Positions 1-64,000 of a stretch of DNA of 64,000 bases are shown piece by piece (within the stretch, counting starts at the first letter, position 1; each line of letters begins with the position of its first letter). The notes under the pieces were generated by a model. That model searched no databases, was not told the DNA's origin, and saw only the letters and a program-made list of their open reading frames with translations. This DNA is from Fibrobacter sp. UWEL (GTDB taxonomy: Bacteria; Fibrobacterota; Fibrobacteria; Fibrobacterales; Fibrobacteraceae): assembly GCF_900142535.1 (NCBI RefSeq), contig NZ_FRBE01000001.1:248001-312000 (forward strand), given 5' to 3'. The position numbers were made by a program, and so were the translations under genes.

Positions 1-110
1 GGTCGCGTATTTTTGCCCAAAAACGTAAAATTTGACAATAATAACGCAGAATTTTCCTTTTTTGTGAAGGATTTTCCCCAAAAATCTCTGTAAATACATA
101 AATTTTCGTT

Positions 111-572
111 ATGGCTGTAGACGAAGCTACAAAGAAACAAGATCAACTTGAGCTCTACCAGATCGACGAGTCTGCGATCATGCCTTTCTTCGAAAGTCAT
201 GTGGAAGAGTTGCGCAAGTTCATCGCAGAAAGGGAAGCTGCTAGGCTTTCCCTTCTGGAGCTTCTGAAACAGTACATTCGTTCCCTGAAGCAGCCCTTCA
301 ATATGCGCCGCTACATGGACGTTCAGTCTACCTACATCCGCCAGACTCTTCAGCAACAGAACGAAGATCGTCAGCAGGCGGTGAGCCACTGGATTCAGGA
401 AAATGCCAACAAGCATCGTTGCCGTATGATTCAGCTCCAGTGTCTCTATCTGGACCGTATTAAGGATCGTCTTCTTCCCGATATTCAGGCTCTTCTGGAT
501 CGCAGATTGGATCATCTGCATTCAAAATTGGAACAGATGAAGTCCGAAAACGAATCCAAAAACAATCCGTAG
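111..572 (+). CDS. small helical hypothetical protein
   Basis: This is a 153-residue protein I do not recognise. It has no signal peptide or membrane segment. It is rich in Glu, Gln, Arg and Leu, and residues 15-145 look almost entirely alpha-helical, with heptad-like Leu spacing near the end (LLDRRLDHLHSKLEQM). A cytosolic coiled-coil or adaptor protein is possible. No clear Shine-Dalgarno sequence precedes the ATG. It lies upstream of the dnaA-like gene on the same strand but is separated from it by 374 bases, so a shared transcript is not obvious. Codon use matches the neighbours, so I take it as a real gene of unknown function. Confidence 0.75.
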   Translation: MAVDEATKKQDQLELYQIDESAIMPFFESHVEELRKFIAEREAARLSLLELLKQYIRSLKQPFNMRRYMDVQSTYIRQTLQQQNEDRQQAVSHWIQENANKHRCRMIQLQCLYLDRIKDRLLPDIQALLDRRLDHLHSKLEQMKSENESKNNP

Positions 573-946
573 TCTAACTCCTTATTATTCAATAAGTTAA
601 GGAAAAAGTGGCGAAATCTGCGTAAAAACGCAGGTTATTTTTTTATAAACTTTTCAGAATAATTCAGCAAACACCGCTTTTCAATACCATTTTTTGTCAA
701 GGGATTGTTCAAAAAATATCCGTTGATAAGTTGTGAAATTCATAGGGTTTCCGTTTTGATTGTTTCGTGATTAGTTGCGTAACAAACTTGTGTAGTAGGG
801 GAGAATTGGTGTATATAAGAATTTTATGGCGAAATTCGTCTAAAAACGGCGTTTCCAAAAAAAAATGAAGGTAGGCTGCTTTTTCTCAAAACTCTTTACT
901 TAACTTTTGTGCCTAAGTTTTTTATATCCTACCCGGTTAATATATC
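573..946. other. AT-rich gap upstream of dnaA-like gene
   Basis: This 374-base AT-rich stretch has short T and A runs. I looked for an origin. No cluster of TTATNCACA-type DnaA boxes is visible on either strand, and no dnaN, gyrB or rpmH lies near. A small hairpin (TGCGTAAAAACGCA) sits near 619-632. A promoter for the dnaA-like gene must lie here, but I cannot place it with confidence. Confidence 0.4.
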
Positions 947-2425
947 GTGCCCAATACGGTTTCTTTATTAGATCTTGTTTCGTCGCCCTGGCAGTCTGTT
1001 CTTGAACAGATTCGCATCCAGTGCAATGACTACTTCGGCCTGACTATTTTCGATGAAGTTGGTTTCGATGGTGTAGTTGACGGATATGCTTCCCTTACTG
1101 TTCCTAATGAACTTTGTGAAAATTGGGTGAACACCCATTATGGCTCTATTTTACGTAAGGCTTTTTCTTCCGTATATGGATCCCAGTTCAAGGATTACCG
1201 TATTAGACAGGTGGCTCCCTCCCAGTCTGTTCCGGAGATGAAGTTCTCCACGCCCAAGGCCCCCCTTATTCCTGTCGCCCCTCGTGCTGCAGTTAAGGCT
1301 CCCAAGGCCCCTCGTCGTCCGAAGTTGAAGCTGTACGCAAGCTTTACCTTCGAAAACTTTGTGGAAGGAGACTGCAACTCCGTGGCCCTCAAGGCTTGCA
1401 GGACTGTGTCCGAGAATCCGGGCAATCCGGATTTGAACCCGCTTTTCGTCTATGGCGCATCTGGCCTGGGCAAGACTCACTTGCTTCAGTCCATTGCCGT
1501 CAATATTCAGAAGAGTCAGCCGGCGGTCAAGGTTCTGTATTGCGACGCATACGAGTTCCTTCGTGATTCTACCGCTATGGCCAAGGCCCTGAATCTCAAG
1601 GCTGGCAATGTGCGAGATCTTGCAAATGCCTATCAGGAAAAGTACGAAAACTGCGATGTGTTGCTTCTGGATGACGTCCAGCTGCTGGAAAGAGGCCTTG
1701 TATCCCAGGAACGCCTGGCCATTTTGATCCGTCATCTGCGTGCTCAGGGCAAGCAGGTGGTGCTGTCTTGCGACCGTCATCCCTCTAGCTTTACCGGCGT
1801 TGAATCCAAGACGGAAGTGGATGCCAATTATAAGGCTGGCATTCCCAGCATTTCCGCAAAGCTTCTGGCTCCCTTGCAGTCCTGCGTGGCAGTGGGCTTG
1901 GAACAGCCTGATCTTCATACCAGACTTCAGCTGATTCAGGCGAAGTCTGTGAAAATACCCTTTGTCCAGCGGGATCGAGAGGAAATCTGCAGGTTTCTCT
2001 CGATTCCGCCCCGTCAGAACATTCGCATTATAGAAGGTATCCTCAACTGGTTGGGTGCCATGAATCAGTTCTGCCAGGAAAATCTCGATTTGAACGCCGT
2101 CAAGCGTCTGATGGCTCCTACTGATGTGAATCAGCATATGGAACTTACCCTGAAGGGAATTGCCGAAACGGTTGCATTTGAATTCGGTACGGATTTGGTG
2201 GCTCTCTCCAGCCATCGCCAGGATGCAGGCGTTTCTGTGCCCCGTAAGGTGGCTATGTACCTCTGTCGTGAACTGACGACAGAATCCCTGCAGAATGTAG
2301 GTGCGATTTTCAATCGTGATTATGCCACGGTAATCGCCGCTATCAAGTCGCTCAATAAGCAGTTGGATGCGGACCAGGACCTTGCCCGCAAGGTTCAGGA
2401 CATCCGGTATTTGCTGGAAGCCTAG
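947..2425 (+). CDS. dnaA: DnaA-family initiator, divergent
   Basis: This 492-residue protein has DnaA architecture. Residues 8-85 resemble domain I, a Pro/Lys/Ala-rich linker spans about 95-128, an AAA+ domain spans about 130-390, and a helix-turn-helix domain IV spans about 400-492. Walker A is GASGLGKT (170-177) and Walker B is DVLLLDDVQLL (237-247). The sensor-II region keeps Arg360 (NIR). Two hallmark sites are altered. The box VII arginine finger of the usual L-x-SRF-x-WGL segment is missing; the aligned stretch around 302-316 has Pro at about 309 and no Arg. The domain IV signature RDHTTV reads RDYATV (457-462). Initiation is at a GTG with no obvious Shine-Dalgarno. It may be the only DnaA or a specialised paralogue; dnaN is not adjacent. 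The next gene starts 2 bases after the stop. Confidence 0.85.
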   Translation: MPNTVSLLDLVSSPWQSVLEQIRIQCNDYFGLTIFDEVGFDGVVDGYASLTVPNELCENWVNTHYGSILRKAFSSVYGSQFKDYRIRQVAPSQSVPEMKFSTPKAPLIPVAPRAAVKAPKAPRRPKLKLYASFTFENFVEGDCNSVALKACRTVSENPGNPDLNPLFVYGASGLGKTHLLQSIAVNIQKSQPAVKVLYCDAYEFLRDSTAMAKALNLKAGNVRDLANAYQEKYENCDVLLLDDVQLLERGLVSQERLAILIRHLRAQGKQVVLSCDRHPSSFTGVESKTEVDANYKAGIPSISAKLLAPLQSCVAVGLEQPDLHTRLQLIQAKSVKIPFVQRDREEICRFLSIPPRQNIRIIEGILNWLGAMNQFCQENLDLNAVKRLMAPTDVNQHMELTLKGIAETVAFEFGTDLVALSSHRQDAGVSVPRKVAMYLCRELTTESLQNVGAIFNRDYATVIAAIKSLNKQLDADQDLARKVQDIRYLLEA

Positions 2426-2427
2426 TA

Positions 2428-3312
2428 ATGCTTGCTTTGGTGACGGGTGGCGCCGGCGTCGTAGGGAAGGCGCTGTGCCGGGAGTTATTGCAACGCGGTG
2501 TGTGTGTGCGCGTTCTGACTTTACCGGGCGATACGTTGGCAAAGTTTCTACCTCCCGAAGTGGAGGTCTTTTATGGGGATGTGACGGATCCGTCCACCCT
2601 GAAGTCCGCTTTTGATGGTGTGGACCTTGTCTACCATCTGGCGGCAATTCTTTTATCCACAAAAAAGGGCTCCTTTGACCGTATTAATACGGGGGGCACT
2701 CAGAATGTGGTCGACGCTGCTGTTGCTGCAGGCGTTAAGCGACTTCTCTATGTTTCCAGTATTTCCGTAACATACCCTGTACTGACGGAGTATGGACAGA
2801 GTAAACTGAACGGGGAAGCCATTGTGAAGGCTGCCGGTGAAAAGTCCGGACTTCAATGGAGTATTGTACGCCCTACCTTGGTGATCGGAGATGGTGGCGG
2901 CATCGAATTCAAGATGTATGCCGACTATGTGAAGCGCTTTCCCGTATATATGCTTCCGGGCGGGGGAAAGGCTCTTAAGAAACCTGTCCGTAGTGTGGAT
3001 CTTGTCAAGGGAATTGCCTCTGCGGGCCTCTCTGACAAGGCTGTGGGGAAAACTTATGCCCTTTGCGGCTCCAAGGACGTTTCCATGGCCCAGATGGCAA
3101 AATTCGTTCTGAAACAGGCTGGAATGCATCACCTGATGATTCCTCTTCCCTGGTGGATTTCAAAAAAACTAGCTGTTCTAAAAAGCTGGGTCGGTGGAAA
3201 GCCTGTGACTGCGGAACAGGCCCTGGCGGGATTCCTTTATGATGCAGTCCCTTCCTTGGATGCAGCATCCCGTGATTTAGATTATCATCCGGGCTCACCT
3301 TTCGAAGAATAG
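2428..3312 (+). CDS. NAD(P)-dependent SDR-family epimerase/dehydratase
   Basis: This 294-residue protein is an extended short-chain dehydrogenase/reductase. The N-terminal dinucleotide motif is TGGAGVVG (6-13), the Asp after beta-strand 3-4 is in YGDVTD, and the active-site Tyr and Lys are in YGQSK (residues about 120-124), preceded by the conserved SSISV serine region. Family members act on nucleotide sugars, sterols or related alcohols; substrate cannot be told from sequence. It starts 2 bases after the dnaA-like stop, so the two are very probably co-transcribed, an unusual partnership with no clear functional logic. A consensus DnaA box (TTATCCACA, 2653-2661) lies inside the gene and is probably chance. 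Confidence 0.85.
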   Translation: MLALVTGGAGVVGKALCRELLQRGVCVRVLTLPGDTLAKFLPPEVEVFYGDVTDPSTLKSAFDGVDLVYHLAAILLSTKKGSFDRINTGGTQNVVDAAVAAGVKRLLYVSSISVTYPVLTEYGQSKLNGEAIVKAAGEKSGLQWSIVRPTLVIGDGGGIEFKMYADYVKRFPVYMLPGGGKALKKPVRSVDLVKGIASAGLSDKAVGKTYALCGSKDVSMAQMAKFVLKQAGMHHLMIPLPWWISKKLAVLKSWVGGKPVTAEQALAGFLYDAVPSLDAASRDLDYHPGSPFEE

Positions 3313-3334
3313 TTCCACTTTGCAAATTTTTATT

Positions 3335-3340
3335 TATATT
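3335..3340 (+). promoter_or_regulatory. candidate -10 element (TATATT)
   Basis: TATATT lies 22 bases before the lipoprotein ATG. The same hexamer recurs just upstream of many starts in this window and of tRNA-Lys, where it is spaced 17 bases from a TTTACA. No convincing -35 is visible here. Confidence 0.4.
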
Positions 3341-3361
3341 CCCTCTTGAAAGAGGTGTTTT

Positions 3362-4531
3362 ATGAATAAAGTGTTTAAAAAGTCCCTTTGGGCATCCGCA
3401 TGTGTCTCCGCAATGTTCTTAAGTGCTTGCGGTGACAGTTCCAGTACATCCAGCAACGTGGAAAAGGAAGTGGGGCCTTCCAGCAGTGTGGAAAGTTCTT
3501 CCTCTGCCGAGGAACCGTCTTCCTCTTCCGTTTCTAACATCGATGTTCCCGAAGGAACCCGTGTAGCGACTCTGGCTGACCTGGAAAAGAATATGTTGCT
3601 GGGCGAAATGTTCGGTACCAAGGTCTATCTGGCAACTGGCGCCAAGCATGATGTTTATTCCATCTGGGTGCCCGATACTGCCTGGATCGGCTTCCATAGC
3701 GAGTTTAAGGATGGAACGATTACCTTTGGTAAGGACAATGGTTACTATGCCGGCATTGACGGTGAGAAGGTCACTGAAGAAATGGGTAAGTTCTTCGAAA
3801 AGGGTGGCTCCATCAGCTTTGTCGTGAATTCCGAAGACAAACTGCAGTTCGCCTTGAATGGCGGTGACTATCAGGATGTGGAAGTGGCGAAGGTTGCTGT
3901 TTCCAAGAACGCCATTTCCAATGGGGATGACCTGACCGGACTGAAACTGGAATGTAAGGATGGTGATTCCCAGGTGAGCTATACTTTCTACGAAGGTCGT
4001 TTCCTTCAGGAAAGTGAAGGCGAAAATGGCTTGGAATGGGCTGCAGGCTATTACGATATCCAGCGTAGTAAGCTCCTGATGATGCAGACCTTCTTTAATA
4101 CCAAGGCCTACGTTCCTCTGATGACTATGACTGTGGATTCCGATTACAATCTCACGTCCGTCACGGGTACAGCCTATAAGTGTTCCAAGAGCAGTTTCAA
4201 GTTTGAATCCATTGATGCCGATAAGATTGCCGGTGAATGGGTTGCTGACGATGATGGCCTGGATTGGACCTTGACTTTGAAAAAGAGTGGAGATTATTCC
4301 GTCGAGGCGAAAAAGGCTGGTAATTCGGAAGAACTGAAGTCCGGCTATTGGGATATTTACGGCGACTTGCTGGTGCTTCGCAACAGGAGTTGTCTCAATC
4401 CCGATAAGTGCGTCAGTGCTGTTAAGGGCGTTGTAAGCAACTTTGATCCGGAAAGTGGATTTGACTTCGACCATTCCGACACGAATACACCCGCAGTTCC
4501 CAAGACCTGGACTGTGCAGCAGTATGAGTAA
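3362..4531 (+). CDS. Fibrobacter-type lipoprotein with poly-Ser linker
   Basis: This 389-residue protein has a lipoprotein signal peptide with lipobox LSAC (Cys at about 23), followed by a Ser/Glu-rich linker (about 25-59) of the type common in Fibrobacter surface lipoproteins. The rest (60-389) looks soluble and beta-rich, with two segments (about 185-270 and 285-385) that both read like small beta-sandwich units, each carrying a weight/cost-like pattern of charged and aromatic residues. No catalytic motif is recognisable. A monocistronic unit is likely: a TATATT element precedes it and a strong hairpin terminator follows. Probable location is the outer membrane, facing the periplasm or the surface. 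Confidence 0.8.
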   Translation: MNKVFKKSLWASACVSAMFLSACGDSSSTSSNVEKEVGPSSSVESSSSAEEPSSSSVSNIDVPEGTRVATLADLEKNMLLGEMFGTKVYLATGAKHDVYSIWVPDTAWIGFHSEFKDGTITFGKDNGYYAGIDGEKVTEEMGKFFEKGGSISFVVNSEDKLQFALNGGDYQDVEVAKVAVSKNAISNGDDLTGLKLECKDGDSQVSYTFYEGRFLQESEGENGLEWAAGYYDIQRSKLLMMQTFFNTKAYVPLMTMTVDSDYNLTSVTGTAYKCSKSSFKFESIDADKIAGEWVADDDGLDWTLTLKKSGDYSVEAKKAGNSEELKSGYWDIYGDLLVLRNRSCLNPDKCVSAVKGVVSNFDPESGFDFDHSDTNTPAVPKTWTVQQYE

Positions 4532-4653
4532 TGATGTAGGGGGTTCCACCCCCTAGACCCCCGAACGAAGGGCTGCGCTTTCACTGGCTTATGCCAGCTT
4601 AGCTTGCTCTTCGTTGTTGAGGGGCGCTGAAGCGCCTCCTCAAAGATTGGATG
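4532..4653. repeat. hairpin-rich intergenic element
   Basis: After the lipoprotein stop comes a string of short palindromes: GGGGGTTCC/ACCCCC, CTGGCTTATGCCAG, and AGGGGCGCTGAAGCGCCTC. The arms frequently contain CGAAG/CTTCG. No open frame is credible. The layout resembles other hairpin blocks at 12135-12290, 44611-44870, 50626-50697 and 63271-63345. Confidence 0.45.
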
Positions 4654-4686
4654 AAAAAAGACACGGCTTTGGGGCCGTGTCTTTTT
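4654..4686. terminator. bidirectional intrinsic terminator
   Basis: A perfect 8-bp stem (GACACGGC / GCCGTGTC) has a TTTGGG loop and is flanked by six A on the left and five T on the right. It can therefore stop both the rightward lipoprotein transcript and the leftward slyD transcript. Confidence 0.85.
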
Positions 4687-4710
4687 GCTTGAATTTATTT
4701 TAGGGATCTA

Positions 4711-4795
4711 GACTACTTGTCCTTGCAGTCGCATTCTCCACCACACTTACAATCGCCTTCGCCGTTGCAATCGCAATCGCCTTCACCTTGGGCGC
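4711..4795 (-). pseudogene. out-of-frame second copy of the SlyD Cys-rich tail
   Basis: Read leftward just beyond the slyD stop, this stretch encodes Gly-Glu-Gly-Asp-Cys-type repeats ending in CDCKDK and its own TAG. It closely mirrors the last 28 residues of SlyD but lies in another reading frame and has no start of its own. The intact tail and the copy are separated by a short inverted repeat (4799-4808 and 4826-4835). This looks like a duplicated tail cut off from the gene by an insertion, or a tail exchange caught in progress. Confidence 0.55.
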
Positions 4796-4798
4796 ATG

Positions 4799-4835
4799 GG
4801 ACAAGTAATACTCGCTTCGCTCGCCTTACTTGTCC
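4799..4835. repeat. inverted repeat spanning the slyD stop codon
   Basis: GGACAAGTAA (4799-4808) and TTACTTGTCC (4826-4835) are perfect 10-base inverted arms around a CTCGCTTCGCTCGCC core. The right arm includes the slyD stop codon. A similar CGCC-TTACTTGG junction occurs at the pfp stop near 63342-63355. Confidence 0.6.
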
Positions 4836-5404
4836 TTGCACTTGCAGTCGCCTTCGCCACCGCACTTGCAATCGCCTTCTCCATTGCATTCGCAATCACC
4901 TTCGCCGCCGCAGCATTCGCCTTCGCCCTTGCCGCACTTGCACTGGTGCTGCTGGAACGGAGCCAGATCCTGTTCGGTGGCTTCGCGAACTTCCACAACT
5001 TCAATTGCGAAGTTCAGGTTCTTGCCTGCCAGTTCGTGGTTTGCGTCAATCACTGCCTTGTCTCCGTTAACGGACTTCACGCGGATCGGCATGGGACCTG
5101 CGGGAGTCTGTGCGTAGAACTGCATACCGGCTTCAACCTTGTCCACACCCTGGAAAACGCTAACAGGAACTTCCTGAGTCATACGTTCATCGTATTCGCC
5201 GTAGCCTTCGGAGGGAATGACCTTGACGTCGAACTTGTCGCCCACTTCGTGGTCATACATAGCCTTTTCAAGACCGACGACGATCATGTGCATGCCCTGG
5301 ATGTACTGCAGGGGGTCGCGGCCAGCGGAGGAGTCAATAACCTGACCTTCGTCGGAGGTGAGAGTGTAGTGCATCAGGACAACGGTCTTGTCAGCAATCT
5401 TCAT
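4826..5404 (-). CDS. slyD: FKBP-type peptidyl-prolyl isomerase SlyD
   Basis: This 192-residue SlyD-type protein is a cytosolic prolyl isomerase and metallochaperone. Residues 1-70 and 120-148 form the FKBP domain, interrupted by the IF chaperone insert (about 70-120: GYGEYDERMTQEVP onward), as in E. coli SlyD. The C-terminal tail (about 153-192) is an unusually regular set of GEGDCKC-type units with ten Cys and many acidic residues. E. coli SlyD uses a His/Cys tail for Ni(II); here the tail has a single His (HQCKC), so a thiol-rich metal site is inferred. A clear AAAGGA ribosome site precedes the ATG. It lies 42 bases downstream of the TSP3/OmpA gene on the same strand. Confidence 0.9.
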   Translation of the reverse strand: MKIADKTVVLMHYTLTSDEGQVIDSSAGRDPLQYIQGMHMIVVGLEKAMYDHEVGDKFDVKVIPSEGYGEYDERMTQEVPVSVFQGVDKVEAGMQFYAQTPAGPMPIRVKSVNGDKAVIDANHELAGKNLNFAIEVVEVREATEQDLAPFQQHQCKCGKGEGECCGGEGDCECNGEGDCKCGGEGDCKCKDK

Positions 5405-5446
5405 AAATATCCTTTGGTAAAATGAGGCGTCATCGCCAGTGGGTGT

Positions 5447-7570
5447 TTAATGTAGCAAATTCTCTTCCTGCATCTCAACAGGAGTGAGGCTAATGACACC
5501 GGTCTTTCCCTTTTTGTTTGTATCGTCATCTCTTTCCTTGTCTTCCTGGATAAAGATGCGATTCTTCTTGATGCCCTTGCCGGTAATGTAATTCAGGATG
5601 GCTTCCATTCTCTGGCGCGCCAGTCGGGCGGTGTCATCAAAGTCGTCGTCCACAAGGCATTGAATCATGAGGCCGATGGGGTATTCGCGCATGTAGGCTA
5701 CAATGTCATTCAATGCGGTGTAGCTGGAATTGTACAACACGGAATCTCTGGATTTAAAACGAACTCGCTTGGCGATGTCGTTGAAGTTCAGCTTGCTGTT
5801 GAGAGGACAGCCGTTGGCGTCTGTTTTAACGTTAGGGAGCGATCCCATACAATGATCTGCCCAATCCGGAACGCCATCTCCATCGGAGTCGATAGGGCAG
5901 CCGTTCTCGTCAATTGGAGCGCCTTCGGGAGTGTCCTTACACTGGTCCTCTTCGTCGTAGATGCCGTCCTTATCCTGGTCCAGGCGGCAACCGAATTCAT
6001 CCACCTTCATCCCTGCAGGAGTTTCCGGACAGGAGTCCTTCACATCGGGAACACCATCGTTGTCCATGTCGGAGGGACAGCCCCAGCTGTTTACTTTTTC
6101 GCCTGGTTCGGAATTCGGGCACTTGTCATAATCGTTGGGTACGCCGTCCTTGTCAAAATCCAGAGGGCAGCCAACTTCGTCAATGGAAATTCCTTCGGGC
6201 GTATCAGGGCACTGGTCCTTATCGTTGGGAATGCCGTCGTGGTCGGAGTCAATGGAGCATCCGAATTCGTCGGACTGTTCTCCCGGTCGTGAGTCGGGAC
6301 ACTTGTCGTTGTTGTCGTCAATACCGTCATGGTCGGAGTCAAGTGTACACCCGTCCTCGTCCACGGCAAATCCTTCGGGAGTGTTCAAGCACAAGTCTAA
6401 ATAATCGTAGACGCCGTCGTGGTCAAGATCCAGAGGACAACCATTGTAGTCTACGGCAAGACCGCGCATGGTGCCAAGGCACAAGTCCACAATGTTCATG
6501 ACTCCGTCCTGGTCTTCATCCACGGGGCAACCACGGGAATTTACCGCCATGCCGGGAGCGGTATTGGTGCAAAGGTCCCTACGGTCAATGACACCGTCTC
6601 CGTCACTATCGCTCCAGCTCAAGTTAAACATCTTGCTTGCAGTAACAGCGACGCTTACGTCGGGTGTGCCCGCCACCTTGAATCGCATATTCTTGTCGCC
6701 GGATTTCAGCTGGATGTCACGTCCTGCCTTTTTATCCTTCAGGTAGTTAATGCCAACGTCACTGGAAATCGTCAGATAGGTGTAGTTGGGAAGATTCAGT
6801 CTCATGGCGGGAGTCATGCGCAGGGGGCTTTGCTCAATGTAGTCAAGGACATTATGCATCTTGATGGGCGTTTCGCCAGACACTTCAAGAGTGACACTTA
6901 CCAAGTTGATTGGGGTAATGATCAAGCCCGCGCCCCAGAGGACGTAGTTTTCGTCATTGTCGTGAATCTTGAGGACGCCCGCGTAGGAATTAACGGTCAA
7001 GTACTTATTTAATTCTGCAGACAAGTGCAGGTTGGCGCCAATGCCCCAATTCCCTGCGGTATAGGCATAGGAATTATTATCAAAGTCAATGTGCCAGCTG
7101 TGTCTTGGTCTAAAACCCTTGCTCTTGAGACCTGTGGGGAGGAGTATTTCTCCGCTTACTCCGAAGGAGAATACGTCCAGTGCGTTAATGGACCACTTTG
7201 CCGTAAGTTCCATATCGCCCAGGGCGAAACCGTCCAGTTCGCCTCCACTGATCTTGCCGTCATAATGGACGGGAATGTCCAAGCCGAATTCAAAATTATC
7301 CAGCGGAACAAAACTGATGTAGAAATTCTCGTCGTTGGATGGAGCCTTGCTGTTGAGCTCCACCTGTTCCCCTTCCTCGTTTGTATAGAATCCGTCTATA
7401 CTCAAGGGGTTTCCATCACTAATCATGGAGTAACTTCCAGACAAATAAAGGAAACCCTTGTCATTCGTTTTCGCCGAAGGAACGTGAATTCCGCTGATGG
7501 ACTGCAGAGGTGACACCTGTGCAAGGACTGTCACCGCAGAAAAAAGCAGAATAGAGGCGAAAAACTTCAT
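5447..7570 (-). CDS. outer-membrane protein with nine TSP3 repeats and OmpA-like end
   Basis: This 707-residue protein has a signal peptide (1-17, ending VLAQ). Residues 35-315 look like an outer-membrane beta-barrel with alternating aromatic strands. Residues 321-590 hold nine tandem thrombospondin type-3 Ca-binding repeats of about 30 residues (pattern DxDxDGV..D.C......GC), each with two Cys. The last 110 residues resemble a shortened, divergent OmpA-like peptidoglycan-binding domain (VRFKSRDSVL...ARQRMEAILNYI). Such proteins tether the outer membrane to the wall through a Ca-stiffened stalk. TSP3 repeats are common in Fibrobacter outer-membrane proteins. No terminator separates it from slyD. 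The upstream region has a TATAAT-like element before the ATG on the minus strand. Confidence 0.85.
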   Translation of the reverse strand: MKFFASILLFSAVTVLAQVSPLQSISGIHVPSAKTNDKGFLYLSGSYSMISDGNPLSIDGFYTNEEGEQVELNSKAPSNDENFYISFVPLDNFEFGLDIPVHYDGKISGGELDGFALGDMELTAKWSINALDVFSFGVSGEILLPTGLKSKGFRPRHSWHIDFDNNSYAYTAGNWGIGANLHLSAELNKYLTVNSYAGVLKIHDNDENYVLWGAGLIITPINLVSVTLEVSGETPIKMHNVLDYIEQSPLRMTPAMRLNLPNYTYLTISSDVGINYLKDKKAGRDIQLKSGDKNMRFKVAGTPDVSVAVTASKMFNLSWSDSDGDGVIDRRDLCTNTAPGMAVNSRGCPVDEDQDGVMNIVDLCLGTMRGLAVDYNGCPLDLDHDGVYDYLDLCLNTPEGFAVDEDGCTLDSDHDGIDDNNDKCPDSRPGEQSDEFGCSIDSDHDGIPNDKDQCPDTPEGISIDEVGCPLDFDKDGVPNDYDKCPNSEPGEKVNSWGCPSDMDNDGVPDVKDSCPETPAGMKVDEFGCRLDQDKDGIYDEEDQCKDTPEGAPIDENGCPIDSDGDGVPDWADHCMGSLPNVKTDANGCPLNSKLNFNDIAKRVRFKSRDSVLYNSSYTALNDIVAYMREYPIGLMIQCLVDDDFDDTARLARQRMEAILNYITGKGIKKNRIFIQEDKERDDDTNKKGKTGVISLTPVEMQEENLLH

Positions 7571-7659
7571 AAATGTGCAAATAAATTATAAAAAAATTAC
7601 AACATCCTATTTGCAAAACCATTTTTGTGTGTATATTTCACACGAAGTTTTACGATATC

Positions 7660-7794
7660 ATGAATCAGTATCCGTCTTGGCATAGAAAGTCGCAGAAAGC
7701 CTACAAGGTGAACAGGGTGGTCATCATCCTGCAGATGGTTGCTTCTCTCGTGCTGAGTGGTGTGATTCTTTATGGTATTGCGCGTCTTTTTTAA
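7660..7794 (+). CDS. 44-residue single-span membrane protein
   Basis: This is a short open frame with a basic N-terminus (HRKSQKAYKVNR) followed by one hydrophobic helix (VVIILQMVASLVLSGVILYG, residues 20-39) and ARLF at the end. TATATT lies about 25 bases upstream of the ATG (within TGTGTGTATATTTCACAC). The positive-inside topology puts the N-terminus in the cytoplasm. It lies 17 bases before the next small gene and reads into the mltD-like gene, so a three-gene operon is likely. Function unknown. Confidence 0.55.
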   Translation: MNQYPSWHRKSQKAYKVNRVVIILQMVASLVLSGVILYGIARLF

Positions 7795-7811
7795 CATCTA
7801 GAGGTCAGTGT

Positions 7812-8015
7812 ATGCCCTTTGCTTATCATTGTGGTCGCCGCCCCAAGAATGACGGCTTTGATAGCTCCGTTCCTTTTCCTAACGAGGAAGAAGAAGTAGA
7901 AGAAATCGAAGAAGAAGAAGAAGTGGACGAAGAAGTCGACTTCGACCATCAGTCTTTTAAAACAGGTGAGCGCCTCTGGTCCGACTATGCTGAGGACTTG
8001 GATTACGACCAGTGA
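7812..8015 (+). CDS. acidic 67-residue hypothetical protein
   Basis: This small soluble protein has a central run of Glu/Asp (about 24-46) and an otherwise polar composition; the predicted pI is very low. A GAGGTCAG ribosome site lies close to the ATG. Its TGA overlaps the GTG start of the transglycosylase gene (GTGA), which points to translational coupling. It resembles no family I can name. Position suggests a minor role tied to the downstream wall hydrolase, but that is inference. Confidence 0.65.
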   Translation: MPFAYHCGRRPKNDGFDSSVPFPNEEEEVEEIEEEEEVDEEVDFDHQSFKTGERLWSDYAEDLDYDQ

Positions 8016-10426
8016 TCCTCGTACGTAGTACGTTCCTTCTGGCGCTAGCTTTTCTAGCGTCCCTATTTATCGCGTGTGCACCAAGGCCCAACTCCTTGGC
8101 GCATTCTTCGCATATTCAGACGGAAGAGAATGTTCCTGCAGGGGAGGTCCAGCCTGTAATTAATGATTCCTCCGTAAGCCTAAAGGTGAAGGAATCTCCT
8201 GTTGATGAATCCATCCTCATGGCCGAGGAAGATACCGCCTTCGTCCAGCCTTCCTGGAAAAGTTTCCGCTATGCGGTTCAGGCCATGGAGGACATGCAGT
8301 GGGTTGTAGCGAAGCGCTATCTGGACTTGTCTCAACGTCAGATGGCTCAGGAAGTAAAGAAGGCTACTCCCGAGGATTCCCTCTATTACGCCGAAATGCC
8401 CATTATGATTCAGCTGGCGACGGACGAAGTTCTGATTAACTGTCCCGAGGCAGCAAAGCTGGCTGCTGAATCAGCCTTAGAGGATGTGGCCTCCATCGAG
8501 GAGGATATGGCGGATGACACCGCACTGTTCCGTCTGGAAAAGTTCCTGGACACCCTTGATGTTTCCCAGTTCACATTGCCGGTGCAGTTCAATGAACGTG
8601 TGGTTCAGGAAATTTATTACCTGACGGGGAAGGCCAAGAGCTTCATTTCGGGCTCCCTAAATCGTAAGACCGCCTTTGATTCCCTAATTTACGCAAAGAT
8701 TGATGAAGCCAAGATGCCTCGTGACCTGATCTACCTGTCCCTGGTGGAATCTGGCTTCAAGGTCCGAGCCTATAGCCGTGCCAAGGCTTCTGGCTTGTGG
8801 CAGTTTATTCCCGAGACCGGTAAGCGTTACGGTGTTGACGTAGACTTCTGGCTGGACCAGCGTCGCAATCCTGAAATGGCTACCGATGCCGCTCTAAAGT
8901 ACCTGAAGGATCTTTATGGATACTTCGGCGATTGGCAGTTGGCTATGGCTGCCTATAACTGCGGTGAAGGACGCGTCCGTCGATTAATCCGTGAATTGAA
9001 GGCCGACTCAACCCGCGATTCAACCCAGGCCATTACTTACTGGGATTTGCAGCTGCCCTCAGAAACCATGCATTACGTGCCTCGTATTCTTGCGGCCATG
9101 GTTATCGGTCATTTCCCTGAACATTACGATATTGAAATCAAGCCCCAGAAGCTTTCCCCCTATGATACCGTCACGGTTTATGATTCCTTTGGCCTGGATG
9201 AAATTGCCAAGGCAATCAAGGTTAAGCCGGACACATTGAGGAACTTGAATGCCGAATTGATTATGGGCTTTACCCCGCCTAATCGTGAATCCTACGTCCT
9301 GAAGGTTCCTGTTGGCAAGCGCGATCTTTTCGTTAAGAATTACGATAAAATCGAGAAGAATAACTTCTCTGGCTGGGTGCATCACAAGGTCAAGAAGGGT
9401 GAGAGCCTAGGTAAGATTGCTTCCCTCTACAAGGTGAAGGTTGCTGATATCCAGCAGGCAAATGACATGCGCAATATGAAGGTTCGCGCTGGAAAGACTT
9501 TGCTTATTCCTATTCGTGTTGCAGGAGAATCCTCTTCTAACTCCGGTACAAAGAAAGCTGGCAAGGCCAAGATTTATGTAGTGAAGCTGGGTGATAATCT
9601 TGCAAATATTGCTCGCAAGTTTAATGTGGACCAGAACAACATCCGCATCTGGAACGATATGGACGCCGCCTCCGTTGTGGCTGTTGGCGATACCATTTTC
9701 GTTTCCAAGCCTGACTTGAAACCTTCTTCGGGTAGGGGCGAAAGACCTACGCCTCCCTTAAGCAAGAACCGCAAGTATGTTGTACAGTCCGGTGATAGCT
9801 ACAAGGCCATTTCCGAAATGTTCGGCGTTCCCGTCGGGACGATTCTTCTTGCCAATAAGGGCTTTACGAAACGTCTGTCGGTGGGCGATTCCATCTTTAT
9901 TCCTAAGTATACTCGCAAGTTGCCTCAGGCTCCTGCCCAGCCCGTGGTTGTGCCCGCAGCTCCTGTCAAGGAAGAATCTGCTAAGCAGTCGGTCAAGACC
10001 GAACCTGTGGCGAAGAATGATCCCAAGGCTCCTCAGGTGAAGGCTGGGGAAAAACTTTCCATCTATACTGTAGAACCTGGGGATAATCTGGGATATATCT
10101 CCATGCTGTTTGGCATGTCTATTTCCAAGATTCAGGAGTTGAATAACCTGGGCAAGTCTGTGGATATTCGCGTGGGGCAGAAACTGTACGTGATTGGCGA
10201 CAAGAAGGATGTGAAGGCTGATCCTAAGGCCGCTGCAAAGACGGACGCAAAGAAGCCTGAACAGAAGAAACCTGCGGAATCCATCCGTCAGCATACAGTG
10301 AAGAAAGGCGAAAGCCTCTGGGATATTTCCCGCCAGTATCAGGTGACCATTGAGGAAATCGTCAAGTGGAATGAACTTCCTAATACAAAAATCAAGGAAG
10401 GCATGACCCTCAAGATTAAGAAGTAA
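8012..10426 (+). CDS. mltD: MltD-like lytic transglycosylase lipoprotein with five LysM
   Basis: This 804-residue protein has a signal peptide with lipobox FIAC (Cys at about 22). The SLT lytic transglycosylase domain spans about 225-345; the catalytic Glu is residue 246 (LVESGF), followed by the GLWQFIPETGKRYG and AAYNCGEGRV motifs. Five LysM peptidoglycan-binding repeats follow (about 452-500, 520-568, 588-635, 682-730 and 755-804), separated by Pro/Lys/Ala linkers. It cleaves the MurNAc-GlcNAc bond to form 1,6-anhydro ends, in the periplasm and anchored by lipid. The GTG start is fixed by the 4-base overlap with the upstream gene and by the signal peptide directly after it. Five LysM is more than in E. 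coli MltD, which has two. Confidence 0.92.
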   Translation: MILVRSTFLLALAFLASLFIACAPRPNSLAHSSHIQTEENVPAGEVQPVINDSSVSLKVKESPVDESILMAEEDTAFVQPSWKSFRYAVQAMEDMQWVVAKRYLDLSQRQMAQEVKKATPEDSLYYAEMPIMIQLATDEVLINCPEAAKLAAESALEDVASIEEDMADDTALFRLEKFLDTLDVSQFTLPVQFNERVVQEIYYLTGKAKSFISGSLNRKTAFDSLIYAKIDEAKMPRDLIYLSLVESGFKVRAYSRAKASGLWQFIPETGKRYGVDVDFWLDQRRNPEMATDAALKYLKDLYGYFGDWQLAMAAYNCGEGRVRRLIRELKADSTRDSTQAITYWDLQLPSETMHYVPRILAAMVIGHFPEHYDIEIKPQKLSPYDTVTVYDSFGLDEIAKAIKVKPDTLRNLNAELIMGFTPPNRESYVLKVPVGKRDLFVKNYDKIEKNNFSGWVHHKVKKGESLGKIASLYKVKVADIQQANDMRNMKVRAGKTLLIPIRVAGESSSNSGTKKAGKAKIYVVKLGDNLANIARKFNVDQNNIRIWNDMDAASVVAVGDTIFVSKPDLKPSSGRGERPTPPLSKNRKYVVQSGDSYKAISEMFGVPVGTILLANKGFTKRLSVGDSIFIPKYTRKLPQAPAQPVVVPAAPVKEESAKQSVKTEPVAKNDPKAPQVKAGEKLSIYTVEPGDNLGYISMLFGMSISKIQELNNLGKSVDIRVGQKLYVIGDKKDVKADPKAAAKTDAKKPEQKKPAESIRQHTVKKGESLWDISRQYQVTIEEIVKWNELPNTKIKEGMTLKIKK

Positions 10427-10435
10427 TCTTCCCTC

Positions 10436-10479
10436 AAAAAAAAGAATCTGCTTCATAAGCGAAGCAGATTCTTTTTTTT
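10436..10479 (+). terminator. intrinsic terminator after mltD
   Basis: A 13-bp perfect stem (AAGAATCTGCTTC / GAAGCAGATTCTT) with an ATAAGC loop is followed by a run of T and preceded by a run of A. It serves mltD and could also serve the convergent beta-barrel gene. Confidence 0.9.
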
Positions 10480-10503
10480 CGGGGGCCAGGTGAACCCCAT
10501 ACA

Positions 10504-11283
10504 TTAAAATAAAGTAATTCCTAGGGACACGTAAGGCTGGAAGTAGGTGTCAAAATCCAGCATGAATTCGTCACCGTCTCTCGTTTCAGAAATCTTGCGT
10601 TCAAAGTACGTGTGGAAGTATTCGTGGGAATTACGAACACCTGCAGAGAGTACCGCCCTGTGCCAGGCCATTCGGACACCAGCACCGTAGGCGTAACCGT
10701 AGATCACCGGGGAGAGGAACTTGGTGTTGTCGGAGAAGAAGGTCTTTCCGAATAGTGCGCCCACAAATGCGTAAGGCTTTAACATGAACTGGTAGGTGTA
10801 GCTTTCCACCAGGGGCAGGGCAAAGTCGCAACCCAGCTGGAAAAGAGCCGTATGAATTTGATGTCTGCCGTCAATATCGGAAGAATCTAGGGGGGTGTTT
10901 CCGAAGTCTTCAAAATCTTCAATGAATCCAGCCAGGTCATCGTAGGCGGCATTTTTATTACGGGGATGGTGGCTGACGCCGATGTACTGGTAGCCTGCCA
11001 TTACGTAAAGATCGAACCATTCTGTGACAGGAAGGCTGCCGGAAGCACCGTAGATGTAGGAATTGTCGATGGTGATATTGTACTTCATGTCGTGAACCTT
11101 GTAGCTGTAGTTCACGTTGCTCATTTTGATGTTGTTGAATTCAACGTAGGGACCAAAGGATCCGCGGTCCTCGTAGGTATTGTTTTCGCTATCGTCTTGG
11201 CCTGCCATGGAGTTGTCGTATACAACTCGGTCGGCAAAGGAAAGGGCTGCTGCCGCAAATGTGATAAAAATGATACGTTTCAT
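10504..11283 (-). CDS. predicted outer-membrane beta-barrel protein
   Basis: This 259-residue protein has a signal peptide (MKRIIFITFAAAALSFA). The mature part alternates aromatic and hydrophobic residues with short polar turns in at least eight strand-like segments, and the last residue is Phe (SLGITLF), the usual signal for beta-barrel assembly. There is an acidic, disordered-looking stretch at about 115-145 (DDLAGFIEDFEDFGNTPLDS). No specific family is recognised; a small porin-like or adhesion barrel is plausible. It is transcribed alone, convergent with mltD and divergent from the ankyrin lipoprotein gene. Confidence 0.7.
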   Translation of the reverse strand: MKRIIFITFAAAALSFADRVVYDNSMAGQDDSENNTYEDRGSFGPYVEFNNIKMSNVNYSYKVHDMKYNITIDNSYIYGASGSLPVTEWFDLYVMAGYQYIGVSHHPRNKNAAYDDLAGFIEDFEDFGNTPLDSSDIDGRHQIHTALFQLGCDFALPLVESYTYQFMLKPYAFVGALFGKTFFSDNTKFLSPVIYGYAYGAGVRMAWHRAVLSAGVRNSHEYFHTYFERKISETRDGDEFMLDFDTYFQPYVSLGITLF

Positions 11284-11390
11284 GGGTAAAAAGATAAATA
11301 ATTCTATGTAAATCGTTTTTTTTCGTGAAAAAAAAGCAAAAAAAGTGTATCTTTTGGTACATAAAAATTATTTCTCGCGGAGAATATACA

Positions 11391-12134
11391 ATGAAGAAGA
11401 AGTTTTTGACCCTGTTGGCTGCTGCTGGTTTGATGTTTTCTATGACCGCTTGCGACGACAAGCTGGATACTAGCGATCCTGCATCTGTTCGTAAGTATCT
11501 GACCAAGCAGAAGGTTCCGTTTACTCCCAACCAGTTTGTTGCATATGCAGCTGCAGGCGACACCGCTATGATGACCCTGTTCCTCCAGGGCACCTTCGAA
11601 ATTGATTCTCCCACCGAAAGTGGTAACAACGCAGTGGCTATCGCTGCAAATAAGGGCAACATGACTGTCCTGAACTACCTCTTCGATCATGGTGCAAAGG
11701 CAAACGTCCGTAACGGTCGCGGTGAAGCTGTTCTGGATAACGCCGTTTCCATGGGCAACAAGGATATCGTTGCTCGCATTATGGAACAGCTGAAGAAGGA
11801 AGGCGCTGATCCTCAGGCTATGTCTACTGCAGTTCTTCTGGCTGCAAAGACTGGTAAGGCTGACATGCTGGAAGTTCTGGCTGATGGTGGTGCACCTCTG
11901 GAAACTCGCGCTGCTGATGGTTACATGCCGATTCACTGGGCTGCTAAGGAAGGTAACTACGATGCTCTCGTGGTGCTCATCAAGCGTGGTGTTGATGTTA
12001 ACGTGAAGTGCGGTCAGGGCTACTCTGTTCTTGACTGGGCTACCAATGCTGGTTGGACCCGCTTGATTAAGGAAATCAAGAAGGCTGGCGGCAAGATTAC
12101 CCCGAAATACTTGAAAGATTCCAAGGCTAAGTAG
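11391..12134 (+). CDS. ankyrin-repeat lipoprotein
   Basis: This 247-residue protein has a signal peptide with lipobox MTAC (Cys at about 20). Ankyrin repeats cover about 75-235; the GNNAVAIAANKGNMTVLNYLFDHG, DGYMPIHWAAKEGNYDALVVLI and GYSVLDWATNAGWTRLIKEI units show the usual helix-turn-helix pattern. The start at 11391 is preferred over an upstream in-frame ATG because the lipoprotein signal and a CGGAG ribosome site lie directly before it. Ankyrin lipoproteins of this kind often act as periplasmic protein-binding or immunity-like factors; nothing in the neighbourhood fixes a partner. Confidence 0.85.
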   Translation: MKKKFLTLLAAAGLMFSMTACDDKLDTSDPASVRKYLTKQKVPFTPNQFVAYAAAGDTAMMTLFLQGTFEIDSPTESGNNAVAIAANKGNMTVLNYLFDHGAKANVRNGRGEAVLDNAVSMGNKDIVARIMEQLKKEGADPQAMSTAVLLAAKTGKADMLEVLADGGAPLETRAADGYMPIHWAAKEGNYDALVVLIKRGVDVNVKCGQGYSVLDWATNAGWTRLIKEIKKAGGKITPKYLKDSKAK

Positions 12135-12290
12135 CCTTGGAATCTTCAGGAGGCTCCGCGCGTCCACAAAGTGGACAATTCTCACTAAGGGCTAAAGCCC
12201 TAAGTGTTCATTAGCCTGGACTCCTTTGAAACTTGCAAAGCAAGTTTCGGACTCGGGGTGATTGAGGGTGTTCGGCCTGTTGAAAATTAT
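12135..12290. repeat. hairpin-rich intergenic element
   Basis: It contains successive palindromes GTCCACAAAGTGGAC, AGGGCTAAAGCCCT and AAACTTGCAAAGCAAGTTT, plus outer arms GGAGGCTCC and GGACTCC. No protein-coding frame is supported. It is of the same type as the blocks at 4532-4653 and 44611-44870. Confidence 0.45.
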
Positions 12291-12293
12291 TTG

Positions 12294-12321
12294 GACCTCT
12301 CCGTTATGGAGGGGTCTTTTT
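12294..12321 (+). terminator. intrinsic terminator before the TonB operon
   Basis: The stem GACCTCTCC / GGAGGGGTC has a GTTAT loop and is followed by TTTTT. It ends the ankyrin lipoprotein transcript, or read-through from it. Confidence 0.7.
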
Positions 12322-12402
12322 GTATGTAGATTTTTGCATTAAAATGCTCATTTTTTAGAGAAAATACGCATTTTTGGCTTTCTTAGTTTGTATTTTTAGG
12401 TT

Positions 12403-13197
12403 ATGAAATTTTCCCTATTGACGAAGATGTTCCTTTGCCTGTGCTTGACTGGTGTTTTTGCTGGTGCACAGGAAACTGTGGAAAGTGTCCGTCGCCAGAT
12501 CAAGGCGGTGGAGGCTGAAGCAGCCCGCGAAAAATCCATGCACGATACCGAGAAAAAGCGCCACGCCGAATTTATCGAAGTGGGCCGCAAGAAGGTGCAG
12601 GCATTGTCCTCTCAGAACAAGACCTTGAAGGCTGAAATTGATTCCTTAAAGGCTGAACTGAAGAATCTGGCGGATGCTCGTCAGAAGGCTGCTGGCACGG
12701 TCCGTTATTTCGAAAACAGGAAGGCTAAGTATGGGGAGGCTCTGGCTAAGGTCATCGACTCTCTGGCTCCTGTATTTGAAGCGGACTTTCCGTACCGCAA
12801 TGAGGAAGTGGTCAATAGCGTAAAAGAAATTGCAAGCCAGCTTCAGAAGAACTTGATCGAGGCGGACGATGGCTTGAATCGCACTCTTGAAGTGTTCTAC
12901 GATCGCATTCGCCTGGGCTATACCACCGAAGTTTGGAAGGGCTTCCTCCAGGTGGGTAATCGCAATGTTGCCGGTACTTACCTCCGTTACGGTGCCGTTG
13001 CTTCTATCTTCGTCAGCAACGACGGTAACGATGTTCTCTGGCTTTCCAAGAATGGAAACTCTTACGTCTGGAACAATGTGTCCGATGACTTGGCCATGCG
13101 TACCGCCCTGAAGGATGTGATGAAGGTGGCTGAAGGAAAGACTGCTCCCAAGCTGGTCACCATTCCCGTGGTCGTTCTTCCCAAGGAGGCTAAGTAA
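12403..13197 (+). CDS. DUF3450-like periplasmic coiled-coil protein
   Basis: This 264-residue protein has a signal peptide (1-22, VFAGAQ) and a long coiled coil (about 25-105), then an alpha/beta region ending in the YLRYGAVASIFVSNDGNDVLWL segment typical of DUF3450 proteins. This family sits at the head of TonB2-type clusters next to MotA/TolQ/ExbB genes, and that is the case here. Its role is thought to be in the periplasmic part of the energy-transducing complex. The TAA overlaps the ATG of the next gene by one base. Confidence 0.8.
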   Translation: MKFSLLTKMFLCLCLTGVFAGAQETVESVRRQIKAVEAEAAREKSMHDTEKKRHAEFIEVGRKKVQALSSQNKTLKAEIDSLKAELKNLADARQKAAGTVRYFENRKAKYGEALAKVIDSLAPVFEADFPYRNEEVVNSVKEIASQLQKNLIEADDGLNRTLEVFYDRIRLGYTTEVWKGFLQVGNRNVAGTYLRYGAVASIFVSNDGNDVLWLSKNGNSYVWNNVSDDLAMRTALKDVMKVAEGKTAPKLVTIPVVVLPKEAK

Positions 13198-14702
13198 TGA
13201 TGTTCCTTAACCTTCGTAAATTTATTGCTCCTGTGGCAGTTGCCGCAGTTCTTTGCGTCGCTCCTTCCTTCGCACAGAAGAATGGGGAAACCATTGACGC
13301 TGTCAAGAAACGTGCTGAGCTGAACAGCGCCAAGGCCGATCTTGAAGAGGCTCGCAAGAAGCGTGACATGGCTGTTGCTGCTCGCTGGAAGGACCGCGAG
13401 ACGGCCAACCAGGAACGTGAAATGTTCAACGAGAAGTACAACGAGAATAAGGAAAAGGTGGATGCTCTTATGAGTGAACGTGCCCGCCTTTTCGAAGATG
13501 TTCGTGTCGCTCGTGAAGACTTGGCTCAGGTAAAACTCCAGGCAGAAAAGGCCCGTGCAGAATACTTGTCCTTGGCTGCTGGTCCGGAACGCCTTGAAAC
13601 TCTTGCCAAGTTCCAGGAGCAGGGTATACCCTTTAAGGTGGCCGAACGCGTCGAGGCTCAGAATAGGGTCAAGAAGGAAATGGGTCTCTATCGTGATGAT
13701 CCCGTTCGTATCGCAAAGTCCATCTTGAAGGTGGCTCAGGAAGAAATGGCCTTCACCCGTGAAATCCAGATGGATCGTGCGGAACTTGTGTTTGGCAGTG
13801 TGGTGGCTGAAGGTTATCGCCTGCGTCTTGGTGGTCTGTACGCCATGCAGATGGCCAACTCCGCCATGGATTCCCTGGGCAATCGTCCCAGTGCTTTGAT
13901 GCTTCCGGTGTCCGGCGAGAAGAAGCGCGTCTTTAGCTGGCAGGAAAATCTTACTCCCGAAACCAAGACGGATGTGTCCAAGGTGTTTGATAACGCTGTG
14001 GATTCCGCCTATGTGAATGTTCCTGTGGATGTTCTCCTCAGTACTGAACTATCCTCCGAGCTGGCTAACCATCAGGAAACCACCTGGAAGGATGAGCTGA
14101 CCACCTTCTTCAAGAATGGTGGCATCCTCATGTATCCCATTGTGACCTTGTTTGGCTTGGGCCTCCTGATTGTGTTGTGGCGCTTGCTGTACCTGCTGAT
14201 CTTTGGCTTTGGTGGCTTTGGCGCTCGTAGGACCCTGAAGGCTCTTGAAGCCGGTGATATTGAAAAGGCTCGTGTAGAAAGCAAGAAGGCTTACGGCAAG
14301 GTGGGGAAGGTCCTGAAGACAATCCTTACTAAGGAATACGGCGGCCGTGCCGCTGCAGAAAAGGCTTTGGAAGAAGTGTTCTCCGCTGAAGTTCCCAAGA
14401 TTGAATCTGGCCTGACCTGGGTTTCCGTCTTTGCGGCAACCGCGCCGCTTCTGGGCTTGTTGGGTACGGTGATGGGTATGATCGAATTGTTCGACGTGAT
14501 CACCATGCACGGTACTTCCGATCCCAAGCTTTTGGCTGGCGGTATTTCCATCGCTCTTGTCACTACGGAAGCGGGCTTGATTGTTGCTATTCCTCTCCAG
14601 CTCCTGCATACCTTCCTGGCTAACCGCGCAGACGCTCTTCGTGGTCGTATGGAAAAGGCTGGCCTTGCTGTTCTGAACGCCCTGTGGATCAAGGAAAAGT
14701 AA
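13197..14702 (+). CDS. TtpC-like fused coiled-coil/ExbB (MotA/TolQ/ExbB) protein
   Basis: This 501-residue protein has a signal peptide (1-23, SFAQ), a long periplasmic coiled coil (about 30-190), then a C-terminal MotA/TolQ/ExbB proton-channel domain with membrane segments near 312-336, 412-434 and 455-480 (GLLGTVMGMIELF, LVTTEAGLIVAIPLQL). This architecture matches TtpC of Vibrio TonB2 systems, where a large ExbB-like protein works beside a normal ExbB. It follows the DUF3450-like gene with a TAATG overlap, and the next ExbB gene starts 1 base after its stop. Confidence 0.88.
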   Translation: MMFLNLRKFIAPVAVAAVLCVAPSFAQKNGETIDAVKKRAELNSAKADLEEARKKRDMAVAARWKDRETANQEREMFNEKYNENKEKVDALMSERARLFEDVRVAREDLAQVKLQAEKARAEYLSLAAGPERLETLAKFQEQGIPFKVAERVEAQNRVKKEMGLYRDDPVRIAKSILKVAQEEMAFTREIQMDRAELVFGSVVAEGYRLRLGGLYAMQMANSAMDSLGNRPSALMLPVSGEKKRVFSWQENLTPETKTDVSKVFDNAVDSAYVNVPVDVLLSTELSSELANHQETTWKDELTTFFKNGGILMYPIVTLFGLGLLIVLWRLLYLLIFGFGGFGARRTLKALEAGDIEKARVESKKAYGKVGKVLKTILTKEYGGRAAAEKALEEVFSAEVPKIESGLTWVSVFAATAPLLGLLGTVMGMIELFDVITMHGTSDPKLLAGGISIALVTTEAGLIVAIPLQLLHTFLANRADALRGRMEKAGLAVLNALWIKEK

Positions 14703-14703
14703 T

Positions 14704-15435
14704 TTGATCGCTGGCGTAGACCAAAATTCCATTCTTGAAGCAGCCTTCGGCATCCTCTTTAGAGGTGGCTGGGTGCTCGCCCCAATCTTTGCATTGGGGT
14801 GGTTTGGTTGGTTTTTGATGATCGAACGCTATGGCTATTACTTTATGCTTCGGGGCAAATCTGTTTCCAGTTTCTGGAGCACCCTAAAGAAGAAGGGGGA
14901 GGACGCGGCCTTCAAGAAACTTTCTCGCCGTCGCTTTGGCTATTTCTATGCCTTGGTGAAGGATGTCCGTGATTATCGAGACCAGGGGCCCATTGCTGTT
15001 CGTAATGCCATGGAAGCCACACGTCATCGCATCTCCCTGAACTTGTCCAAATCCTTGAAGACAATTTCCACCTGTGCCGCTCTTGCTCCTATGATGGGTT
15101 TGCTGGGAACGGTTTCCGGCATGGTCCATACTTTTGAAACCATTCAGCTTTTTGGTTTTGGAAACCCAGTGCTTTTGGCGGATGGTATTTCCGAAGCGTT
15201 GCTCACCACCCAGGCTGGCCTGCTCGTTGCGTTCCCGCTGATGCTGGCTTATAATTATTTGTCTAGCCGTGTAGAAATCGTGGAAGACGAAGCCTGGAGC
15301 GAAGCCCTGAAATTTGAATCTTATGTGTTTGATTGCTCCGAGAGTCGTCCTGAGGAACTGTCCCCGTGTCATCCTGAGGAACTGCCCCCGTGTCATCCTG
15401 AGGAGCGAAGCGACGAAGGATCTAAAGAGGTTTAA
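14704..15435 (+). CDS. exbB: ExbB/TolQ proton-channel protein with repeat-encoded tail
   Basis: This 243-residue MotA/TolQ/ExbB protein has membrane segments near 22-42, 122-145 and 163-185, with the family signature APMMGLLGTVSGMVHTF. It probably uses a TTG start 1 base after the previous stop, with AAGGAAAAG as ribosome site. The last 30 residues are not ExbB-like: they read RPEELS-CHPEELP-CHPEERSDEGSKEV and are encoded by three tandem partial copies of a dispersed intergenic repeat (TCATCCTGAGGAGCGAAGCGACGAAGGATCT type). The repeat fuses to the frame without breaking the operon, and its right end supplies the AGAGG ribosome site for exbD. Confidence 0.87.
   Translation: MIAGVDQNSILEAAFGILFRGGWVLAPIFALGWFGWFLMIERYGYYFMLRGKSVSSFWSTLKKKGEDAAFKKLSRRRFGYFYALVKDVRDYRDQGPIAVRNAMEATRHRISLNLSKSLKTISTCAALAPMMGLLGTVSGMVHTFETIQLFGFGNPVLLADGISEALLTTQAGLLVAFPLMLAYNYLSSRVEIVEDEAWSEALKFESYVFDCSESRPEELSPCHPEELPPCHPEERSDEGSKEV
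15346..15428. repeat. dispersed repeat, three tandem partial copies inside exbB
   Basis: Three units begin with (T)CATCCTGAGGA or CGTCCTGAGGA; only the last (15393-15428) carries the full GAGCGAAGCGACGAAGGATCT end. Other copies lie at 15851-15880, 58896-58942, 60903-60934 and 62080-62125. This is the well-known bacterial dispersed element with the TCATCCTGAG...GAAGGATCT pattern. Confidence 0.8.
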
Positions 15436-15437
15436 CA

Positions 15438-15842
15438 ATGAGTTTTATTAGAAAAAGATCCCGCGATGCAGGCGGCATTGATGTATCTCCCATGTTGGAC
15501 ATGGTGTTCATCTTGCTGATTTTCTTTATTGTGACTTCAACCTTCACTCGCGAAACGGGCGTGGACGTAACAAAGCCCAAGGCTAGTTCTGCAAAGGAGC
15601 TGGCTAAGGAAAGTATCCTGATTGGTGTCACCCGTCAGGGAACGATTCACATTAACGAAACTCAGGTGAACCTTTCTACACTTCAGACTGTACTTCGCCA
15701 GATGATGGCGGAAGCTCCCGACCGCCCCGTCATTATTGTCAGCGATCGCGATGCTCCCAACGGTGTGGTGGTGGACATTCTGGATGAATGTAATATCGCC
15801 AAGGTCCGTAAGGTATCCATCTCCGCCAACAAGGAAGAATAG
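15438..15842 (+). CDS. exbD: ExbD/TolR biopolymer transport protein
   Basis: This 134-residue single-span protein has a short cytoplasmic N-terminus, the conserved Asp of the membrane helix in ISPMLDMVFILLIFFIV-like form (VSPMLDMVFILLIFF, Asp at about 21), and a periplasmic ExbD domain. It acts with the two ExbB-like proteins to couple proton flow to TonB. The gene lies 2 bases after exbB, and the ribosome site is supplied by the end of the repeat in exbB. Confidence 0.93.
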   Translation: MSFIRKRSRDAGGIDVSPMLDMVFILLIFFIVTSTFTRETGVDVTKPKASSAKELAKESILIGVTRQGTIHINETQVNLSTLQTVLRQMMAEAPDRPVIIVSDRDAPNGVVVDILDECNIAKVRKVSISANKEE

Positions 15843-15850
15843 AAAGTAAC

Positions 15851-15880
15851 GTCATTCTGAACGAAGTGAAGAATCCAGTA
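15851..15880. repeat. dispersed repeat copy between exbD and tonB
   Basis: GTCATTCTGAACGAAGTGAAGAATCC is a shortened form of the TCATCCTGAGCGAAG...GGATC element. It is located in the 49-base gap between exbD and tonB. Confidence 0.65.
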
Positions 15881-15891
15881 GAAACGGTGAC

Positions 15892-16551
15892 ATGATGAAG
15901 AACTTCTCGCTCACAGATTTTATCGCAAAGTACCTACGCTATCCTCTAGCGCTGGTAATCTCCTTTGTGGTGAGCGCCGTATTCTTCCTGGCCATTCCTG
16001 TATTGAATGTGCTTCTGTTTGATAAGGGTGTAAAGACCGAGAAGGAGCTGGAAACCGTTACTGAGGTGGAAGTCCTAGTCAGTGAGAAAAAGCCCGAAGT
16101 GAAGCAGAAGGTGATTCGTACCATCGTGAATCCCAATCCTTTTAAGATTTCCTCCAATATGGGGGTAGGCCGTTCCCAGAATTTCCAGATGGACTTGTCC
16201 CTTGCTCGCGGTGCCGCCGGTGATGGAGTTGCCGTTGGTACTGGCGGTATGGAAAACGTGGTTTACGAAGCGGGCGAAGTGGATGAACAGGCTCAGGTTC
16301 TTCGTGAAATTCAGCCCAAGTTCCCGGAACGAGCAAAGCGCATGGGCATCAACGGCTACGTGAAGGTGTTGATTGTAATAGACGTTTATGGCGATGTGGC
16401 CCAGACTCAGATTCTTACTCAGGAGCCTGCTGGCTACGGCTTTGATACGGAAGTGCTGAATGCCGTTCGCCAATGGAAGTTTAGCCCCGCTCAGCTTGGC
16501 GGATTCCCCGTAGCACAGAAGGCTACAAAGGAGTTCCGCTTTGTTAAGTAG
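15892..16551 (+). CDS. tonB: TonB-family energy transducer
   Basis: This 219-residue protein has an N-terminal cytoplasmic stub, one membrane anchor (about 19-42, LALVISFVVSAVFFLAIPVLNVL), a short Lys/Glu/Pro linker, a Gly-rich stretch (about 100-125), and a TonB C-terminal domain (about 140-219; PKFPERAKRMGINGYVKVLI, then VLNAVRQWKFSPA). It transmits the ExbB/ExbD energy to outer-membrane receptors or to another envelope process. The next gene overlaps its 3' end by 11 bases. No TonB-dependent receptor lies in the window. Confidence 0.92.
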   Translation: MMKNFSLTDFIAKYLRYPLALVISFVVSAVFFLAIPVLNVLLFDKGVKTEKELETVTEVEVLVSEKKPEVKQKVIRTIVNPNPFKISSNMGVGRSQNFQMDLSLARGAAGDGVAVGTGGMENVVYEAGEVDEQAQVLREIQPKFPERAKRMGINGYVKVLIVIDVYGDVAQTQILTQEPAGYGFDTEVLNAVRQWKFSPAQLGGFPVAQKATKEFRFVK

Positions 16552-17512
16552 AATTCTTCCCGCTCTTGTTTTGTCTGCCGTGGCAGTTTTTGCTGGTGAA
16601 GATTATTTCTTCAAGGCAAATGAACTTTATGACCAGGGTAAGTTCAAGGAAGCAGTTCCTCTTTATCGCGCCGCCATTGATGATGGCAAGTATGAGCCAT
16701 TCGCCTGGTTCAACTTAGGAAACGCCATGGTCCAGCTGGATCGTAAGCAGGTGGCTCTGGTGGCTTACAAGCGCACCGTTGAACTCCTGCCTAATTTTGA
16801 GAAGGCATGGATGCTTATGGGCGACATCTACTATCTGGCTGGAGATGCGGGGGAGGCTATTGCCGCCTACAATCGCGCGGTTGAGCTGGGTGTGGAATCG
16901 GACCATGTTCATTTCGCTCTGGCGGAATGCTTCATGAAGGGCCGTGACTGGACTCTTGCACAGAAAAATTTTGAAAGAGCTCTCCAGCTGAATCCCGATC
17001 GTATGGATGCATGGTATGGCCTTGCCGAAGTTTACGAAAAGCTGGGCGATTATGAATACGCCATCAAGACTTTGCAGAACGCCTTGCAGATGACCGCTAC
17101 TGCGGGGGCTGATGTTCATTTTACTCTGGCTTATTATTATCGCAGTATGGATTCCACTCGCCAGTCCTTGAATGAAATGGAAAACGGCTTGCTTATGGAT
17201 CCAGAAAACGTTTCCGCCCGTAGATATCTTGCTCAGATGTATGTCAAGCAGGAGTCTCCCTGGATGGCTATTTTCACTCTGGAAGAAGGCTTGCGTCACA
17301 AGAAGGGCAAGGCTGATTTGAATCTCGACCTTGGTCAGATTTATTTCAACCAGAAACGCTATGACGAAGCTTTTGAATGTTACATGAAGGCTTGGCTGGC
17401 TGGTAATTCCCAGGGACGCATCGGTGCTGAGAATGTGGGTCATGTCTTTACCAATGCTGGCGATACGGAAAAGGCCGAAAGCCTTTACAAACGCATCCGC
17501 GAGAAGAAATAA
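16541..17512 (+). CDS. TPR protein of the TonB cluster
   Basis: This 323-residue protein has a signal peptide (MLSRILPALVLSAVAVFAG) and about eight tetratricopeptide repeats from residue 22 to the end (for example AWFNLGNAMVQLDRKQVALVAYKRTVEL and AWYGLAEVYEKLGDYEYAIKTLQNAL). A TTG start overlaps the end of tonB by 11 bases; the signal peptide directly after it supports the choice. A TPR protein closes TonB2-type operons in many Gram-negatives and probably scaffolds the complex in the periplasm. A strong terminator follows, marking the operon end. Confidence 0.88.
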   Translation: MLSRILPALVLSAVAVFAGEDYFFKANELYDQGKFKEAVPLYRAAIDDGKYEPFAWFNLGNAMVQLDRKQVALVAYKRTVELLPNFEKAWMLMGDIYYLAGDAGEAIAAYNRAVELGVESDHVHFALAECFMKGRDWTLAQKNFERALQLNPDRMDAWYGLAEVYEKLGDYEYAIKTLQNALQMTATAGADVHFTLAYYYRSMDSTRQSLNEMENGLLMDPENVSARRYLAQMYVKQESPWMAIFTLEEGLRHKKGKADLNLDLGQIYFNQKRYDEAFECYMKAWLAGNSQGRIGAENVGHVFTNAGDTEKAESLYKRIREKK

Positions 17513-17532
17513 GTCGTGATTAAATCAAATGA

Positions 17533-17567
17533 AAGGCACCTCCTTTAAAGGAGGTGCCTTCGTTTTT
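17533..17567 (+). terminator. intrinsic terminator of the TonB operon
   Basis: The perfect palindrome AAGGCACCTCC-TTTAAA-GGAGGTGCCTT is followed by CGTTTTT. It sits between convergent genes and could serve both. Confidence 0.88.
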
Positions 17568-17584
17568 CTCTCTCAGGTGTTTAA

Positions 17585-18553
17585 TTATTTCAAGTCAATA
17601 TAAATGCCGTAGATGGTGAACTCGCTAGATAGGGTAAAATGGAATTCAACTGCGGAAAGGTTCTTTAAAAAATCTTCAAGAGAAACTTTATTTCCCCAGC
17701 CAGTTTCTTGCTTAAATTTTGCTTCAATCGAGATACATTCGTAATTGCGACTGGTTTTTGGGAGGCTTGCCTTGTAGTTGTTTCCTTCGGTAATGGTGTT
17801 GAGTGATTCGGATGGAGTCAATACAATGCTTAAACCGGCCGTTGATTTATAATCGACGCAGATGGTGGTCCAATTGGATGCATCAATCGATTGGAACTTG
17901 TCTGTGGAGCCTTTGATAGGTGCGCCGAGACCGAAGCCAAAGTTGGCGTAGGCGTACTCATAGGCAGTGCCTAATTTTGCCTCTCCCTTTAGGCCGCTGT
18001 TTTCGATGATAGATTGACTGTAGACGTCTTTCGTTGTGTCCGGACTATCTCCTACATCCCATATGAGTTTTGAATCGCCTCCTTCTAAGCTATCGGTTCT
18101 TGTAAACCAGTTTCCGCCTTCAGGACCGAAATCGGTGAACTTCATGTTGTCTTCTCCGAATCCACTCCATTCGATATCGCCTCCATGGACGCATCCGGTA
18201 TAGCTGATTACGCCATTGATGTAAGCGGGCTTGCAAGCTACCGGCGGAGTGACTGGTTCTGTCTTGATGGAAGAACTGGATATTTCGGGAATGTATTCTG
18301 AACTGGAGGACAGTTCAATAATGTTGGACGAGCTGGAAGTGGGTTCAATGGTGGTGTTGGATGAACTGGATGGTTCAATCACCAACATGGAGCTGGATGA
18401 CTGGATGTCACTGTTGTCTGCGATTCCTGCAGGGTCTACGGTAACGCCAGACACGTCTGGAGCTTGAACGGAACTGTCTCCGCAGGCGATAAAACTGCTA
18501 GCGAAAAGTGCAACAGAGGCTGCAACAATGCCTTTTTTGTATTTGTTATTCAT
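17585..18553 (-). CDS. lipoprotein with Ser-rich linkers and possible carbohydrate-binding domain
   Basis: This 322-residue protein has lipobox FIAC (Cys at about 24) followed by a Ser/Glu-rich linker up to about residue 100, with repeated SSS units. Residues 105-322 form a beta-rich domain (CVHGGDIEWSGFGEDN..., WTTICVDYKST, YGIYIDLK) that resembles jelly-roll carbohydrate-binding or galactose-binding-like folds; this is inference from pattern only. The start at 18553 is chosen over 18565 because GGAGG lies 5 bases upstream of it. It overlaps the end of the TIGR02147 gene by 8 bases, so the two are translationally coupled. Confidence 0.8.
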   Translation of the reverse strand: MNNKYKKGIVAASVALFASSFIACGDSSVQAPDVSGVTVDPAGIADNSDIQSSSSMLVIEPSSSSNTTIEPTSSSSNIIELSSSSEYIPEISSSSIKTEPVTPPVACKPAYINGVISYTGCVHGGDIEWSGFGEDNMKFTDFGPEGGNWFTRTDSLEGGDSKLIWDVGDSPDTTKDVYSQSIIENSGLKGEAKLGTAYEYAYANFGFGLGAPIKGSTDKFQSIDASNWTTICVDYKSTAGLSIVLTPSESLNTITEGNNYKASLPKTSRNYECISIEAKFKQETGWGNKVSLEDFLKNLSAVEFHFTLSSEFTIYGIYIDLK

Positions 18554-19403
18554 GGTTTCCTCCATTGCGATCTTCGTCGCAAGTTGTTAAATCTTGTGTG
18601 AGTGGGAACATTTGCATGTTCAGTCGATAAACTCTTTCTACGGACTTGCTTTCGGATGCGATGACGGCAATTCTGCGCCTGCATTCGGAAAGCTCCTTCA
18701 GGATATCTTCATAAACGTCCTGAGAGATTCCTAGGGTAAGTCCTGTGAACTGGCGTTCCTTTTGAGGAATGTTGTCTAGGGCATCTAGGGCAAAACTTGC
18801 CATTTGACGGTGCATATTACGAATGGCCAGAGGGACAATGTCTGCGTCCGCAGCCGTAATGACCTTGTCTGTCTGCACGTAGTTTCCGTCGGAATCCTTC
18901 TGAAGAACGCCAGTCTTCATGAGGAACAGTAAGGTTTCTGCTACTTCTGCTGCGGAAATCTTCTGGTAACACTTGTGAGCCATTTCAAGAGGCTTTGCTC
19001 CAGGCATGGCGGGGGCTACTTCGCGAAGAACCGGATTTTTCCAGGAATCGAAGTAGGCAAATTCGTCGGCGCCCATAATCTTGACTTTGTTGGCTGTGGC
19101 GATTGCCTGCATTAAATCGATTGCGGTCTTCTTGTCTGTGTCGTTCTTTGCGTGGCTAAAAGAGACCAATGCTCGGAAAAAGGACAGCTCATAGCCGGTA
19201 AGGGCCATGGCGTTTGCCACTTTTTCTACTGCAACGGGGCTCAAGCTTTTCTTGCCACTGCAGACGTCCTTCAGGTACACGGGAGAGCCAAATCCGGCCT
19301 GTGCGGCGAACTCTCTCCAGGTAAACGCGGACGTTTGCTTGTGCTCGTCGTAGTAATCCTGGATGTACTGACGGTAGTCTTTGTATTCCACTATTGTTTT
19401 CAT
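18546..19403 (-). CDS. TIGR02147-family protein
   Basis: This 285-residue protein belongs to TIGR02147, a paralogous family first described in F. succinogenes and often found beside lipoprotein genes. The N-terminus (VEYKDYRQYIQDYYDEHK) and the following segment (FTWREFAAQAGFGSPVYLKDVCSGKKSLSP) look like a helix-turn-helix, so a regulatory role is plausible. The Met at 19403 fits the family N-terminus better than upstream Met codons. It is coupled to the downstream lipoprotein and divergent from an MFS gene; three copies of TAGAGTACAAA lie in the divergent region, making it a candidate autoregulator. Confidence 0.85.
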   Translation of the reverse strand: MKTIVEYKDYRQYIQDYYDEHKQTSAFTWREFAAQAGFGSPVYLKDVCSGKKSLSPVAVEKVANAMALTGYELSFFRALVSFSHAKNDTDKKTAIDLMQAIATANKVKIMGADEFAYFDSWKNPVLREVAPAMPGAKPLEMAHKCYQKISAAEVAETLLFLMKTGVLQKDSDGNYVQTDKVITAADADIVPLAIRNMHRQMASFALDALDNIPQKERQFTGLTLGISQDVYEDILKELSECRRRIAVIASESKSVERVYRLNMQMFPLTQDLTTCDEDRNGGNHE

Positions 19404-19420
19404 GTACATGAATATATCTA

Positions 19421-19454
19421 TTTGTACTCTAATTGTCAATAGGTAGAGTACAAA
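19421..19454. promoter_or_regulatory. palindromic operator candidate
   Basis: TTTGTACTCTA (19421-19431) and TAGAGTACAAA (19444-19454) are perfect 11-base inverted arms with a 12-base spacer. The palindrome lies 18-51 bases upstream of the TIGR02147 start. A third perfect copy lies at 19516-19526. Confidence 0.7.
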
Positions 19455-19515
19455 AATCTAAAAAATTTTAAAAATTATAGCATTTGATTTTAAAATATTG
19501 AAAAATGACTAAAAA

Positions 19516-19526
19516 TAGAGTACAAA
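19516..19526. promoter_or_regulatory. third operator half-site
   Basis: TAGAGTACAAA is identical to the right arm of the palindrome at 19421-19454, and begins 72 bases from it. It lies 45 bases upstream of the MFS start, next to the candidate TATAAT at 19557-19562, as expected for control of the MFS promoter. Confidence 0.6.
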
Positions 19527-19570
19527 TGGACCGGTGAACGGTTTGCTTCATATTATTATATAATACAAGT

Positions 19571-20896
19571 ATGGTTTTTCTGCTGATAGTCATCTATGTT
19601 GCCTTTATTGGCCTGGGTCTCCCGGATACGATTCTGGGGGCGGCATGGCCTTTGATGCAGAAAGATCTATCAGCCCCTCTTTCTGCAGCAGGCTTGCTGT
19701 CCATTATCGTAAGTGTGGGAACTATCATATCCAGCTTGCTTACGCCAGGTTTGATGCGCCGTCTAGGAACGGGAAAACTGGTTGCTTTTAGCATTGGCTT
19801 TACTGCATTGGCCACTGCGGGTTATGGATTTGCGACGGCTTTCTGGATGATGTGCCTGTGGGCCATTCCCATGGGGCTGGGAGCTGGTGCCATTGATGTT
19901 GCCCTCAACAATTTTGCGGCAATCCATCTGGAATCGAAACATACCAACTGGCTCCATGCTAGCTGGGGTATCGGTGCTTGCCTTGGGCCTGCCATTCTTT
20001 CTGCATCCGTATTCCTGGGAGCAGGCTGGCGTGGTGCTTATGAGCTGAATGCTGTTTTGTTAGGGGCCATCGTGCTGATGATGCTTGTGGCCTTGCCCTT
20101 GTGGAAGCGGGTGGAAAAGCGCAAGGGATCCGGTGAACGTAATGGGCGAGGTTCGTCTAGCGATAAGGATATTTCCTTACGGGCCGCATTGCGGGTGCCG
20201 GGAATGAAACTGTCCTTCTGGACATTCTTCTTCTATTCTGCGTTGGAAATTTCCACCAGCCTCTGGTGCGGTACCTATTTGGTGGCTCGAGGATTTGCTC
20301 CTGAAATCGGGGCGTTGGCAGTTTCCCTCATGTTTGCAAGTGTCATGGTTGGGCGCATTGCCAGCGGTTTTTTTGCCATCAAGTTTACGGACCTGCGATT
20401 GATTCACGCAGGCATCGCCATTGTGATTGTAGGATGCTTTATTCTGGTAATGCCTCTGCCCTTGTGGTTTACTCCTATTTGTATTTGCATGCTGGGTCTA
20501 GGGTGCGCTCCTGTTTATCCTTCATTGATTCACGCCACTCCGGCTCGATTTGGAGAAGAACTTTCGGGACGTGCCATTGGTATACAGATGGCCGGTTCCT
20601 ACGTTGGGTCCGTGTTGATGCCTCCCGCCTTTGGATTTGCGGCTACCCATTTTTCCGTCATGTTGTGGCCTGTGGCTTTGGCCATCTTTGTGGCATGTCT
20701 CCTAATTTGCGTCTGTCTTCTGGATTATGTCACCCGTAAAAAGCTGAACAATGCGTTTGCTGCAGAACGCATTATGGATGTGGTTCATCAGGTTGAAGAA
20801 ATGGACGCTACACGCCGTAAGCTCCGCAAGGAACGCCGTAAGGCTAAGCGCAAGGCCCGTCAGCTGCAATTGCAGAAGGCTCTGAAACGGAAATAA
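19571..20896 (+). CDS. MFS transporter (fucose-permease-like)
   Basis: This 441-residue protein has about 12 membrane segments. The MFS loop 2-3 signature is present in the form LMRRLGTGK, and GLGAGAIDVALNNF and LHASWGIGACLGP resemble the sugar-permease (FucP-like) branch. A basic, Lys/Arg-rich cytoplasmic tail (about 405-441) follows the last helix. Substrate is unknown; uptake of a sugar or export of a small molecule are both possible. It is divergent from the TIGR02147/lipoprotein pair, with shared operator-like sites between. A TATAAT element lies just before the ATG. Confidence 0.85.
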   Translation: MVFLLIVIYVAFIGLGLPDTILGAAWPLMQKDLSAPLSAAGLLSIIVSVGTIISSLLTPGLMRRLGTGKLVAFSIGFTALATAGYGFATAFWMMCLWAIPMGLGAGAIDVALNNFAAIHLESKHTNWLHASWGIGACLGPAILSASVFLGAGWRGAYELNAVLLGAIVLMMLVALPLWKRVEKRKGSGERNGRGSSSDKDISLRAALRVPGMKLSFWTFFFYSALEISTSLWCGTYLVARGFAPEIGALAVSLMFASVMVGRIASGFFAIKFTDLRLIHAGIAIVIVGCFILVMPLPLWFTPICICMLGLGCAPVYPSLIHATPARFGEELSGRAIGIQMAGSYVGSVLMPPAFGFAATHFSVMLWPVALAIFVACLLICVCLLDYVTRKKLNNAFAAERIMDVVHQVEEMDATRRKLRKERRKAKRKARQLQLQKALKRK

Positions 20897-20934
20897 GGAT
20901 TCGCTTTCAAATCTTTTATTCTACATTTGCAGTC

Positions 20935-22053
20935 ATGGCAAAGAAGAAAAAGTTTTTTAAGTCCCCGGCTCTGGCTCAGGCCAACCGCAGTAAGGAAGAT
21001 CGTCTTCGCGAAACATTGACTCAGGTGGTGAATGGCACAAGTCGTTTACTGAATCGTCCTGACGACCTGTACGAAGCGATCGCTAACGGCATTGACGATA
21101 TTGAAAAGTTGACTGATCCTAAGCTGCAGCTGGAACTTCTGGCATGGACTCTCCGTACGGACTTCCTCACATTCAAGACGGATGATGAAGAGGAACAGAG
21201 CTATTGGGAAGGCCTGTATTATGATGCAGGAACTTTCTTCGTGGAAATTGCCAAGCAGTTTGAGGACAAGGACTATGTGGCTGACCTGATCCATGACCTA
21301 GCCGTGCGCCATGTGGGTGGGGAAGGCCGTTCCGTGTTGTTCCTGAGCGTTGAAGAAGTGATGCCCGTGGAACGAGCAAGTAAGTTATTGAATGAACTTC
21401 TGGAAGAAGAAGACCAGTTCGCTGATGAAAACCGCGAAGACGTTCTGGATGCCATTTGCGATATGGCGGATGCCATTAATGATGGAACCAACTACGCCAA
21501 GGCATCTCTGCTGAAGGATCCGGATAAGAGTAATACTACTCTTCTGGATATTGCCAATGCTTACCTTACCTCCGGTAATCTGGCTATGGCTAAGCAGTGG
21601 CTAAACGATGTGAAGAATCCGGGTAATGAAGATGAGGAAGCCTACCTGGATATTCAGGCTGCCATTGCCGACCGTGAAGGCCGCCAGATGGATTGCATGA
21701 AGATTGCCCGTGAACTTTATGAAAAGTTCCCCAAGGTGATGAACCTGGGTCGTCTCTGCTCTCTGTTGCCGGAATACGACGTAAAGCTCTTGCTGGAAGA
21801 ACATGAAAAATTCCGCTGTGGCGATACTGCTGATATTGAGTTCATGCAGCTGCTGGCAGCAATGAAACGTTATGAACAGCTGTCGTCTTACGTGACTCGC
21901 TTTGAACAGGATCTTGCCGGTATGGACGCCGATGAACTGAAGGAACTTGCTGATGCTGTTGAAAAGGACGGCCAGAAGGATCTTGCCAATCACATCCGCG
22001 ACTGGATTGTGGAAGAACCTGAAGAAGCAGAAGCCTTCGACGACAAAGACTAA
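20935..22053 (+). CDS. acidic helical-repeat hypothetical protein
   Basis: This 372-residue cytosolic protein has a basic start (MAKKKKFFKSPALAQANRSK) and an otherwise strongly acidic, helical sequence. Residues about 195-345 read like degenerate helical repeats of TPR type (LLDIANAYLTSGNLAMAKQWLNDV, IARELYEKFPKVMNLGRLCSLL). It resembles DUF6880-like families, but I am not sure. It is followed by the convergent ogt-alr pair with a 22-base gap and no clear terminator. Function unknown. Confidence 0.7.
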   Translation: MAKKKKFFKSPALAQANRSKEDRLRETLTQVVNGTSRLLNRPDDLYEAIANGIDDIEKLTDPKLQLELLAWTLRTDFLTFKTDDEEEQSYWEGLYYDAGTFFVEIAKQFEDKDYVADLIHDLAVRHVGGEGRSVLFLSVEEVMPVERASKLLNELLEEEDQFADENREDVLDAICDMADAINDGTNYAKASLLKDPDKSNTTLLDIANAYLTSGNLAMAKQWLNDVKNPGNEDEEAYLDIQAAIADREGRQMDCMKIARELYEKFPKVMNLGRLCSLLPEYDVKLLLEEHEKFRCGDTADIEFMQLLAAMKRYEQLSSYVTRFEQDLAGMDADELKELADAVEKDGQKDLANHIRDWIVEEPEEAEAFDDKD

Positions 22054-22075
22054 TGCCTCGGCAAGCTCGGCAATC

Positions 22076-22624
22076 TTATTCTAAAAGCATTTCCTGAGGA
22101 ATGGCGCCTTCTATTACTAGGAGGCGTCTTTTCATATCTAGACCAAGACCGAAACCTACAAGGTCGCCTGCCTTGCCGATAACTCGATGGCAGGGAAGTA
22201 TGAAAGGGATGGGGTTGGCGTGAAGGGCGCCACCTATGGCTCGTACGGCCTTGGGGCTGCCAACCATTTCGGCAACATCCTTATAGGAGCGAGTTTCTCC
22301 GAAGGGAATTTCTTTCAGTGATTCCCAAACCTTGATCTGAAATTCGGTGCCGTATAGTTTGTACGGAATTTTGAATTCCTTCCGCTTGCCCACCAGATAT
22401 TCATTTAACTGCTGGACGGTCTTGCGGTAGGCGCGGCTGACGACGGAAGGTAAGTCTGTGTCTACATCTGCAACTGCGTAAGCGCAGGCCTGGACGGCGC
22501 TGGGCTTCGCATTTGTAGAATCATATTGAAGACTGCATAGCTTGGATTTTTCGAAGACGAAAGTCCACTGCCCCCACAAGTTGCGGTGACGTACGGTTGT
22601 GAATCTTTCGTCTGAGAAGTCCAT
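22076..22624 (-). CDS. ogt: methylated-DNA-protein-cysteine S-methyltransferase
   Basis: This 182-residue Ogt/AGT protein repairs O6-methylguanine by transferring the alkyl group to its own Cys. The acceptor Cys is residue 145 in PCHRVIG. The DNA-binding helix-turn-helix segment lies before it (FGETRSYKDVAEMVGSPKAVRAIGGAL), including the conserved Tyr and Arg finger. The N-terminal domain (1-90) is poorly conserved, as is usual. The start lies 3 bases after the alr stop, so it is translated from an alr-ogt message. Confidence 0.93.
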   Translation of the reverse strand: MDFSDERFTTVRHRNLWGQWTFVFEKSKLCSLQYDSTNAKPSAVQACAYAVADVDTDLPSVVSRAYRKTVQQLNEYLVGKRKEFKIPYKLYGTEFQIKVWESLKEIPFGETRSYKDVAEMVGSPKAVRAIGGALHANPIPFILPCHRVIGKAGDLVGFGLGLDMKRRLLVIEGAIPQEMLLE

Positions 22625-22627
22625 AGT

Positions 22628-23851
22628 CTATCGCAACGGGTATTCCTTGAAGTCCTTGACGCCGAATTCCTGACGGAGGTAATCCCAGCGAACTAGACGG
22701 TTCTTCCAGTAATACTTGCGGTACAGACGGCGAGCCACGCGACTGGTCAGTTCGTAAGGAATGGTGTGGTGGTCGTCTGCGATGGCTTCCATGGAAATTC
22801 GGAAATCCAGTTCGCCGTTCACCACATCTACAGTTTCCCCAACTTGAACGTCGGGAATGTGGCTGACGTCCACCATGGTAGCGTCCATACAGACACGTCC
22901 CAGAATGGGGCAGAGCTGACCGCGGATAAAGACAAATCCCTTGTTGTATTCACCGCGAAGGTAACCGTCACCGTAACCGATTGCGATGGTTGCAATGCGG
23001 GTGGGTTGCTGAGCCATCCAGTAGCCGCCATAGCTGACGGTTTCGCCGGGCTTCACATCGTGAATGTGACGGATGGTGGACTTGATCTTCATGACGGGCT
23101 TGATGGGCCACGGAGAAGGGGTGGCCCCCATGCAGTTGTATCCGTAGAGGGCGAGACCCGGACGGACCATGTCGAAATGACTTTCGGGATGAGTCAATGT
23201 GCCCGCGGAACTGGAACAGTGGCAAATTTCCGGACGAAGACCTTCCGCTTCAAGAACGTCTACCAGGCGGGTAAAACGCTGGATCTGAATTTCGGTCTTG
23301 GGATTGCCCGGCATGTCGGCTGTTGCCAGATGGGTGAACATGCCTTCGAATTTCAAATTCTTCAGGCTCAGGGCTGCGCGAATGTTGTTGAAGTCTTCCG
23401 CGTCGAAACCATAACGGTTCATGCCGGAGTCAATCTTCAAGTGGGCCTTGCAAGTGCAGTTGTTGTCGCGAAGAAACTGATCGAAGGCCATGGCGGTGCG
23501 GATGTCCGTAATGGTTGCGGTCAGCTGGAATTCCACGAAGTAGGCGAAATCAGCTGGGGTGCAGGGGCCAAGAACCAGGATGGGGAGGTCCATTCCGTAT
23601 TGACGAAGCACCATACCTTCGCTCAGGTGGGCAACGCCCAGGTAGTCTGCGCCGCCAAACTTTGCGGCAAAAGAACAGGCCAGGCTTCCGTGACCGTAGG
23701 AGTCTGCCTTTACCGGCAGGAAGATCTTGGTGTTGGCGGGAATCTGGCTACGGATAAACTGAATATTATTACAAAGTGCGTCCAAATTGATTTCAATCCA
23801 GTTAGGACGTGCTATACGAGATAAATCGGGAGGGTTTTGTAAAAGCTTCAT
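22628..23851 (-). CDS. alr: alanine racemase
   Basis: This 407-residue PLP enzyme makes D-alanine for peptidoglycan. The PLP-binding Lys48 is in VKADSYGHG. The TIM-barrel domain spans about 15-255 (DSGMNRYG, RPGLALYGYN), and the beta domain starts with the catalytic Tyr in TVSYGGYW, followed by the GYGDGYLR and GRVCMDATMVD motifs. Length is slightly above the usual 360-390 because of a C-terminal extension (about 380-407). It precedes ogt on the minus strand with a 3-base gap. Confidence 0.95.
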   Translation of the reverse strand: MKLLQNPPDLSRIARPNWIEINLDALCNNIQFIRSQIPANTKIFLPVKADSYGHGSLACSFAAKFGGADYLGVAHLSEGMVLRQYGMDLPILVLGPCTPADFAYFVEFQLTATITDIRTAMAFDQFLRDNNCTCKAHLKIDSGMNRYGFDAEDFNNIRAALSLKNLKFEGMFTHLATADMPGNPKTEIQIQRFTRLVDVLEAEGLRPEICHCSSSAGTLTHPESHFDMVRPGLALYGYNCMGATPSPWPIKPVMKIKSTIRHIHDVKPGETVSYGGYWMAQQPTRIATIAIGYGDGYLRGEYNKGFVFIRGQLCPILGRVCMDATMVDVSHIPDVQVGETVDVVNGELDFRISMEAIADDHHTIPYELTSRVARRLYRKYYWKNRLVRWDYLRQEFGVKDFKEYPLR

Positions 23852-24395
23852 GATGCTTGAAATATAAAATAGTGGTTTATGCGTGGCTTTGTGTCAACCC
23901 AATTTTGCTCTAATTTGGAATAGATTTTGAGGCTGTTTTGTAAATCGGAACCGTTAAAATTCATAACGAAATCGCCTGCAGACCCAGTAACTACGGGCTT
24001 TGTCCGAAAATGGTCGAGTTTACATTCTGACGGTTAAAGATTTGTTTACTTGTAATGGCGTGCTTCATATATAAAATCGTTGTAGTTTATGGTTGTGCAA
24101 GGGTGAAGTCCTGCTTTAGCATCGGTTTAAGGAGCGATTGCAAAACGGATTTCTTGGTGTAAGTCTTGTACAAATTAATTGGGTTTTGGTTCTTCTCTGA
24201 CATTGTTTATTTTCTTTTGTAGTTAGGCTTTCGTCTGTAAAGTCTTGTCTCACAATTGTCCTTTAGCAAATGGCCTTAAATGTCTTTTGTGCCATTATGC
24301 GTAAACGCTCTTCTTTCGAGTGCTGTCTCCCTATTGTCTAAAAAATTCCCCATAAACAAAACAACATCTTTCCGCAAGGAAAGGAGGATAAAAAC
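23852..24395 (+). promoter_or_regulatory. 544-base gap with promoter and long leader of the AgmX/TonB-like gene
   Basis: A promoter candidate lies at 24045-24073: TTTACT, 17-base spacer, TATATA. This would give a 5' leader of about 310 bases. AACCGTTAAA (23948-23957) and ACGGTTAAAG (24030-24039) form inverted arms upstream of the promoter. The rest is AT-rich with T runs and no open frame. I recognise no riboswitch class. AAAGGAGG lies just upstream of the ATG, a strong ribosome site. Confidence 0.5.
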
Positions 24396-25340
24396 ATGAA
24401 AACCGTAAAAGTAAAAGTGGATCCGTTTATTGCATCTCTGCTGCCGGATTCCGACAAGAAAATGGGCGCCATCGCTGGTGCATCTCTTGTGGTCGCCATT
24501 GCGCTGAGCCTTTGTGCTGCAGCCTATGAACGAGTCATTGATGATGTAATCTTCGAGGAAAAGCCTGATAAGGAAGTGCTCACCACTTTAAATGTTATTG
24601 AAAAAAAGGAGGAAAAGAAGGAACTTCCCAAGAAAGAAAGAAAACCTAAAAAGGAAATCCAGCGTAAGCATCAAGGTGGTGGCGGAAAGCCCAAGGGACA
24701 AGGCCGACCCAACGCCGTTGAGGCTCGTAGTATTCTGAAAATTCTTGCTTCGCAAACGAAGAACGCTTCTAATTCGCCCTATGAACTGATGCGTCAAAAA
24801 TTCGCTAAGGACATAGATAAAGTAATTAAAAGCAGTAGCGGACTTCAGCTTACGGGTAAGACTCATTTCGGAGAACGTCGCGGCGCTGTAAATGGTGGCT
24901 TTAACGAAGGATTTGCCTCTGGTGGTAGTGGTGGAATCGAAGGTTCTTTTACCAGTTTGGTAGGGGGCTCCGTCGGTGCATTTTCAAATAAGGCCATGAA
25001 GGGCAACTTACGTCCGCCTTCCTCAAAGGATATTGACTTGGGGGCTGGAAGCTCGCCCCGTTCTGCATCCGAAGTGATGAAGGTGATTCGTAAGCGTACT
25101 CCTGGTCTTCGTCATATCTACAATAAGTACCTTAAGACGAAGCCAGGCTTTGCGGGGAAGGTGACGCTGAAATTCGTCATTGCTCCGGGCGGTGAAATTA
25201 TCGGCATTAACATCATTTCAACAACGACAGGCTACAGCGAATTCGATAATGAAATCAAGAATGCCATCAGTCGTTGGACCTTTGGTGCGATTAAGTCGGG
25301 TAATACGACCGTAACGGTTCCCTTTACTTTCTCCGAATAG
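24396..25340 (+). CDS. AgmX/PglI-type TonB-like protein
   Basis: This 314-residue protein has one membrane anchor (about 28-46, GASLVVAIALSLCAAAYE), a Lys/Glu-rich periplasmic linker (about 55-100), a Gly-rich middle (about 155-195), and a C-terminal domain (about 225-314; VIRKRTPGLRHIYNKYL, GKVTLKFVIAPGGEI, ISRWTFGAIKSGNTTVTVPF) of the AgmX/PglI family, a TonB-like fold first known from gliding-motility proteins of myxobacteria. It stands alone behind a long leader, with no ExbB/ExbD partner adjacent, so it may share the partners encoded at 13-16 kb. A hairpin terminator follows. Confidence 0.85.
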   Translation: MKTVKVKVDPFIASLLPDSDKKMGAIAGASLVVAIALSLCAAAYERVIDDVIFEEKPDKEVLTTLNVIEKKEEKKELPKKERKPKKEIQRKHQGGGGKPKGQGRPNAVEARSILKILASQTKNASNSPYELMRQKFAKDIDKVIKSSSGLQLTGKTHFGERRGAVNGGFNEGFASGGSGGIEGSFTSLVGGSVGAFSNKAMKGNLRPPSSKDIDLGAGSSPRSASEVMKVIRKRTPGLRHIYNKYLKTKPGFAGKVTLKFVIAPGGEIIGINIISTTTGYSEFDNEIKNAISRWTFGAIKSGNTTVTVPFTFSE

Positions 25341-25376
25341 ATTTGTTATTCATTTGGTATATGGATTCATTATTTG

Positions 25377-25402
25377 CCGGTAGTGGAAACGCTACCGGTT
25401 TT
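25377..25402 (+). terminator. intrinsic terminator
   Basis: The stem CCGGTAG / CTACCGG has loop TGGAAACG and is followed by TTTTG. It ends the AgmX/TonB-like transcript; the next gene's TATATT (25404-25409) starts directly after it. Confidence 0.7.
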
Positions 25403-25444
25403 GTATATTTACCCCGTTAAAATTTTTATTATGGTGTTTGGAAC

Positions 25445-26560
25445 ATGAAAGATCCTCGCATTACGAAGCTTGCTGAAAACCTGATCAACAATGCCATTGC
25501 TCTCAAGGCAGGTGAAAATATCCTTATCGAAACCACTGATACTCCTGATGAACTTTCTACGGAATTGGTGAAGGCTGTGGTCAAGGCTGGCGGAAATGCT
25601 TTCGTTCATAATTACAGCGGCCGTATCCGCCGCGAAATGATTAAGTCTGCCTCCGAAGAACAGATGAAGCTGGCTGCAGACCTGGCTATGGATGAAATGC
25701 AGAAGATGCAGTGCTATATCTCCATTCGCGCTGCAGAAAATGCTATGGAAAATTGCGACATTCCTGGTCCCCAGATGAAAAAGTATCGTCTCGCCAACCA
25801 GGCTGTGCTTGACTACCGCGTGAATAAGACCCGTTGGTGCGTACTCCGCTGGCCCAATCCTTCCATGGCTCAGGCTGCCAACATGAGTACCGAAGCTTTT
25901 GAGGACTTCTACTTCGAAGCCTGCCTGGCTGACTATCCCCGTATGGCGAAGGCTGCCCAGAATTTGGTGGATATGATGAACCGTACGGACAAGGTTCGCC
26001 TGGTTTCCAAGGGTACGGACTTGACCTTCAGCATCAAGGATATTCCTGCGGTTCCTTGCTGCGGTAACATGAATATTCCCGATGGGGAAGTCTATACCGC
26101 TCCCGTCCGCAATAGCGTCAATGGTGTGATTCAGTACAATACGCCCTCCCTCTATGACGGAAAGCAGTTTGGCAACGTTCGCCTTGAATTTAAGGACGGC
26201 GCCATTGTGAACGCTTCCTGCGAGACCGGGGATAATGAAGCCCTGAATGCCTTGTTCAATACGGATGAAGGCGCCCGATATGTGGGCGAGTTTGCTATCG
26301 GTTTCAATCCCTATGTGAATTCCGCCATGTGCGATATCCTGTTTGATGAAAAAATCGCAGGTTCCATCCACTTTACCCCGGGCCGTTGCTACGAAGATGC
26401 CCCTAACGGCAATGTTAGCGCCATCCATTGGGACTTGGTCCTCATTATGCGTCCTGAATATGGTGGTGGCGAAATCTGGTTTGACGACAAATTGATCCGT
26501 AAGGATGGCGTTTTCGTGGTTGATGAACTGAAATGCCTGAATCCCGATCAATTGGGCTAG
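25445..26560 (+). CDS. M29-family metalloaminopeptidase
   Basis: This 371-residue protein belongs to the thermophilic aminopeptidase (AmpS/T/PepS, M29) family. Metal-ligand regions are visible: Glu in NIPDGEVYTAPV (about residue 217), Glu in YVGEFAIG (about 282), His in GSIHFTPG (about 312) and the IHWDLV His/Asp pair (about 331-333). It releases N-terminal residues from peptides in the cytosol. It is somewhat short for the family (about 400). Its own TATATT element is upstream, and the next gene begins 24 bases after the stop. Confidence 0.9.
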   Translation: MKDPRITKLAENLINNAIALKAGENILIETTDTPDELSTELVKAVVKAGGNAFVHNYSGRIRREMIKSASEEQMKLAADLAMDEMQKMQCYISIRAAENAMENCDIPGPQMKKYRLANQAVLDYRVNKTRWCVLRWPNPSMAQAANMSTEAFEDFYFEACLADYPRMAKAAQNLVDMMNRTDKVRLVSKGTDLTFSIKDIPAVPCCGNMNIPDGEVYTAPVRNSVNGVIQYNTPSLYDGKQFGNVRLEFKDGAIVNASCETGDNEALNALFNTDEGARYVGEFAIGFNPYVNSAMCDILFDEKIAGSIHFTPGRCYEDAPNGNVSAIHWDLVLIMRPEYGGGEIWFDDKLIRKDGVFVVDELKCLNPDQLG

Positions 26561-26583
26561 TTTATTTTTGTATTTTGGCAAAG

Positions 26584-28908
26584 ATGTTTAGATACTTCCA
26601 AATTTTGCTGTTTGCGCTTCTGACGGGCTTCTTCTTTGTAGCCTGTTCTGATGATACCGAAGGTGTCGAGTACAAGTTTGATCGTGAAACTTCTGAAATA
26701 ACGGTCCTTCGCCAATGTGCGGAGGATGCGGATAGTGGGGCGTACTGCTTCCAGATTCGTTTCCGCGTTCCTATCGATACGGTGGATTTGGATTCTTTCT
26801 ACGTCTGGGTAGATACCACTGTGGTGGGGGATACCGCCAAGTCTGTTTCCAATACCAAGTTGAAAAATGCGACGGCCGTTTTCCCCTTCGGTCATAAATC
26901 GAATTATGAGACAATTGACCTAACTCCTTACATCCAGGAATTTGTGGAAGAAGGCCGTGACAGCTTGATGGTAGGTCTTTTCAGCGGTTATTCGGGAGAC
27001 CATGACCCGGGATCTATTCAGAGAGTCTATCTCCACTTTGGCGATGATCTGGATCCTTCTGTGGTGAACTTCTTTGATGACTCTACCTGGACCACCGGTG
27101 CGCAGTTTAACTGGTATCGTCCTTCGGATCAGACGGACTATTACAAGCCCGGTGTGTTGAACGGTCCAATTGCTGGCTATAACATTGTGATTCGTGCAGA
27201 AAATGAGGATGAAGATATCCGCGACTTGAAGGTGACCGTGATTACCGCCGATGAAACGGATTCTACGGGCGATAAACTGTATATGCGTCATAGCCGCATT
27301 AATACCAATTCGGATTCCATGTGGATCGCTTCCGTGGAACACGGGGATAGCAGAAAGAATGAACTTCGTCTTCTGATTCTCGATGGTCTTGGTATCGATA
27401 CCACTGATAATGAACGGAATCACTTCCGCTTGGTTATTGAGGGCTTGAAGGCTGAAAGTGGCTATACAAGAGGCCTTGTGGCTTATGATTCCGCAGGTAA
27501 CTATTCCGGTATTGAAGGTGCTTCTTCGGACTTGTTCAAGACTACGGACTCTATCGCCCCCCTGATGGCTACCAAGATTTTTACCATCAAGGATACCCTT
27601 TTCCCGGAAATGACTCGACTGGATAGCAATAACCATGTTCGTATTTTCTGGAACAAGAGCGTTGACCCCGTTGTGAAAAATCATGGCATTAAGGTGGATT
27701 CTGTACTTACGATTCCGAGTAGTTGTTTAGAAGAGCGTTGCTACAAGGATTCCGTGGCTAGCTACGTTGTGGATTATTACGATGCTGTAAACAAGAAGTG
27801 GATTGCCTATACCTATGCTGGTGGTACGGATCGTTATACAAAACGCTATGCTTTTGAGGGGGATTCCCTGGTGATGGATCCGGATGGAAACTTCGTTACA
27901 GATACAATCCGTTGGGTTGCTCCTGGAGACACGCTGATTATTCGAATTAGGGCGAAGGATGTGTCTGGCTATTATTCCAAGGCTTTGGTAGATACCGTTG
28001 TTGTATCTCCTGGTGTGTTGGCTACCCAGGTGGATTGCCCGTCGGGCTTCGTTCCTGTCAAGACGGATTCCTCGGTGTTCTGTATGGAAAAATATGAACA
28101 TCGTGACGCCAGAGGAAGTTTTGTGTCCAATGTGCTCCATTCCGAGGCTATTGCTGCATGTGAAGCGATTTCTGCAAGTGGCTTTACGGTAAGTCTTTGC
28201 GGTGAAAGGGACTGGCAGCAGGTGTGTCTCTCCGGAGGTACTTTGACTTATGGCGTTATCGAAGAGGAATCGCTTAGTGCGGCTGAGTTCCTTTTCTCCA
28301 ACTGCAATGTAAGTACCGGCTATGAAGATATGGCTATGGATGCGTCCCTCCGTAATCCGAATTGCGTGAGCCCCATGGGAATTCGTGATTTTCCGGGTAA
28401 CTTGCAGGAGTGGGTGAAGGGTCGTTCCGAAGACACCTTGGCGGTTCTGAAGGGCGGCAGCTACATGGTATTTGACGGCTTGGATCGAGAATCTCGCGCC
28501 ATGTGTACCACTCGCAGTTTCCCGTTCTATACAAGACCTGCCTATACTCAGGATACGGTTTATCTGTATCGTGAAGGAACTCGCGTGGATACGGTTTTTG
28601 CTGCGGATACTTCCAGGACTGCCTACGAGGATAAGCCCTTCCTGACGGTAAATGATTTTACGGATTCCCTGCAGTTCTTCACGGTTAAGAATTCTAATGG
28701 CGATACGATTGGCGAAGATTATGCGCTCTACTCTGAATACAAGAAGGGTGGCGATGAATGGCTTAAAGAATTGTCTAACGGCTTGGTTTATGAACCCAGT
28801 CGTATAGAAGTCGTATTTATTAAGAATGAAACTGTGGCGTACCGTCAGGCTGCTGCATTCTATAAATCTCCTTCAATTGGTTTCCGCTGCTGCGCCTATC
28901 CTGAGTAA
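26584..28908 (+). CDS. lipoprotein with FGE/SUMF-like C-terminal domain
   Basis: This 774-residue protein has lipobox FVAC (Cys at about 21). The N-terminal part (30-470) is beta-rich and contains fibronectin-III-like stretches (RIFWNKSVDPVVKNHGIKVDSV, LIIRIRAKDVSGYYS). From about 480 on there is a formylglycine-generating-enzyme/sulfatase-modifying-factor-like domain (CPSGFVPVKTDSSVFCMEKYEH, NPNCVSPMGIRDFPGNLQEWVKG, LKGGSYM, SIGFRCC). Such Fibrobacter copies are more likely binding or structural than true FGEs: the catalytic Cys pair of aerobic FGE is not evident. The Met at 26584 is chosen because it begins the signal peptide. Confidence 0.8.
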   Translation: MFRYFQILLFALLTGFFFVACSDDTEGVEYKFDRETSEITVLRQCAEDADSGAYCFQIRFRVPIDTVDLDSFYVWVDTTVVGDTAKSVSNTKLKNATAVFPFGHKSNYETIDLTPYIQEFVEEGRDSLMVGLFSGYSGDHDPGSIQRVYLHFGDDLDPSVVNFFDDSTWTTGAQFNWYRPSDQTDYYKPGVLNGPIAGYNIVIRAENEDEDIRDLKVTVITADETDSTGDKLYMRHSRINTNSDSMWIASVEHGDSRKNELRLLILDGLGIDTTDNERNHFRLVIEGLKAESGYTRGLVAYDSAGNYSGIEGASSDLFKTTDSIAPLMATKIFTIKDTLFPEMTRLDSNNHVRIFWNKSVDPVVKNHGIKVDSVLTIPSSCLEERCYKDSVASYVVDYYDAVNKKWIAYTYAGGTDRYTKRYAFEGDSLVMDPDGNFVTDTIRWVAPGDTLIIRIRAKDVSGYYSKALVDTVVVSPGVLATQVDCPSGFVPVKTDSSVFCMEKYEHRDARGSFVSNVLHSEAIAACEAISASGFTVSLCGERDWQQVCLSGGTLTYGVIEEESLSAAEFLFSNCNVSTGYEDMAMDASLRNPNCVSPMGIRDFPGNLQEWVKGRSEDTLAVLKGGSYMVFDGLDRESRAMCTTRSFPFYTRPAYTQDTVYLYREGTRVDTVFAADTSRTAYEDKPFLTVNDFTDSLQFFTVKNSNGDTIGEDYALYSEYKKGGDEWLKELSNGLVYEPSRIEVVFIKNETVAYRQAAAFYKSPSIGFRCCAYPE

Positions 28909-28916
28909 ACTGATTT

Positions 28917-29711
28917 ATGAACTCAAGTGAAACAGAAAAATTCTTGAAAGTCGCCGAGGAATTGGCTCGTAAGGCAGGGGAGATCTGTCTGGATCTTCAA
29001 AGCAATCTGGGTGACGTAAAGTACAAGACTGCGAAGGATGTGGTGACCATCGCCGACGTCACCAGCGAAAAGCTGATTGTGGATGGCCTCCGCGCAGCGT
29101 TCCCCACTCATTCCATCCGTACGGAAGAAGCCGGCGTCATTGAAGGATCCGATCCGCGTTACCGCTGGATCATTGACCCTGTGGATGGTACCGTGAACTT
29201 TAGTCGTGGCATTCCCCTGTGGGGCATTTCCATCGCGCTGCATTTTGAAGGTAAGCCTCTTGTTGCTGTGGTGAACCTCCCGAAACTGGGGGAGATGTTC
29301 ACCGCCGTCAAGGGCCAGGGCACCTTCATGAATGGCAAGCCGGTTCACGTAAGTCGCGAGGACAATCCCACACATGCAATTTGCAGTAATGGTGATTTTA
29401 ACGTAGGCGATGCCCAGAAGATCAATGCTCAGAATTCCAGGAATTTCGCCGCAGAGGCTATCGCCTTCGAACGCGTCAAGTGTCTGGGTTCCGCTGTCAT
29501 TGAGGGCTGCTTTACCGCCTGCGGCCGCCTGGACTGCTTCGTGATGACCATGAGCTATCCCTGGGATATTGCCGCAATCGCCCTTCTGGTAGAAGAGGCC
29601 GGCGGCCGTTCCACCCACATCGACGGTACCGAGATGCAGTTCGTGGACGCGGAACAGGTGGTGTTTTCCAATGGTCTGCTTCACGATGTTCTTGTAAAGA
29701 CTGTTAGCTAG
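28917..29711 (+). CDS. inositol-monophosphatase-family phosphatase
   Basis: This 264-residue Mg-dependent phosphatase has the family motifs: EEAG (metal ligand Glu near 65-68), DPVDGTVNF (about 84-92; the DP-x-DGT motif) and YPWDIAA (about 207-213). The substrate may be inositol-1-phosphate, histidinol phosphate or another sugar phosphate. It lies 8 bases after the FGE-like lipoprotein stop and may be co-transcribed; a hairpin terminator follows. Confidence 0.9.
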   Translation: MNSSETEKFLKVAEELARKAGEICLDLQSNLGDVKYKTAKDVVTIADVTSEKLIVDGLRAAFPTHSIRTEEAGVIEGSDPRYRWIIDPVDGTVNFSRGIPLWGISIALHFEGKPLVAVVNLPKLGEMFTAVKGQGTFMNGKPVHVSREDNPTHAICSNGDFNVGDAQKINAQNSRNFAAEAIAFERVKCLGSAVIEGCFTACGRLDCFVMTMSYPWDIAAIALLVEEAGGRSTHIDGTEMQFVDAEQVVFSNGLLHDVLVKTVS

Positions 29712-29740
29712 TTTTTGTTAACTGGAGTTTACCGACTTTG

Positions 29741-29780
29741 AAAAGATACGCAAGATTTACACTTGCGTATCTTTTGTTTT
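29741..29780 (+). terminator. intrinsic terminator
   Basis: A 13-bp stem (AAAGATACGCAAG / CTTGCGTATCTTT) has loop ATTTACA and is followed by TGTTTTT. It separates the phosphatase from the cellulase gene. Confidence 0.9.
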
Positions 29781-29852
29781 TGAAGGGATTATTTAAATTT
29801 AAGCCCGGTATTGGGATGTGGCATACAATCAGAGTTTAATCTCGGAGAATTT

Positions 29853-31685
29853 ATGTTCTTTAAAAAGTCTTTGATGGCAGGTCTTGCCCTTTTCGGTCTC
29901 GCCGCTACCACCGTTTCTGCTGCATTGAGCACAGATGACTTTGTGGAAGCCGCATGGATGACCACCCGTTTTTATGGCGCCCAGCGCTCTGGCCAGGGCC
30001 CTAACTGGGTTGCCGATGGCACTAATTACACTACAAGTTTCTTGAAGGATGCCTACCAGGGCAAGGACATGACTGGTGGCTGGTTTGACTGTGGCGACCA
30101 TGTCATGTTCGGTCAGACCCAGGGCTATTCCGCATACATTCTTGCTCTTGCATATGCTGAATTTACGGAAGGCTTCTATGACCTTTATACCGGTGATTAC
30201 ACCGACTATAAGGCCGCTAAGGATTACACCCGCAAGAGTGGTAAGGCCAATAAGGTCCGTGATCTCCTGGAAGAACTTCGTTACGAAGCTGATTTCTGGG
30301 TAAAGGCTGCTCCTGATGGCAATACCTTTATTTCTGTGAAGGGTGATGGTAACGCAGACCACCAGAAGTGGGTGACTCCGGGCAAGATGAGTACCTTGGG
30401 TTCTGGCAATGGCGGTGATACCCGTACCATGACCGCAAATGCAAATGACAGCTATTCCTCCGGTATGGCTGCTGCAATGCTGGCTGTGATGGCTCGCGTG
30501 GATCCCGATGAATCCAACCGCGCCAAGTATTTGAAGGGCGCTAAGAATGCCTTCACTTATGCTATGGCTCATAAGGGTGTGACCACTTCTGGTAGCTTCT
30601 ATAACGCCAACTGGTGGAACGGTCGCGTGACGGATGGTCAGTTCCTTGCTGCCCTGGAACTTTACCGAACCACCAAGGAAGATAAGTATAAGAGCGATGC
30701 TGAAGATGTCTTCTATGATCTTGACTTTAGTGGTGGTGCCTCTACTCCTATGAATTACGCCAACGCCATTCCGTTGTCCGTGATTGTGGGCCATTCCATC
30801 GGTATTGATAGTGATGACTATGGCGCTGCTACTCCGAAGATGTTCTTGGACAAGATGTACAAGAATAAGGCTCAGAGTGGAGTCTTTATTCCGGAAAAGA
30901 AGGGCTCTGGAGACTTCCCGGTTCGTTCTCCTTCCGGCGGCGCTTTCCTTTATGCCTTGTATGCAAAGTACTATGATGACAATAGCTACGATAGTGATAT
31001 CGAAAAGAATATTGCATATCTGTTAGGCGATAATTCCAGCAAGAAGTCTTACGTTGTTGGCTTTACTTCCAATGGGGCAAATGCTCCTACTGCACCTCAT
31101 CATCGTGGCTACTATGCTAACGAAGACGAAGGTCGTGAAGTGGATTCTGGTCTCCGTCCTCCTGAAAAGAACAAGCTTTTGGGTGGTATGATCGCCGGTG
31201 ACTTCAATAGCGGTAGCCATAACGGTACTGTTTCTAACTACAGCACTAACGAAGTCTGTGTGGACTTGAACGCTCCTCTGGTGGGCGCACTGGGCTACAT
31301 CCTCAGCAAGAAGGCTCCCAAGACCGATACAGAACTGGGAACCGAAAGCTCTCCCTTGGTAAAGAAGGACACCATTCCTTCTACTCCTGTCCCTCAGGAT
31401 ACTTCCAAGAAGGATACTTCTGTTGTTGATCCTGGTTTTGCCATTGCAGGTCAGGCTTTGGTTGGTAGTGCGTTCCATCTGGTCAATGCTAACGGTGTAG
31501 TTAGCGTTGCTAGTGCAAAGGCTGCTCCTTTCAAGGTTCAGGTCTTTGACTTGAAGGGTAACGAAATCCAGTCCATCGAAAGTAAGGGTCGTGAAGTGTT
31601 CTTCCTGCCCAAGGCAAAGGGCGTTCTCCAGGTCCGTGTGACTTCCCAAAGCGCAAAGATGACTTATACCATCAAGAGTCTCTAA
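29853..31685 (+). CDS. GH9 endoglucanase with T9SS-like C-terminal domain
   Basis: This 610-residue secreted cellulase has a signal peptide (1-23, TTVSA). The GH9 catalytic domain spans about 26-485: the catalytic base is in GGWFDCGDH (Asp79 and Asp82), the APHHRG motif is present, and the acid Glu is in NEVCVDLNAPLVGALGYI. After a Thr/Ser/Asp linker (about 485-525), a C-terminal beta domain (about 530-610; FKVQVFDLKGNEIQSI, KGVLQVRVTS) resembles the type IX secretion sorting domain. There is no CBM or Ig domain. The start at 29853 is chosen for its GGAG site and signal peptide. It acts outside the cell on cellulose; the GH94 enzyme at 56-59 kb would use the products. Confidence 0.93.
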   Translation: MFFKKSLMAGLALFGLAATTVSAALSTDDFVEAAWMTTRFYGAQRSGQGPNWVADGTNYTTSFLKDAYQGKDMTGGWFDCGDHVMFGQTQGYSAYILALAYAEFTEGFYDLYTGDYTDYKAAKDYTRKSGKANKVRDLLEELRYEADFWVKAAPDGNTFISVKGDGNADHQKWVTPGKMSTLGSGNGGDTRTMTANANDSYSSGMAAAMLAVMARVDPDESNRAKYLKGAKNAFTYAMAHKGVTTSGSFYNANWWNGRVTDGQFLAALELYRTTKEDKYKSDAEDVFYDLDFSGGASTPMNYANAIPLSVIVGHSIGIDSDDYGAATPKMFLDKMYKNKAQSGVFIPEKKGSGDFPVRSPSGGAFLYALYAKYYDDNSYDSDIEKNIAYLLGDNSSKKSYVVGFTSNGANAPTAPHHRGYYANEDEGREVDSGLRPPEKNKLLGGMIAGDFNSGSHNGTVSNYSTNEVCVDLNAPLVGALGYILSKKAPKTDTELGTESSPLVKKDTIPSTPVPQDTSKKDTSVVDPGFAIAGQALVGSAFHLVNANGVVSVASAKAAPFKVQVFDLKGNEIQSIESKGREVFFLPKAKGVLQVRVTSQSAKMTYTIKSL

Positions 31686-31710
31686 GCAAGAATTGAATAC
31701 TTCGATTTGT

Positions 31711-31746
31711 GGAAAACCTCTCCTTCGTGGGGAGGTTTTCTGTTTG
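31711..31746 (+). terminator. intrinsic terminator of the cellulase gene
   Basis: A stem of about 12 bp (GGAAAACCTCTCC / GGGGAGGTTTTC) with loop TTCGT is followed by TGTTTG. The T run is short, but the hairpin is strong. Confidence 0.75.
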
Positions 31747-33395
<1,649 letters not shown>

Positions 33396-33433
33396 TTTTT
33401 CGAAGAAAAATTAAACCTAGCTCATAAAGCTTT

Positions 33434-33470
33434 AAAAAGATCCTCGGTTTTACGACCGAGGGTCTTTTTG
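33434..33470 (+). terminator. intrinsic terminator of gdhA
   Basis: AAAAAGATCCTCGG / CCGAGGGTCTTTTT forms a long stem with loop TTTTACGA and ends in a T run. Confidence 0.9.
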
Positions 33471-33558
33471 CGTTTGCTCAATTTTTAGGGGAATACCGAT
33501 TTTTTGTTTGTGCGGGGATAATTCTTTTGTTTATATTAGGAAAGTCGGGAGTTAAATA

Positions 33559-37813
<4,255 letters not shown>

Positions 37814-37821
37814 TTAACGCC

Positions 37822-38379
37822 CTAGAAGAACATCTTTACGCCGATGCCAATCAGGATAATGCCTGCAATGACTTCGGGAATCTTGGTCTTGAATTTCTTT
37901 GCGGCGCGACGTCCGATCTCAAATCCGATGACGCCCATGACAAAACTTGCGATGGCGATGGCAGAAGTTGCGGTTACCATGTTGGCGTTAATAAAGGCGA
38001 AGGAGATGCCGACAGCAAAGGCGTCGATACTTGTTGCAATGGACATCAGCAGAATGTTTGCGATAGTCAAATTCTTGGAGGCAATTTCTGCGGCTTCGTC
38101 GTCTCCACCACGGACTGCACCCCAGATCATGCGGCCACCCAGAATGCAGAGAATGGCGCAGGCGATGGGCGTACCGATAGATTCAAACCAGCGTTGGGCG
38201 AAGTTCCCCAGGAAGTATCCCAGTAAGGTCATGCCGCCCTGAAAGACGCCGAAGGAAATAGCCTGGATTAAGGCTCTGGAATAGGGGATGCCTTTCTTGG
38301 TGAGACCGGTGGCGATGGAGACCGCGAAACAGTCCATGGCCTCGACAATTGCGATAACGATGATTTCAATAATTCCCAT
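37822..38379 (-). CDS. mntP: MntP-type manganese efflux pump
   Basis: This 185-residue membrane protein of the MntP (DUF204) family exports Mn(II). It has six membrane segments. Key motifs are EAMDCFAVSIATGL (first repeat, Asp16) and SIDAFAVGISFA (second repeat), the paired Asp-containing helices of the family. It sits directly upstream of ligA on the same strand. I saw no yybP-ykoY-type manganese riboswitch upstream. Confidence 0.92.
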   Translation of the reverse strand: MGIIEIIVIAIVEAMDCFAVSIATGLTKKGIPYSRALIQAISFGVFQGGMTLLGYFLGNFAQRWFESIGTPIACAILCILGGRMIWGAVRGGDDEAAEIASKNLTIANILLMSIATSIDAFAVGISFAFINANMVTATSAIAIASFVMGVIGFEIGRRAAKKFKTKIPEVIAGIILIGIGVKMFF

Positions 38380-38490
38380 GTAGACAAAGATAGAAATAAG
38401 CTATGAGATCTGAGCTTTGCGCAGTACGTTATGAGCTATGGATAATGTTCTGGTTGAAAAAATTTTACGTATATTTTAGGAAGATTCAGG

Positions 38491-38868
38491 ATGATTGAAA
38501 TGGGTGTGAAATTCAAGCTGGTTTTAGGCGTTTTTATACTGGCAACAGGGCTTTTTGCTCTGGATTTTGCCTTGCCTGAAGTTACGCCTGAATTGAAGAC
38601 TGAGTCCCAGGAATTTTTCCAGAATGAATGTAAGGGCTGCCACAGGTGGGCCCGAAAGTTTGCGGCTCCTCCCATGAAGGATAACGTTCTGCAGTATGCG
38701 GACAAGCCGGAGGAGATGGTAAAGTACTTGATGCATCCTACGCCGAAACATCCCGATGAATGGCCGGCTATGGATATTACCCCCCTGACGGAAATCCAGG
38801 CCAAGAAAATGACTGCCTGGCTGCTTTACATCCTAAAGAATCCCGATGATCCAGGGAGGCCCAAGTGA
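38491..38868 (+). CDS. monoheme cytochrome c (ActE-like)
   Basis: This 125-residue exported protein has a signal peptide/anchor (about 5-24) and one heme c motif CKGCH (about residues 48-52) in a short class-I-like cytochrome fold (AMDITPLTEIQAKKMTAWLLYIL at the end supplies a Met ligand candidate). It heads a five-gene cluster with overlapping genes: its TGA overlaps the GTG of the next gene by 4 bases. A TATATT element and AGGAAG ribosome site precede it. In Alternative Complex III, small monoheme subunits ActE/ActF are typical, which fits the neighbours. Confidence 0.82.
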   Translation: MIEMGVKFKLVLGVFILATGLFALDFALPEVTPELKTESQEFFQNECKGCHRWARKFAAPPMKDNVLQYADKPEEMVKYLMHPTPKHPDEWPAMDITPLTEIQAKKMTAWLLYILKNPDDPGRPK

Positions 38869-39404
38869 AGATTCTTGTGGCGGTTTTCTCCTTGATATTT
38901 GCCTTCCTGCTGGCTGATTTTGTGGTGGGACGTGGTGCGGAACCTTTCCGTACGGGTTTTTCAAATACAAGCGAATCTAAACCTGGCGTGCCCTTTGATC
39001 ACGCACTCCATGGGGATTCCATTGGTCTGGACTGTGCCTCTTGCCATACGGGGAGTCGCTCCCTAGCTAAGGCCTATTTCCCCTCCAAGAAGGACTGTAT
39101 GGATTGCCATCGTTTGCCCTTGACGGAAAATCCGGGGATTGAAACTTTGGATTCTGCCTTGGCCAATGCTCCGGAAAAGCCTTGGTCTAAGAAATCCAAC
39201 TTGCCGGACCATGTGGTCTTCCACCACGGAGTTCATGCTGCGGCGGGTGTAACCTGTGCCAGTTGCCATGGAGACGTGAATAAGAATGTCTATGGTGGTG
39301 AAAAGTTCGATATGAAAACTTGTCTTCAGTGCCATCGGGGCGAAACATTCAAGGATATGGGCTATAAGCCGGCGGCCACTGATTGTGCCACCTGCCATCG
39401 CTAG
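38865..39404 (+). CDS. pentaheme cytochrome c, ActA-like
   Basis: This 179-residue protein has an N-terminal membrane anchor (about 3-22) and five heme motifs: CASCH, CMDCH, CASCH, CLQCH and CATCH. The spacing and surroundings (VPFDHALHG..IGLDCASCHTGS, then LPDHVVFHHGVHAAAGVTCASCHG, then MKTCLQCHRG) follow the ActA subunit of Alternative Complex III, which is also pentaheme. It would carry electrons in the periplasm. The GTG start overlaps the previous stop by 4 bases. No terminal oxidase is encoded nearby. Confidence 0.88.
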   Translation: MKILVAVFSLIFAFLLADFVVGRGAEPFRTGFSNTSESKPGVPFDHALHGDSIGLDCASCHTGSRSLAKAYFPSKKDCMDCHRLPLTENPGIETLDSALANAPEKPWSKKSNLPDHVVFHHGVHAAAGVTCASCHGDVNKNVYGGEKFDMKTCLQCHRGETFKDMGYKPAATDCATCHR

Positions 39405-39412
39405 GTATATTT

Positions 39413-40324
39413 ATGGCAATGGATCGTCGCGATTTCATAAAGTCTTGTTCCTTGATGGCCGTAGCAGGTCTTCTTTTTGGCTGTCGTAAGGATGTGCTGT
39501 CGGAACTGGCTCACGTAGGCGACGTTCCCAGCGTGAAAAAGTTTGAAGAGGAAGTTCGCCAGGCCATGGCAATCGTCCGTAAGGAAATGGACTTAGTGCC
39601 CGTATCCTTCCCGAAGGAACTTTCTCTTTCTGGAAAGACCTGCAAGAATCGTTTTGGCATGGTCATCGACCTGAACGCCTGCGATGGATGTGGCAAGTGC
39701 ATTTTGGCCTGCAACAAGGAAAATAACATCCCTCTGGTTCCCGAGAAGGATGCTGCCGATGGACGCTTTATGCACTGGATTGAAATGCGGGGAAACGCGC
39801 CCTTCATGTGCGCCCACTGCGGTAATGCCCCTTGTGAGAAAGTCTGCCCTACGGGGGCTGCTTCCCATAGCGAAGATGGCTTAAGCACCATGATGTACAA
39901 GCGTTGTGCCGGTTCCAGATTCTGCGGCGCCAACTGCCCCATGCAGGCAAGGAAGTTTAACTTCCACGATAGCAAGGCAATGGGCCTCAGTCGCGTCTTT
40001 AACCCCAAGGTCCCCCTTCGCGATAAGGGCGTCATGGAAAAGTGTTCCCTCTGTCTCCATCGCCTTCAGGATGACCGCATGCGATTCAAGACTGAGTTGT
40101 CCGTTTCCCTGAAGTCCGAAGTTTCTTTGAAGTCCGAGGAATGGCGTGGCCGTGGAGTAAATACCGCTTGTGGGGAGGCCTGTCCCAAGAAGGCCATCAT
40201 TTTCGGGAACTGGCTGGATAAGGAATCTCCCTTAGTAAAGGCCGTAGCCGGACGTACTCTTTATGCACCAAAGAGTCTGGCCTCCTTTGATCCCTCAATT
40301 CTTTTCATTATGGGGCGTCACTAA
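39413..40324 (+). CDS. ActB-type iron-sulfur protein with Tat lipoprotein signal
   Basis: This 303-residue protein has a Tat signal (DRRDFIKS) followed by lipobox LFGC (Cys24). It carries Cys motifs for about four Fe-S clusters: CDGCGKCILAC (90-100), CAHCGNAPCEKVCP, KRCAGSRFCGANCP, EKCSLCLHR and ACGEACPKKA. The RCxGxRxCxxNCP-x-xRxFN pattern is that of ActB/QrcC/PsrB-type proteins. In canonical ActB this domain is fused to a molybdopterin-oxidoreductase-like domain without cofactor; here that domain is absent. Its mature form would be outside the cytoplasmic membrane. The start at 39413 lies 8 bases after the ActA-like stop; TAATG couples it to the next gene. Confidence 0.88.
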   Translation: MAMDRRDFIKSCSLMAVAGLLFGCRKDVLSELAHVGDVPSVKKFEEEVRQAMAIVRKEMDLVPVSFPKELSLSGKTCKNRFGMVIDLNACDGCGKCILACNKENNIPLVPEKDAADGRFMHWIEMRGNAPFMCAHCGNAPCEKVCPTGAASHSEDGLSTMMYKRCAGSRFCGANCPMQARKFNFHDSKAMGLSRVFNPKVPLRDKGVMEKCSLCLHRLQDDRMRFKTELSVSLKSEVSLKSEEWRGRGVNTACGEACPKKAIIFGNWLDKESPLVKAVAGRTLYAPKSLASFDPSILFIMGRH

Positions 40325-42051
40325 TGCTGAAGGTTTTAAGAATCATCGGTTTAGTGTTGCTTATGCCTGGGCTTGCTGCTCTGGGACTTTCTCTCTATGA
40401 AGGACCGGGAAGCTGGTATACGGATTCTCAGACGTTCTGGGGGACTCCTATTGCCCTCTTTGTTTTCTGGATTGGTCTGGCTCATGCCGGAACTTTGCTT
40501 TCTGCCATTTTCCTGGTGTTGAATGTTAGGTTAGACCGTCGTACCGCCATGCTTGCGGAACTGTCCACCTTGTGTTGCCTTGCCTTGGCAGTTCTGTTCC
40601 CCTTGATTCATCTGGGCGTCATCGGGAACTTCTATATGGTAGCTCCCTTTGTGGATGGGCGAGGAGTGTTCCCTAATGCAGGCTCTCCCTTGGTTTGGGA
40701 TTTCTGCTGTATTGCGGTATACGGAATTCTGTCTGCGCTGTTCTTCAACAATCATCTTGCATCCCAGAAAAATCCTGCTTTTGAAAAACTGCGTAGACCT
40801 TTAGCTTGGCTGCTATTGCCCTTGGTCTTGTGGGTCCATTCTGTGGTAAGCCTGGACTTTGCCACCACCTTCGTTCCTAGCTGGCAAGGCGCTTTCTTCC
40901 CCTTCTACTTTGTGGTGGGAGCAGTCTATTCTGGATTGGCCCTGGTGAACGCTTTGCTTTGTGCGGAAGGGTTCCGCGTCCGTATGCTGGAACGTTTGAT
41001 GATGGTTTCATCCTGGATCATCTGCGTCATCTGGTTGTGGATTTTCCTGAGGTCGGGCGAATTCTTTGCTGGAACATTTGTCTTTGCCGGCGTCCTCCCG
41101 CAACTCTATTGGGTTGCTGGCGTTCGCGATCGTCGTCGCGGCCGCCTGCTGATCAGTCTCTCCGTTTTGACTGGCTTATTCCTGGAACGACTTTACCTTG
41201 TTTCTCCGGGCTTTGAAAATATTTCTGCAAGGCTTGGCTGGAACGATTTTGGATTGATTTCTTTCTCTCTCGGTTTCTTCCTTCTGCTCTTTTACGGTCT
41301 GCGAAATTTTGTGGGTAAATATCTGGAAGATTACAATACCTATTTCGGCGAAATGGATGGCAGCGAGATGGAAGCGGATGTGGCCCGAACGGAAAATTTG
41401 GAACAGGTGCAGGATTCCTATGTTCCGCCGTTTTCCTCACCGGAATTTAGGAGCCTTCGTTTGCCTGTTCTGTTTGGCGTTTTGTTGACAATCTTGTTCT
41501 GCATTTGGTGCTTGAATCTGCCTCAAAATAATCTTGAACTAGAAAACCTGTTGCCCTTGACTTATCCCTTGATTGCTTTGGTAGCGGGGTTGTCTCTCTG
41601 GCTGGAAACATCGTTCAAGTTGCAGGTGTCTTCCTGGAAAAAACTTGCCTTGATTTCTGTAGGAGCAATTATGATGGGTGGAGTCGTCGGGATCTTCTAC
41701 GCAGGTTTTCCAACGAGCCCATCTGACGAAAACGTCTCTACCGCAGTCCCACAAGCGCCTTCCATTTCTGGAACGGTAACTCCGGAATCGTCCGCTTTGC
41801 TCTGGAATGCTCGTTGCACCTCCTGTCATGGAACTGATGGAAAGTTGAATGAGAAGTTCGTCCGAGAATTCTATCCCGTACCTACTACACTGACGTTTGA
41901 CCGTCTGAACTCCTTGGGCGATGACTCGCTCTATCAGGTCATTTCCAAGGGACGCGCCAATATGAATTCCTATGAGGGCCGCCTCTCGGAAGATGAAATC
42001 CGCGGTCTTGTTCAGTATATGCGTTCCTTGGCAAAGGAGGTTTCAAGATGA
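40324..42051 (+). CDS. ActC/NrfD-type membrane protein fused to a monoheme cytochrome c
   Basis: This 575-residue protein has about ten membrane segments in its first 335 residues, with ActC/NrfD landmarks: FWIGLAHAGTLLSAI, LFPLIHLG, SPLVWDF, LWVHSVVSLDFA, FFPFYFVVGAVYSGLALV and LLISLSVLTGLFLERLYLV. These line up with ActC, the quinone-site subunit. Two more helices (about 383-440) lead to a periplasmic class-I cytochrome with heme motif CTSCH (Cys498) and a Met ligand candidate in NMNSYEGRLSEDE. The fusion of an ActC-like channel with an ActE-like cytochrome is unusual. ATG overlaps the previous TAA by one base. Confidence 0.85.
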   Translation: MLKVLRIIGLVLLMPGLAALGLSLYEGPGSWYTDSQTFWGTPIALFVFWIGLAHAGTLLSAIFLVLNVRLDRRTAMLAELSTLCCLALAVLFPLIHLGVIGNFYMVAPFVDGRGVFPNAGSPLVWDFCCIAVYGILSALFFNNHLASQKNPAFEKLRRPLAWLLLPLVLWVHSVVSLDFATTFVPSWQGAFFPFYFVVGAVYSGLALVNALLCAEGFRVRMLERLMMVSSWIICVIWLWIFLRSGEFFAGTFVFAGVLPQLYWVAGVRDRRRGRLLISLSVLTGLFLERLYLVSPGFENISARLGWNDFGLISFSLGFFLLLFYGLRNFVGKYLEDYNTYFGEMDGSEMEADVARTENLEQVQDSYVPPFSSPEFRSLRLPVLFGVLLTILFCIWCLNLPQNNLELENLLPLTYPLIALVAGLSLWLETSFKLQVSSWKKLALISVGAIMMGGVVGIFYAGFPTSPSDENVSTAVPQAPSISGTVTPESSALLWNARCTSCHGTDGKLNEKFVREFYPVPTTLTFDRLNSLGDDSLYQVISKGRANMNSYEGRLSEDEIRGLVQYMRSLAKEVSR

Positions 42052-42479
42052 TACCTCTGCTAAACGCGCTTGGATGTCTGCTAGCACTTGGTTGCGCCTA
42101 TTACTTGTGGCGACCGGGTTCTGGACTGTACCGCAATGGTGGCATTCTTGCGGTATCTCTCCTTCTGTTTGTGGTCTTCTCTGCGGCCGCAGGTGACGTG
42201 GAGTATTATCCGTTCCGTCTGTTGGCGTTGTGTCTTTGCTTCTCCACGACTGCACTGACAAAGTCCCGCAGGGCCTTCATCATTCTGGCTCAAATCTTCT
42301 GGTTATGGATTGAGTTGTTTGGAAATGTTTCTCTCTATTACCGAGGGGGCGATTTCAACTGGACTCGTCTAATAGCCATCTTTGGATTGGCTTTGTGCAG
42401 TTCCTTCCTGTCAAGAATCTCGAAGGAGATGGAATTCTGTCTGCTGGTCTTCTGGATTGCCGTCTGGGTTTTCTTCTAG
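42048..42479 (+). CDS. small multi-span membrane protein of the respiratory cluster
   Basis: This 143-residue hydrophobic protein has four to five membrane segments and few charged residues apart from loops (RPGSGLYRNGG, TKSRRAF, YRGGDFNWTR, SKEME). It matches no family I know. Its ATG overlaps the TGA of the ActC-like gene (ATGA), so it belongs to the complex or its assembly. It could be the counterpart of ActF or ActD in other complexes, but there is no sequence resemblance visible. It ends 1 base before the stop of the convergent glycosyltransferase-like gene. Confidence 0.75.
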   Translation: MIPLLNALGCLLALGCAYYLWRPGSGLYRNGGILAVSLLLFVVFSAAAGDVEYYPFRLLALCLCFSTTALTKSRRAFIILAQIFWLWIELFGNVSLYYRGGDFNWTRLIAIFGLALCSSFLSRISKEMEFCLLVFWIAVWVFF

Positions 42480-42480
42480 G

Positions 42481-43242
42481 CTATTTCTTCTTGACAGAAA
42501 TTTCCTGAATTCGCTTTTCGGAGAGCTTGGAGAGAAGTACCGCCTTCTCTCTTTTTTCATCAAGTTCCTTTTGAGTTTTGACGAACATACCCATGGTAGA
42601 GGGATGCCTCATGGTATACGAGAGGGTGGTCCCGTGAGGCATGTTCTTATACATCACTGGCCACAGATCCTTGACGGATGAACCTTGTTTCAGGAAGGAT
42701 CCGTCCAGCTTGCACTGAAGATCTTCATCGATCTTTTCATCAAAAGCTTTTGCTACCAGGTAAGGAACGCTGAACATCTTTCCGCCGGCGTGAGCCATCC
42801 GCAGGCTGTAATCCAGCAGGCGCAAGGATTCTGGAAGATCCGTGTCAAATAAACCCGTACGCTGGATGATGCGACGGGAAAAAACTCCGATGAGCGGATT
42901 CGGACCTGCAACGTAACGCAATTCGTCCAGCTCGGAAATAGGGGAGAATCCCTTGGATCCATCTACCAGTAGGCCGCCATAGAAATGTCCGTTGGATTTG
43001 ACTCGGGGAGCGAATGCGTCCACCATGGGGAAACCGTCTGTTTCCAGAGCAAGTTCGTTGAGAAATTCCCGGTCAATGTGGATGGACGGATGGGCGAAAA
43101 CAATCCATTCTGCTTCCAGCTCGTTCAGTTCGCCGTTCCAGTCTCGGGTATGAAACCATCCCAGGGCGGGATCTTCCAATGTGGGTTTCCAGGAATCGAA
43201 TTCGCTTGAATTGTCAAAGACGAAAACGTCGAACTGTCTCAT
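42481..43242 (-). CDS. glycosyltransferase-like (GT-A fold) protein
   Basis: This 253-residue soluble protein resembles family-2-type glycosyltransferases in outline: FVFDNSSEF at the start, FAHPSIHIDREFL where a donor-site acidic motif is expected, VDAFAPRV, GPNPLIGVFSRRIIQRTGLFDTDL, then LLDYSLRMAHAGGKM (EDxxL-like). The DxD motif is not clear. A Lys/Glu-rich tail (about 220-253) looks like a coiled coil. It is coupled to the upstream PorQ-like gene by a TAATG overlap, so a role in modifying exported proteins or the surface is conceivable. Confidence 0.6.
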   Translation of the reverse strand: MRQFDVFVFDNSSEFDSWKPTLEDPALGWFHTRDWNGELNELEAEWIVFAHPSIHIDREFLNELALETDGFPMVDAFAPRVKSNGHFYGGLLVDGSKGFSPISELDELRYVAGPNPLIGVFSRRIIQRTGLFDTDLPESLRLLDYSLRMAHAGGKMFSVPYLVAKAFDEKIDEDLQCKLDGSFLKQGSSVKDLWPVMYKNMPHGTTLSYTMRHPSTMGMFVKTQKELDEKREKAVLLSKLSEKRIQEISVKKK

Positions 43243-44252
43243 TAGAAATTAAACCTGATGCCAAGACGATGTTCCTGGCCAAGACCTTGTGCTAAGTAGG
43301 AAAAGCTGTAGTCCACGGAGAAAAACGGGTGGTTGTAACCAAGACCTGCGCTAATCATATGGGCGCGGTTGGTTTCGTCCGGACGGTCTTCGGAGGCCAT
43401 CAATTCCAGGGCGTCGCGGTAAAGATCCAGCCAAGTTCTGGAGAAGCCCAGACGGACAAAGAAACTCTTGCCCAGGTTATATTCGCCAGCCAAGTTCAGG
43501 AAGGGCTCTGCATACCGAGGAAATTCAGTTGCCGCAAAAAGCGTCAGGCGGGGCAGAGACTTTGCTCGCATATAGCCGCTTAAAATGAATGTCTGGGACA
43601 TGGGGTAGTACTGGTTTTCGTCATCGTCCACGTAGTCGCGGAGCAGACATCCGAAATCTCGGGCTGCCAGGGCCAGTCCAAATAACTTGCTTTCGGACTG
43701 CCAGGTAATACCCCAGTCGAAAGCGGCGCCCATTGCGGTTCTGGCACCTTCGTCATCTGCCAGATTATCCGTTGCAAACTTCAAAGTTGCACCGAAATTG
43801 AAATGCTTCATGGGGAAGGCGATCGTTGCGGTAATCAACTGGCTAAAGGGATTGTAGTCCTTTCCCGTTGCATCGCCGTAGTCGTCGTAACCTTCGATGG
43901 TGCCGTAGTCCAGCCAGTTGTAGCTCACCTGATAGATGTACTTCTGGTAGTGACCTGTGTAGGATAAACTTCCCTGATTGTCTGCGAAATCACCAGTCTG
44001 CCAGTGAGCTTCTGCCATATGGTTCTTGCCTTCGGGCAGAATCACGCTAGCCGGGTTCACGGTAACAATGGTGGGATCCGTAGAGGGGAGAGCTCCTGCA
44101 GCCTTTTCCAAAGCGGTGTTGCGGGGACCGTCAAAGGTGTTCATAAAAGAGAACACTTCGCGTCCAGCATCGTTCTGTGTGAAATAGGCCATACCTGCTG
44201 TAGGAAGCAGCAGACCTGCAATAAATGCGCTTTTGGAAATCTTAAACGGCAT
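43242..44252 (-). CDS. PorQ-like outer-membrane beta-barrel
   Basis: This 336-residue protein has a signal peptide (1-22, GMAYF) and a barrel of FadL/PorV/PorQ type. After an N-terminal GREVFSFMN..GPRNTALEKAAGAL segment come DPTIVTVNPASV, the usual plug-type motif, and many amphipathic strands ending in LGIRFNF. PorQ is a component of the type IX secretion system in Bacteroidota, and Fibrobacter relatives have T9SS genes. The overall pattern matches but is not decisive; PorV is an alternative. If right, it may serve the GH9 cellulase's C-terminal domain. Confidence 0.6.
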   Translation of the reverse strand: MPFKISKSAFIAGLLLPTAGMAYFTQNDAGREVFSFMNTFDGPRNTALEKAAGALPSTDPTIVTVNPASVILPEGKNHMAEAHWQTGDFADNQGSLSYTGHYQKYIYQVSYNWLDYGTIEGYDDYGDATGKDYNPFSQLITATIAFPMKHFNFGATLKFATDNLADDEGARTAMGAAFDWGITWQSESKLFGLALAARDFGCLLRDYVDDDENQYYPMSQTFILSGYMRAKSLPRLTLFAATEFPRYAEPFLNLAGEYNLGKSFFVRLGFSRTWLDLYRDALELMASEDRPDETNRAHMISAGLGYNHPFFSVDYSFSYLAQGLGQEHRLGIRFNF

Positions 44253-44338
44253 GGGATAAATTTAAAAAATTTGTTCCGCAGGAATGTGCGTTCAGTAATT
44301 AGAAAAACCACAATTTTGTGCAAATTGTCCAATCCACC

Positions 44339-44367
44339 TTTACAAAAAAAAGAACCTTTAGTATATT
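44339..44367 (+). promoter_or_regulatory. promoter of tRNA-Lys
   Basis: TTTACA (44339-44344), an exact 17-base spacer and TATATT (44362-44367) place the start of transcription 3 to 6 bases before the tRNA. This is the clearest promoter in the window and supports TATATT as the -10 hexamer at many other genes. Confidence 0.8.
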
Positions 44368-44377
44368 TGTCGCACTC

Positions 44378-44450
44378 GGGCTATTAGCTCAGTTGGTAGA
44401 GCAACGCCCTTTTAAGGCGTGGGTCGAAGGTTCGAGTCCTTCATAGCTCA
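44378..44450 (+). tRNA. tRNA-Lys (UUU)
   Basis: The cloverleaf is complete: acceptor GGGCTAT/ATAGCTC (one G-U), D stem GCTC/GAGC, anticodon stem ACGCC/GGCGT with loop CTTTTAA (anticodon TTT), T stem GAAGG/CCTTC with loop TTCGAGT, and discriminator A. CCA is not encoded. A perfectly spaced promoter lies upstream. Confidence 0.96.
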
Positions 44451-44494
44451 GGAAAGGCCGGTTTCGAGTAATCGGGATCGGCCTTTTCCTTTTA
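44451..44494 (+). terminator. hairpin between tRNA-Lys and tRNA-Pro
   Basis: GGAAAGGCCG and CGGCCTTTTCC form a stem with one bulge, followed by TTTT. It may terminate or process the tRNA-Lys transcript; tRNA-Pro starts directly after it. Confidence 0.6.
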
Positions 44495-44498
44495 AAAT

Positions 44499-44572
44499 CG
44501 GGGTGTAGCTCAGCCTGGTAGAGCGTCTGCTTTGGGAGCAGAATGTCGTCAGTTCGAATCTGGCTACCCCGA
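44499..44572 (+). tRNA. tRNA-Pro (UGG)
   Basis: Acceptor CGGGGTG/TACCCCG, D stem GCTC/GAGC, anticodon stem TCTGC/GCAGA with loop TTTGGGA (anticodon TGG), T stem GTCAG/CTGGC with loop TTCGAAT, discriminator A, no encoded CCA. Degenerate copies of its 3' end (AATCTGGCTA...) recur at 44768-44789 and 44851-44870. Confidence 0.96.
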
Positions 44573-44574
44573 TA

Positions 44575-44608
44575 CGAGAAAGGCACCCCTTGTGGGTGCC
44601 TTTTCTCG
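44575..44608 (+). terminator. intrinsic terminator after tRNA-Pro
   Basis: CGAGAAAGGCACCC and GGGTGCCTTTTCTCG form a stem of about 14 bp with loop CTTGT, with the T run lying inside the descending arm. Confidence 0.8.
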
Positions 44609-44610
44609 TA

Positions 44611-44870
44611 TCTTAGGTATAGCCAGATCGAACGACGAAGTCAGTTCGACAAAAATCGCCGATGCACGAAACGAAGTGAGTGCGTACGGCAATTTTTGAG
44701 CTTAGGCCATAAGGCCTAAGCCCGAAGGGCAAGCAAGGCACGGCGAAGCCGTATTGCCTTGCGCAGCAATCTGGCTATAATCCCGATACAAAAATCCTGT
44801 GTTTGCCAGAATGATGCAGTTGCTCGTCGAAGACGAGTAGCGACGAGAACAATCTGGCTACCCCCGCGTC
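44611..44870. repeat. hairpin block with copies of the tRNA-Pro 3' end
   Basis: The block begins with TATAGCCAGAT (44618-44628), and its exact inverse ATCTGGCTATA lies at 44769-44779. Two tRNA-Pro 3'-end-like copies (AATCTGGCTATAATCCCGAT at 44768-44787 and AATCTGGCTACCCCCG at 44851-44866) end two successive segments. Inside are further palindromes: GCTTAGGCCATAAGGCCTAAGC and GCAAGGCA...TGCCTTGC. No open frame is credible. The layout suggests repeated events at the tRNA 3' end, such as insertion or unequal duplication. Confidence 0.55.
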
Positions 44871-44946
44871 TCATTTTTTTTGACTTTTATGTTTTATAAA
44901 AAATAGGTTGCTCATTAGTTTCTTATATTCCCTTCAGAGGTAACGT

Positions 44947-45966
44947 ATGAATTATCAAGAAGTTTTGGAAAATGCCCGCAAGAACATCGGCCCCAATTGC
45001 AAGGTTTGCCCCGTCTGTAACGGTTTGGCTTGCAAGAATACTATGCCGGGCCCTGGCTCCAAGGCTCCGGGGAATGGTGCCAACGACAACTACAACGCTT
45101 GGAAAAAGATCAAGCTGAACGTGGATACTTTCGTTGAAAATTCTCCCATTGATACCAGCACGGAACTGCTGGGCCTCAAGTTAAGTTTTCCGCTGATTAC
45201 GGCGCCCATCGGGTCTATCGCCATGCAGTTCAATCCCACTGACGATGTGGCGGACTTTAACGAAAAGTGCATGGCCGCCTGCGAATCCCGCGGCATTTTC
45301 CACGCCTACGGCAATGGCCGCGACCAGCGTGTCTGGGACCGCGCCATCGAATCGGGCAAGGCTCACAGCAACTGCGGCATACCCGTTTTCAATCCTGGCA
45401 CCAACGAACATATTATGGAACTGATGGACCTGTTCAAGGATTCCATGCCCAAGGCTATGAGCGTTGTGGTGGACAGCGCTGGCTTGCCTCACTTGAAGTC
45501 TTTCAACGGCAAGGGCGGCGGCACAAAGACCATCGAGGATTTAAAGGAACTGAAGGCTCACGCTAAGGAGCCCTTTATCGTGAAGGGAATCATGAGTGCT
45601 CGCACAGCGCTTAAGGCTGTGGAAGCTGGTGCTGATGCTATTATCGTTTCTAATCACGGTGGGCGAGTTCTTTCGGATACGCCCGCTACCGCCGAAGTTT
45701 TGCCAGAAATCGTCGCCGCAGTTAAAGGACGTTCCAAAATTCTTATTGATGGCGGAATCCGCTCTGGCCTGGATGTTTTCAAAGCCCTCGCCATGGGCGC
45801 AGACGCTTGCCTCATTTGCCGCCCTGTGCTGATTTCTTATTACGGCGGCGGTCAGGAAGGCATCGAAATCTACCTAGATAAAATCAAGTCCGAACTTGAG
45901 GACACCATGTACATGTGCGGCGCCCGCAAAATTGCTGATATTGACGAAACGATGATTCGCGTTTAG
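44947..45966 (+). CDS. FMN-dependent alpha-hydroxy-acid dehydrogenase/oxidase
   Basis: This 339-residue TIM-barrel flavoprotein resembles lactate and glycolate oxidising enzymes. The FMN and substrate signature is VSNHGGRVLSDTPATAEVLPEI (His is the catalytic base, Arg binds the carboxylate), and ILIDGGIRSGLDVFKALAMGAD binds FMN phosphate. It starts with a Cys cluster CKVCPVCNGLAC (Cys 18, 21, 24 and 29), as in a branch of the family found in anaerobes; it may hold a metal or Fe-S site. Substrate is unknown. A TATATT element (44924-44929) and an AGAGG site precede the ATG. Confidence 0.87.
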   Translation: MNYQEVLENARKNIGPNCKVCPVCNGLACKNTMPGPGSKAPGNGANDNYNAWKKIKLNVDTFVENSPIDTSTELLGLKLSFPLITAPIGSIAMQFNPTDDVADFNEKCMAACESRGIFHAYGNGRDQRVWDRAIESGKAHSNCGIPVFNPGTNEHIMELMDLFKDSMPKAMSVVVDSAGLPHLKSFNGKGGGTKTIEDLKELKAHAKEPFIVKGIMSARTALKAVEAGADAIIVSNHGGRVLSDTPATAEVLPEIVAAVKGRSKILIDGGIRSGLDVFKALAMGADACLICRPVLISYYGGGQEGIEIYLDKIKSELEDTMYMCGARKIADIDETMIRV

Positions 45967-46023
45967 CTAGATCCTCGGAACGGGGACGGCATCAACTGAT
46001 TCAAAAAAAGTTATATTGAAGAC

Positions 46024-46311
46024 ATGGTCAATATTCCTGAAAATCTGAGACAACAAATTGTTCAGTTCGCAAAGAAGTGCGGACTGAGTCGTGTTGTGTT
46101 GTTTGGTTCTCGTGCTCGCGGAACCAATAGGGAACGTAGTGATGTTGACTTGGCTGTATCAGGATGCAATGTTGCTGAATTCCAGTATATGTTGGAAGAT
46201 GATGCTGATTCGCTTTTGTCCTTTGATGTAATTGACTTAGAATCAGTACTTTCGCAGAAATTGAAGCAGAATATCGAACGTGAAGGAGTGTGCCTTTATG
46301 CAGAAGTTTGA
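46024..46311 (+). CDS. MNT-type minimal nucleotidyltransferase
   Basis: This 95-residue protein has the nucleotidyltransferase core LFGSRARGTNRERSDVDLAV: GS-x-ARG (about 28-33), and the DxD metal site in SDVDLAV, with a further Asp at LLSFDVIDLE. The 3' end overlaps the next gene by 14 bases. MNT/HEPN pairs often act as toxin-antitoxin modules in which the transferase (MntA) adds AMP to the HEPN partner (HepT) to block its RNase activity; HI0073/HI0074 is the other prototype. Which role applies here cannot be told. Confidence 0.85.
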   Translation: MVNIPENLRQQIVQFAKKCGLSRVVLFGSRARGTNRERSDVDLAVSGCNVAEFQYMLEDDADSLLSFDVIDLESVLSQKLKQNIEREGVCLYAEV

Positions 46312-46717
46312 TAATTTCAAAAACTGCTTTGAAGTCCTGAAAAACTCCGAAAAAGCAAAAGCCCTTGCCGACGAAATTTATAGGACCGGAGTCATTGGAC
46401 AATTTGGTTTAGCTTTTGAACTTGCCTGGAAAACGCTTCAGGAATTGATGCGCCTTCATGGAATTGAAGAAGCTGAAAACGGGTCTCCTAGAGAAATTCT
46501 AAGAGCTGGTTTCAAGTATGGTTTCTTGAATGATGAATCCACTTGGTTGTCGATGCTTAAGGATCGAAATTCCGCATCTCATATTTATGATGAGGAATCG
46601 TTTAATTCAGTTCTTGATCGAGTGTATTCAGGTTACATTGGTGAGTTTGATAATTTCAAGAGTGCTATGGAATCAAAGATTGGCTCACTTGAAAATAGTC
46701 CGGAAAACAAACTTTAA
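46298..46717 (+). CDS. HI0074-type nucleotidyltransferase-binding (HEPN-like) protein
   Basis: This 139-residue all-helical protein has the HI0074 family pattern: AFELAWKTLQELMRLHGIEE, SPREILRAGFKYGFL and LKDRNSASHIYDEE, where the R-N-x-x-x-H core matches the RX4-6H motif of HEPN ribonucleases. The start at 46298 is supported by a GAAGGAG site and the 14-base overlap with the MNT gene. With the upstream gene it forms a two-gene module that may be a type VII-like toxin-antitoxin pair. It abuts trmFO end to end with no gap. Confidence 0.83.
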   Translation: MQKFDNFKNCFEVLKNSEKAKALADEIYRTGVIGQFGLAFELAWKTLQELMRLHGIEEAENGSPREILRAGFKYGFLNDESTWLSMLKDRNSASHIYDEESFNSVLDRVYSGYIGEFDNFKSAMESKIGSLENSPENKL

Positions 46718-48094
46718 TTATCCTTCACACTCCGCATCTGCTTGCGGATTCACAAATCTTGCATTGCCGATGGTGCGTTCTGCGATCCATTTCTGGACGC
46801 TTGCGCGGGCAGCTTCACCAAGAATTTCCTTCTTGTTCTTCTTCTTCAAGCCCTCGTGATGGGGGAGGAGGCCGAAGTTGAAATTCATGGGCTGGAAGTC
46901 TTCGTTTTCTTCTACAAGGCGGTTCATGAGAGCGCCGATGCAACTTTCGTCGGGTAGCGGGTCTGCGGCTCCGTGCAAAAGCGTCTGGGCCATGTTCCAA
47001 GCAGAATACAAACCGGTGGCTACTGCTTCGGTGTAGCCTTCGGAACCTGTAATCTGACCTGCGAACCATGTGGGCGGCAAGTCCTTGGCGCATTCCAGTT
47101 CCGGGCGCAGACGCAATGTCTTGTCCAGGAACTTGGGCGAATCGATGAAAGTGTTGCGATGCATGCAGCCCAGGCGTGCGAAGTTCGCATTCTTCAGGGC
47201 CGGAACCATGGTGAAGATTTCCTTCTGGGTACCCCACTTGAGGCGCGTCTGGAAGCCCACCATGTTGTACAAAGTCTTCTGCTTGTTTTCGGCGCGGAGC
47301 TGGATGACGGCGTACCAAAGTTTGCCGTTGTTGCCAAGGCCGAGGCCGATGGGACGCATGGGGCCGTGACGCAACGTTTCGTAGCCGCGGCGGGCCAATT
47401 CTTCAACGGGCAGGCAGCCTTCGAACAGCTCGTGCTTTTCGTAGGGGCGGGGCTCAATACCTTCTGCATCCACAAGGGCTGCCACGAACTTCTCGTAGGT
47501 TTCGCGGTCCAGGGGGCAGTTGATAAAGTCTGCAGTTTCGCCCTTCTCCCAGCGGTTCATATAGAAGGCGTGGTCAAAGTCGATGGAATCCGTTTCCACC
47601 ACGGGAGCGATGGCATCATAGAAATGCAAACGGTCGCTGCCCAAGCGCTTAAAGATGTCATCGGCCAGAGTGTCGCTTGCCAGTGGTCCTGCAGCTACCA
47701 GAGTGGGGCAATCGCCTGCAAGGCTCGTCACTTCTTCGCGATGCAACGTGATGTTGGGGCATTCAGCAATTTTCTTTTCCACAAGTTCGCTAAAGATGTC
47801 GCGATTCACTGTAAGGGAATCTCCCGCGGGCACTGCGGCTTCGGCGGCGCATTCCATAAGGAAGCTGCCCAACATTCTCAGTTCCTGCTTCAAGAGGCCG
47901 TGTGCACTGGTAACGCCCAAAGCCTTAAAGCTGTTGGAGCAAACCAGCTGGGCCAAGTGGCCGTCGCGATGGGCGGGCGTCGGCTTTACCGGGCGCATTT
48001 CGTACAGATGAACATCAAAACCGCGGCTTGCTAACTGCAATGCTGCTTCACAACCGGCGAGACCGCCACCAATCACACGAACTTTCTGAGTCAT
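46718..48094 (-). CDS. trmFO: tRNA (uracil-54-C5) methyltransferase, folate-dependent
   Basis: This 458-residue TrmFO uses methylene-tetrahydrofolate and FAD to form ribothymidine at position 54 of tRNA. The FAD-binding fingerprint is VIGGGLAGCEAA (7-18), followed by EMRP, RDGHLAQLVCSNSFKA and LLKQELRMLGS. The Cys near 51 (QLVCSNS) and Cys in GRLGCMHRNT-like form (RLGCMHRNTF, about 313) fit the two catalytic Cys of the family. The stop is adjacent to that of the HEPN gene on the other strand. A hairpin terminator separates it from upstream genes. Confidence 0.95.
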   Translation of the reverse strand: MTQKVRVIGGGLAGCEAALQLASRGFDVHLYEMRPVKPTPAHRDGHLAQLVCSNSFKALGVTSAHGLLKQELRMLGSFLMECAAEAAVPAGDSLTVNRDIFSELVEKKIAECPNITLHREEVTSLAGDCPTLVAAGPLASDTLADDIFKRLGSDRLHFYDAIAPVVETDSIDFDHAFYMNRWEKGETADFINCPLDRETYEKFVAALVDAEGIEPRPYEKHELFEGCLPVEELARRGYETLRHGPMRPIGLGLGNNGKLWYAVIQLRAENKQKTLYNMVGFQTRLKWGTQKEIFTMVPALKNANFARLGCMHRNTFIDSPKFLDKTLRLRPELECAKDLPPTWFAGQITGSEGYTEAVATGLYSAWNMAQTLLHGAADPLPDESCIGALMNRLVEENEDFQPMNFNFGLLPHHEGLKKKNKKEILGEAARASVQKWIAERTIGNARFVNPQADAECEG

Positions 48095-48115
48095 GACAAC
48101 AAATTTAGAAAAACA

Positions 48116-48148
48116 AAAAGGGTTCCTTCAATGAAGGAGCCCTTTTTG
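48116..48148. terminator. bidirectional-type intrinsic terminator
   Basis: AAAAGGGTTCCTTC and GAAGGAGCCCTTTT form a stem with loop AAT and have A and T runs on the two sides. On the minus strand it ends the nifU-purH-hypothetical transcript before trmFO. Confidence 0.8.
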
Positions 48149-48166
48149 CAAACTTTAGAAAAATGA

Positions 48167-48622
48167 TTAGTTCACAATCATCTTCTTATAGGTCTTTGCG
48201 TTTCCGATCCACAGCTTCACCAGAAGTTCTTCAAGAGAAGCGGAGGTGACGCAATCTGGATCAGCGTCTTGAATCTCATCGGAAATCATGTTGGCCTGGG
48301 TCAGGTTCAACATGCCGTAGTAAAGAGCTTCAATAAGCTGAGACAGAAATTCGGGAGAGACTCGTGCGATGCATTCCATATCGTTGAGGGGTGGCAGCTG
48401 GCTGTTGTCCGGCATGAACTGGTCCAGGTTATCCATGGTCCACATGTCGGCAGCCTTGCCCATATCGGGAGACAGGGCTACACCCTTCAGGCTGGAACGG
48501 TATTCCTTCCATTCCTTATCCGTGGTCTTGCCTGCCTTGCGAATCTTCTTCAGGAAGGAAAGTACTGTATGGTACAGTTCCTTTTCTTTCTGATTAGTTT
48601 CCTTCTGGGATGCTGGAATCAT
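48167..48622 (-). CDS. hypothetical helical protein of the purH operon
   Basis: This 151-residue cytosolic protein has no motif I recognise. It is mainly helical, with an N-terminal Lys/Glu-rich helix (KETNQKEKELYHTVLSFLKKI) and a central proline-bearing segment (DNSQLPPLNDME). It starts 16 bases after the purH stop and is followed by a terminator, so it is the last gene of a nifU-purH-hypothetical operon. Function unknown. Confidence 0.7.
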   Translation of the reverse strand: MIPASQKETNQKEKELYHTVLSFLKKIRKAGKTTDKEWKEYRSSLKGVALSPDMGKAADMWTMDNLDQFMPDNSQLPPLNDMECIARVSPEFLSQLIEALYYGMLNLTQANMISDEIQDADPDCVTSASLEELLVKLWIGNAKTYKKMIVN

Positions 48623-48638
48623 CTACGAGTTTTCCTTT

Positions 48639-49700
48639 TTAGTGACGGAAGTGACGCATGCCGGTGAAGACCATTGCCACGCCGAGCTTGTTGCAAGCTT
48701 CGATGGAAAGGTCGTCCTTCTTGGAACCACCCGGCTGCACGATGTACTGAACACCGGCTGCTGCTGCGGCTTCAACGTTATCCGGGAACGGGAAGAATGC
48801 GTCGGAACCCATAACGACTTCGCTGAACACCTTAGCTTCCAGAGCCTTGAGGCCAGCCTTGTCGATGCACTTGCCCTTTTCGTTGAAGAACTTTGCTGCA
48901 GCCTTCATGCGAGCAACGTTGTCACGAACGCGGGGCTGGCAGAGGCGGAGGTTGGAGTCAATGCGGTTGGGCTGGCCGGGGCCGAGACCCAGAACCTGGA
49001 AGTAACCACGAGCGTATTCGTAACCCATGACGATTGCGTTGGACTTGGTGTGCTTGGTGACGATCCAAGTAAAGCGGGCGAGGGCTTCCTTGTTCTTTGC
49101 GAACTTCTTCTTGGTGACGCATTCGAACTTTTCGTAAACGTCAACGTCGCGGTCCTGAACCAGCATACCGCCGATCACATGCTTGTAGACCTTCATCTTG
49201 GTGGCCTTCTTGATTTCGCCAACTTCCAGGAGACGAATGTCCTTGGACTTGTTCTGGAGGAATTCAAGAGCATCCTTGTCGAATGCGGGAGCCAGAAGGA
49301 TTTCAACAAACTTACCCTTCAGGAATTCAGCAGTCTTTAGGTCAACCTTCTTGGTCACTGCGATCACGGAACCGAAAGCGGACACCGGATCACCTTCCCA
49401 TGCAGCTTCCATAGCAGTGCGAAGAGTCTTACCGGTAGCGAGGCCACAGGGGTTCATGTGCTTCACGATGACAACTGCATTTTCACCAGCGAATTCGCGA
49501 GCCATTTCCAGAGCTGCGTCAGCATCAACGATGTTGTTGTAGCTGAGTTCCTTACCATGGAGCTGCTTTGCAGTTGCAAGGCTTGCTTCATTGCAAGTGG
49601 GGTCGCGGTAGAAAACTGCGGCCTGGTGAGAGTTTTCACCGTAGCGCATGGGCTGCGGGTCAACGAACTTAAGCTTCAATTCTTTGGGTTCTTTAGCCAT
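48639..49700 (-). CDS. purH: stand-alone AICAR transformylase
   Basis: This 353-residue protein corresponds to the C-terminal AICAR formyltransferase half of PurH, adding the last carbon of the purine ring from formyl-tetrahydrofolate. The catalytic Lys80-His81 are in KHMNPCG, with RYGENSHQAA near the start and SDAFFPFPDNVEAAAAAGV near the end. The IMP cyclohydrolase (MGS-like) domain that normally precedes it in the usual protein of about 520 residues is absent, and no such gene is nearby in the window. The ribosome site AAGGAAG is clear, so this is not a truncated fragment. Confidence 0.9.
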   Translation of the reverse strand: MAKEPKELKLKFVDPQPMRYGENSHQAAVFYRDPTCNEASLATAKQLHGKELSYNNIVDADAALEMAREFAGENAVVIVKHMNPCGLATGKTLRTAMEAAWEGDPVSAFGSVIAVTKKVDLKTAEFLKGKFVEILLAPAFDKDALEFLQNKSKDIRLLEVGEIKKATKMKVYKHVIGGMLVQDRDVDVYEKFECVTKKKFAKNKEALARFTWIVTKHTKSNAIVMGYEYARGYFQVLGLGPGQPNRIDSNLRLCQPRVRDNVARMKAAAKFFNEKGKCIDKAGLKALEAKVFSEVVMGSDAFFPFPDNVEAAAAAGVQYIVQPGGSKKDDLSIEACNKLGVAMVFTGMRHFRH

Positions 49701-49739
49701 TTTATCTTCCTTTAGGTTGGTTTAAAATCTCTTGCGTGA

Positions 49740-50543
49740 TTAGGTTTCGCTGGGTTCGCCGCCGATGACCACTTCCTGGTTCATGTTATCCAAGGGGTCC
49801 TCGGGATCTACAATCAAGTTATAATAAACATTGTTCTGGAGTTCATCCTCGATGTAGAACAACGTTCCGCCCATGGCACTGCCACAGCCGGCACAAGCTC
49901 CCTGGAAGCGGATCTTCAGGTGGTTGTCTTCGGTCAGGTCGAGAATTTCCAGGTCGCCGCCATCGCCCTGCAGTGTTCCTCGGACGGATTTGTGGAGCCA
50001 TTCCTCGATCTTTTCAATCTTCTGAACTTTGGTCAGGGCGTTCCATTCGGTATCTGCTTCCGCACGGCCTTCTGCAGTTTGAGTGCGGTACTTGATACGT
50101 TCCATCTTCTCGCGGACGATGATAGCGGTTGCCTTCTTCTCCGGATATTCTTCCAGGACTTTAGCAATCAGCTTGTTCATCTGACTAATTTCGGGAGCGT
50201 TTTCGGGAATGGCTCGTACTTCGGGAATGTCACGCAGTTCTTCTTCGATAGACTCTGCGGTAATCTTGCAGGCTTCGTCTATGGTCTCCATCTGGATCTT
50301 CTTGCAGAAGGTATCTGCTAGGGCGGTAAACACCGGGCCACCATAGGTAAAGAATCGTGTTTCCAGAATTTTGTCGCAGTCTGGGTCAATCATCAGGTAG
50401 ACCTTCAGGCTTGCTTCCTTTACATCCACCAGTGCCAGGCCCTTTTCGTCGGCCTCGATCTGGAAGATTGCCCCACGATACTTGGGGGACTTTGCAATAT
50501 CTTGCACCTTTTGAGAAAGGGTGCTAGTCACTTCTTCATTCAT
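49740..50543 (-). CDS. NifU-like protein with degenerate IscU-type N-domain
   Basis: This 267-residue protein has a C-terminal NifU/Nfu domain (about 178-245) with the Fe-S binding CAGC (Cys217, Cys220) in FQGACAGCGSAMGG. The N-terminal region (about 35-100) has the IscU fold pattern (CDKILETRFFTYGGPVFTALADTFCKKIQMETIDEACKI), but the usual scaffold Cys in GCG is replaced (YGGP). A connecting segment (about 115-155) has no Cys, unlike NifU's central 2Fe-2S domain. It probably delivers Fe-S clusters as an Nfu-type carrier; the scaffold role of the N-domain looks lost. It heads the operon with purH, 39 bases downstream. Confidence 0.82.
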   Translation of the reverse strand: MNEEVTSTLSQKVQDIAKSPKYRGAIFQIEADEKGLALVDVKEASLKVYLMIDPDCDKILETRFFTYGGPVFTALADTFCKKIQMETIDEACKITAESIEEELRDIPEVRAIPENAPEISQMNKLIAKVLEEYPEKKATAIIVREKMERIKYRTQTAEGRAEADTEWNALTKVQKIEKIEEWLHKSVRGTLQGDGGDLEILDLTEDNHLKIRFQGACAGCGSAMGGTLFYIEDELQNNVYYNLIVDPEDPLDNMNQEVVIGGEPSET

Positions 50544-50590
50544 ACGAAAGCAAAATTAGAAAAAAGCGAAATCCATTCTGTTTTCAACAT

Positions 50591-50623
50591 AAAAAAGACC
50601 CCGCTTTTAAGCGAGGTCTTTTT
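50591..50623 (-). terminator. intrinsic terminator of glgC
   Basis: AAAAAAGACCCCGCTT and AAGCGAGGTCTTTTT form a stem with one mismatch. Read on the minus strand it ends in a T run, just downstream of glgC. Confidence 0.8.
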
Positions 50624-50625
50624 GC

Positions 50626-50697
50626 TACGGTTTCCCCTCGGCTACGCTCGGGGACCTTGCGACATGTTATGCTTGGCACTCTTCGAGTGCTGCCACA
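50626..50697. repeat. short hairpin-rich intergenic element
   Basis: Two palindromes, CCCCTCGGCTACGCTCGGGG and GGCACTCTTCGAGTGCTGCC, lie between the glgC stop and its terminator. They are of the same CTTCG-loop type as the hairpin blocks elsewhere in the window. Confidence 0.45.
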
Positions 50698-51948
50698 TTA
50701 AGCCTTAATAATCGTATCCTTGGCCAGCACAACGATGCCGGATTCGGTTACGTGGAACAGCTTGCGGTCGCGTTCCAGGTCGTAGCCAATCTGGAAGCCT
50801 GCAGGAATATGCAAGCCCTTTTCGATGATTGCACGACGAACCTTGGCACCCGGGCCAATCGTTACGTTGGGGAAGAGGATAGATTCTTCTACCATGGCGT
50901 CCTTCTGGATGGTTACGCCCGGAGAGAGAATGCTCTTCACAACGGTACCGCCACCGATAATGCAGCCTGCAGAAACGATGGAGTCGATAGCTGCACCCTG
51001 ATGGGATTCGTTATCGCCTGCGAAGAAACGTGCAGGAGGCTGGTTCCAGTTGTAAGTACGGATAGGCCAGTAGTTGTTGTACAGGTCAAACGGGGGATTT
51101 TCGGAGCAAAGGTCCATGTTTGCTTCGAAGAATGCATCCAGGGTACCTACGTCGCGCCAGTATCCCTTGGTGCTGGCCTGTTCGCCACGGACGATGTTGG
51201 TGTTGAAGTCATAGACGTACACCGGATAGTCGTGGTAGAGGGCCGGAATAATATGCTTGCCGAAGTCGGTTGCGCCATTCTTGGCGCCGTTCATCAGTTC
51301 ACGAACCAGGAACTTGCTGGTGAACAGGTAGTTGCCCATAGAAGCAAGGCACCAACCCGGACGACCCGGCATTTCCTTGGGGTTCTGGGGCTTTTCTTCA
51401 AAGCCGATCATACGGTTGTCCTGGTCCACTTCGATAATACCGAATTCGCTTGCTTCCTTGACGGGAACCGGAATTGCTGCGATGGTGAGCAATGCGGCGC
51501 GGGAGAGGTGGAAGTCGATCATCTGGTTGATGTCCATCTTGTAGATGTGGTCACCACCGAAGATGGCCACCAGGTCCGGGCGTTCGTCGGTAATCAGGTT
51601 GATGTTCTGGAAAATTGCGTCGGCGGTACCCTTGTACCAATCATCGCCAGTGCGCATCTGTGCAGGAACCAGATCCACGTACTGGTCCAAACTTGCGTTC
51701 AGATTCCAGGCGGCGGAAATGTGCTTGTTCAGGGAGTCGGACTTGAACTGAGTCAATACCTTGATCTTGAAGATGCCAGAGTTGATGAAGTTGTTCAGGA
51801 CGAAGTCGATGATGCGGTAGGTGCCACCGAAATGGACTGCCGGTTTTGCACGGTCACGGGTGAGGGGCTGCAGACGGCTGCCCTGGCCACCGGCCATGAT
51901 CATGCAGAGAATGTTCTTCTGGTGTTCACGAGAGTAGGACCAGCTCAT
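50698..51948 (-). CDS. glgC: glucose-1-phosphate adenylyltransferase
   Basis: This 416-residue ADP-glucose pyrophosphorylase commits glucose-1-phosphate to glycogen. The nucleotide-binding start is MAGGQGSRLQPLTRDRAKPAV; FGGTYRIIDFVLNN, GTADAIFQN and the Asp in IFGGDHIYKMD (substrate and metal site) follow, as does the glucose-1-P segment FEEKPQNP. The left-handed beta-helix regulatory domain spans about 300-416. Fibrobacter stores large amounts of glycogen, so this fits. It is divergent from pckG. Confidence 0.95.
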   Translation of the reverse strand: MSWSYSREHQKNILCMIMAGGQGSRLQPLTRDRAKPAVHFGGTYRIIDFVLNNFINSGIFKIKVLTQFKSDSLNKHISAAWNLNASLDQYVDLVPAQMRTGDDWYKGTADAIFQNINLITDERPDLVAIFGGDHIYKMDINQMIDFHLSRAALLTIAAIPVPVKEASEFGIIEVDQDNRMIGFEEKPQNPKEMPGRPGWCLASMGNYLFTSKFLVRELMNGAKNGATDFGKHIIPALYHDYPVYVYDFNTNIVRGEQASTKGYWRDVGTLDAFFEANMDLCSENPPFDLYNNYWPIRTYNWNQPPARFFAGDNESHQGAAIDSIVSAGCIIGGGTVVKSILSPGVTIQKDAMVEESILFPNVTIGPGAKVRRAIIEKGLHIPAGFQIGYDLERDRKLFHVTESGIVVLAKDTIIKA

Positions 51949-52259
51949 ATTTCCTCTATCTTAAAAAGTAAACAAATAAATTACACGGGATAATCTATCA
52001 AATTTTTAAGAAAAATGTTAAAAAAGCGCAAATTTTCCCGAAAAATATTTAGAGAATCTCAACGAGATTGGGCAGGGGAGTCCGCCATGGGCGGTTTGAT
52101 GTTCCGCCCCTCGTTCGTTCAGTGTGATTTTGATCGTTTTTTCAAACTCAGGATTGTTTATTCGCTTCAAATTTTTATACATTTCAGTCGTTCGAAAATT
52201 CTCGAAAGGGTGGACTGCGTCATGCGGTCGCCTTAACATTAACCAAATAGGAGCTCATA
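51949..52259. promoter_or_regulatory. divergent glgC-pckG promoter region
   Basis: This 311-base AT-rich gap holds the promoters of both genes. It includes a small palindrome CCGCCATGGGCGG (52082-52094) and T-rich blocks, TTTTTATACATTT among them. The pckG ribosome site AGGAG lies 8 bases before its ATG (52249-52253). I could not identify -10/-35 pairs with confidence, and no operator is recognised. Confidence 0.4.
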
Positions 52260-54122
52260 ATGTCTCTTACTCTGAACGACATCAAGCACCCGAAGATCAA
52301 GGCTTGGGTTGAAGAAGTCATCGAAATGTGCGAACCGGACAACGTTGTTGTTACCGACGGTTCTATCGAAGAATACAACACCCTCATGCAGAAGTGTGTC
52401 GACGCTGGTCTCGCTACCAAGCTCGCTAAGAAGGAAAACTGCTACCTGTTCCGTTCTCTTCCGTCTGACGTGGCTCGTGTTGAATCCCGTACCTTCATCT
52501 CTTCCATCGACGAAGAAGATGCAGGTCCGACCAACCACTGGATCAACCCCACCGAACTGAAGAAGACTATGCGTGACCTGTACAAGGGTTGTATGCACGG
52601 CCGTACCATGTACGTGATTCCGTTCTGCATGGGCCCCCTTGGTTCCGACATCTCCAAGAACGGTATCGAAATCACTGATTCCGAATACGTCGTTCTCAAC
52701 ATGGACATCATGACTCGCGCCGGCAAGAAGGTTCTCGATATCTTCAATGCAGACCCGAACGCTGCATTCGTTCCCTGCCTCCACTCTGTTGGTAAGCCGC
52801 TGAACAACGGTGAAACCGATGGCGGCATCTGGCCCTGCGCTGACGTTGAACACAAGTACATCTCCCAGTTCCCCGACCAGAAGCTCATTTGGTCCTACGG
52901 TTCTGGCTACGGTGGAAACGCTCTGCTCGGCAAGAAGTGCTTCGCTCTCCGTATCGCTACCGTTCTCGCTCGCGACGAAGGCTGGCTGGCTGAACACATG
53001 CTTATCCTGAAGCTCACCAACCCCAAGGGCGAAGTCAAGTATGTTACTGGCGCATTCCCCTCTGCTTGCGGTAAGACCAACCTCGCTATGCTCATCCCGA
53101 CTATCCCGGGCTGGAAGGTCGAAACCATCGGTGACGATATCGCATGGATGAAGTTTGGTAAGGACGGTCGTCTTTATGCAATCAACCCTGAAGCAGGCTT
53201 CTTCGGCGTTGCTCCGGGTACTTCTGCAGAATCCAACAAGAATGCTTTGATCTCTGCTGAAAAGAACACCATTTACACCAACTGCGCTCTCACTGAAGAT
53301 GGCGACGTATGGTGGGAAGGCATCGGCTTCCCGGCTACCGGTAAGCTGGTTGACTGGAAGGGCAACACCCGTGACGCTCTCCCCAAGGACAAGGCTCCTA
53401 AGGGCGAAGAAATGGCTCACCCCAATGCTCGCTTCACCGCTCCTGCAAACCAGTGCCCCTGCATTGCAGCTGAATGGGAAGATCCTGCAGGCGTTCCTAT
53501 CTCCGCAATCCTCTTCGGTGGTCGCCGTCCGTCCACCATTCCTCTGGTTCACCAGTCCCTGAGCTGGAACCACGGCGTGTTCCTCGGCTCCATCGTTGGT
53601 TCCGAAATCACCGCTGCTTCCACCATTAACGCTGCTGAAGTCGGTAAGATCCGTCGCGACCCGTTCGCAATCCTCCCGTTCTGCGGCTACAACATGGGTG
53701 ACTACTTCAAGCACTGGATCGAAATCGGCAAGAAGTCTACCGAAGACAAACTCCCCAAGATCTTCTACGTCAACTGGTTCCGTAAGGACGCTGACAATGC
53801 AGAACTTCCGGGTGGCTTCATGTGGCCGGGTTACGGCGACAACAGCCGCGTCCTCGCTTGGATCTTCGACCGTTGCAACGGTGCAGACAACGCTAAGGAA
53901 ACCCCGATTGGCTTCATGCCGGCAGACGGCGCCCTCAACACTGAAGGCCTCGCTGAATGCTACAAGAAGACTCTCCCCGCAATCACTTCCGTTGATGTTG
54001 AAGGCTGGAAGAAGGAACTTGCTGACGTTAAGGAAAATCACTATCCGAAGTTCGGCAAGCACCTCCCGAAGGAACTGTCCGACATCATCGACATGATCCA
54101 GGATCGTCTCAATAAGGCATAA
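52260..54122 (+). CDS. pckG: GTP-dependent phosphoenolpyruvate carboxykinase
   Basis: This 620-residue PEPCK of the GTP type interconverts oxaloacetate and PEP. In succinate-forming anaerobes it runs in the carboxylating direction. The kinase P-loop is [12 protein letters not shown] (about 266-277; the reactive Cys270 is typical of GTP forms). Metal and substrate sites are in [10 protein letters not shown] and the PSACG region; [12 protein letters not shown] matches the GTP class. Codon bias is strong (CTC, GGT, GCT), suggesting very high expression. An intrinsic terminator follows. Confidence 0.96.
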
Positions 54123-54137
54123 TTTCCAATTTGGAAA
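54123..54137. promoter_or_regulatory. palindrome TTTCCAATTTGGAAA
   Basis: This perfect palindrome immediately follows the pckG stop. A nearly identical one (TATTCCAAGTTGGAATA) precedes padR at 55521-55537; the shared core is TTCCAAnTTGGAA. Both flank the Bcr/CflA transporter gene. Confidence 0.5.
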
Positions 54138-54148
54138 TAACCTTTAAA

Positions 54149-54185
54149 GGAACCTCTGCGGACCTCCGCAGGGGTTTCTTTTTTA
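54149..54185 (+). terminator. intrinsic terminator of pckG
   Basis: AACCTCTGCGG and CCGCAGGGGTT form a stem with loop ACCT and are followed by TCTTTTTT. Confidence 0.88.
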
Positions 54186-54286
54186 TCTTGAAAACGCTTG
54201 CCGAAATTTCTAAATATGGCCACGAATTCAATGAGCAGCCTTTGTTAGGCGTAAAGCTCCTGTTGAATTAAAAAGGTGTATACATC

Positions 54287-55462
54287 GTGAGTTCCAAAAC
54301 AAAATTCACGTTCTTGATGTTCCTTCTGGGAATGCTTTCTGCCTTCGGGCCCTTCGTTACAGATCTCTACTTGCCGGCGTTGCCCAACTTGGCGGATTAC
54401 TTCAAGGCAACTCCCTCGGCTTCGCAGTTGAGCCTTACCATGAGCATGCTGGGCCTGAGTATTGGCCAGCTGTTTATTGGCCCGCTGAGTGACAAGTACG
54501 GACGTAAGCGTCTGCTGGTGATTTGTCTTGTGCTGTTTGTGGTGGGTACCTGCGCCTGTATTTATGCTCCGGACATCGCCATCTTTAATATCTGCCGTTT
54601 GCTGCAAGGTCTTGCGGCTTCTGGCGGTATCGTGATTGCAAGATCCGTCTCTGCGGACTCTTACCGCGGGCCAGTCCTCACGAAGTTCCTGGCCATGGTC
54701 AGCGCCGTGAATGGGGTAGCCCCGATCGTAGCTCCGGTGTTGGGCGGCTTCCTGCTGAACTTTATGAGCTGGAAGGGAACTTTTGCTGTTCTCCTGATTT
54801 ACGGTTTTGTGCTGCTGTTCATGGCCGGAAAATTCCAGGAAAGTCTTGCTCCCCACCGTCGCAGTCAGAAGTCCATTCTGGCTAGCTTCACGTTGTATGG
54901 CGAAGTTTTCCGTAATGGTGAATTCGTCCGTTACTTCCTGGTATGCTCCGCTTCCATGATAGTGCTGTTTGGCTATATCGCTGCATCGCCCTTCATTTTT
55001 CAGAAACTTTATGGACTGAGCCCCATCGGTTTTAGTCTTTGCTTTGCCTTGATTGCTGTCTGCACCGCTATTGGATGCGCCACTTCTGGCAAGATCCGCA
55101 GTGACCGTACGGCCATCAAAATCGCTGGCTTTGGTGTTTTTGCGGCGTCCCTTGCCGTGGCTGCCTGTTTGCTGACTCACGCTCCGCTGCCCTTGCTTCA
55201 GGCGTCCTTTATGGTAACCACATTCATGTTTGGTCTGATGCAGCCTCCTGCATCTGCCCTAGCCTTGAATGCGGAACGCAAGAATGCAGGAACCGCTTCT
55301 GCAGCCATGGGGGCAGCAGGTTTCCTTATGGGCGGCATTGCTAGCCCCATTGTGGGCATGGGCGGTATTGCAGTCAGCGCCTCCGCCATGCTGGTGACCG
55401 GTGGGTTCCTGACCATGATTTTCATGATCATCGCCAAGTCCAAAATGCCCAAAAAGCAATAA
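54287..55462 (+). CDS. Bcr/CflA-type MFS drug exporter
   Basis: This 391-residue protein has 12 membrane segments and the drug:H+ antiporter-1 pattern: FVTDLYLPALPNLADYF after helix 1, LFIGPLSDKYGRKRLL (motif A, about 62-77), and GLAASGGIVIARSVSADSY (motif C-like, about 106-124). It probably exports small hydrophobic compounds. It uses a GTG start. Two TTCCAAnTTGGAA palindromes flank it, and the PadR gene is directly downstream. Confidence 0.88.
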   Translation: MSSKTKFTFLMFLLGMLSAFGPFVTDLYLPALPNLADYFKATPSASQLSLTMSMLGLSIGQLFIGPLSDKYGRKRLLVICLVLFVVGTCACIYAPDIAIFNICRLLQGLAASGGIVIARSVSADSYRGPVLTKFLAMVSAVNGVAPIVAPVLGGFLLNFMSWKGTFAVLLIYGFVLLFMAGKFQESLAPHRRSQKSILASFTLYGEVFRNGEFVRYFLVCSASMIVLFGYIAASPFIFQKLYGLSPIGFSLCFALIAVCTAIGCATSGKIRSDRTAIKIAGFGVFAASLAVAACLLTHAPLPLLQASFMVTTFMFGLMQPPASALALNAERKNAGTASAAMGAAGFLMGGIASPIVGMGGIAVSASAMLVTGGFLTMIFMIIAKSKMPKKQ

Positions 55463-55520
55463 TTGGAAAAAAAGTGGAAAAAAAATGAAGATTTTTTACC
55501 ACTTTGTAAAATTTTAGGTA

Positions 55521-55537
55521 TATTCCAAGTTGGAATA
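55521..55537. promoter_or_regulatory. PadR operator candidate
   Basis: TATTCCAAGTTGGAATA is a perfect palindrome whose left side overlaps a GGTATATTCC promoter-like element (TATATT at 55519-55524), 70 bases before the padR ATG. PadR proteins bind dyads of this size and commonly regulate themselves. Confidence 0.6.
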
Positions 55538-55606
55538 ATGCTAAATTTTATTATCACAGAACGATAATTTCCCGAATTTGGCATAAAAAAGAAGAGGAAT
55601 GGGCAA

Positions 55607-56248
55607 ATGAATCGATACGACTTGGTACTGTTGGGTCTTATTCTCGAACACGAACGCAGCGGTTATGACATTATCACCGAAGTGCGCGAACGCGAACTGG
55701 ACCGTTGGGCTAACCTGAGCACTTCTACCGTCTACAATCGATTGACCACTCTTGAAAAGAACGCTTGCATTGTGGGCCGTACCGAACGTGATGGCAACCG
55801 CCCGGAACGTGTGGTTTTCAACATTACCGAAAAGGGTAGGGATGTGCTGAAGAAGGAAGTCCTGAAGCACTTGACCGGCTTCAATGACGATCCCCGTACC
55901 TTGGGTTTTGCATTCCTGTTTGGCGCAGACAATAAGGAACTGATCCGCACCCTGGAAGCTCACGAACGCCGCCTGGTTGCCGAAATCGAAAATCTTGAAA
56001 AGATGATCGCGGAAGAACCGAAGCCCACCCTTTATCCGGAAGGCCCGTTCCTGAACTGCATGTCCCGCGACCACATTCTGGTTGAATTGAAGTATGTTCG
56101 CGCTGCTATCGGCATTCTGCGTGACCCTGTCCGCAACAAGAAGCTGGATGGCTACTTCTACATTAACTTCGGTAATCGTCCTTTCGAAAACTTCAATAAG
56201 GAAGAAGGCTCTGCAGAAGCTGCTTCCGTAGAAGCTCCCGAAAAATAA
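55607..56248 (+). CDS. PadR-family transcriptional regulator
   Basis: This 213-residue PadR protein has an N-terminal winged helix-turn-helix (1-85: LVLLGLILEHERSGYDIITEVRERELDRWANLSTSTVYNRLTTLEKN, with GYDI and STVYNRLTTLE as the recognition core) and a C-terminal dimerisation helix region (about 90-205). The tail is Ala/Glu-rich. It follows the MFS transporter gene, and a matching palindrome lies upstream of its start. PadR with a drug exporter is a common pairing. Confidence 0.9.
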   Translation: MNRYDLVLLGLILEHERSGYDIITEVRERELDRWANLSTSTVYNRLTTLEKNACIVGRTERDGNRPERVVFNITEKGRDVLKKEVLKHLTGFNDDPRTLGFAFLFGADNKELIRTLEAHERRLVAEIENLEKMIAEEPKPTLYPEGPFLNCMSRDHILVELKYVRAAIGILRDPVRNKKLDGYFYINFGNRPFENFNKEEGSAEAASVEAPEK

Positions 56249-56309
56249 TTCTAAATTTTACAACAAGAAAAGACGTATGTAGGTGATGTTGTATTCCTGC
56301 GAAAGCTCA

Positions 56310-56334
56310 TACCTCAAACCTCGTACCTCGAACC
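56310..56334. repeat. short tandem ACCTC-type repeat
   Basis: Units of ACCTCaA, ACCTCgT and ACCTCgA repeat with a period of about 8 bases just before the GH94 gene. It is a short low-complexity tract; it may be a decayed microsatellite. Confidence 0.4.
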
Positions 56335-56364
56335 TTTTTTAACAACCCCTCTAACGGAGATAAA

Positions 56365-58881
56365 ATGGCTACAACAAAGACAAAGAAGCCCGCTGCAAAG
56401 AAGGTGACCGCTAAGGCCGCCGCTAAGTACGGTTACTTCGATGACGCTGCTAAAGAATACGTTCTCACCAACCCGGCTACCCCGATTAAGTGGTGCAACT
56501 ACGTCGGTACTCTGAACTTCGGTGGTATCGTTGATACTACTGGTGGTTCCTTGATCTGTAAGGGTGACCCGGCTCTGAACCGTATTACCAAGTACATCGC
56601 TCAGATGCCTTGCTCTGACTTCAAGGCAAGCACCATCTACATCCGCGTTAAGGATGCTAAGGGCGGCTACAGCGTATTCTCTCCGTTCGTTGTCCCGACT
56701 CTCACCAAGATGGACAAGTGGGAATGCCACGTTGGTCTGTCTTACATGCGTTGGATTGCTGAATGCCAGGGCGTTCGCACTCAGGTCACTATCTTCGTGC
56801 CGACTGGCTCCAACACTCTCCTCCAGGACATCCAGGTTACCAACATCTCTAAGGCCGCTAAGGAAATCGATGTTGTTCCCGTTTACGAATTCAGCCACTT
56901 CGAAGCTGAAAAGCAGCTCACCAACGCTGACTGGGTTCCCCAGACCATGACCCTCAAGGCTCATCCGGAAAAGGATGGCTGCCTGGTTCTCGAACAGTAC
57001 GCTTACATGAAGCGTGACTTCGCCGTGAACTACGTTACCGCTAACGGTAAGGTTTCCTCCTTCGATGGCGACCGTCGCGTGTTCCTCGGCTCCAACGAAA
57101 TGGGCTCCTGGGCTGCTCCGCTCTCCCTCGGCAACAAGGAACTTTCCAACTCTGAATGTGACCGCGGCGACAATATCGCAGCTCTCATGATTCACGCAGG
57201 CAAGGTTGCTGCCGGCAAGACTTTCCGTACCTGCACTCAGCTCGGTCAGGAACAGTCTCTCAAGGTTGCTAACAAGGCTATCAAGAAGTATCGCGACCTC
57301 AAGAACGTCGACAAGGCTTTCGCTGAACTGGCTGACTTCTGGACCAAGTACCTGTCCACTATCCAGGTGGAAACTCCGGATGCTGCTTTCAACTCCATGA
57401 TCAACGTCCACAACCCCCGTCAGTGCCACACTACCAAGAACTGGTCTCGTTACCTGTCCTTGTACCAGCTGGGCTACGGCACCAGCCGCGGTATCGGTTA
57501 CCGTGACTCCAGCCAGGACCTCATGGGCGTTATGAGCCACATGCCGGAAGAAGCTCTGGAACTCGCCAAGAACCTTCTCTCCGTACAGCGTCCGGAAGGT
57601 AACGCTATGCACCAGTACGCTCCGCTCGCTCTCGCTGAAGACAACGGCAACGAAGCTAATGCCGGTGACTCCCGTGAAAAGGCTGGCGTTAAGGATGCCA
57701 AGGGCAATCCGATGTACGCTGACTGGTACGGTGACGACCATCTGTGGATCGTTCTCACTGTTGCTAACTACCTGAAGGAAACCGGTAAGCTGGATCTCCT
57801 CAAGGAAGAAATTCCGTTCTACGTTGCTGGCAAGAAGCGCGCTGACCGTCCGAAGGGCACTGTCCTCGAACACCTCAAGCGTTCTGTTGCTTTCAGCCGC
57901 AACAACCTCGGTCAGCACAACTTGCCGCTCCTCGGCTTCGCTGACTGGAACGACTGCATGAACCTGCCGCTGGGTGCAGAATCCTCCTTCAACACCGGCC
58001 TCTATGCTAAGGCTCTGTTGGAAATGATGGACATCTGCGAAACTCTCGGCGACAAGAAGTCCGTTGAAATGTACAAGGGCTGGTACGAAGACGTCAAGGC
58101 TGCATTCAACAAGTGCGCTTGGGACGGCAAGTGGTGGATCCGCTGGTTCGGTAAGGACGGCACCGCCTATGGTACCAACAAGGCTAAGTACGGCAAGATC
58201 TACTGCAATAGCCAGTCTTGGTCTGTGATGTCCGGCATTGCTTACGGCGAACGCGCTGTACAGGGCATGGACAGCCTGAACAAGCTCCTGAACACCGCTA
58301 ACGGTGTGAAGAGCTCTACTCCGGGTTACCGCGGCTTCGATCCGACCGTTGGTGGCATCTCCACCTATCCTCCTGGAGCAAAGGAAAACGGCGGTATCTT
58401 CCTCCACACCAATCCGTGGGTGATGATCGCTGAAACCATCCTGGGCCGTGGCGATAAGGCTTTCCAGTACTACAACCAGATTAACCCCGCTGCAAAGAAC
58501 GTCAAGCTGGACGAATTCGAATCCGAACCGTACTGCTATCCGCAGAACATTCTCGGTGACGAACACAAGCAGTTCGGTATGGGCCGTAACGCATGGCTCT
58601 CCGGTACTTCTTCCTGGACCTACCAGGCAGCTACCCAGTTCATCATCGGTGTACGTTCTAGCTTCAAGGGCTTGATCGTTGATCCTTGCATTCCGTCCGC
58701 TTGGGGCGAATTCAAGGTGACCCGTAAGTTCCGCGGCGCTACCTACGAAATCTCCGTGAAGAACCCGAAGCACGTCTGCAAGGGCGTTGCCAAGATGGTT
58801 GTCGATGGCAAGGAAATCGATTCCAACATCGCCCCCGTCTTCACTAAGGGTGTGCACAAGGTCGAAGTGACATTGGGCTAA
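56365..58881 (+). CDS. GH94 cellobiose-type phosphorylase
   Basis: This 838-residue enzyme cleaves a beta-linked disaccharide with phosphate, giving glucose-1-phosphate and saving ATP. GH94 landmarks: N-terminal beta-sandwich (about 28-300), GYRDSSQDLMGVM and WYGDDHLWIV in the (alpha/alpha)6 barrel, catalytic acid in ADWNDC (526-531), and GRNAWLSGTSSW in the C-terminal part. In Fibrobacter the likely substrate is cellobiose, but chitobiose or laminaribiose forms exist. Unusually, it begins with a Lys/Ala-rich stretch (residues 1-21) before the catalytic fold. Strong codon bias suggests high expression. Confidence 0.93.
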   Translation: MATTKTKKPAAKKVTAKAAAKYGYFDDAAKEYVLTNPATPIKWCNYVGTLNFGGIVDTTGGSLICKGDPALNRITKYIAQMPCSDFKASTIYIRVKDAKGGYSVFSPFVVPTLTKMDKWECHVGLSYMRWIAECQGVRTQVTIFVPTGSNTLLQDIQVTNISKAAKEIDVVPVYEFSHFEAEKQLTNADWVPQTMTLKAHPEKDGCLVLEQYAYMKRDFAVNYVTANGKVSSFDGDRRVFLGSNEMGSWAAPLSLGNKELSNSECDRGDNIAALMIHAGKVAAGKTFRTCTQLGQEQSLKVANKAIKKYRDLKNVDKAFAELADFWTKYLSTIQVETPDAAFNSMINVHNPRQCHTTKNWSRYLSLYQLGYGTSRGIGYRDSSQDLMGVMSHMPEEALELAKNLLSVQRPEGNAMHQYAPLALAEDNGNEANAGDSREKAGVKDAKGNPMYADWYGDDHLWIVLTVANYLKETGKLDLLKEEIPFYVAGKKRADRPKGTVLEHLKRSVAFSRNNLGQHNLPLLGFADWNDCMNLPLGAESSFNTGLYAKALLEMMDICETLGDKKSVEMYKGWYEDVKAAFNKCAWDGKWWIRWFGKDGTAYGTNKAKYGKIYCNSQSWSVMSGIAYGERAVQGMDSLNKLLNTANGVKSSTPGYRGFDPTVGGISTYPPGAKENGGIFLHTNPWVMIAETILGRGDKAFQYYNQINPAAKNVKLDEFESEPYCYPQNILGDEHKQFGMGRNAWLSGTSSWTYQAATQFIIGVRSSFKGLIVDPCIPSAWGEFKVTRKFRGATYEISVKNPKHVCKGVAKMVVDGKEIDSNIAPVFTKGVHKVEVTLG

Positions 58882-58895
58882 TTTATTAGGCCAAT

Positions 58896-58942
58896 GTCAT
58901 CCTGAGCGAAGCCCGTCAGGGCGTAGTCGAAGGATCTAAAGA
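58896..58942. repeat. dispersed repeat copy after the GH94 gene
   Basis: GTCATCCTGAGCGAAGC...TAGTCGAAGGATCTAAAGA, the full form of the element in exbB (15393-15428), with the inner CCCGTCAGGG palindrome intact. It lies directly before the terminator and overlaps its left arm. Confidence 0.8.
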
Positions 58943-58976
58943 AAGAAGTTCTGAAAAGGACTTCTTTCTTTTTTTT
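58938..58976 (+). terminator. intrinsic terminator of the GH94 gene
   Basis: AAAGAAAGAAGT and ACTTCTTTCTTT form a stem with a T run of more than six. Confidence 0.8.
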
Positions 58977-59003
58977 GTATTGGGAGCTATGCTTTTCTAT
59001 ATT
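58975..59003 (+). promoter_or_regulatory. promoter of the TRIC-like gene
   Basis: TTGTAT (58975-58980), a 17-base spacer and TATATT (58998-59003) give a short leader of about 6 bases before the ATG at 59016. Spacing and hexamer match the tRNA-Lys promoter. Confidence 0.6.
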
Positions 59004-59015
59004 TGCGCGTAGTTT

Positions 59016-59627
59016 ATGCTTCTCTTGATTCTTGATATTCTGGGTACTTTTGCCTTCGCTATTTCGGGGGCGGAAAAGGCGGTGCGTTACAGGCTGGACT
59101 GGCTTGGCTTGATTGTGCTTGCCACGGTGACGGGTGTTGGGGGAGGTATCCTTCGCGATGTAATGCTGGGGGCTACACCGCCGGCGGCGCTTACTAATCC
59201 CATCTATCTTCCTATTTGCATTGCGGGCGCGTTTTTCTACTTGGCAATGCGCAAGAGAATTCGTAAGATCAGAGTTTTGATTCTTGTAGCGGATGCCTTG
59301 GGCCTTGGGTTCTTTACGGCTGTGGGTGCTGCAAAGGCAAGTGCTATGTCGGCTGGTCCTTACTCCATTATTTTGTTCGCAGCCATTACTGCGGCTGGCG
59401 GTGGTTTGATTCGCGACCTGCTGGTTTCTGAGATTCCCCAGGTTCTCAAGAGCGACTTTTATGCGACGGCGGCTTTGATTGGCGGTATTTTGTTTTACGT
59501 GCTGGATTTTGCCAATCTGGGAAGCGTCCCGCAGATTCTCATTACTACGGCTTTTACCTTTGCTCTCCGTCTTTTTGCCATGCGTAAAAAGATTGAACTG
59601 CCCAAGACCCGTAAAAAGGATTTCTAA
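59016..59627 (+). CDS. TRIC-channel-like (UPF0126/YicG) membrane protein
   Basis: This 203-residue protein has seven membrane segments in two repeats, each with the family signature: VTGVGGGILRDVMLG (about 38-52) and ITAAGGGLIRDLLVS (about 127-141). The GGG-x-x-RD motif pair identifies bacterial TRIC-type cation channels (UPF0126). It probably conducts K+ or other cations. The short C-terminal tail is basic. No gene partners are evident. Confidence 0.9.
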   Translation: MLLLILDILGTFAFAISGAEKAVRYRLDWLGLIVLATVTGVGGGILRDVMLGATPPAALTNPIYLPICIAGAFFYLAMRKRIRKIRVLILVADALGLGFFTAVGAAKASAMSAGPYSIILFAAITAAGGGLIRDLLVSEIPQVLKSDFYATAALIGGILFYVLDFANLGSVPQILITTAFTFALRLFAMRKKIELPKTRKKDF

Positions 59628-59804
59628 TCCCTTTTTCATTTCCAATTCGTGCTGAATTCTACTTCGGGGTAATCACTTTTTCTATATGGCGCTCTTCGAG
59701 CGCATATATGGGCGCTTCTTTAATGAAAAAAAAGAAATTCTTTTTTTTTCACTAAATCAGCTTTTTCTATATTTACAGCGGAAAATTTTTAACAAGGAAA
59801 TATA

Positions 59805-60842
59805 ATGTCCCTTAAATTGATTTCTCGTGGTGCTGCAGCTCTGCTTTTGACCGCTAGCATCGCTTCTGCTCAGTTGATGAATTCTAAGAGCCTTGACGTG
59901 ATTCGCGTCGACAAGGTTGGTATTTCTGCAGGTAAGATTGATAGCTTGGCTAAGATGCTGGGTGAACAGCAGCTCCGTGGCAAGAAGATTGACGACCAGA
60001 CCATGACCCAGCTCCGCTATGCCGTGATCGACAACCTGGTGGGTCAGGAATTGATCAAGCTGGAAGCCAAGAAGCAGGGCCTGAAGGTTCCCGCTGCCAA
60101 GGTCGATAGCCTTGCAACTCTCTTCAAGAAGCAGTTCCCCAGCGAAGATGCCTTCCAGAAGGAATTGAAGAAGTCTAACACTACCATGGCTCAGTTCAAG
60201 GGCAAGTTGGAAGACCAGCTGAAGAGCGAAATGCTTCTGGAAAAGAAGGTTCCGTATCCTGCAGATCCTACCGAAAAGCAGATGCAGGCTTACTGGGAAC
60301 TGAACAAGCATAAGGTTTCCATCAACGACTCCATCAGCGGTATCCGTCTGTATGTCAGCACCAAGGGCAAGTCTGCTCAGGACATCGCCGACACCAAGGA
60401 TATGCTGAAGGGTATGGCTGCTCAGATCCGTTCTAGCATCCGCGCTAAGAAGATGCCGTTCAACTATGCTGTACAGGCATTTGCCCAGCAGGTTGTCCAG
60501 TCCAGTGACGATCCCGAAGCCAAGAAGACTGGTGGCATGATGATTACCACCACTAAGGCTCACGGTGCCGCATTTGAAAAGGCTATCGCCAAGATGAAGG
60601 TGGGCGACATTTCTGATGTCTATACCGAAAAGGATGGCGTCTGCATCTTTATGCTTACCGGCCGTAACGATGGTAAGTACGAAAGCTACAAGAACCAGAT
60701 CGAAAACGGTCTGAAGATGCAGCACGAACAGGAACGCCAGATGCAGCTGAAGGCTTACCTGGACGATCTTGGAAAGGTCTACAAGGTTCAGTACCTGGAC
60801 TCCAAGTACACTCCGCCCCAGGCAATCGGCTCTGCTAAGTAA
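59805..60842 (+). CDS. SurA-like periplasmic peptidyl-prolyl isomerase/chaperone
   Basis: This 345-residue protein has a signal peptide (1-23, ASAQL). A SurA N-terminal-type helical domain spans about 30-165 (LRYAVIDNLVGQELIKLEAKKQGLKV, QFKGKLEDQLKSEMLLEKKV), followed by a parvulin-like PPIC domain (about 175-300; GGMMITTT, FEKAIAKMKVGDISDVYTEKDGVCIFML) and a final helix. It probably helps fold outer-membrane proteins. TATATT lies upstream (59768-59773), and an AACAAGGA ribosome site is present. A terminator follows before prfB. Confidence 0.87.
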   Translation: MSLKLISRGAAALLLTASIASAQLMNSKSLDVIRVDKVGISAGKIDSLAKMLGEQQLRGKKIDDQTMTQLRYAVIDNLVGQELIKLEAKKQGLKVPAAKVDSLATLFKKQFPSEDAFQKELKKSNTTMAQFKGKLEDQLKSEMLLEKKVPYPADPTEKQMQAYWELNKHKVSINDSISGIRLYVSTKGKSAQDIADTKDMLKGMAAQIRSSIRAKKMPFNYAVQAFAQQVVQSSDDPEAKKTGGMMITTTKAHGAAFEKAIAKMKVGDISDVYTEKDGVCIFMLTGRNDGKYESYKNQIENGLKMQHEQERQMQLKAYLDDLGKVYKVQYLDSKYTPPQAIGSAK

Positions 60843-60860
60843 TTCGCTTACATTTGAATA

Positions 60861-60895
60861 AAGAGCAGCGGCGAATAAAAGCCGTTGCTTTTTTC
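60861..60895 (+). terminator. intrinsic terminator
   Basis: AAGAGCAGCGGC and GCCGTTGCTTTTTT form a stem with loop GAATAAAA. It ends the SurA-like transcript. Confidence 0.8.
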
Positions 60896-60902
60896 TTTAC
60901 TC

Positions 60903-60934
60903 GTCATCCTGAACGAAGTGAATGATCCAGGATT
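60903..60934. repeat. dispersed repeat copy before prfB
   Basis: GTCATCCTGAACGAAGTGAATGATCCAGGAT is a partial copy with the centre shortened, located between the terminator and the prfB start. Confidence 0.65.
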
Positions 60935-60951
60935 TAAAAACGGAGAATAGA

Positions 60952-62062
60952 ATGGCATTTCAGACTACACATACCGGGTTGATCGACTTGCGTGCTCGCA
61001 TCGATAAGCTCTGGGGGTATCTTTGACTTAGAGGCTAAGACCGAAGAACTCTATGTGTTGGAAAAGGATTCCAACGACCCCAACCTGTGGAACGACCAGG
61101 AAAAGGCTCAGTCCATGATGAAGAAGATCGGCAACTTGCGCGACCTTCTGAACAAGTGGAACGAAGTTTCTGCTGCTTGCAACGACCTGGCTGAACTTTA
61201 CGAAATGAGCAAGGACGAAGAGTCCGAAGACTTGACCAAGTCCATTGAATCTGATATTGCCGACCTGAAGGCAAAGATCGAGGAAATGGAATTCAAGAAG
61301 ATGCTCAACGGCCCTGATGACGCTTGCGCTTGCCTCTTGTCTATTCATCCGGGTGCAGGTGGTACGGAATCCCAGGACTGGGCTTTGATGCTGTTCCGCA
61401 TGTACACTCACTTCTTTGAACGTGAAAAGATGGACTTCAAGGTGGTGGACTTCCAGGAAGCGGAAGATGCCGGCCTGAAGAGCGCTACTATTGAAGTGTC
61501 TTGCGAAAATGCCTACGGTCTGCTTCGTTCAGAGATTGGTGTACATCGTCTAGTGCGTATCAGCCCCTTTGACGCAAATGCCCGCCGTCATACAAGCTTT
61601 ACCGCGGTTTATCTGTATCCTGAACACGAAGACATTGAGTTTGACTTGGATATGCAAGATGTCCGTGTGGATACTTACCGCAGTAGCGGCGCCGGTGGTC
61701 AGTACATCAACAAGACGGACTCCGCTGTTCGTATGACGCACTTGCCTACAGGTATTATGGCTAGCTGCCAGACGGAACGTTCTCAGATTCAGAACCGCGA
61801 AACCTGTTACAAGATGCTGAAGACTATGGTGGCTGAACATTACCGCCTGGAAGAAGAAGCCAAGCGTGACGCTCGTATGGCTGAAAAGAAGAAGGTGGAA
61901 TGGGGTAGCCAGATCCGTAGCTATGTTCTGCAGCCTTACCAGATGGTGAAGGACCTGCGAACTGGTGTGGAAACCTCCGATACCGCCGGCGTGCTGGATG
62001 GCAAGATCAAGCCGTTCATTAACGCTTACTTGCTTAGCACCAGCGAACAGCAGCAGGGATAG
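60952..62062 (+). CDS. prfB: peptide chain release factor 2 (programmed +1 frameshift)
   Basis: This RF2 gene is read in two frames. The first starts at ATG 60952 and stops at TGA 61024-61026 after 24 codons; CTT TGA C, preceded by TGG GGG TAT, is the classical autoregulatory slip site with an internal GGGGG Shine-Dalgarno-like stretch. Skipping one T joins to the frame beginning GAC TTA GAG and ending at 62062, giving 369 residues. The SPF anticodon-like motif (RISPFDAN) and GGQ (SGAGGQYINK) are present. RF2 recognises UGA and UAA. The GGAG ribosome site is 8 bases before the ATG. Confidence 0.95.
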
Positions 62063-62079
62063 AGACGCTCGGTGCATTT

Positions 62080-62125
62080 GTCATCCTGAGCGGAGTGCGT
62101 AGCACGAAGTCGAAGGATCTAAAGG
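62080..62125. repeat. dispersed repeat copy after prfB
   Basis: GTCATCCTGAGCGGAGTGC...CGAAGTCGAAGGATCTAAAG, a full-length copy between prfB and the convergent acyltransferase gene; its right end overlaps the acyltransferase stop codon. Confidence 0.75.
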
Positions 62126-63207
62126 AATTTCTTGATTCCTGGAATCTTGCGGAACAGGTGAACTGTACCCAGTGACAACCCGAAGAAAACTATGGCGGCG
62201 ACTGGTGCAGTTACGATGGGGTGAGGTTCCAACAGCGTTAAATGAAGGCCGTAGAAAGCCTTGATAAACAGCGGGTGGACTAAGTATACCCCAAGCATGC
62301 AGGGGGCAAGGCTGCGAAGCCATGGAAGCTGGTTGGTGCTGCTGCCGAATTTCGCTCGCATGGCTGCAAATACGCCTGCTGCCATCAGGAAGGTGGTGGG
62401 TCTGAAGTTCCCGAAGAAGTATTCGTTAGGCGCATCGCGTAGTTCACTCATGTAGGTGGCGGCAACAAACGCGATAATCCATGAGGCGAGAGCAGCTCCG
62501 TACAGAAGCTTTCGGGCTTTGGCGCCAATCCCGAAATGGGAGAGGTAAAATCCCGTGAGATAGAAACCCGCAAAAGACGTAACTCCCTGGATGCCAATGT
62601 TCTTGTACATCGAGAAGTGGGCGAACTTTGCCAGCAGGTGATCTGCGGTGGGCAGGAACAGCCCGAAGGTGAAAAAGATGGCGATAACGTAAAGAACCAT
62701 CTTGCGGGAGGCGTGTTCGGTAAAGACCCGAAGGGGCGGCGTCAGGAGGTATAGACCGGCGAGGGTATACAAGAACCAGAGATGTCCCGCAGGTTTAGTG
62801 AACAGCAGGAGGGGCGCTGATAAGACGTCTGCGATAATTCCCCCGATGTCTCCCGCAGCGAAACTGCCGTCTGCAATGTTATCTGAAATCTGACCTACAA
62901 CGCCGTATACGATCACCCAGAACACCAGCGGGATCAAAGTGCGGGGGAGGTTATGTTTTAAAATTTTCTGAGGCGGGTGCGGGTACTTGGGGGAGAGCAT
63001 GAACGCCCCACTGATCATGATGAACACGCCCACGCCAAAACGGGACATGCTGTTCAGAAAATTCAGGGCGGCGAAATCGCTGGAATCTACCGGCACTGTG
63101 TACCAGACGGAAGTGACCGTGTGCTGGAAAACCACGGTGAATGCGGCAATCACCCGAAGCAACTCGGCGTAAATTTCTCGCGACTGTTTGTTCCTAATTT
63201 CACCCAT
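62119..63207 (-). CDS. acyltransferase-3-family membrane protein
   Basis: This 362-residue membrane protein has about ten membrane segments and the acyltransferase-3 pattern (OafA/WecH type), with the catalytic His in VVFQHTV near the start (ELLRVIAAFTVVFQHTV) and the SRFGVGVFIMISGAFML segment that follows it. It probably O-acetylates a sugar in a surface polymer. The start at 63207 fits the family N-terminus (GEIRNKQSREIYAELLR) better than an in-frame ATG 78 bases upstream that would add a non-homologous stretch. Confidence 0.85.
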   Translation of the reverse strand: MGEIRNKQSREIYAELLRVIAAFTVVFQHTVTSVWYTVPVDSSDFAALNFLNSMSRFGVGVFIMISGAFMLSPKYPHPPQKILKHNLPRTLIPLVFWVIVYGVVGQISDNIADGSFAAGDIGGIIADVLSAPLLLFTKPAGHLWFLYTLAGLYLLTPPLRVFTEHASRKMVLYVIAIFFTFGLFLPTADHLLAKFAHFSMYKNIGIQGVTSFAGFYLTGFYLSHFGIGAKARKLLYGAALASWIIAFVAATYMSELRDAPNEYFFGNFRPTTFLMAAGVFAAMRAKFGSSTNQLPWLRSLAPCMLGVYLVHPLFIKAFYGLHLTLLEPHPIVTAPVAAIVFFGLSLGTVHLFRKIPGIKKFL

Positions 63208-63235
63208 CGGGTGACAATTTAGAAATTCACATAAA

Positions 63236-63270
63236 AAAGAAAGGCTCCCTTGCGGGAACCTCTCTTTTAA
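63236..63270 (-). terminator. intrinsic terminator of pfp
   Basis: Read on the minus strand: AAAGAGAGGTTCCC, loop GCAA, GGGAGCCTTTCTTTTTT. It has a few mismatches, but the T run is strong. Confidence 0.75.
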
Positions 63271-63345
63271 GCTTACTTCTGGCACTGCTTCGCAGTGCCG
63301 TCCAATCGGCTCGGAAATGCGAGAGCAAGCTCTCGCGCTTCACTC
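63271..63345. repeat. hairpin-rich intergenic element at the pfp 3' end
   Basis: GGCACTGCTTCGCAGTGCC and GCGAGAGCAAGCTCTCGC are perfect palindromes in the gap between the pfp stop and its terminator. They are of the same kind as the elements at 50626-50697 and 4532-4653. Confidence 0.5.
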
Positions 63346-63348
63346 GCC

Positions 63349-64000
63349 TTACTTGGACTTCTTAGCCTTGGGAGCAGCAACCTTGAGGGCGCCGCGTTCC
63401 AGCTTGATAGTGAAGTTGGTAACGTCGCAAACTTCGCTGGGACCCCAGTACTGGATCGGACCCGGATAGGTGTAGGATTCAGTCTTAGCCCATTCTTCGC
63501 GGTTAGCTGCGAAGTACTTGAACGGATTGCCGTTGAGTTCGACGAGAGCCTTCTGGATAACCGGCTTGTCTGCACCGTGACGACGTTCCATGTTCATCAT
63601 CATAGTGATAGGAATGCCACCAGCGGTCCACTTTTCGATACCCTTGGTCAGGTCGCGAACAGAGCTCATGTAGCCGTTCATCTTGTTGAAAGCGAGAACG
63701 GAAGCGGTGTAGCCCAGGCTGTAGCAGTAGTCAGCGTCGAAGTTGGACGGAGCTGCGCAACGGCCTTCGTAACCGAAGAAGTGGTTGAGAGCAGAGAACT
63801 TGCCCTTGAAGTTCTTGCGGCTCTTGAGTTCGCTCTTCACCATGTCGATGATGAGCTTTTCGGTTTCGATCAGGGAAACCTGAACGTTACCATGAGAGTC
63901 GCGGTCCAGCATGAGCTGAGCCTGAACGAAGGAAGGCAGAGAAACGAGAACTTCTGCAGAAGCCTTGGAAACCCACTTGCAGAGCTTTTCAACCTTAGCA
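63349..64000 (-). CDS. pfp: PPi-dependent phosphofructokinase (C-terminal part)
   Basis: The frame is open to the right edge of the window, so only the last 216 codons or so are seen. The stretch ALNHFFGYEGRCAAPSNFDAD followed by YCYSLGYTA is characteristic of the long-type diphosphate-fructose-6-phosphate phosphotransferase. The enzyme uses PPi in place of ATP and is reversible. The gene ends in an Ala/Lys tail (LKVAAPKAKKSK). A hairpin terminator lies downstream on the minus strand. Confidence 0.88.
   Translation of the reverse strand, partial: AKVEKLCKWVSKASAEVLVSLPSFVQAQLMLDRDSHGNVQVSLIETEKLIIDMVKSELKSRKNFKGKFSALNHFFGYEGRCAAPSNFDADYCYSLGYTASVLAFNKMNGYMSSVRDLTKGIEKWTAGGIPITMMMNMERRHGADKPVIQKALVELNGNPFKYFAANREEWAKTESYTYPGPIQYWGPSEVCDVTNFTIKLERGALKVAAPKAKKSK

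Follow-up and report, generated by a model that had tools for sequence, protein, structure and literature searches.

A compact Alternative Complex III-like module in Fibrobacter, reduced to ActC and an orphan membrane protein in one clade

Most Fibrobacter genomes carry an intact, selected quinol-to-cytochrome wire with eight hemes and no recognised end. By analogy with Alternative Complex III (ACIII), four of its proteins (P1 to P4) quite probably make up a minimal menaquinol:cytochrome c oxidoreductase of the ACIII type, whose ActC core would have been kept in one clade, together with the membrane protein P5, for a non-redox role. The full form is most likely a variant of the known ACIII kind, and the stripped form a redox-free descendant of it. 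New here is the loss of the redox parts in one clade, with ActC and P5 retained under strong selection. Fibrobacter are anaerobic fibre degraders of herbivore guts. A study of the phylum from 2016 states, in a passage that does not mention the module, that the Fibrobacteraceae investigated lack major parts of an electron transport chain and cannot respire (PMC4704652).

Five ORFs on the + strand were confirmed at 38491-42479 of the 64-kb window (the whole stretch of DNA that was analysed). The features, including the divergent neighbour, are:

37822..38379, - strand: mntP-like gene, outside the system; divergent neighbour and syntenic site marker
38491..38868, + strand: P1, exported monoheme cytochrome c; 125 aa, CKGCH, Pfam Cytochrom_C at 25.2 bits, over the cut-off
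38865..39404, + strand: P2, ActA-like pentaheme cytochrome c; 179 aa, single N-terminal hydrophobic helix, five CxxCH motifs
39419..40324, + strand: P3, ActB2-like Fe-S protein; 301 aa, Tat and lipobox signal, without the ActB1 half
40324..41748, + strand: N-terminal part of P4, ActC/NrfD-type membrane protein; Pfam NrfD over the cut-off, phmmer match to 6f0k_C
41749..42051, + strand: C-terminal part of P4, fused ActE-like monoheme cytochrome c; Pfam Cytochrome_CBB3 at 38.4 bits
42048..42479, + strand: P5, orphan membrane protein; 143 aa, directly 3' of ActC, matches no family

Read from the sequence, the P1/P2 junction is a 4-base overlap, P3/P4 a 1-base overlap (TAATG) and P4/P5 a 4-base overlap (ATGA); the gap between P2 and P3 is 14 bases if P3 starts at the ATG at 39419. 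The TTG at 39383, taken as P3 start by a mechanical ORF call, is too early. Heme motifs number one in P1, five in P2 and one in P4. P3 begins with a twin-arginine and lipobox signal (MDRRDFIK...LLFGC), and the last transmembrane helix of P4 lies at 441-459 by hydropathy, with the cytochrome domain after it. A sequence-only reading of this DNA had described a five-gene module with overlapping or near-overlapping junctions, encoding a monoheme cytochrome c, a pentaheme ActA-type cytochrome, an ActB-type Fe-S protein with a Tat lipoprotein signal but without the molybdopterin-like half, an ActC/NrfD-type protein fused to a second monoheme cytochrome, and a small membrane protein, with no terminal oxidase near. 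This description is borne out here and by the searches given below. The gene-neighbourhood comparison that it proposed gave a constant operon order across Fibrobacter and sister genera, and because the same order recurs the five-gene set is not a product of chance.

The best solved-structure relatives of all three core proteins are ACIII subunits, in agreement with the ACIII-like nature first proposed. In phmmer searches P3 matches residues 794-1004 of ActB (6f0k_B) at 1.1e-44, P4 matches ActC (6f0k_C) at 1.4e-29 and P2 matches an ACIII ActA (8k9e_A) at 1.4e-22; the C-terminal cytochrome of P4 matches ActE (6f0k_E) at 0.002. Canonical ActB, a protein of about 1050 aa in other Fibrobacterota families, aligns with P3 over its C-terminal half. 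Both have a Tat/lipobox segment near the start, and the ActB1 half of about 700 aa is missing from P3. Fifteen Cys of P3 are invariant in an alignment of compact homologues and canonical ActB and equal the number required for three [4Fe-4S] clusters and one [3Fe-4S] cluster, as assigned by homology. In Rhodothermus marinus ActC the quinol site is formed by H139, S164, D169 and D253, with R395 as gate (PMC8076601). Mapped through the alignment of P4 with 6f0k_C, the equivalents are H96, S121, D126, D178 and the gate R289. These five are invariant in 45 full Fibrobacter and six sister-genus sequences and nearly invariant in eight homologues from other families, so the residues needed for quinol chemistry are present in the full form. 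Median dN/dS in the full form (Nei-Gojobori, pairs with dS 0.05-1.5) is 0.14 for ActA, 0.10 for ActB, 0.154 for ActC and 0.131 for P5, which indicates purifying selection.

Solved examples of ACIII (ActABCDEF) include those of R. marinus (6f0k), Flavobacterium (6btm), Roseiflexus (6lod) and Chloroflexus (8k9e). The Fibrobacter module shares with them the pentaheme ActA, an ActB2 with ligands for three [4Fe-4S] and one [3Fe-4S], an ActC whose quinol site and gate Arg are complete, and an ActE-type monoheme cytochrome. It differs in that this cytochrome is fused to ActC, in the extra cytochrome P1 and the orphan P5, and in that no oxidase was found nearby or in the genus. ACIII normally also has ActB1, ActD and ActF, and we counted it against the oxidoreductase reading that they were not found here. 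A tblastn search with canonical ActB1 gave no match in the window or in Fibrobacter loci, nor did one for ActF, and ActD was not seen by eye among the five genes; absence of ActB1 and ActF applies to these loci, as PF00384 does not detect ActB1 and Pfam NrfD does not detect ActF. Both fused and split ActB are known (PMC4643136, PMC9386147). We found no description, in the literature searched, of a cluster in which ActB comes without any ActB1 and ActC is fused to a cytochrome, which does not prove that none exists.

The distribution of the module was followed in 80 Fibrobacter genomes, one per species and many of them MAGs. ActC is present in 77, and the three without it are 62-71% complete; the full operon with ActB occurs in 60. 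The sequence-only reading had named absence from other Fibrobacter as evidence against itself, and on this count it stands. Genera g5, g6 and g10, which belong to the family of Fibrobacter, also carry the compact operon. Canonical ACIII is the form present in other families of the class; at one inspected locus it adjoins cytochrome c oxidase genes. P1 lies upstream of ActA in most Fibrobacter loci and is absent from four g6 loci and from a few loci near contig ends. In the window, at one sister-genus locus and at 11 of the 25 named Fibrobacter loci with a full operon, the divergent neighbour is mntP. The module is optional in Fibrobacter, one clade being without the entire redox part.

Partners for the module were sought with profile searches in the 80 genomes, control genomes being positive in each search; divergent enzymes could escape the Pfam models used. 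The search for an oxidase or other acceptor, also suggested beforehand, returned none over cut-off. There was no match to haem-copper oxidase (COX1), no intact bd oxidase (a single sub-threshold fragment with stops in one genome) and no diheme cytochrome c peroxidase. NrfA gave nothing over cut-off, its four sub-threshold matches being ActA-sized frames at the act locus. No molybdopterin enzyme (PF00384) and no NiFe hydrogenase exceeded the cut-off; the weak PF00374 matches, frames mostly of about 402 aa, are presumably NuoD of complex I. ActA is the only c7-type multiheme cytochrome found per genome by the multiheme c7 family search. The monoheme family search picks up the ActC domain, in some cases P1, and one further small cytochrome, P6, whose gene stands alone elsewhere in the genome (L090, 9439-9882, in the genome of the window). 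The detected c-type inventory is ActA, P1, the ActC domain and P6. Neither beside the cytochrome c assembly gene nor beside P6 was a reductase or another heme protein found.

In the mechanism that we propose, the periplasmic site of ActC (P4) would oxidise menaquinol. The electrons would travel along the [3Fe-4S] and the three [4Fe-4S] clusters of P3 and reach the five P2 hemes, next the cytochrome domain tethered to ActC and finally the small cytochromes P1 and P6. The chain may end at a direct chemical or extracellular acceptor or at an unrecognised enzyme; such an end is suggested because none of the usual terminal enzymes was found. The cofactor motifs and site residues can be read in the proteins themselves; the assembly of the subunits, the electron direction and proton pumping we infer from ACIII. 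The direction in particular rests on homology, since neither an acceptor nor a donor enzyme was found.

The main rival is the reverse direction, in which periplasmic cytochromes would carry outside electrons into menaquinone and on to fumarate reductase, as in Qrc. Qrc, which reduces menaquinone, is related to ACIII (cited in PMC4643136), and a sink would be available in the menaquinone-linked membrane fumarate reductase predicted for F. succinogenes S85 (PMC3079729). QrcABCD of sulfate reducers belongs to the same superfamily and likewise combines a multiheme cytochrome, a Fe-S protein and an NrfD-type subunit. Among NCBIfam profiles QrcA ranks first for P2 and QrcC second for P3, but their scores (60.6 of 180 bits and 132.2 of 400 bits) are far below cut-off and QrcD has no match, whereas P3 and P4 clearly match ACIII structures. 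Moreover, a QrcB-like subunit is missing, and the usual donors depend on a hydrogenase or formate dehydrogenase in the periplasm; none to feed the module was found in Fibrobacter, in line with the lack of molybdopterin enzymes and NiFe hydrogenases over cut-off in the 80 genomes and with the report on S85, which found no hydrogenase either (PMC3079729). As judged from these profile and structure matches, the module is closer to ACIII than to Qrc, and we consider the reverse direction unlikely. Rather lower still we place a role in redox balance or oxygen scavenging, with the small cytochromes directly reducing trace oxygen, peroxide, ferric iron or humic-like quinones. That no dedicated terminal enzyme was found speaks for it, as does an inventory that holds, besides ActA, only P1, P6 and the tethered domain. 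This role can be reconciled with the oxidoreductase reading, for which it chiefly defines the end point.

It is very improbable that P3 and P4 serve as Fe-S/NrfD anchor for a reductase of the molybdopterin or nitrite type with the catalytic subunit encoded elsewhere, the other outcome against which the sequence-only reading had set itself. P3 does score to the NrfC, TtrB, DmsB and ArrB profiles, but far below cut-off; P4 has neither a strong DsrP nor a QrcD match; and PF00384 and NrfA are without a match over cut-off in the genus, so the earlier reading stands. The DsrMKJOP cut-offs are not reached either (DsrO 138.8 of 200 bits, DsrP 19.3 of 350 bits). NrfCD-type modules with multiheme cytochromes and no molybdopterin subunit are known, for example from Melioribacter and MBNT15 (PMC3534657, PMC9386147). 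They share with the Fibrobacter module a Fe-S and NrfD anchor leading to c-type hemes without a molybdenum subunit; the Fibrobacter sequences differ in belonging to the ACIII branch, in the cytochrome fused to the membrane subunit and in P5.

In 17 genomes only ActC (410-419 aa) and P5 remain of the operon, and tblastn found no relics of P1-P3 at these loci. The pair is divergent from mntP in 16 of the 17, the remaining contig being too short; as it stands beside mntP like the full operon, the loss of the redox parts took place in situ. None of the 17 yielded ActB, a c7 cytochrome, a CBB3-type cytochrome or the cytochrome c assembly protein (PF01578). PF01578 is present in 58 of the 60 full genomes; the two exceptions are genomes of 85% and 71% completeness. 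Absence of ActAB, the assembly protein and c-type cytochromes together is expected if the assembly system serves this module. In a maximum-likelihood tree the stripped ActCs form one clade (100/100 support) nested inside the full Fibrobacter forms. It looks like a single loss event; co-loss of the cytochromes, the assembly protein and ActAB fits one event, and the correlation across 17 genomes therefore counts once.

Compared with P4, the stripped ActC retains the helices as far as about residue 427 and lacks the last helix together with the cytochrome domain. Of the quinol-site positions, H96 is Tyr in 15 of 17 sequences and S121 is deleted in 11; the gate R289 is Cys in 16 and the adjacent E288 Lys in all 17, while Asp is kept at 178 in 13 and at 126 in nine. 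The lost His, Ser and gate Arg, and a long stem branch (1.8 changes per column), might suggest that the pair is simply decaying, but this is scarcely credible given that all 17 loci have intact ORFs, that the 4-base ActC/P5 overlap is kept, that P5 is exactly 147 aa throughout and that median dN/dS is 0.098 for ActC (range 0.07-0.19) and 0.090 for P5. On balance we lean towards the view that in this clade an ActC-type subunit and P5 were turned into a redox-free membrane machine under strong purifying selection, the whole c-type cytochrome branch having been lost and the ActC core with P5 serving a second role. If this is true, the NrfD fold and P5 together serve a purpose, be it ion conduction, transport or membrane organisation, that is separable from electron transfer and was probably already present in the full complex. 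Whether NrfD-type subunits move ions bears on ACIII energetics, and a lineage that keeps such a subunit without redox partners makes this directly testable.

ActF of ACIII is an NrfD-type subunit without quinone residues and gate Arg (PMC8076601). Ion conduction by the stripped pair, as proposed for the quinone-free ActF, is a reasonable guess. The stripped ActC resembles ActF in having an NrfD fold without quinone-site and gate residues; its model is poor (pLDDT 64), with ACIII NrfD-type chains, both ActC and ActF, as best structural matches. Unlike ActF, it derives from ActC inside Fibrobacter, and its genome offers neither ActB nor any c-type cytochrome as a partner.

P5 had no match in family profile searches. 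It adjoins ActC at the full loci inspected and at all 17 stripped ones, and eight columns are invariant over 37 sequences. Its conservation, and its place after ActC in the full and the stripped form alike, make ActC, not the redox arm, the most likely partner of P5. A profile comparison of P5 as a piece of ActC was negative. Its AlphaFold2 model (pLDDT 86, six helices) gave no significant Foldseek match. The VIA-align rows do not rise above what common helical bundles give; among the few that span the whole model is ActF (6lod_F), with Z 7.9 and an rmsd of 3.3 over 142 residues.

Matches to PF00374, the profile used for the NiFe hydrogenase search, remained below threshold in 18 of the 80 Fibrobacter genomes and lay mostly in frames of about 402 aa. 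These frames are probably NuoD of complex I, which would point to an NADH dehydrogenase feeding menaquinone in Fibrobacter. A probable soluble partner of the ACIII-like module is P6, a small monoheme cytochrome c encoded elsewhere in the genome:

L090:9439-9882, P6, exported cytochrome c, monocistronic; equivalents in L091, L092, L094-L097 and L099

A predicted SGNH-type esterase gene adjoins P6.

In G126, a genome of the stripped clade, which of the module keeps only a shortened ActC and P5, a fragment resembling cytochrome bd oxidase subunit I (contig C25:46410-46667; L079, L115; match below cut-off) carries two in-frame stops and is possibly a dead remnant.

P1, the first cytochrome gene of the module, seems shortened at L046:5292-5942 and is followed on the opposite strand by a RelE/YafQ-like toxin ORF, an arrangement resembling the insertion of a toxin-antitoxin pair into the gene.

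Elsewhere in the phylum, another Fibrobacterota family has a different compact gene set, which is not close to the Fibrobacter module, and another class has an ACIII-like cluster of unusual gene order:

L075:8295-12086, separate NrfC-like Tat Fe-S protein (315 aa), NrfD-type protein, cytochrome c
L072:3989-12782, ActB, ActC, ActA, haem-copper oxidase-like gene, diheme protein
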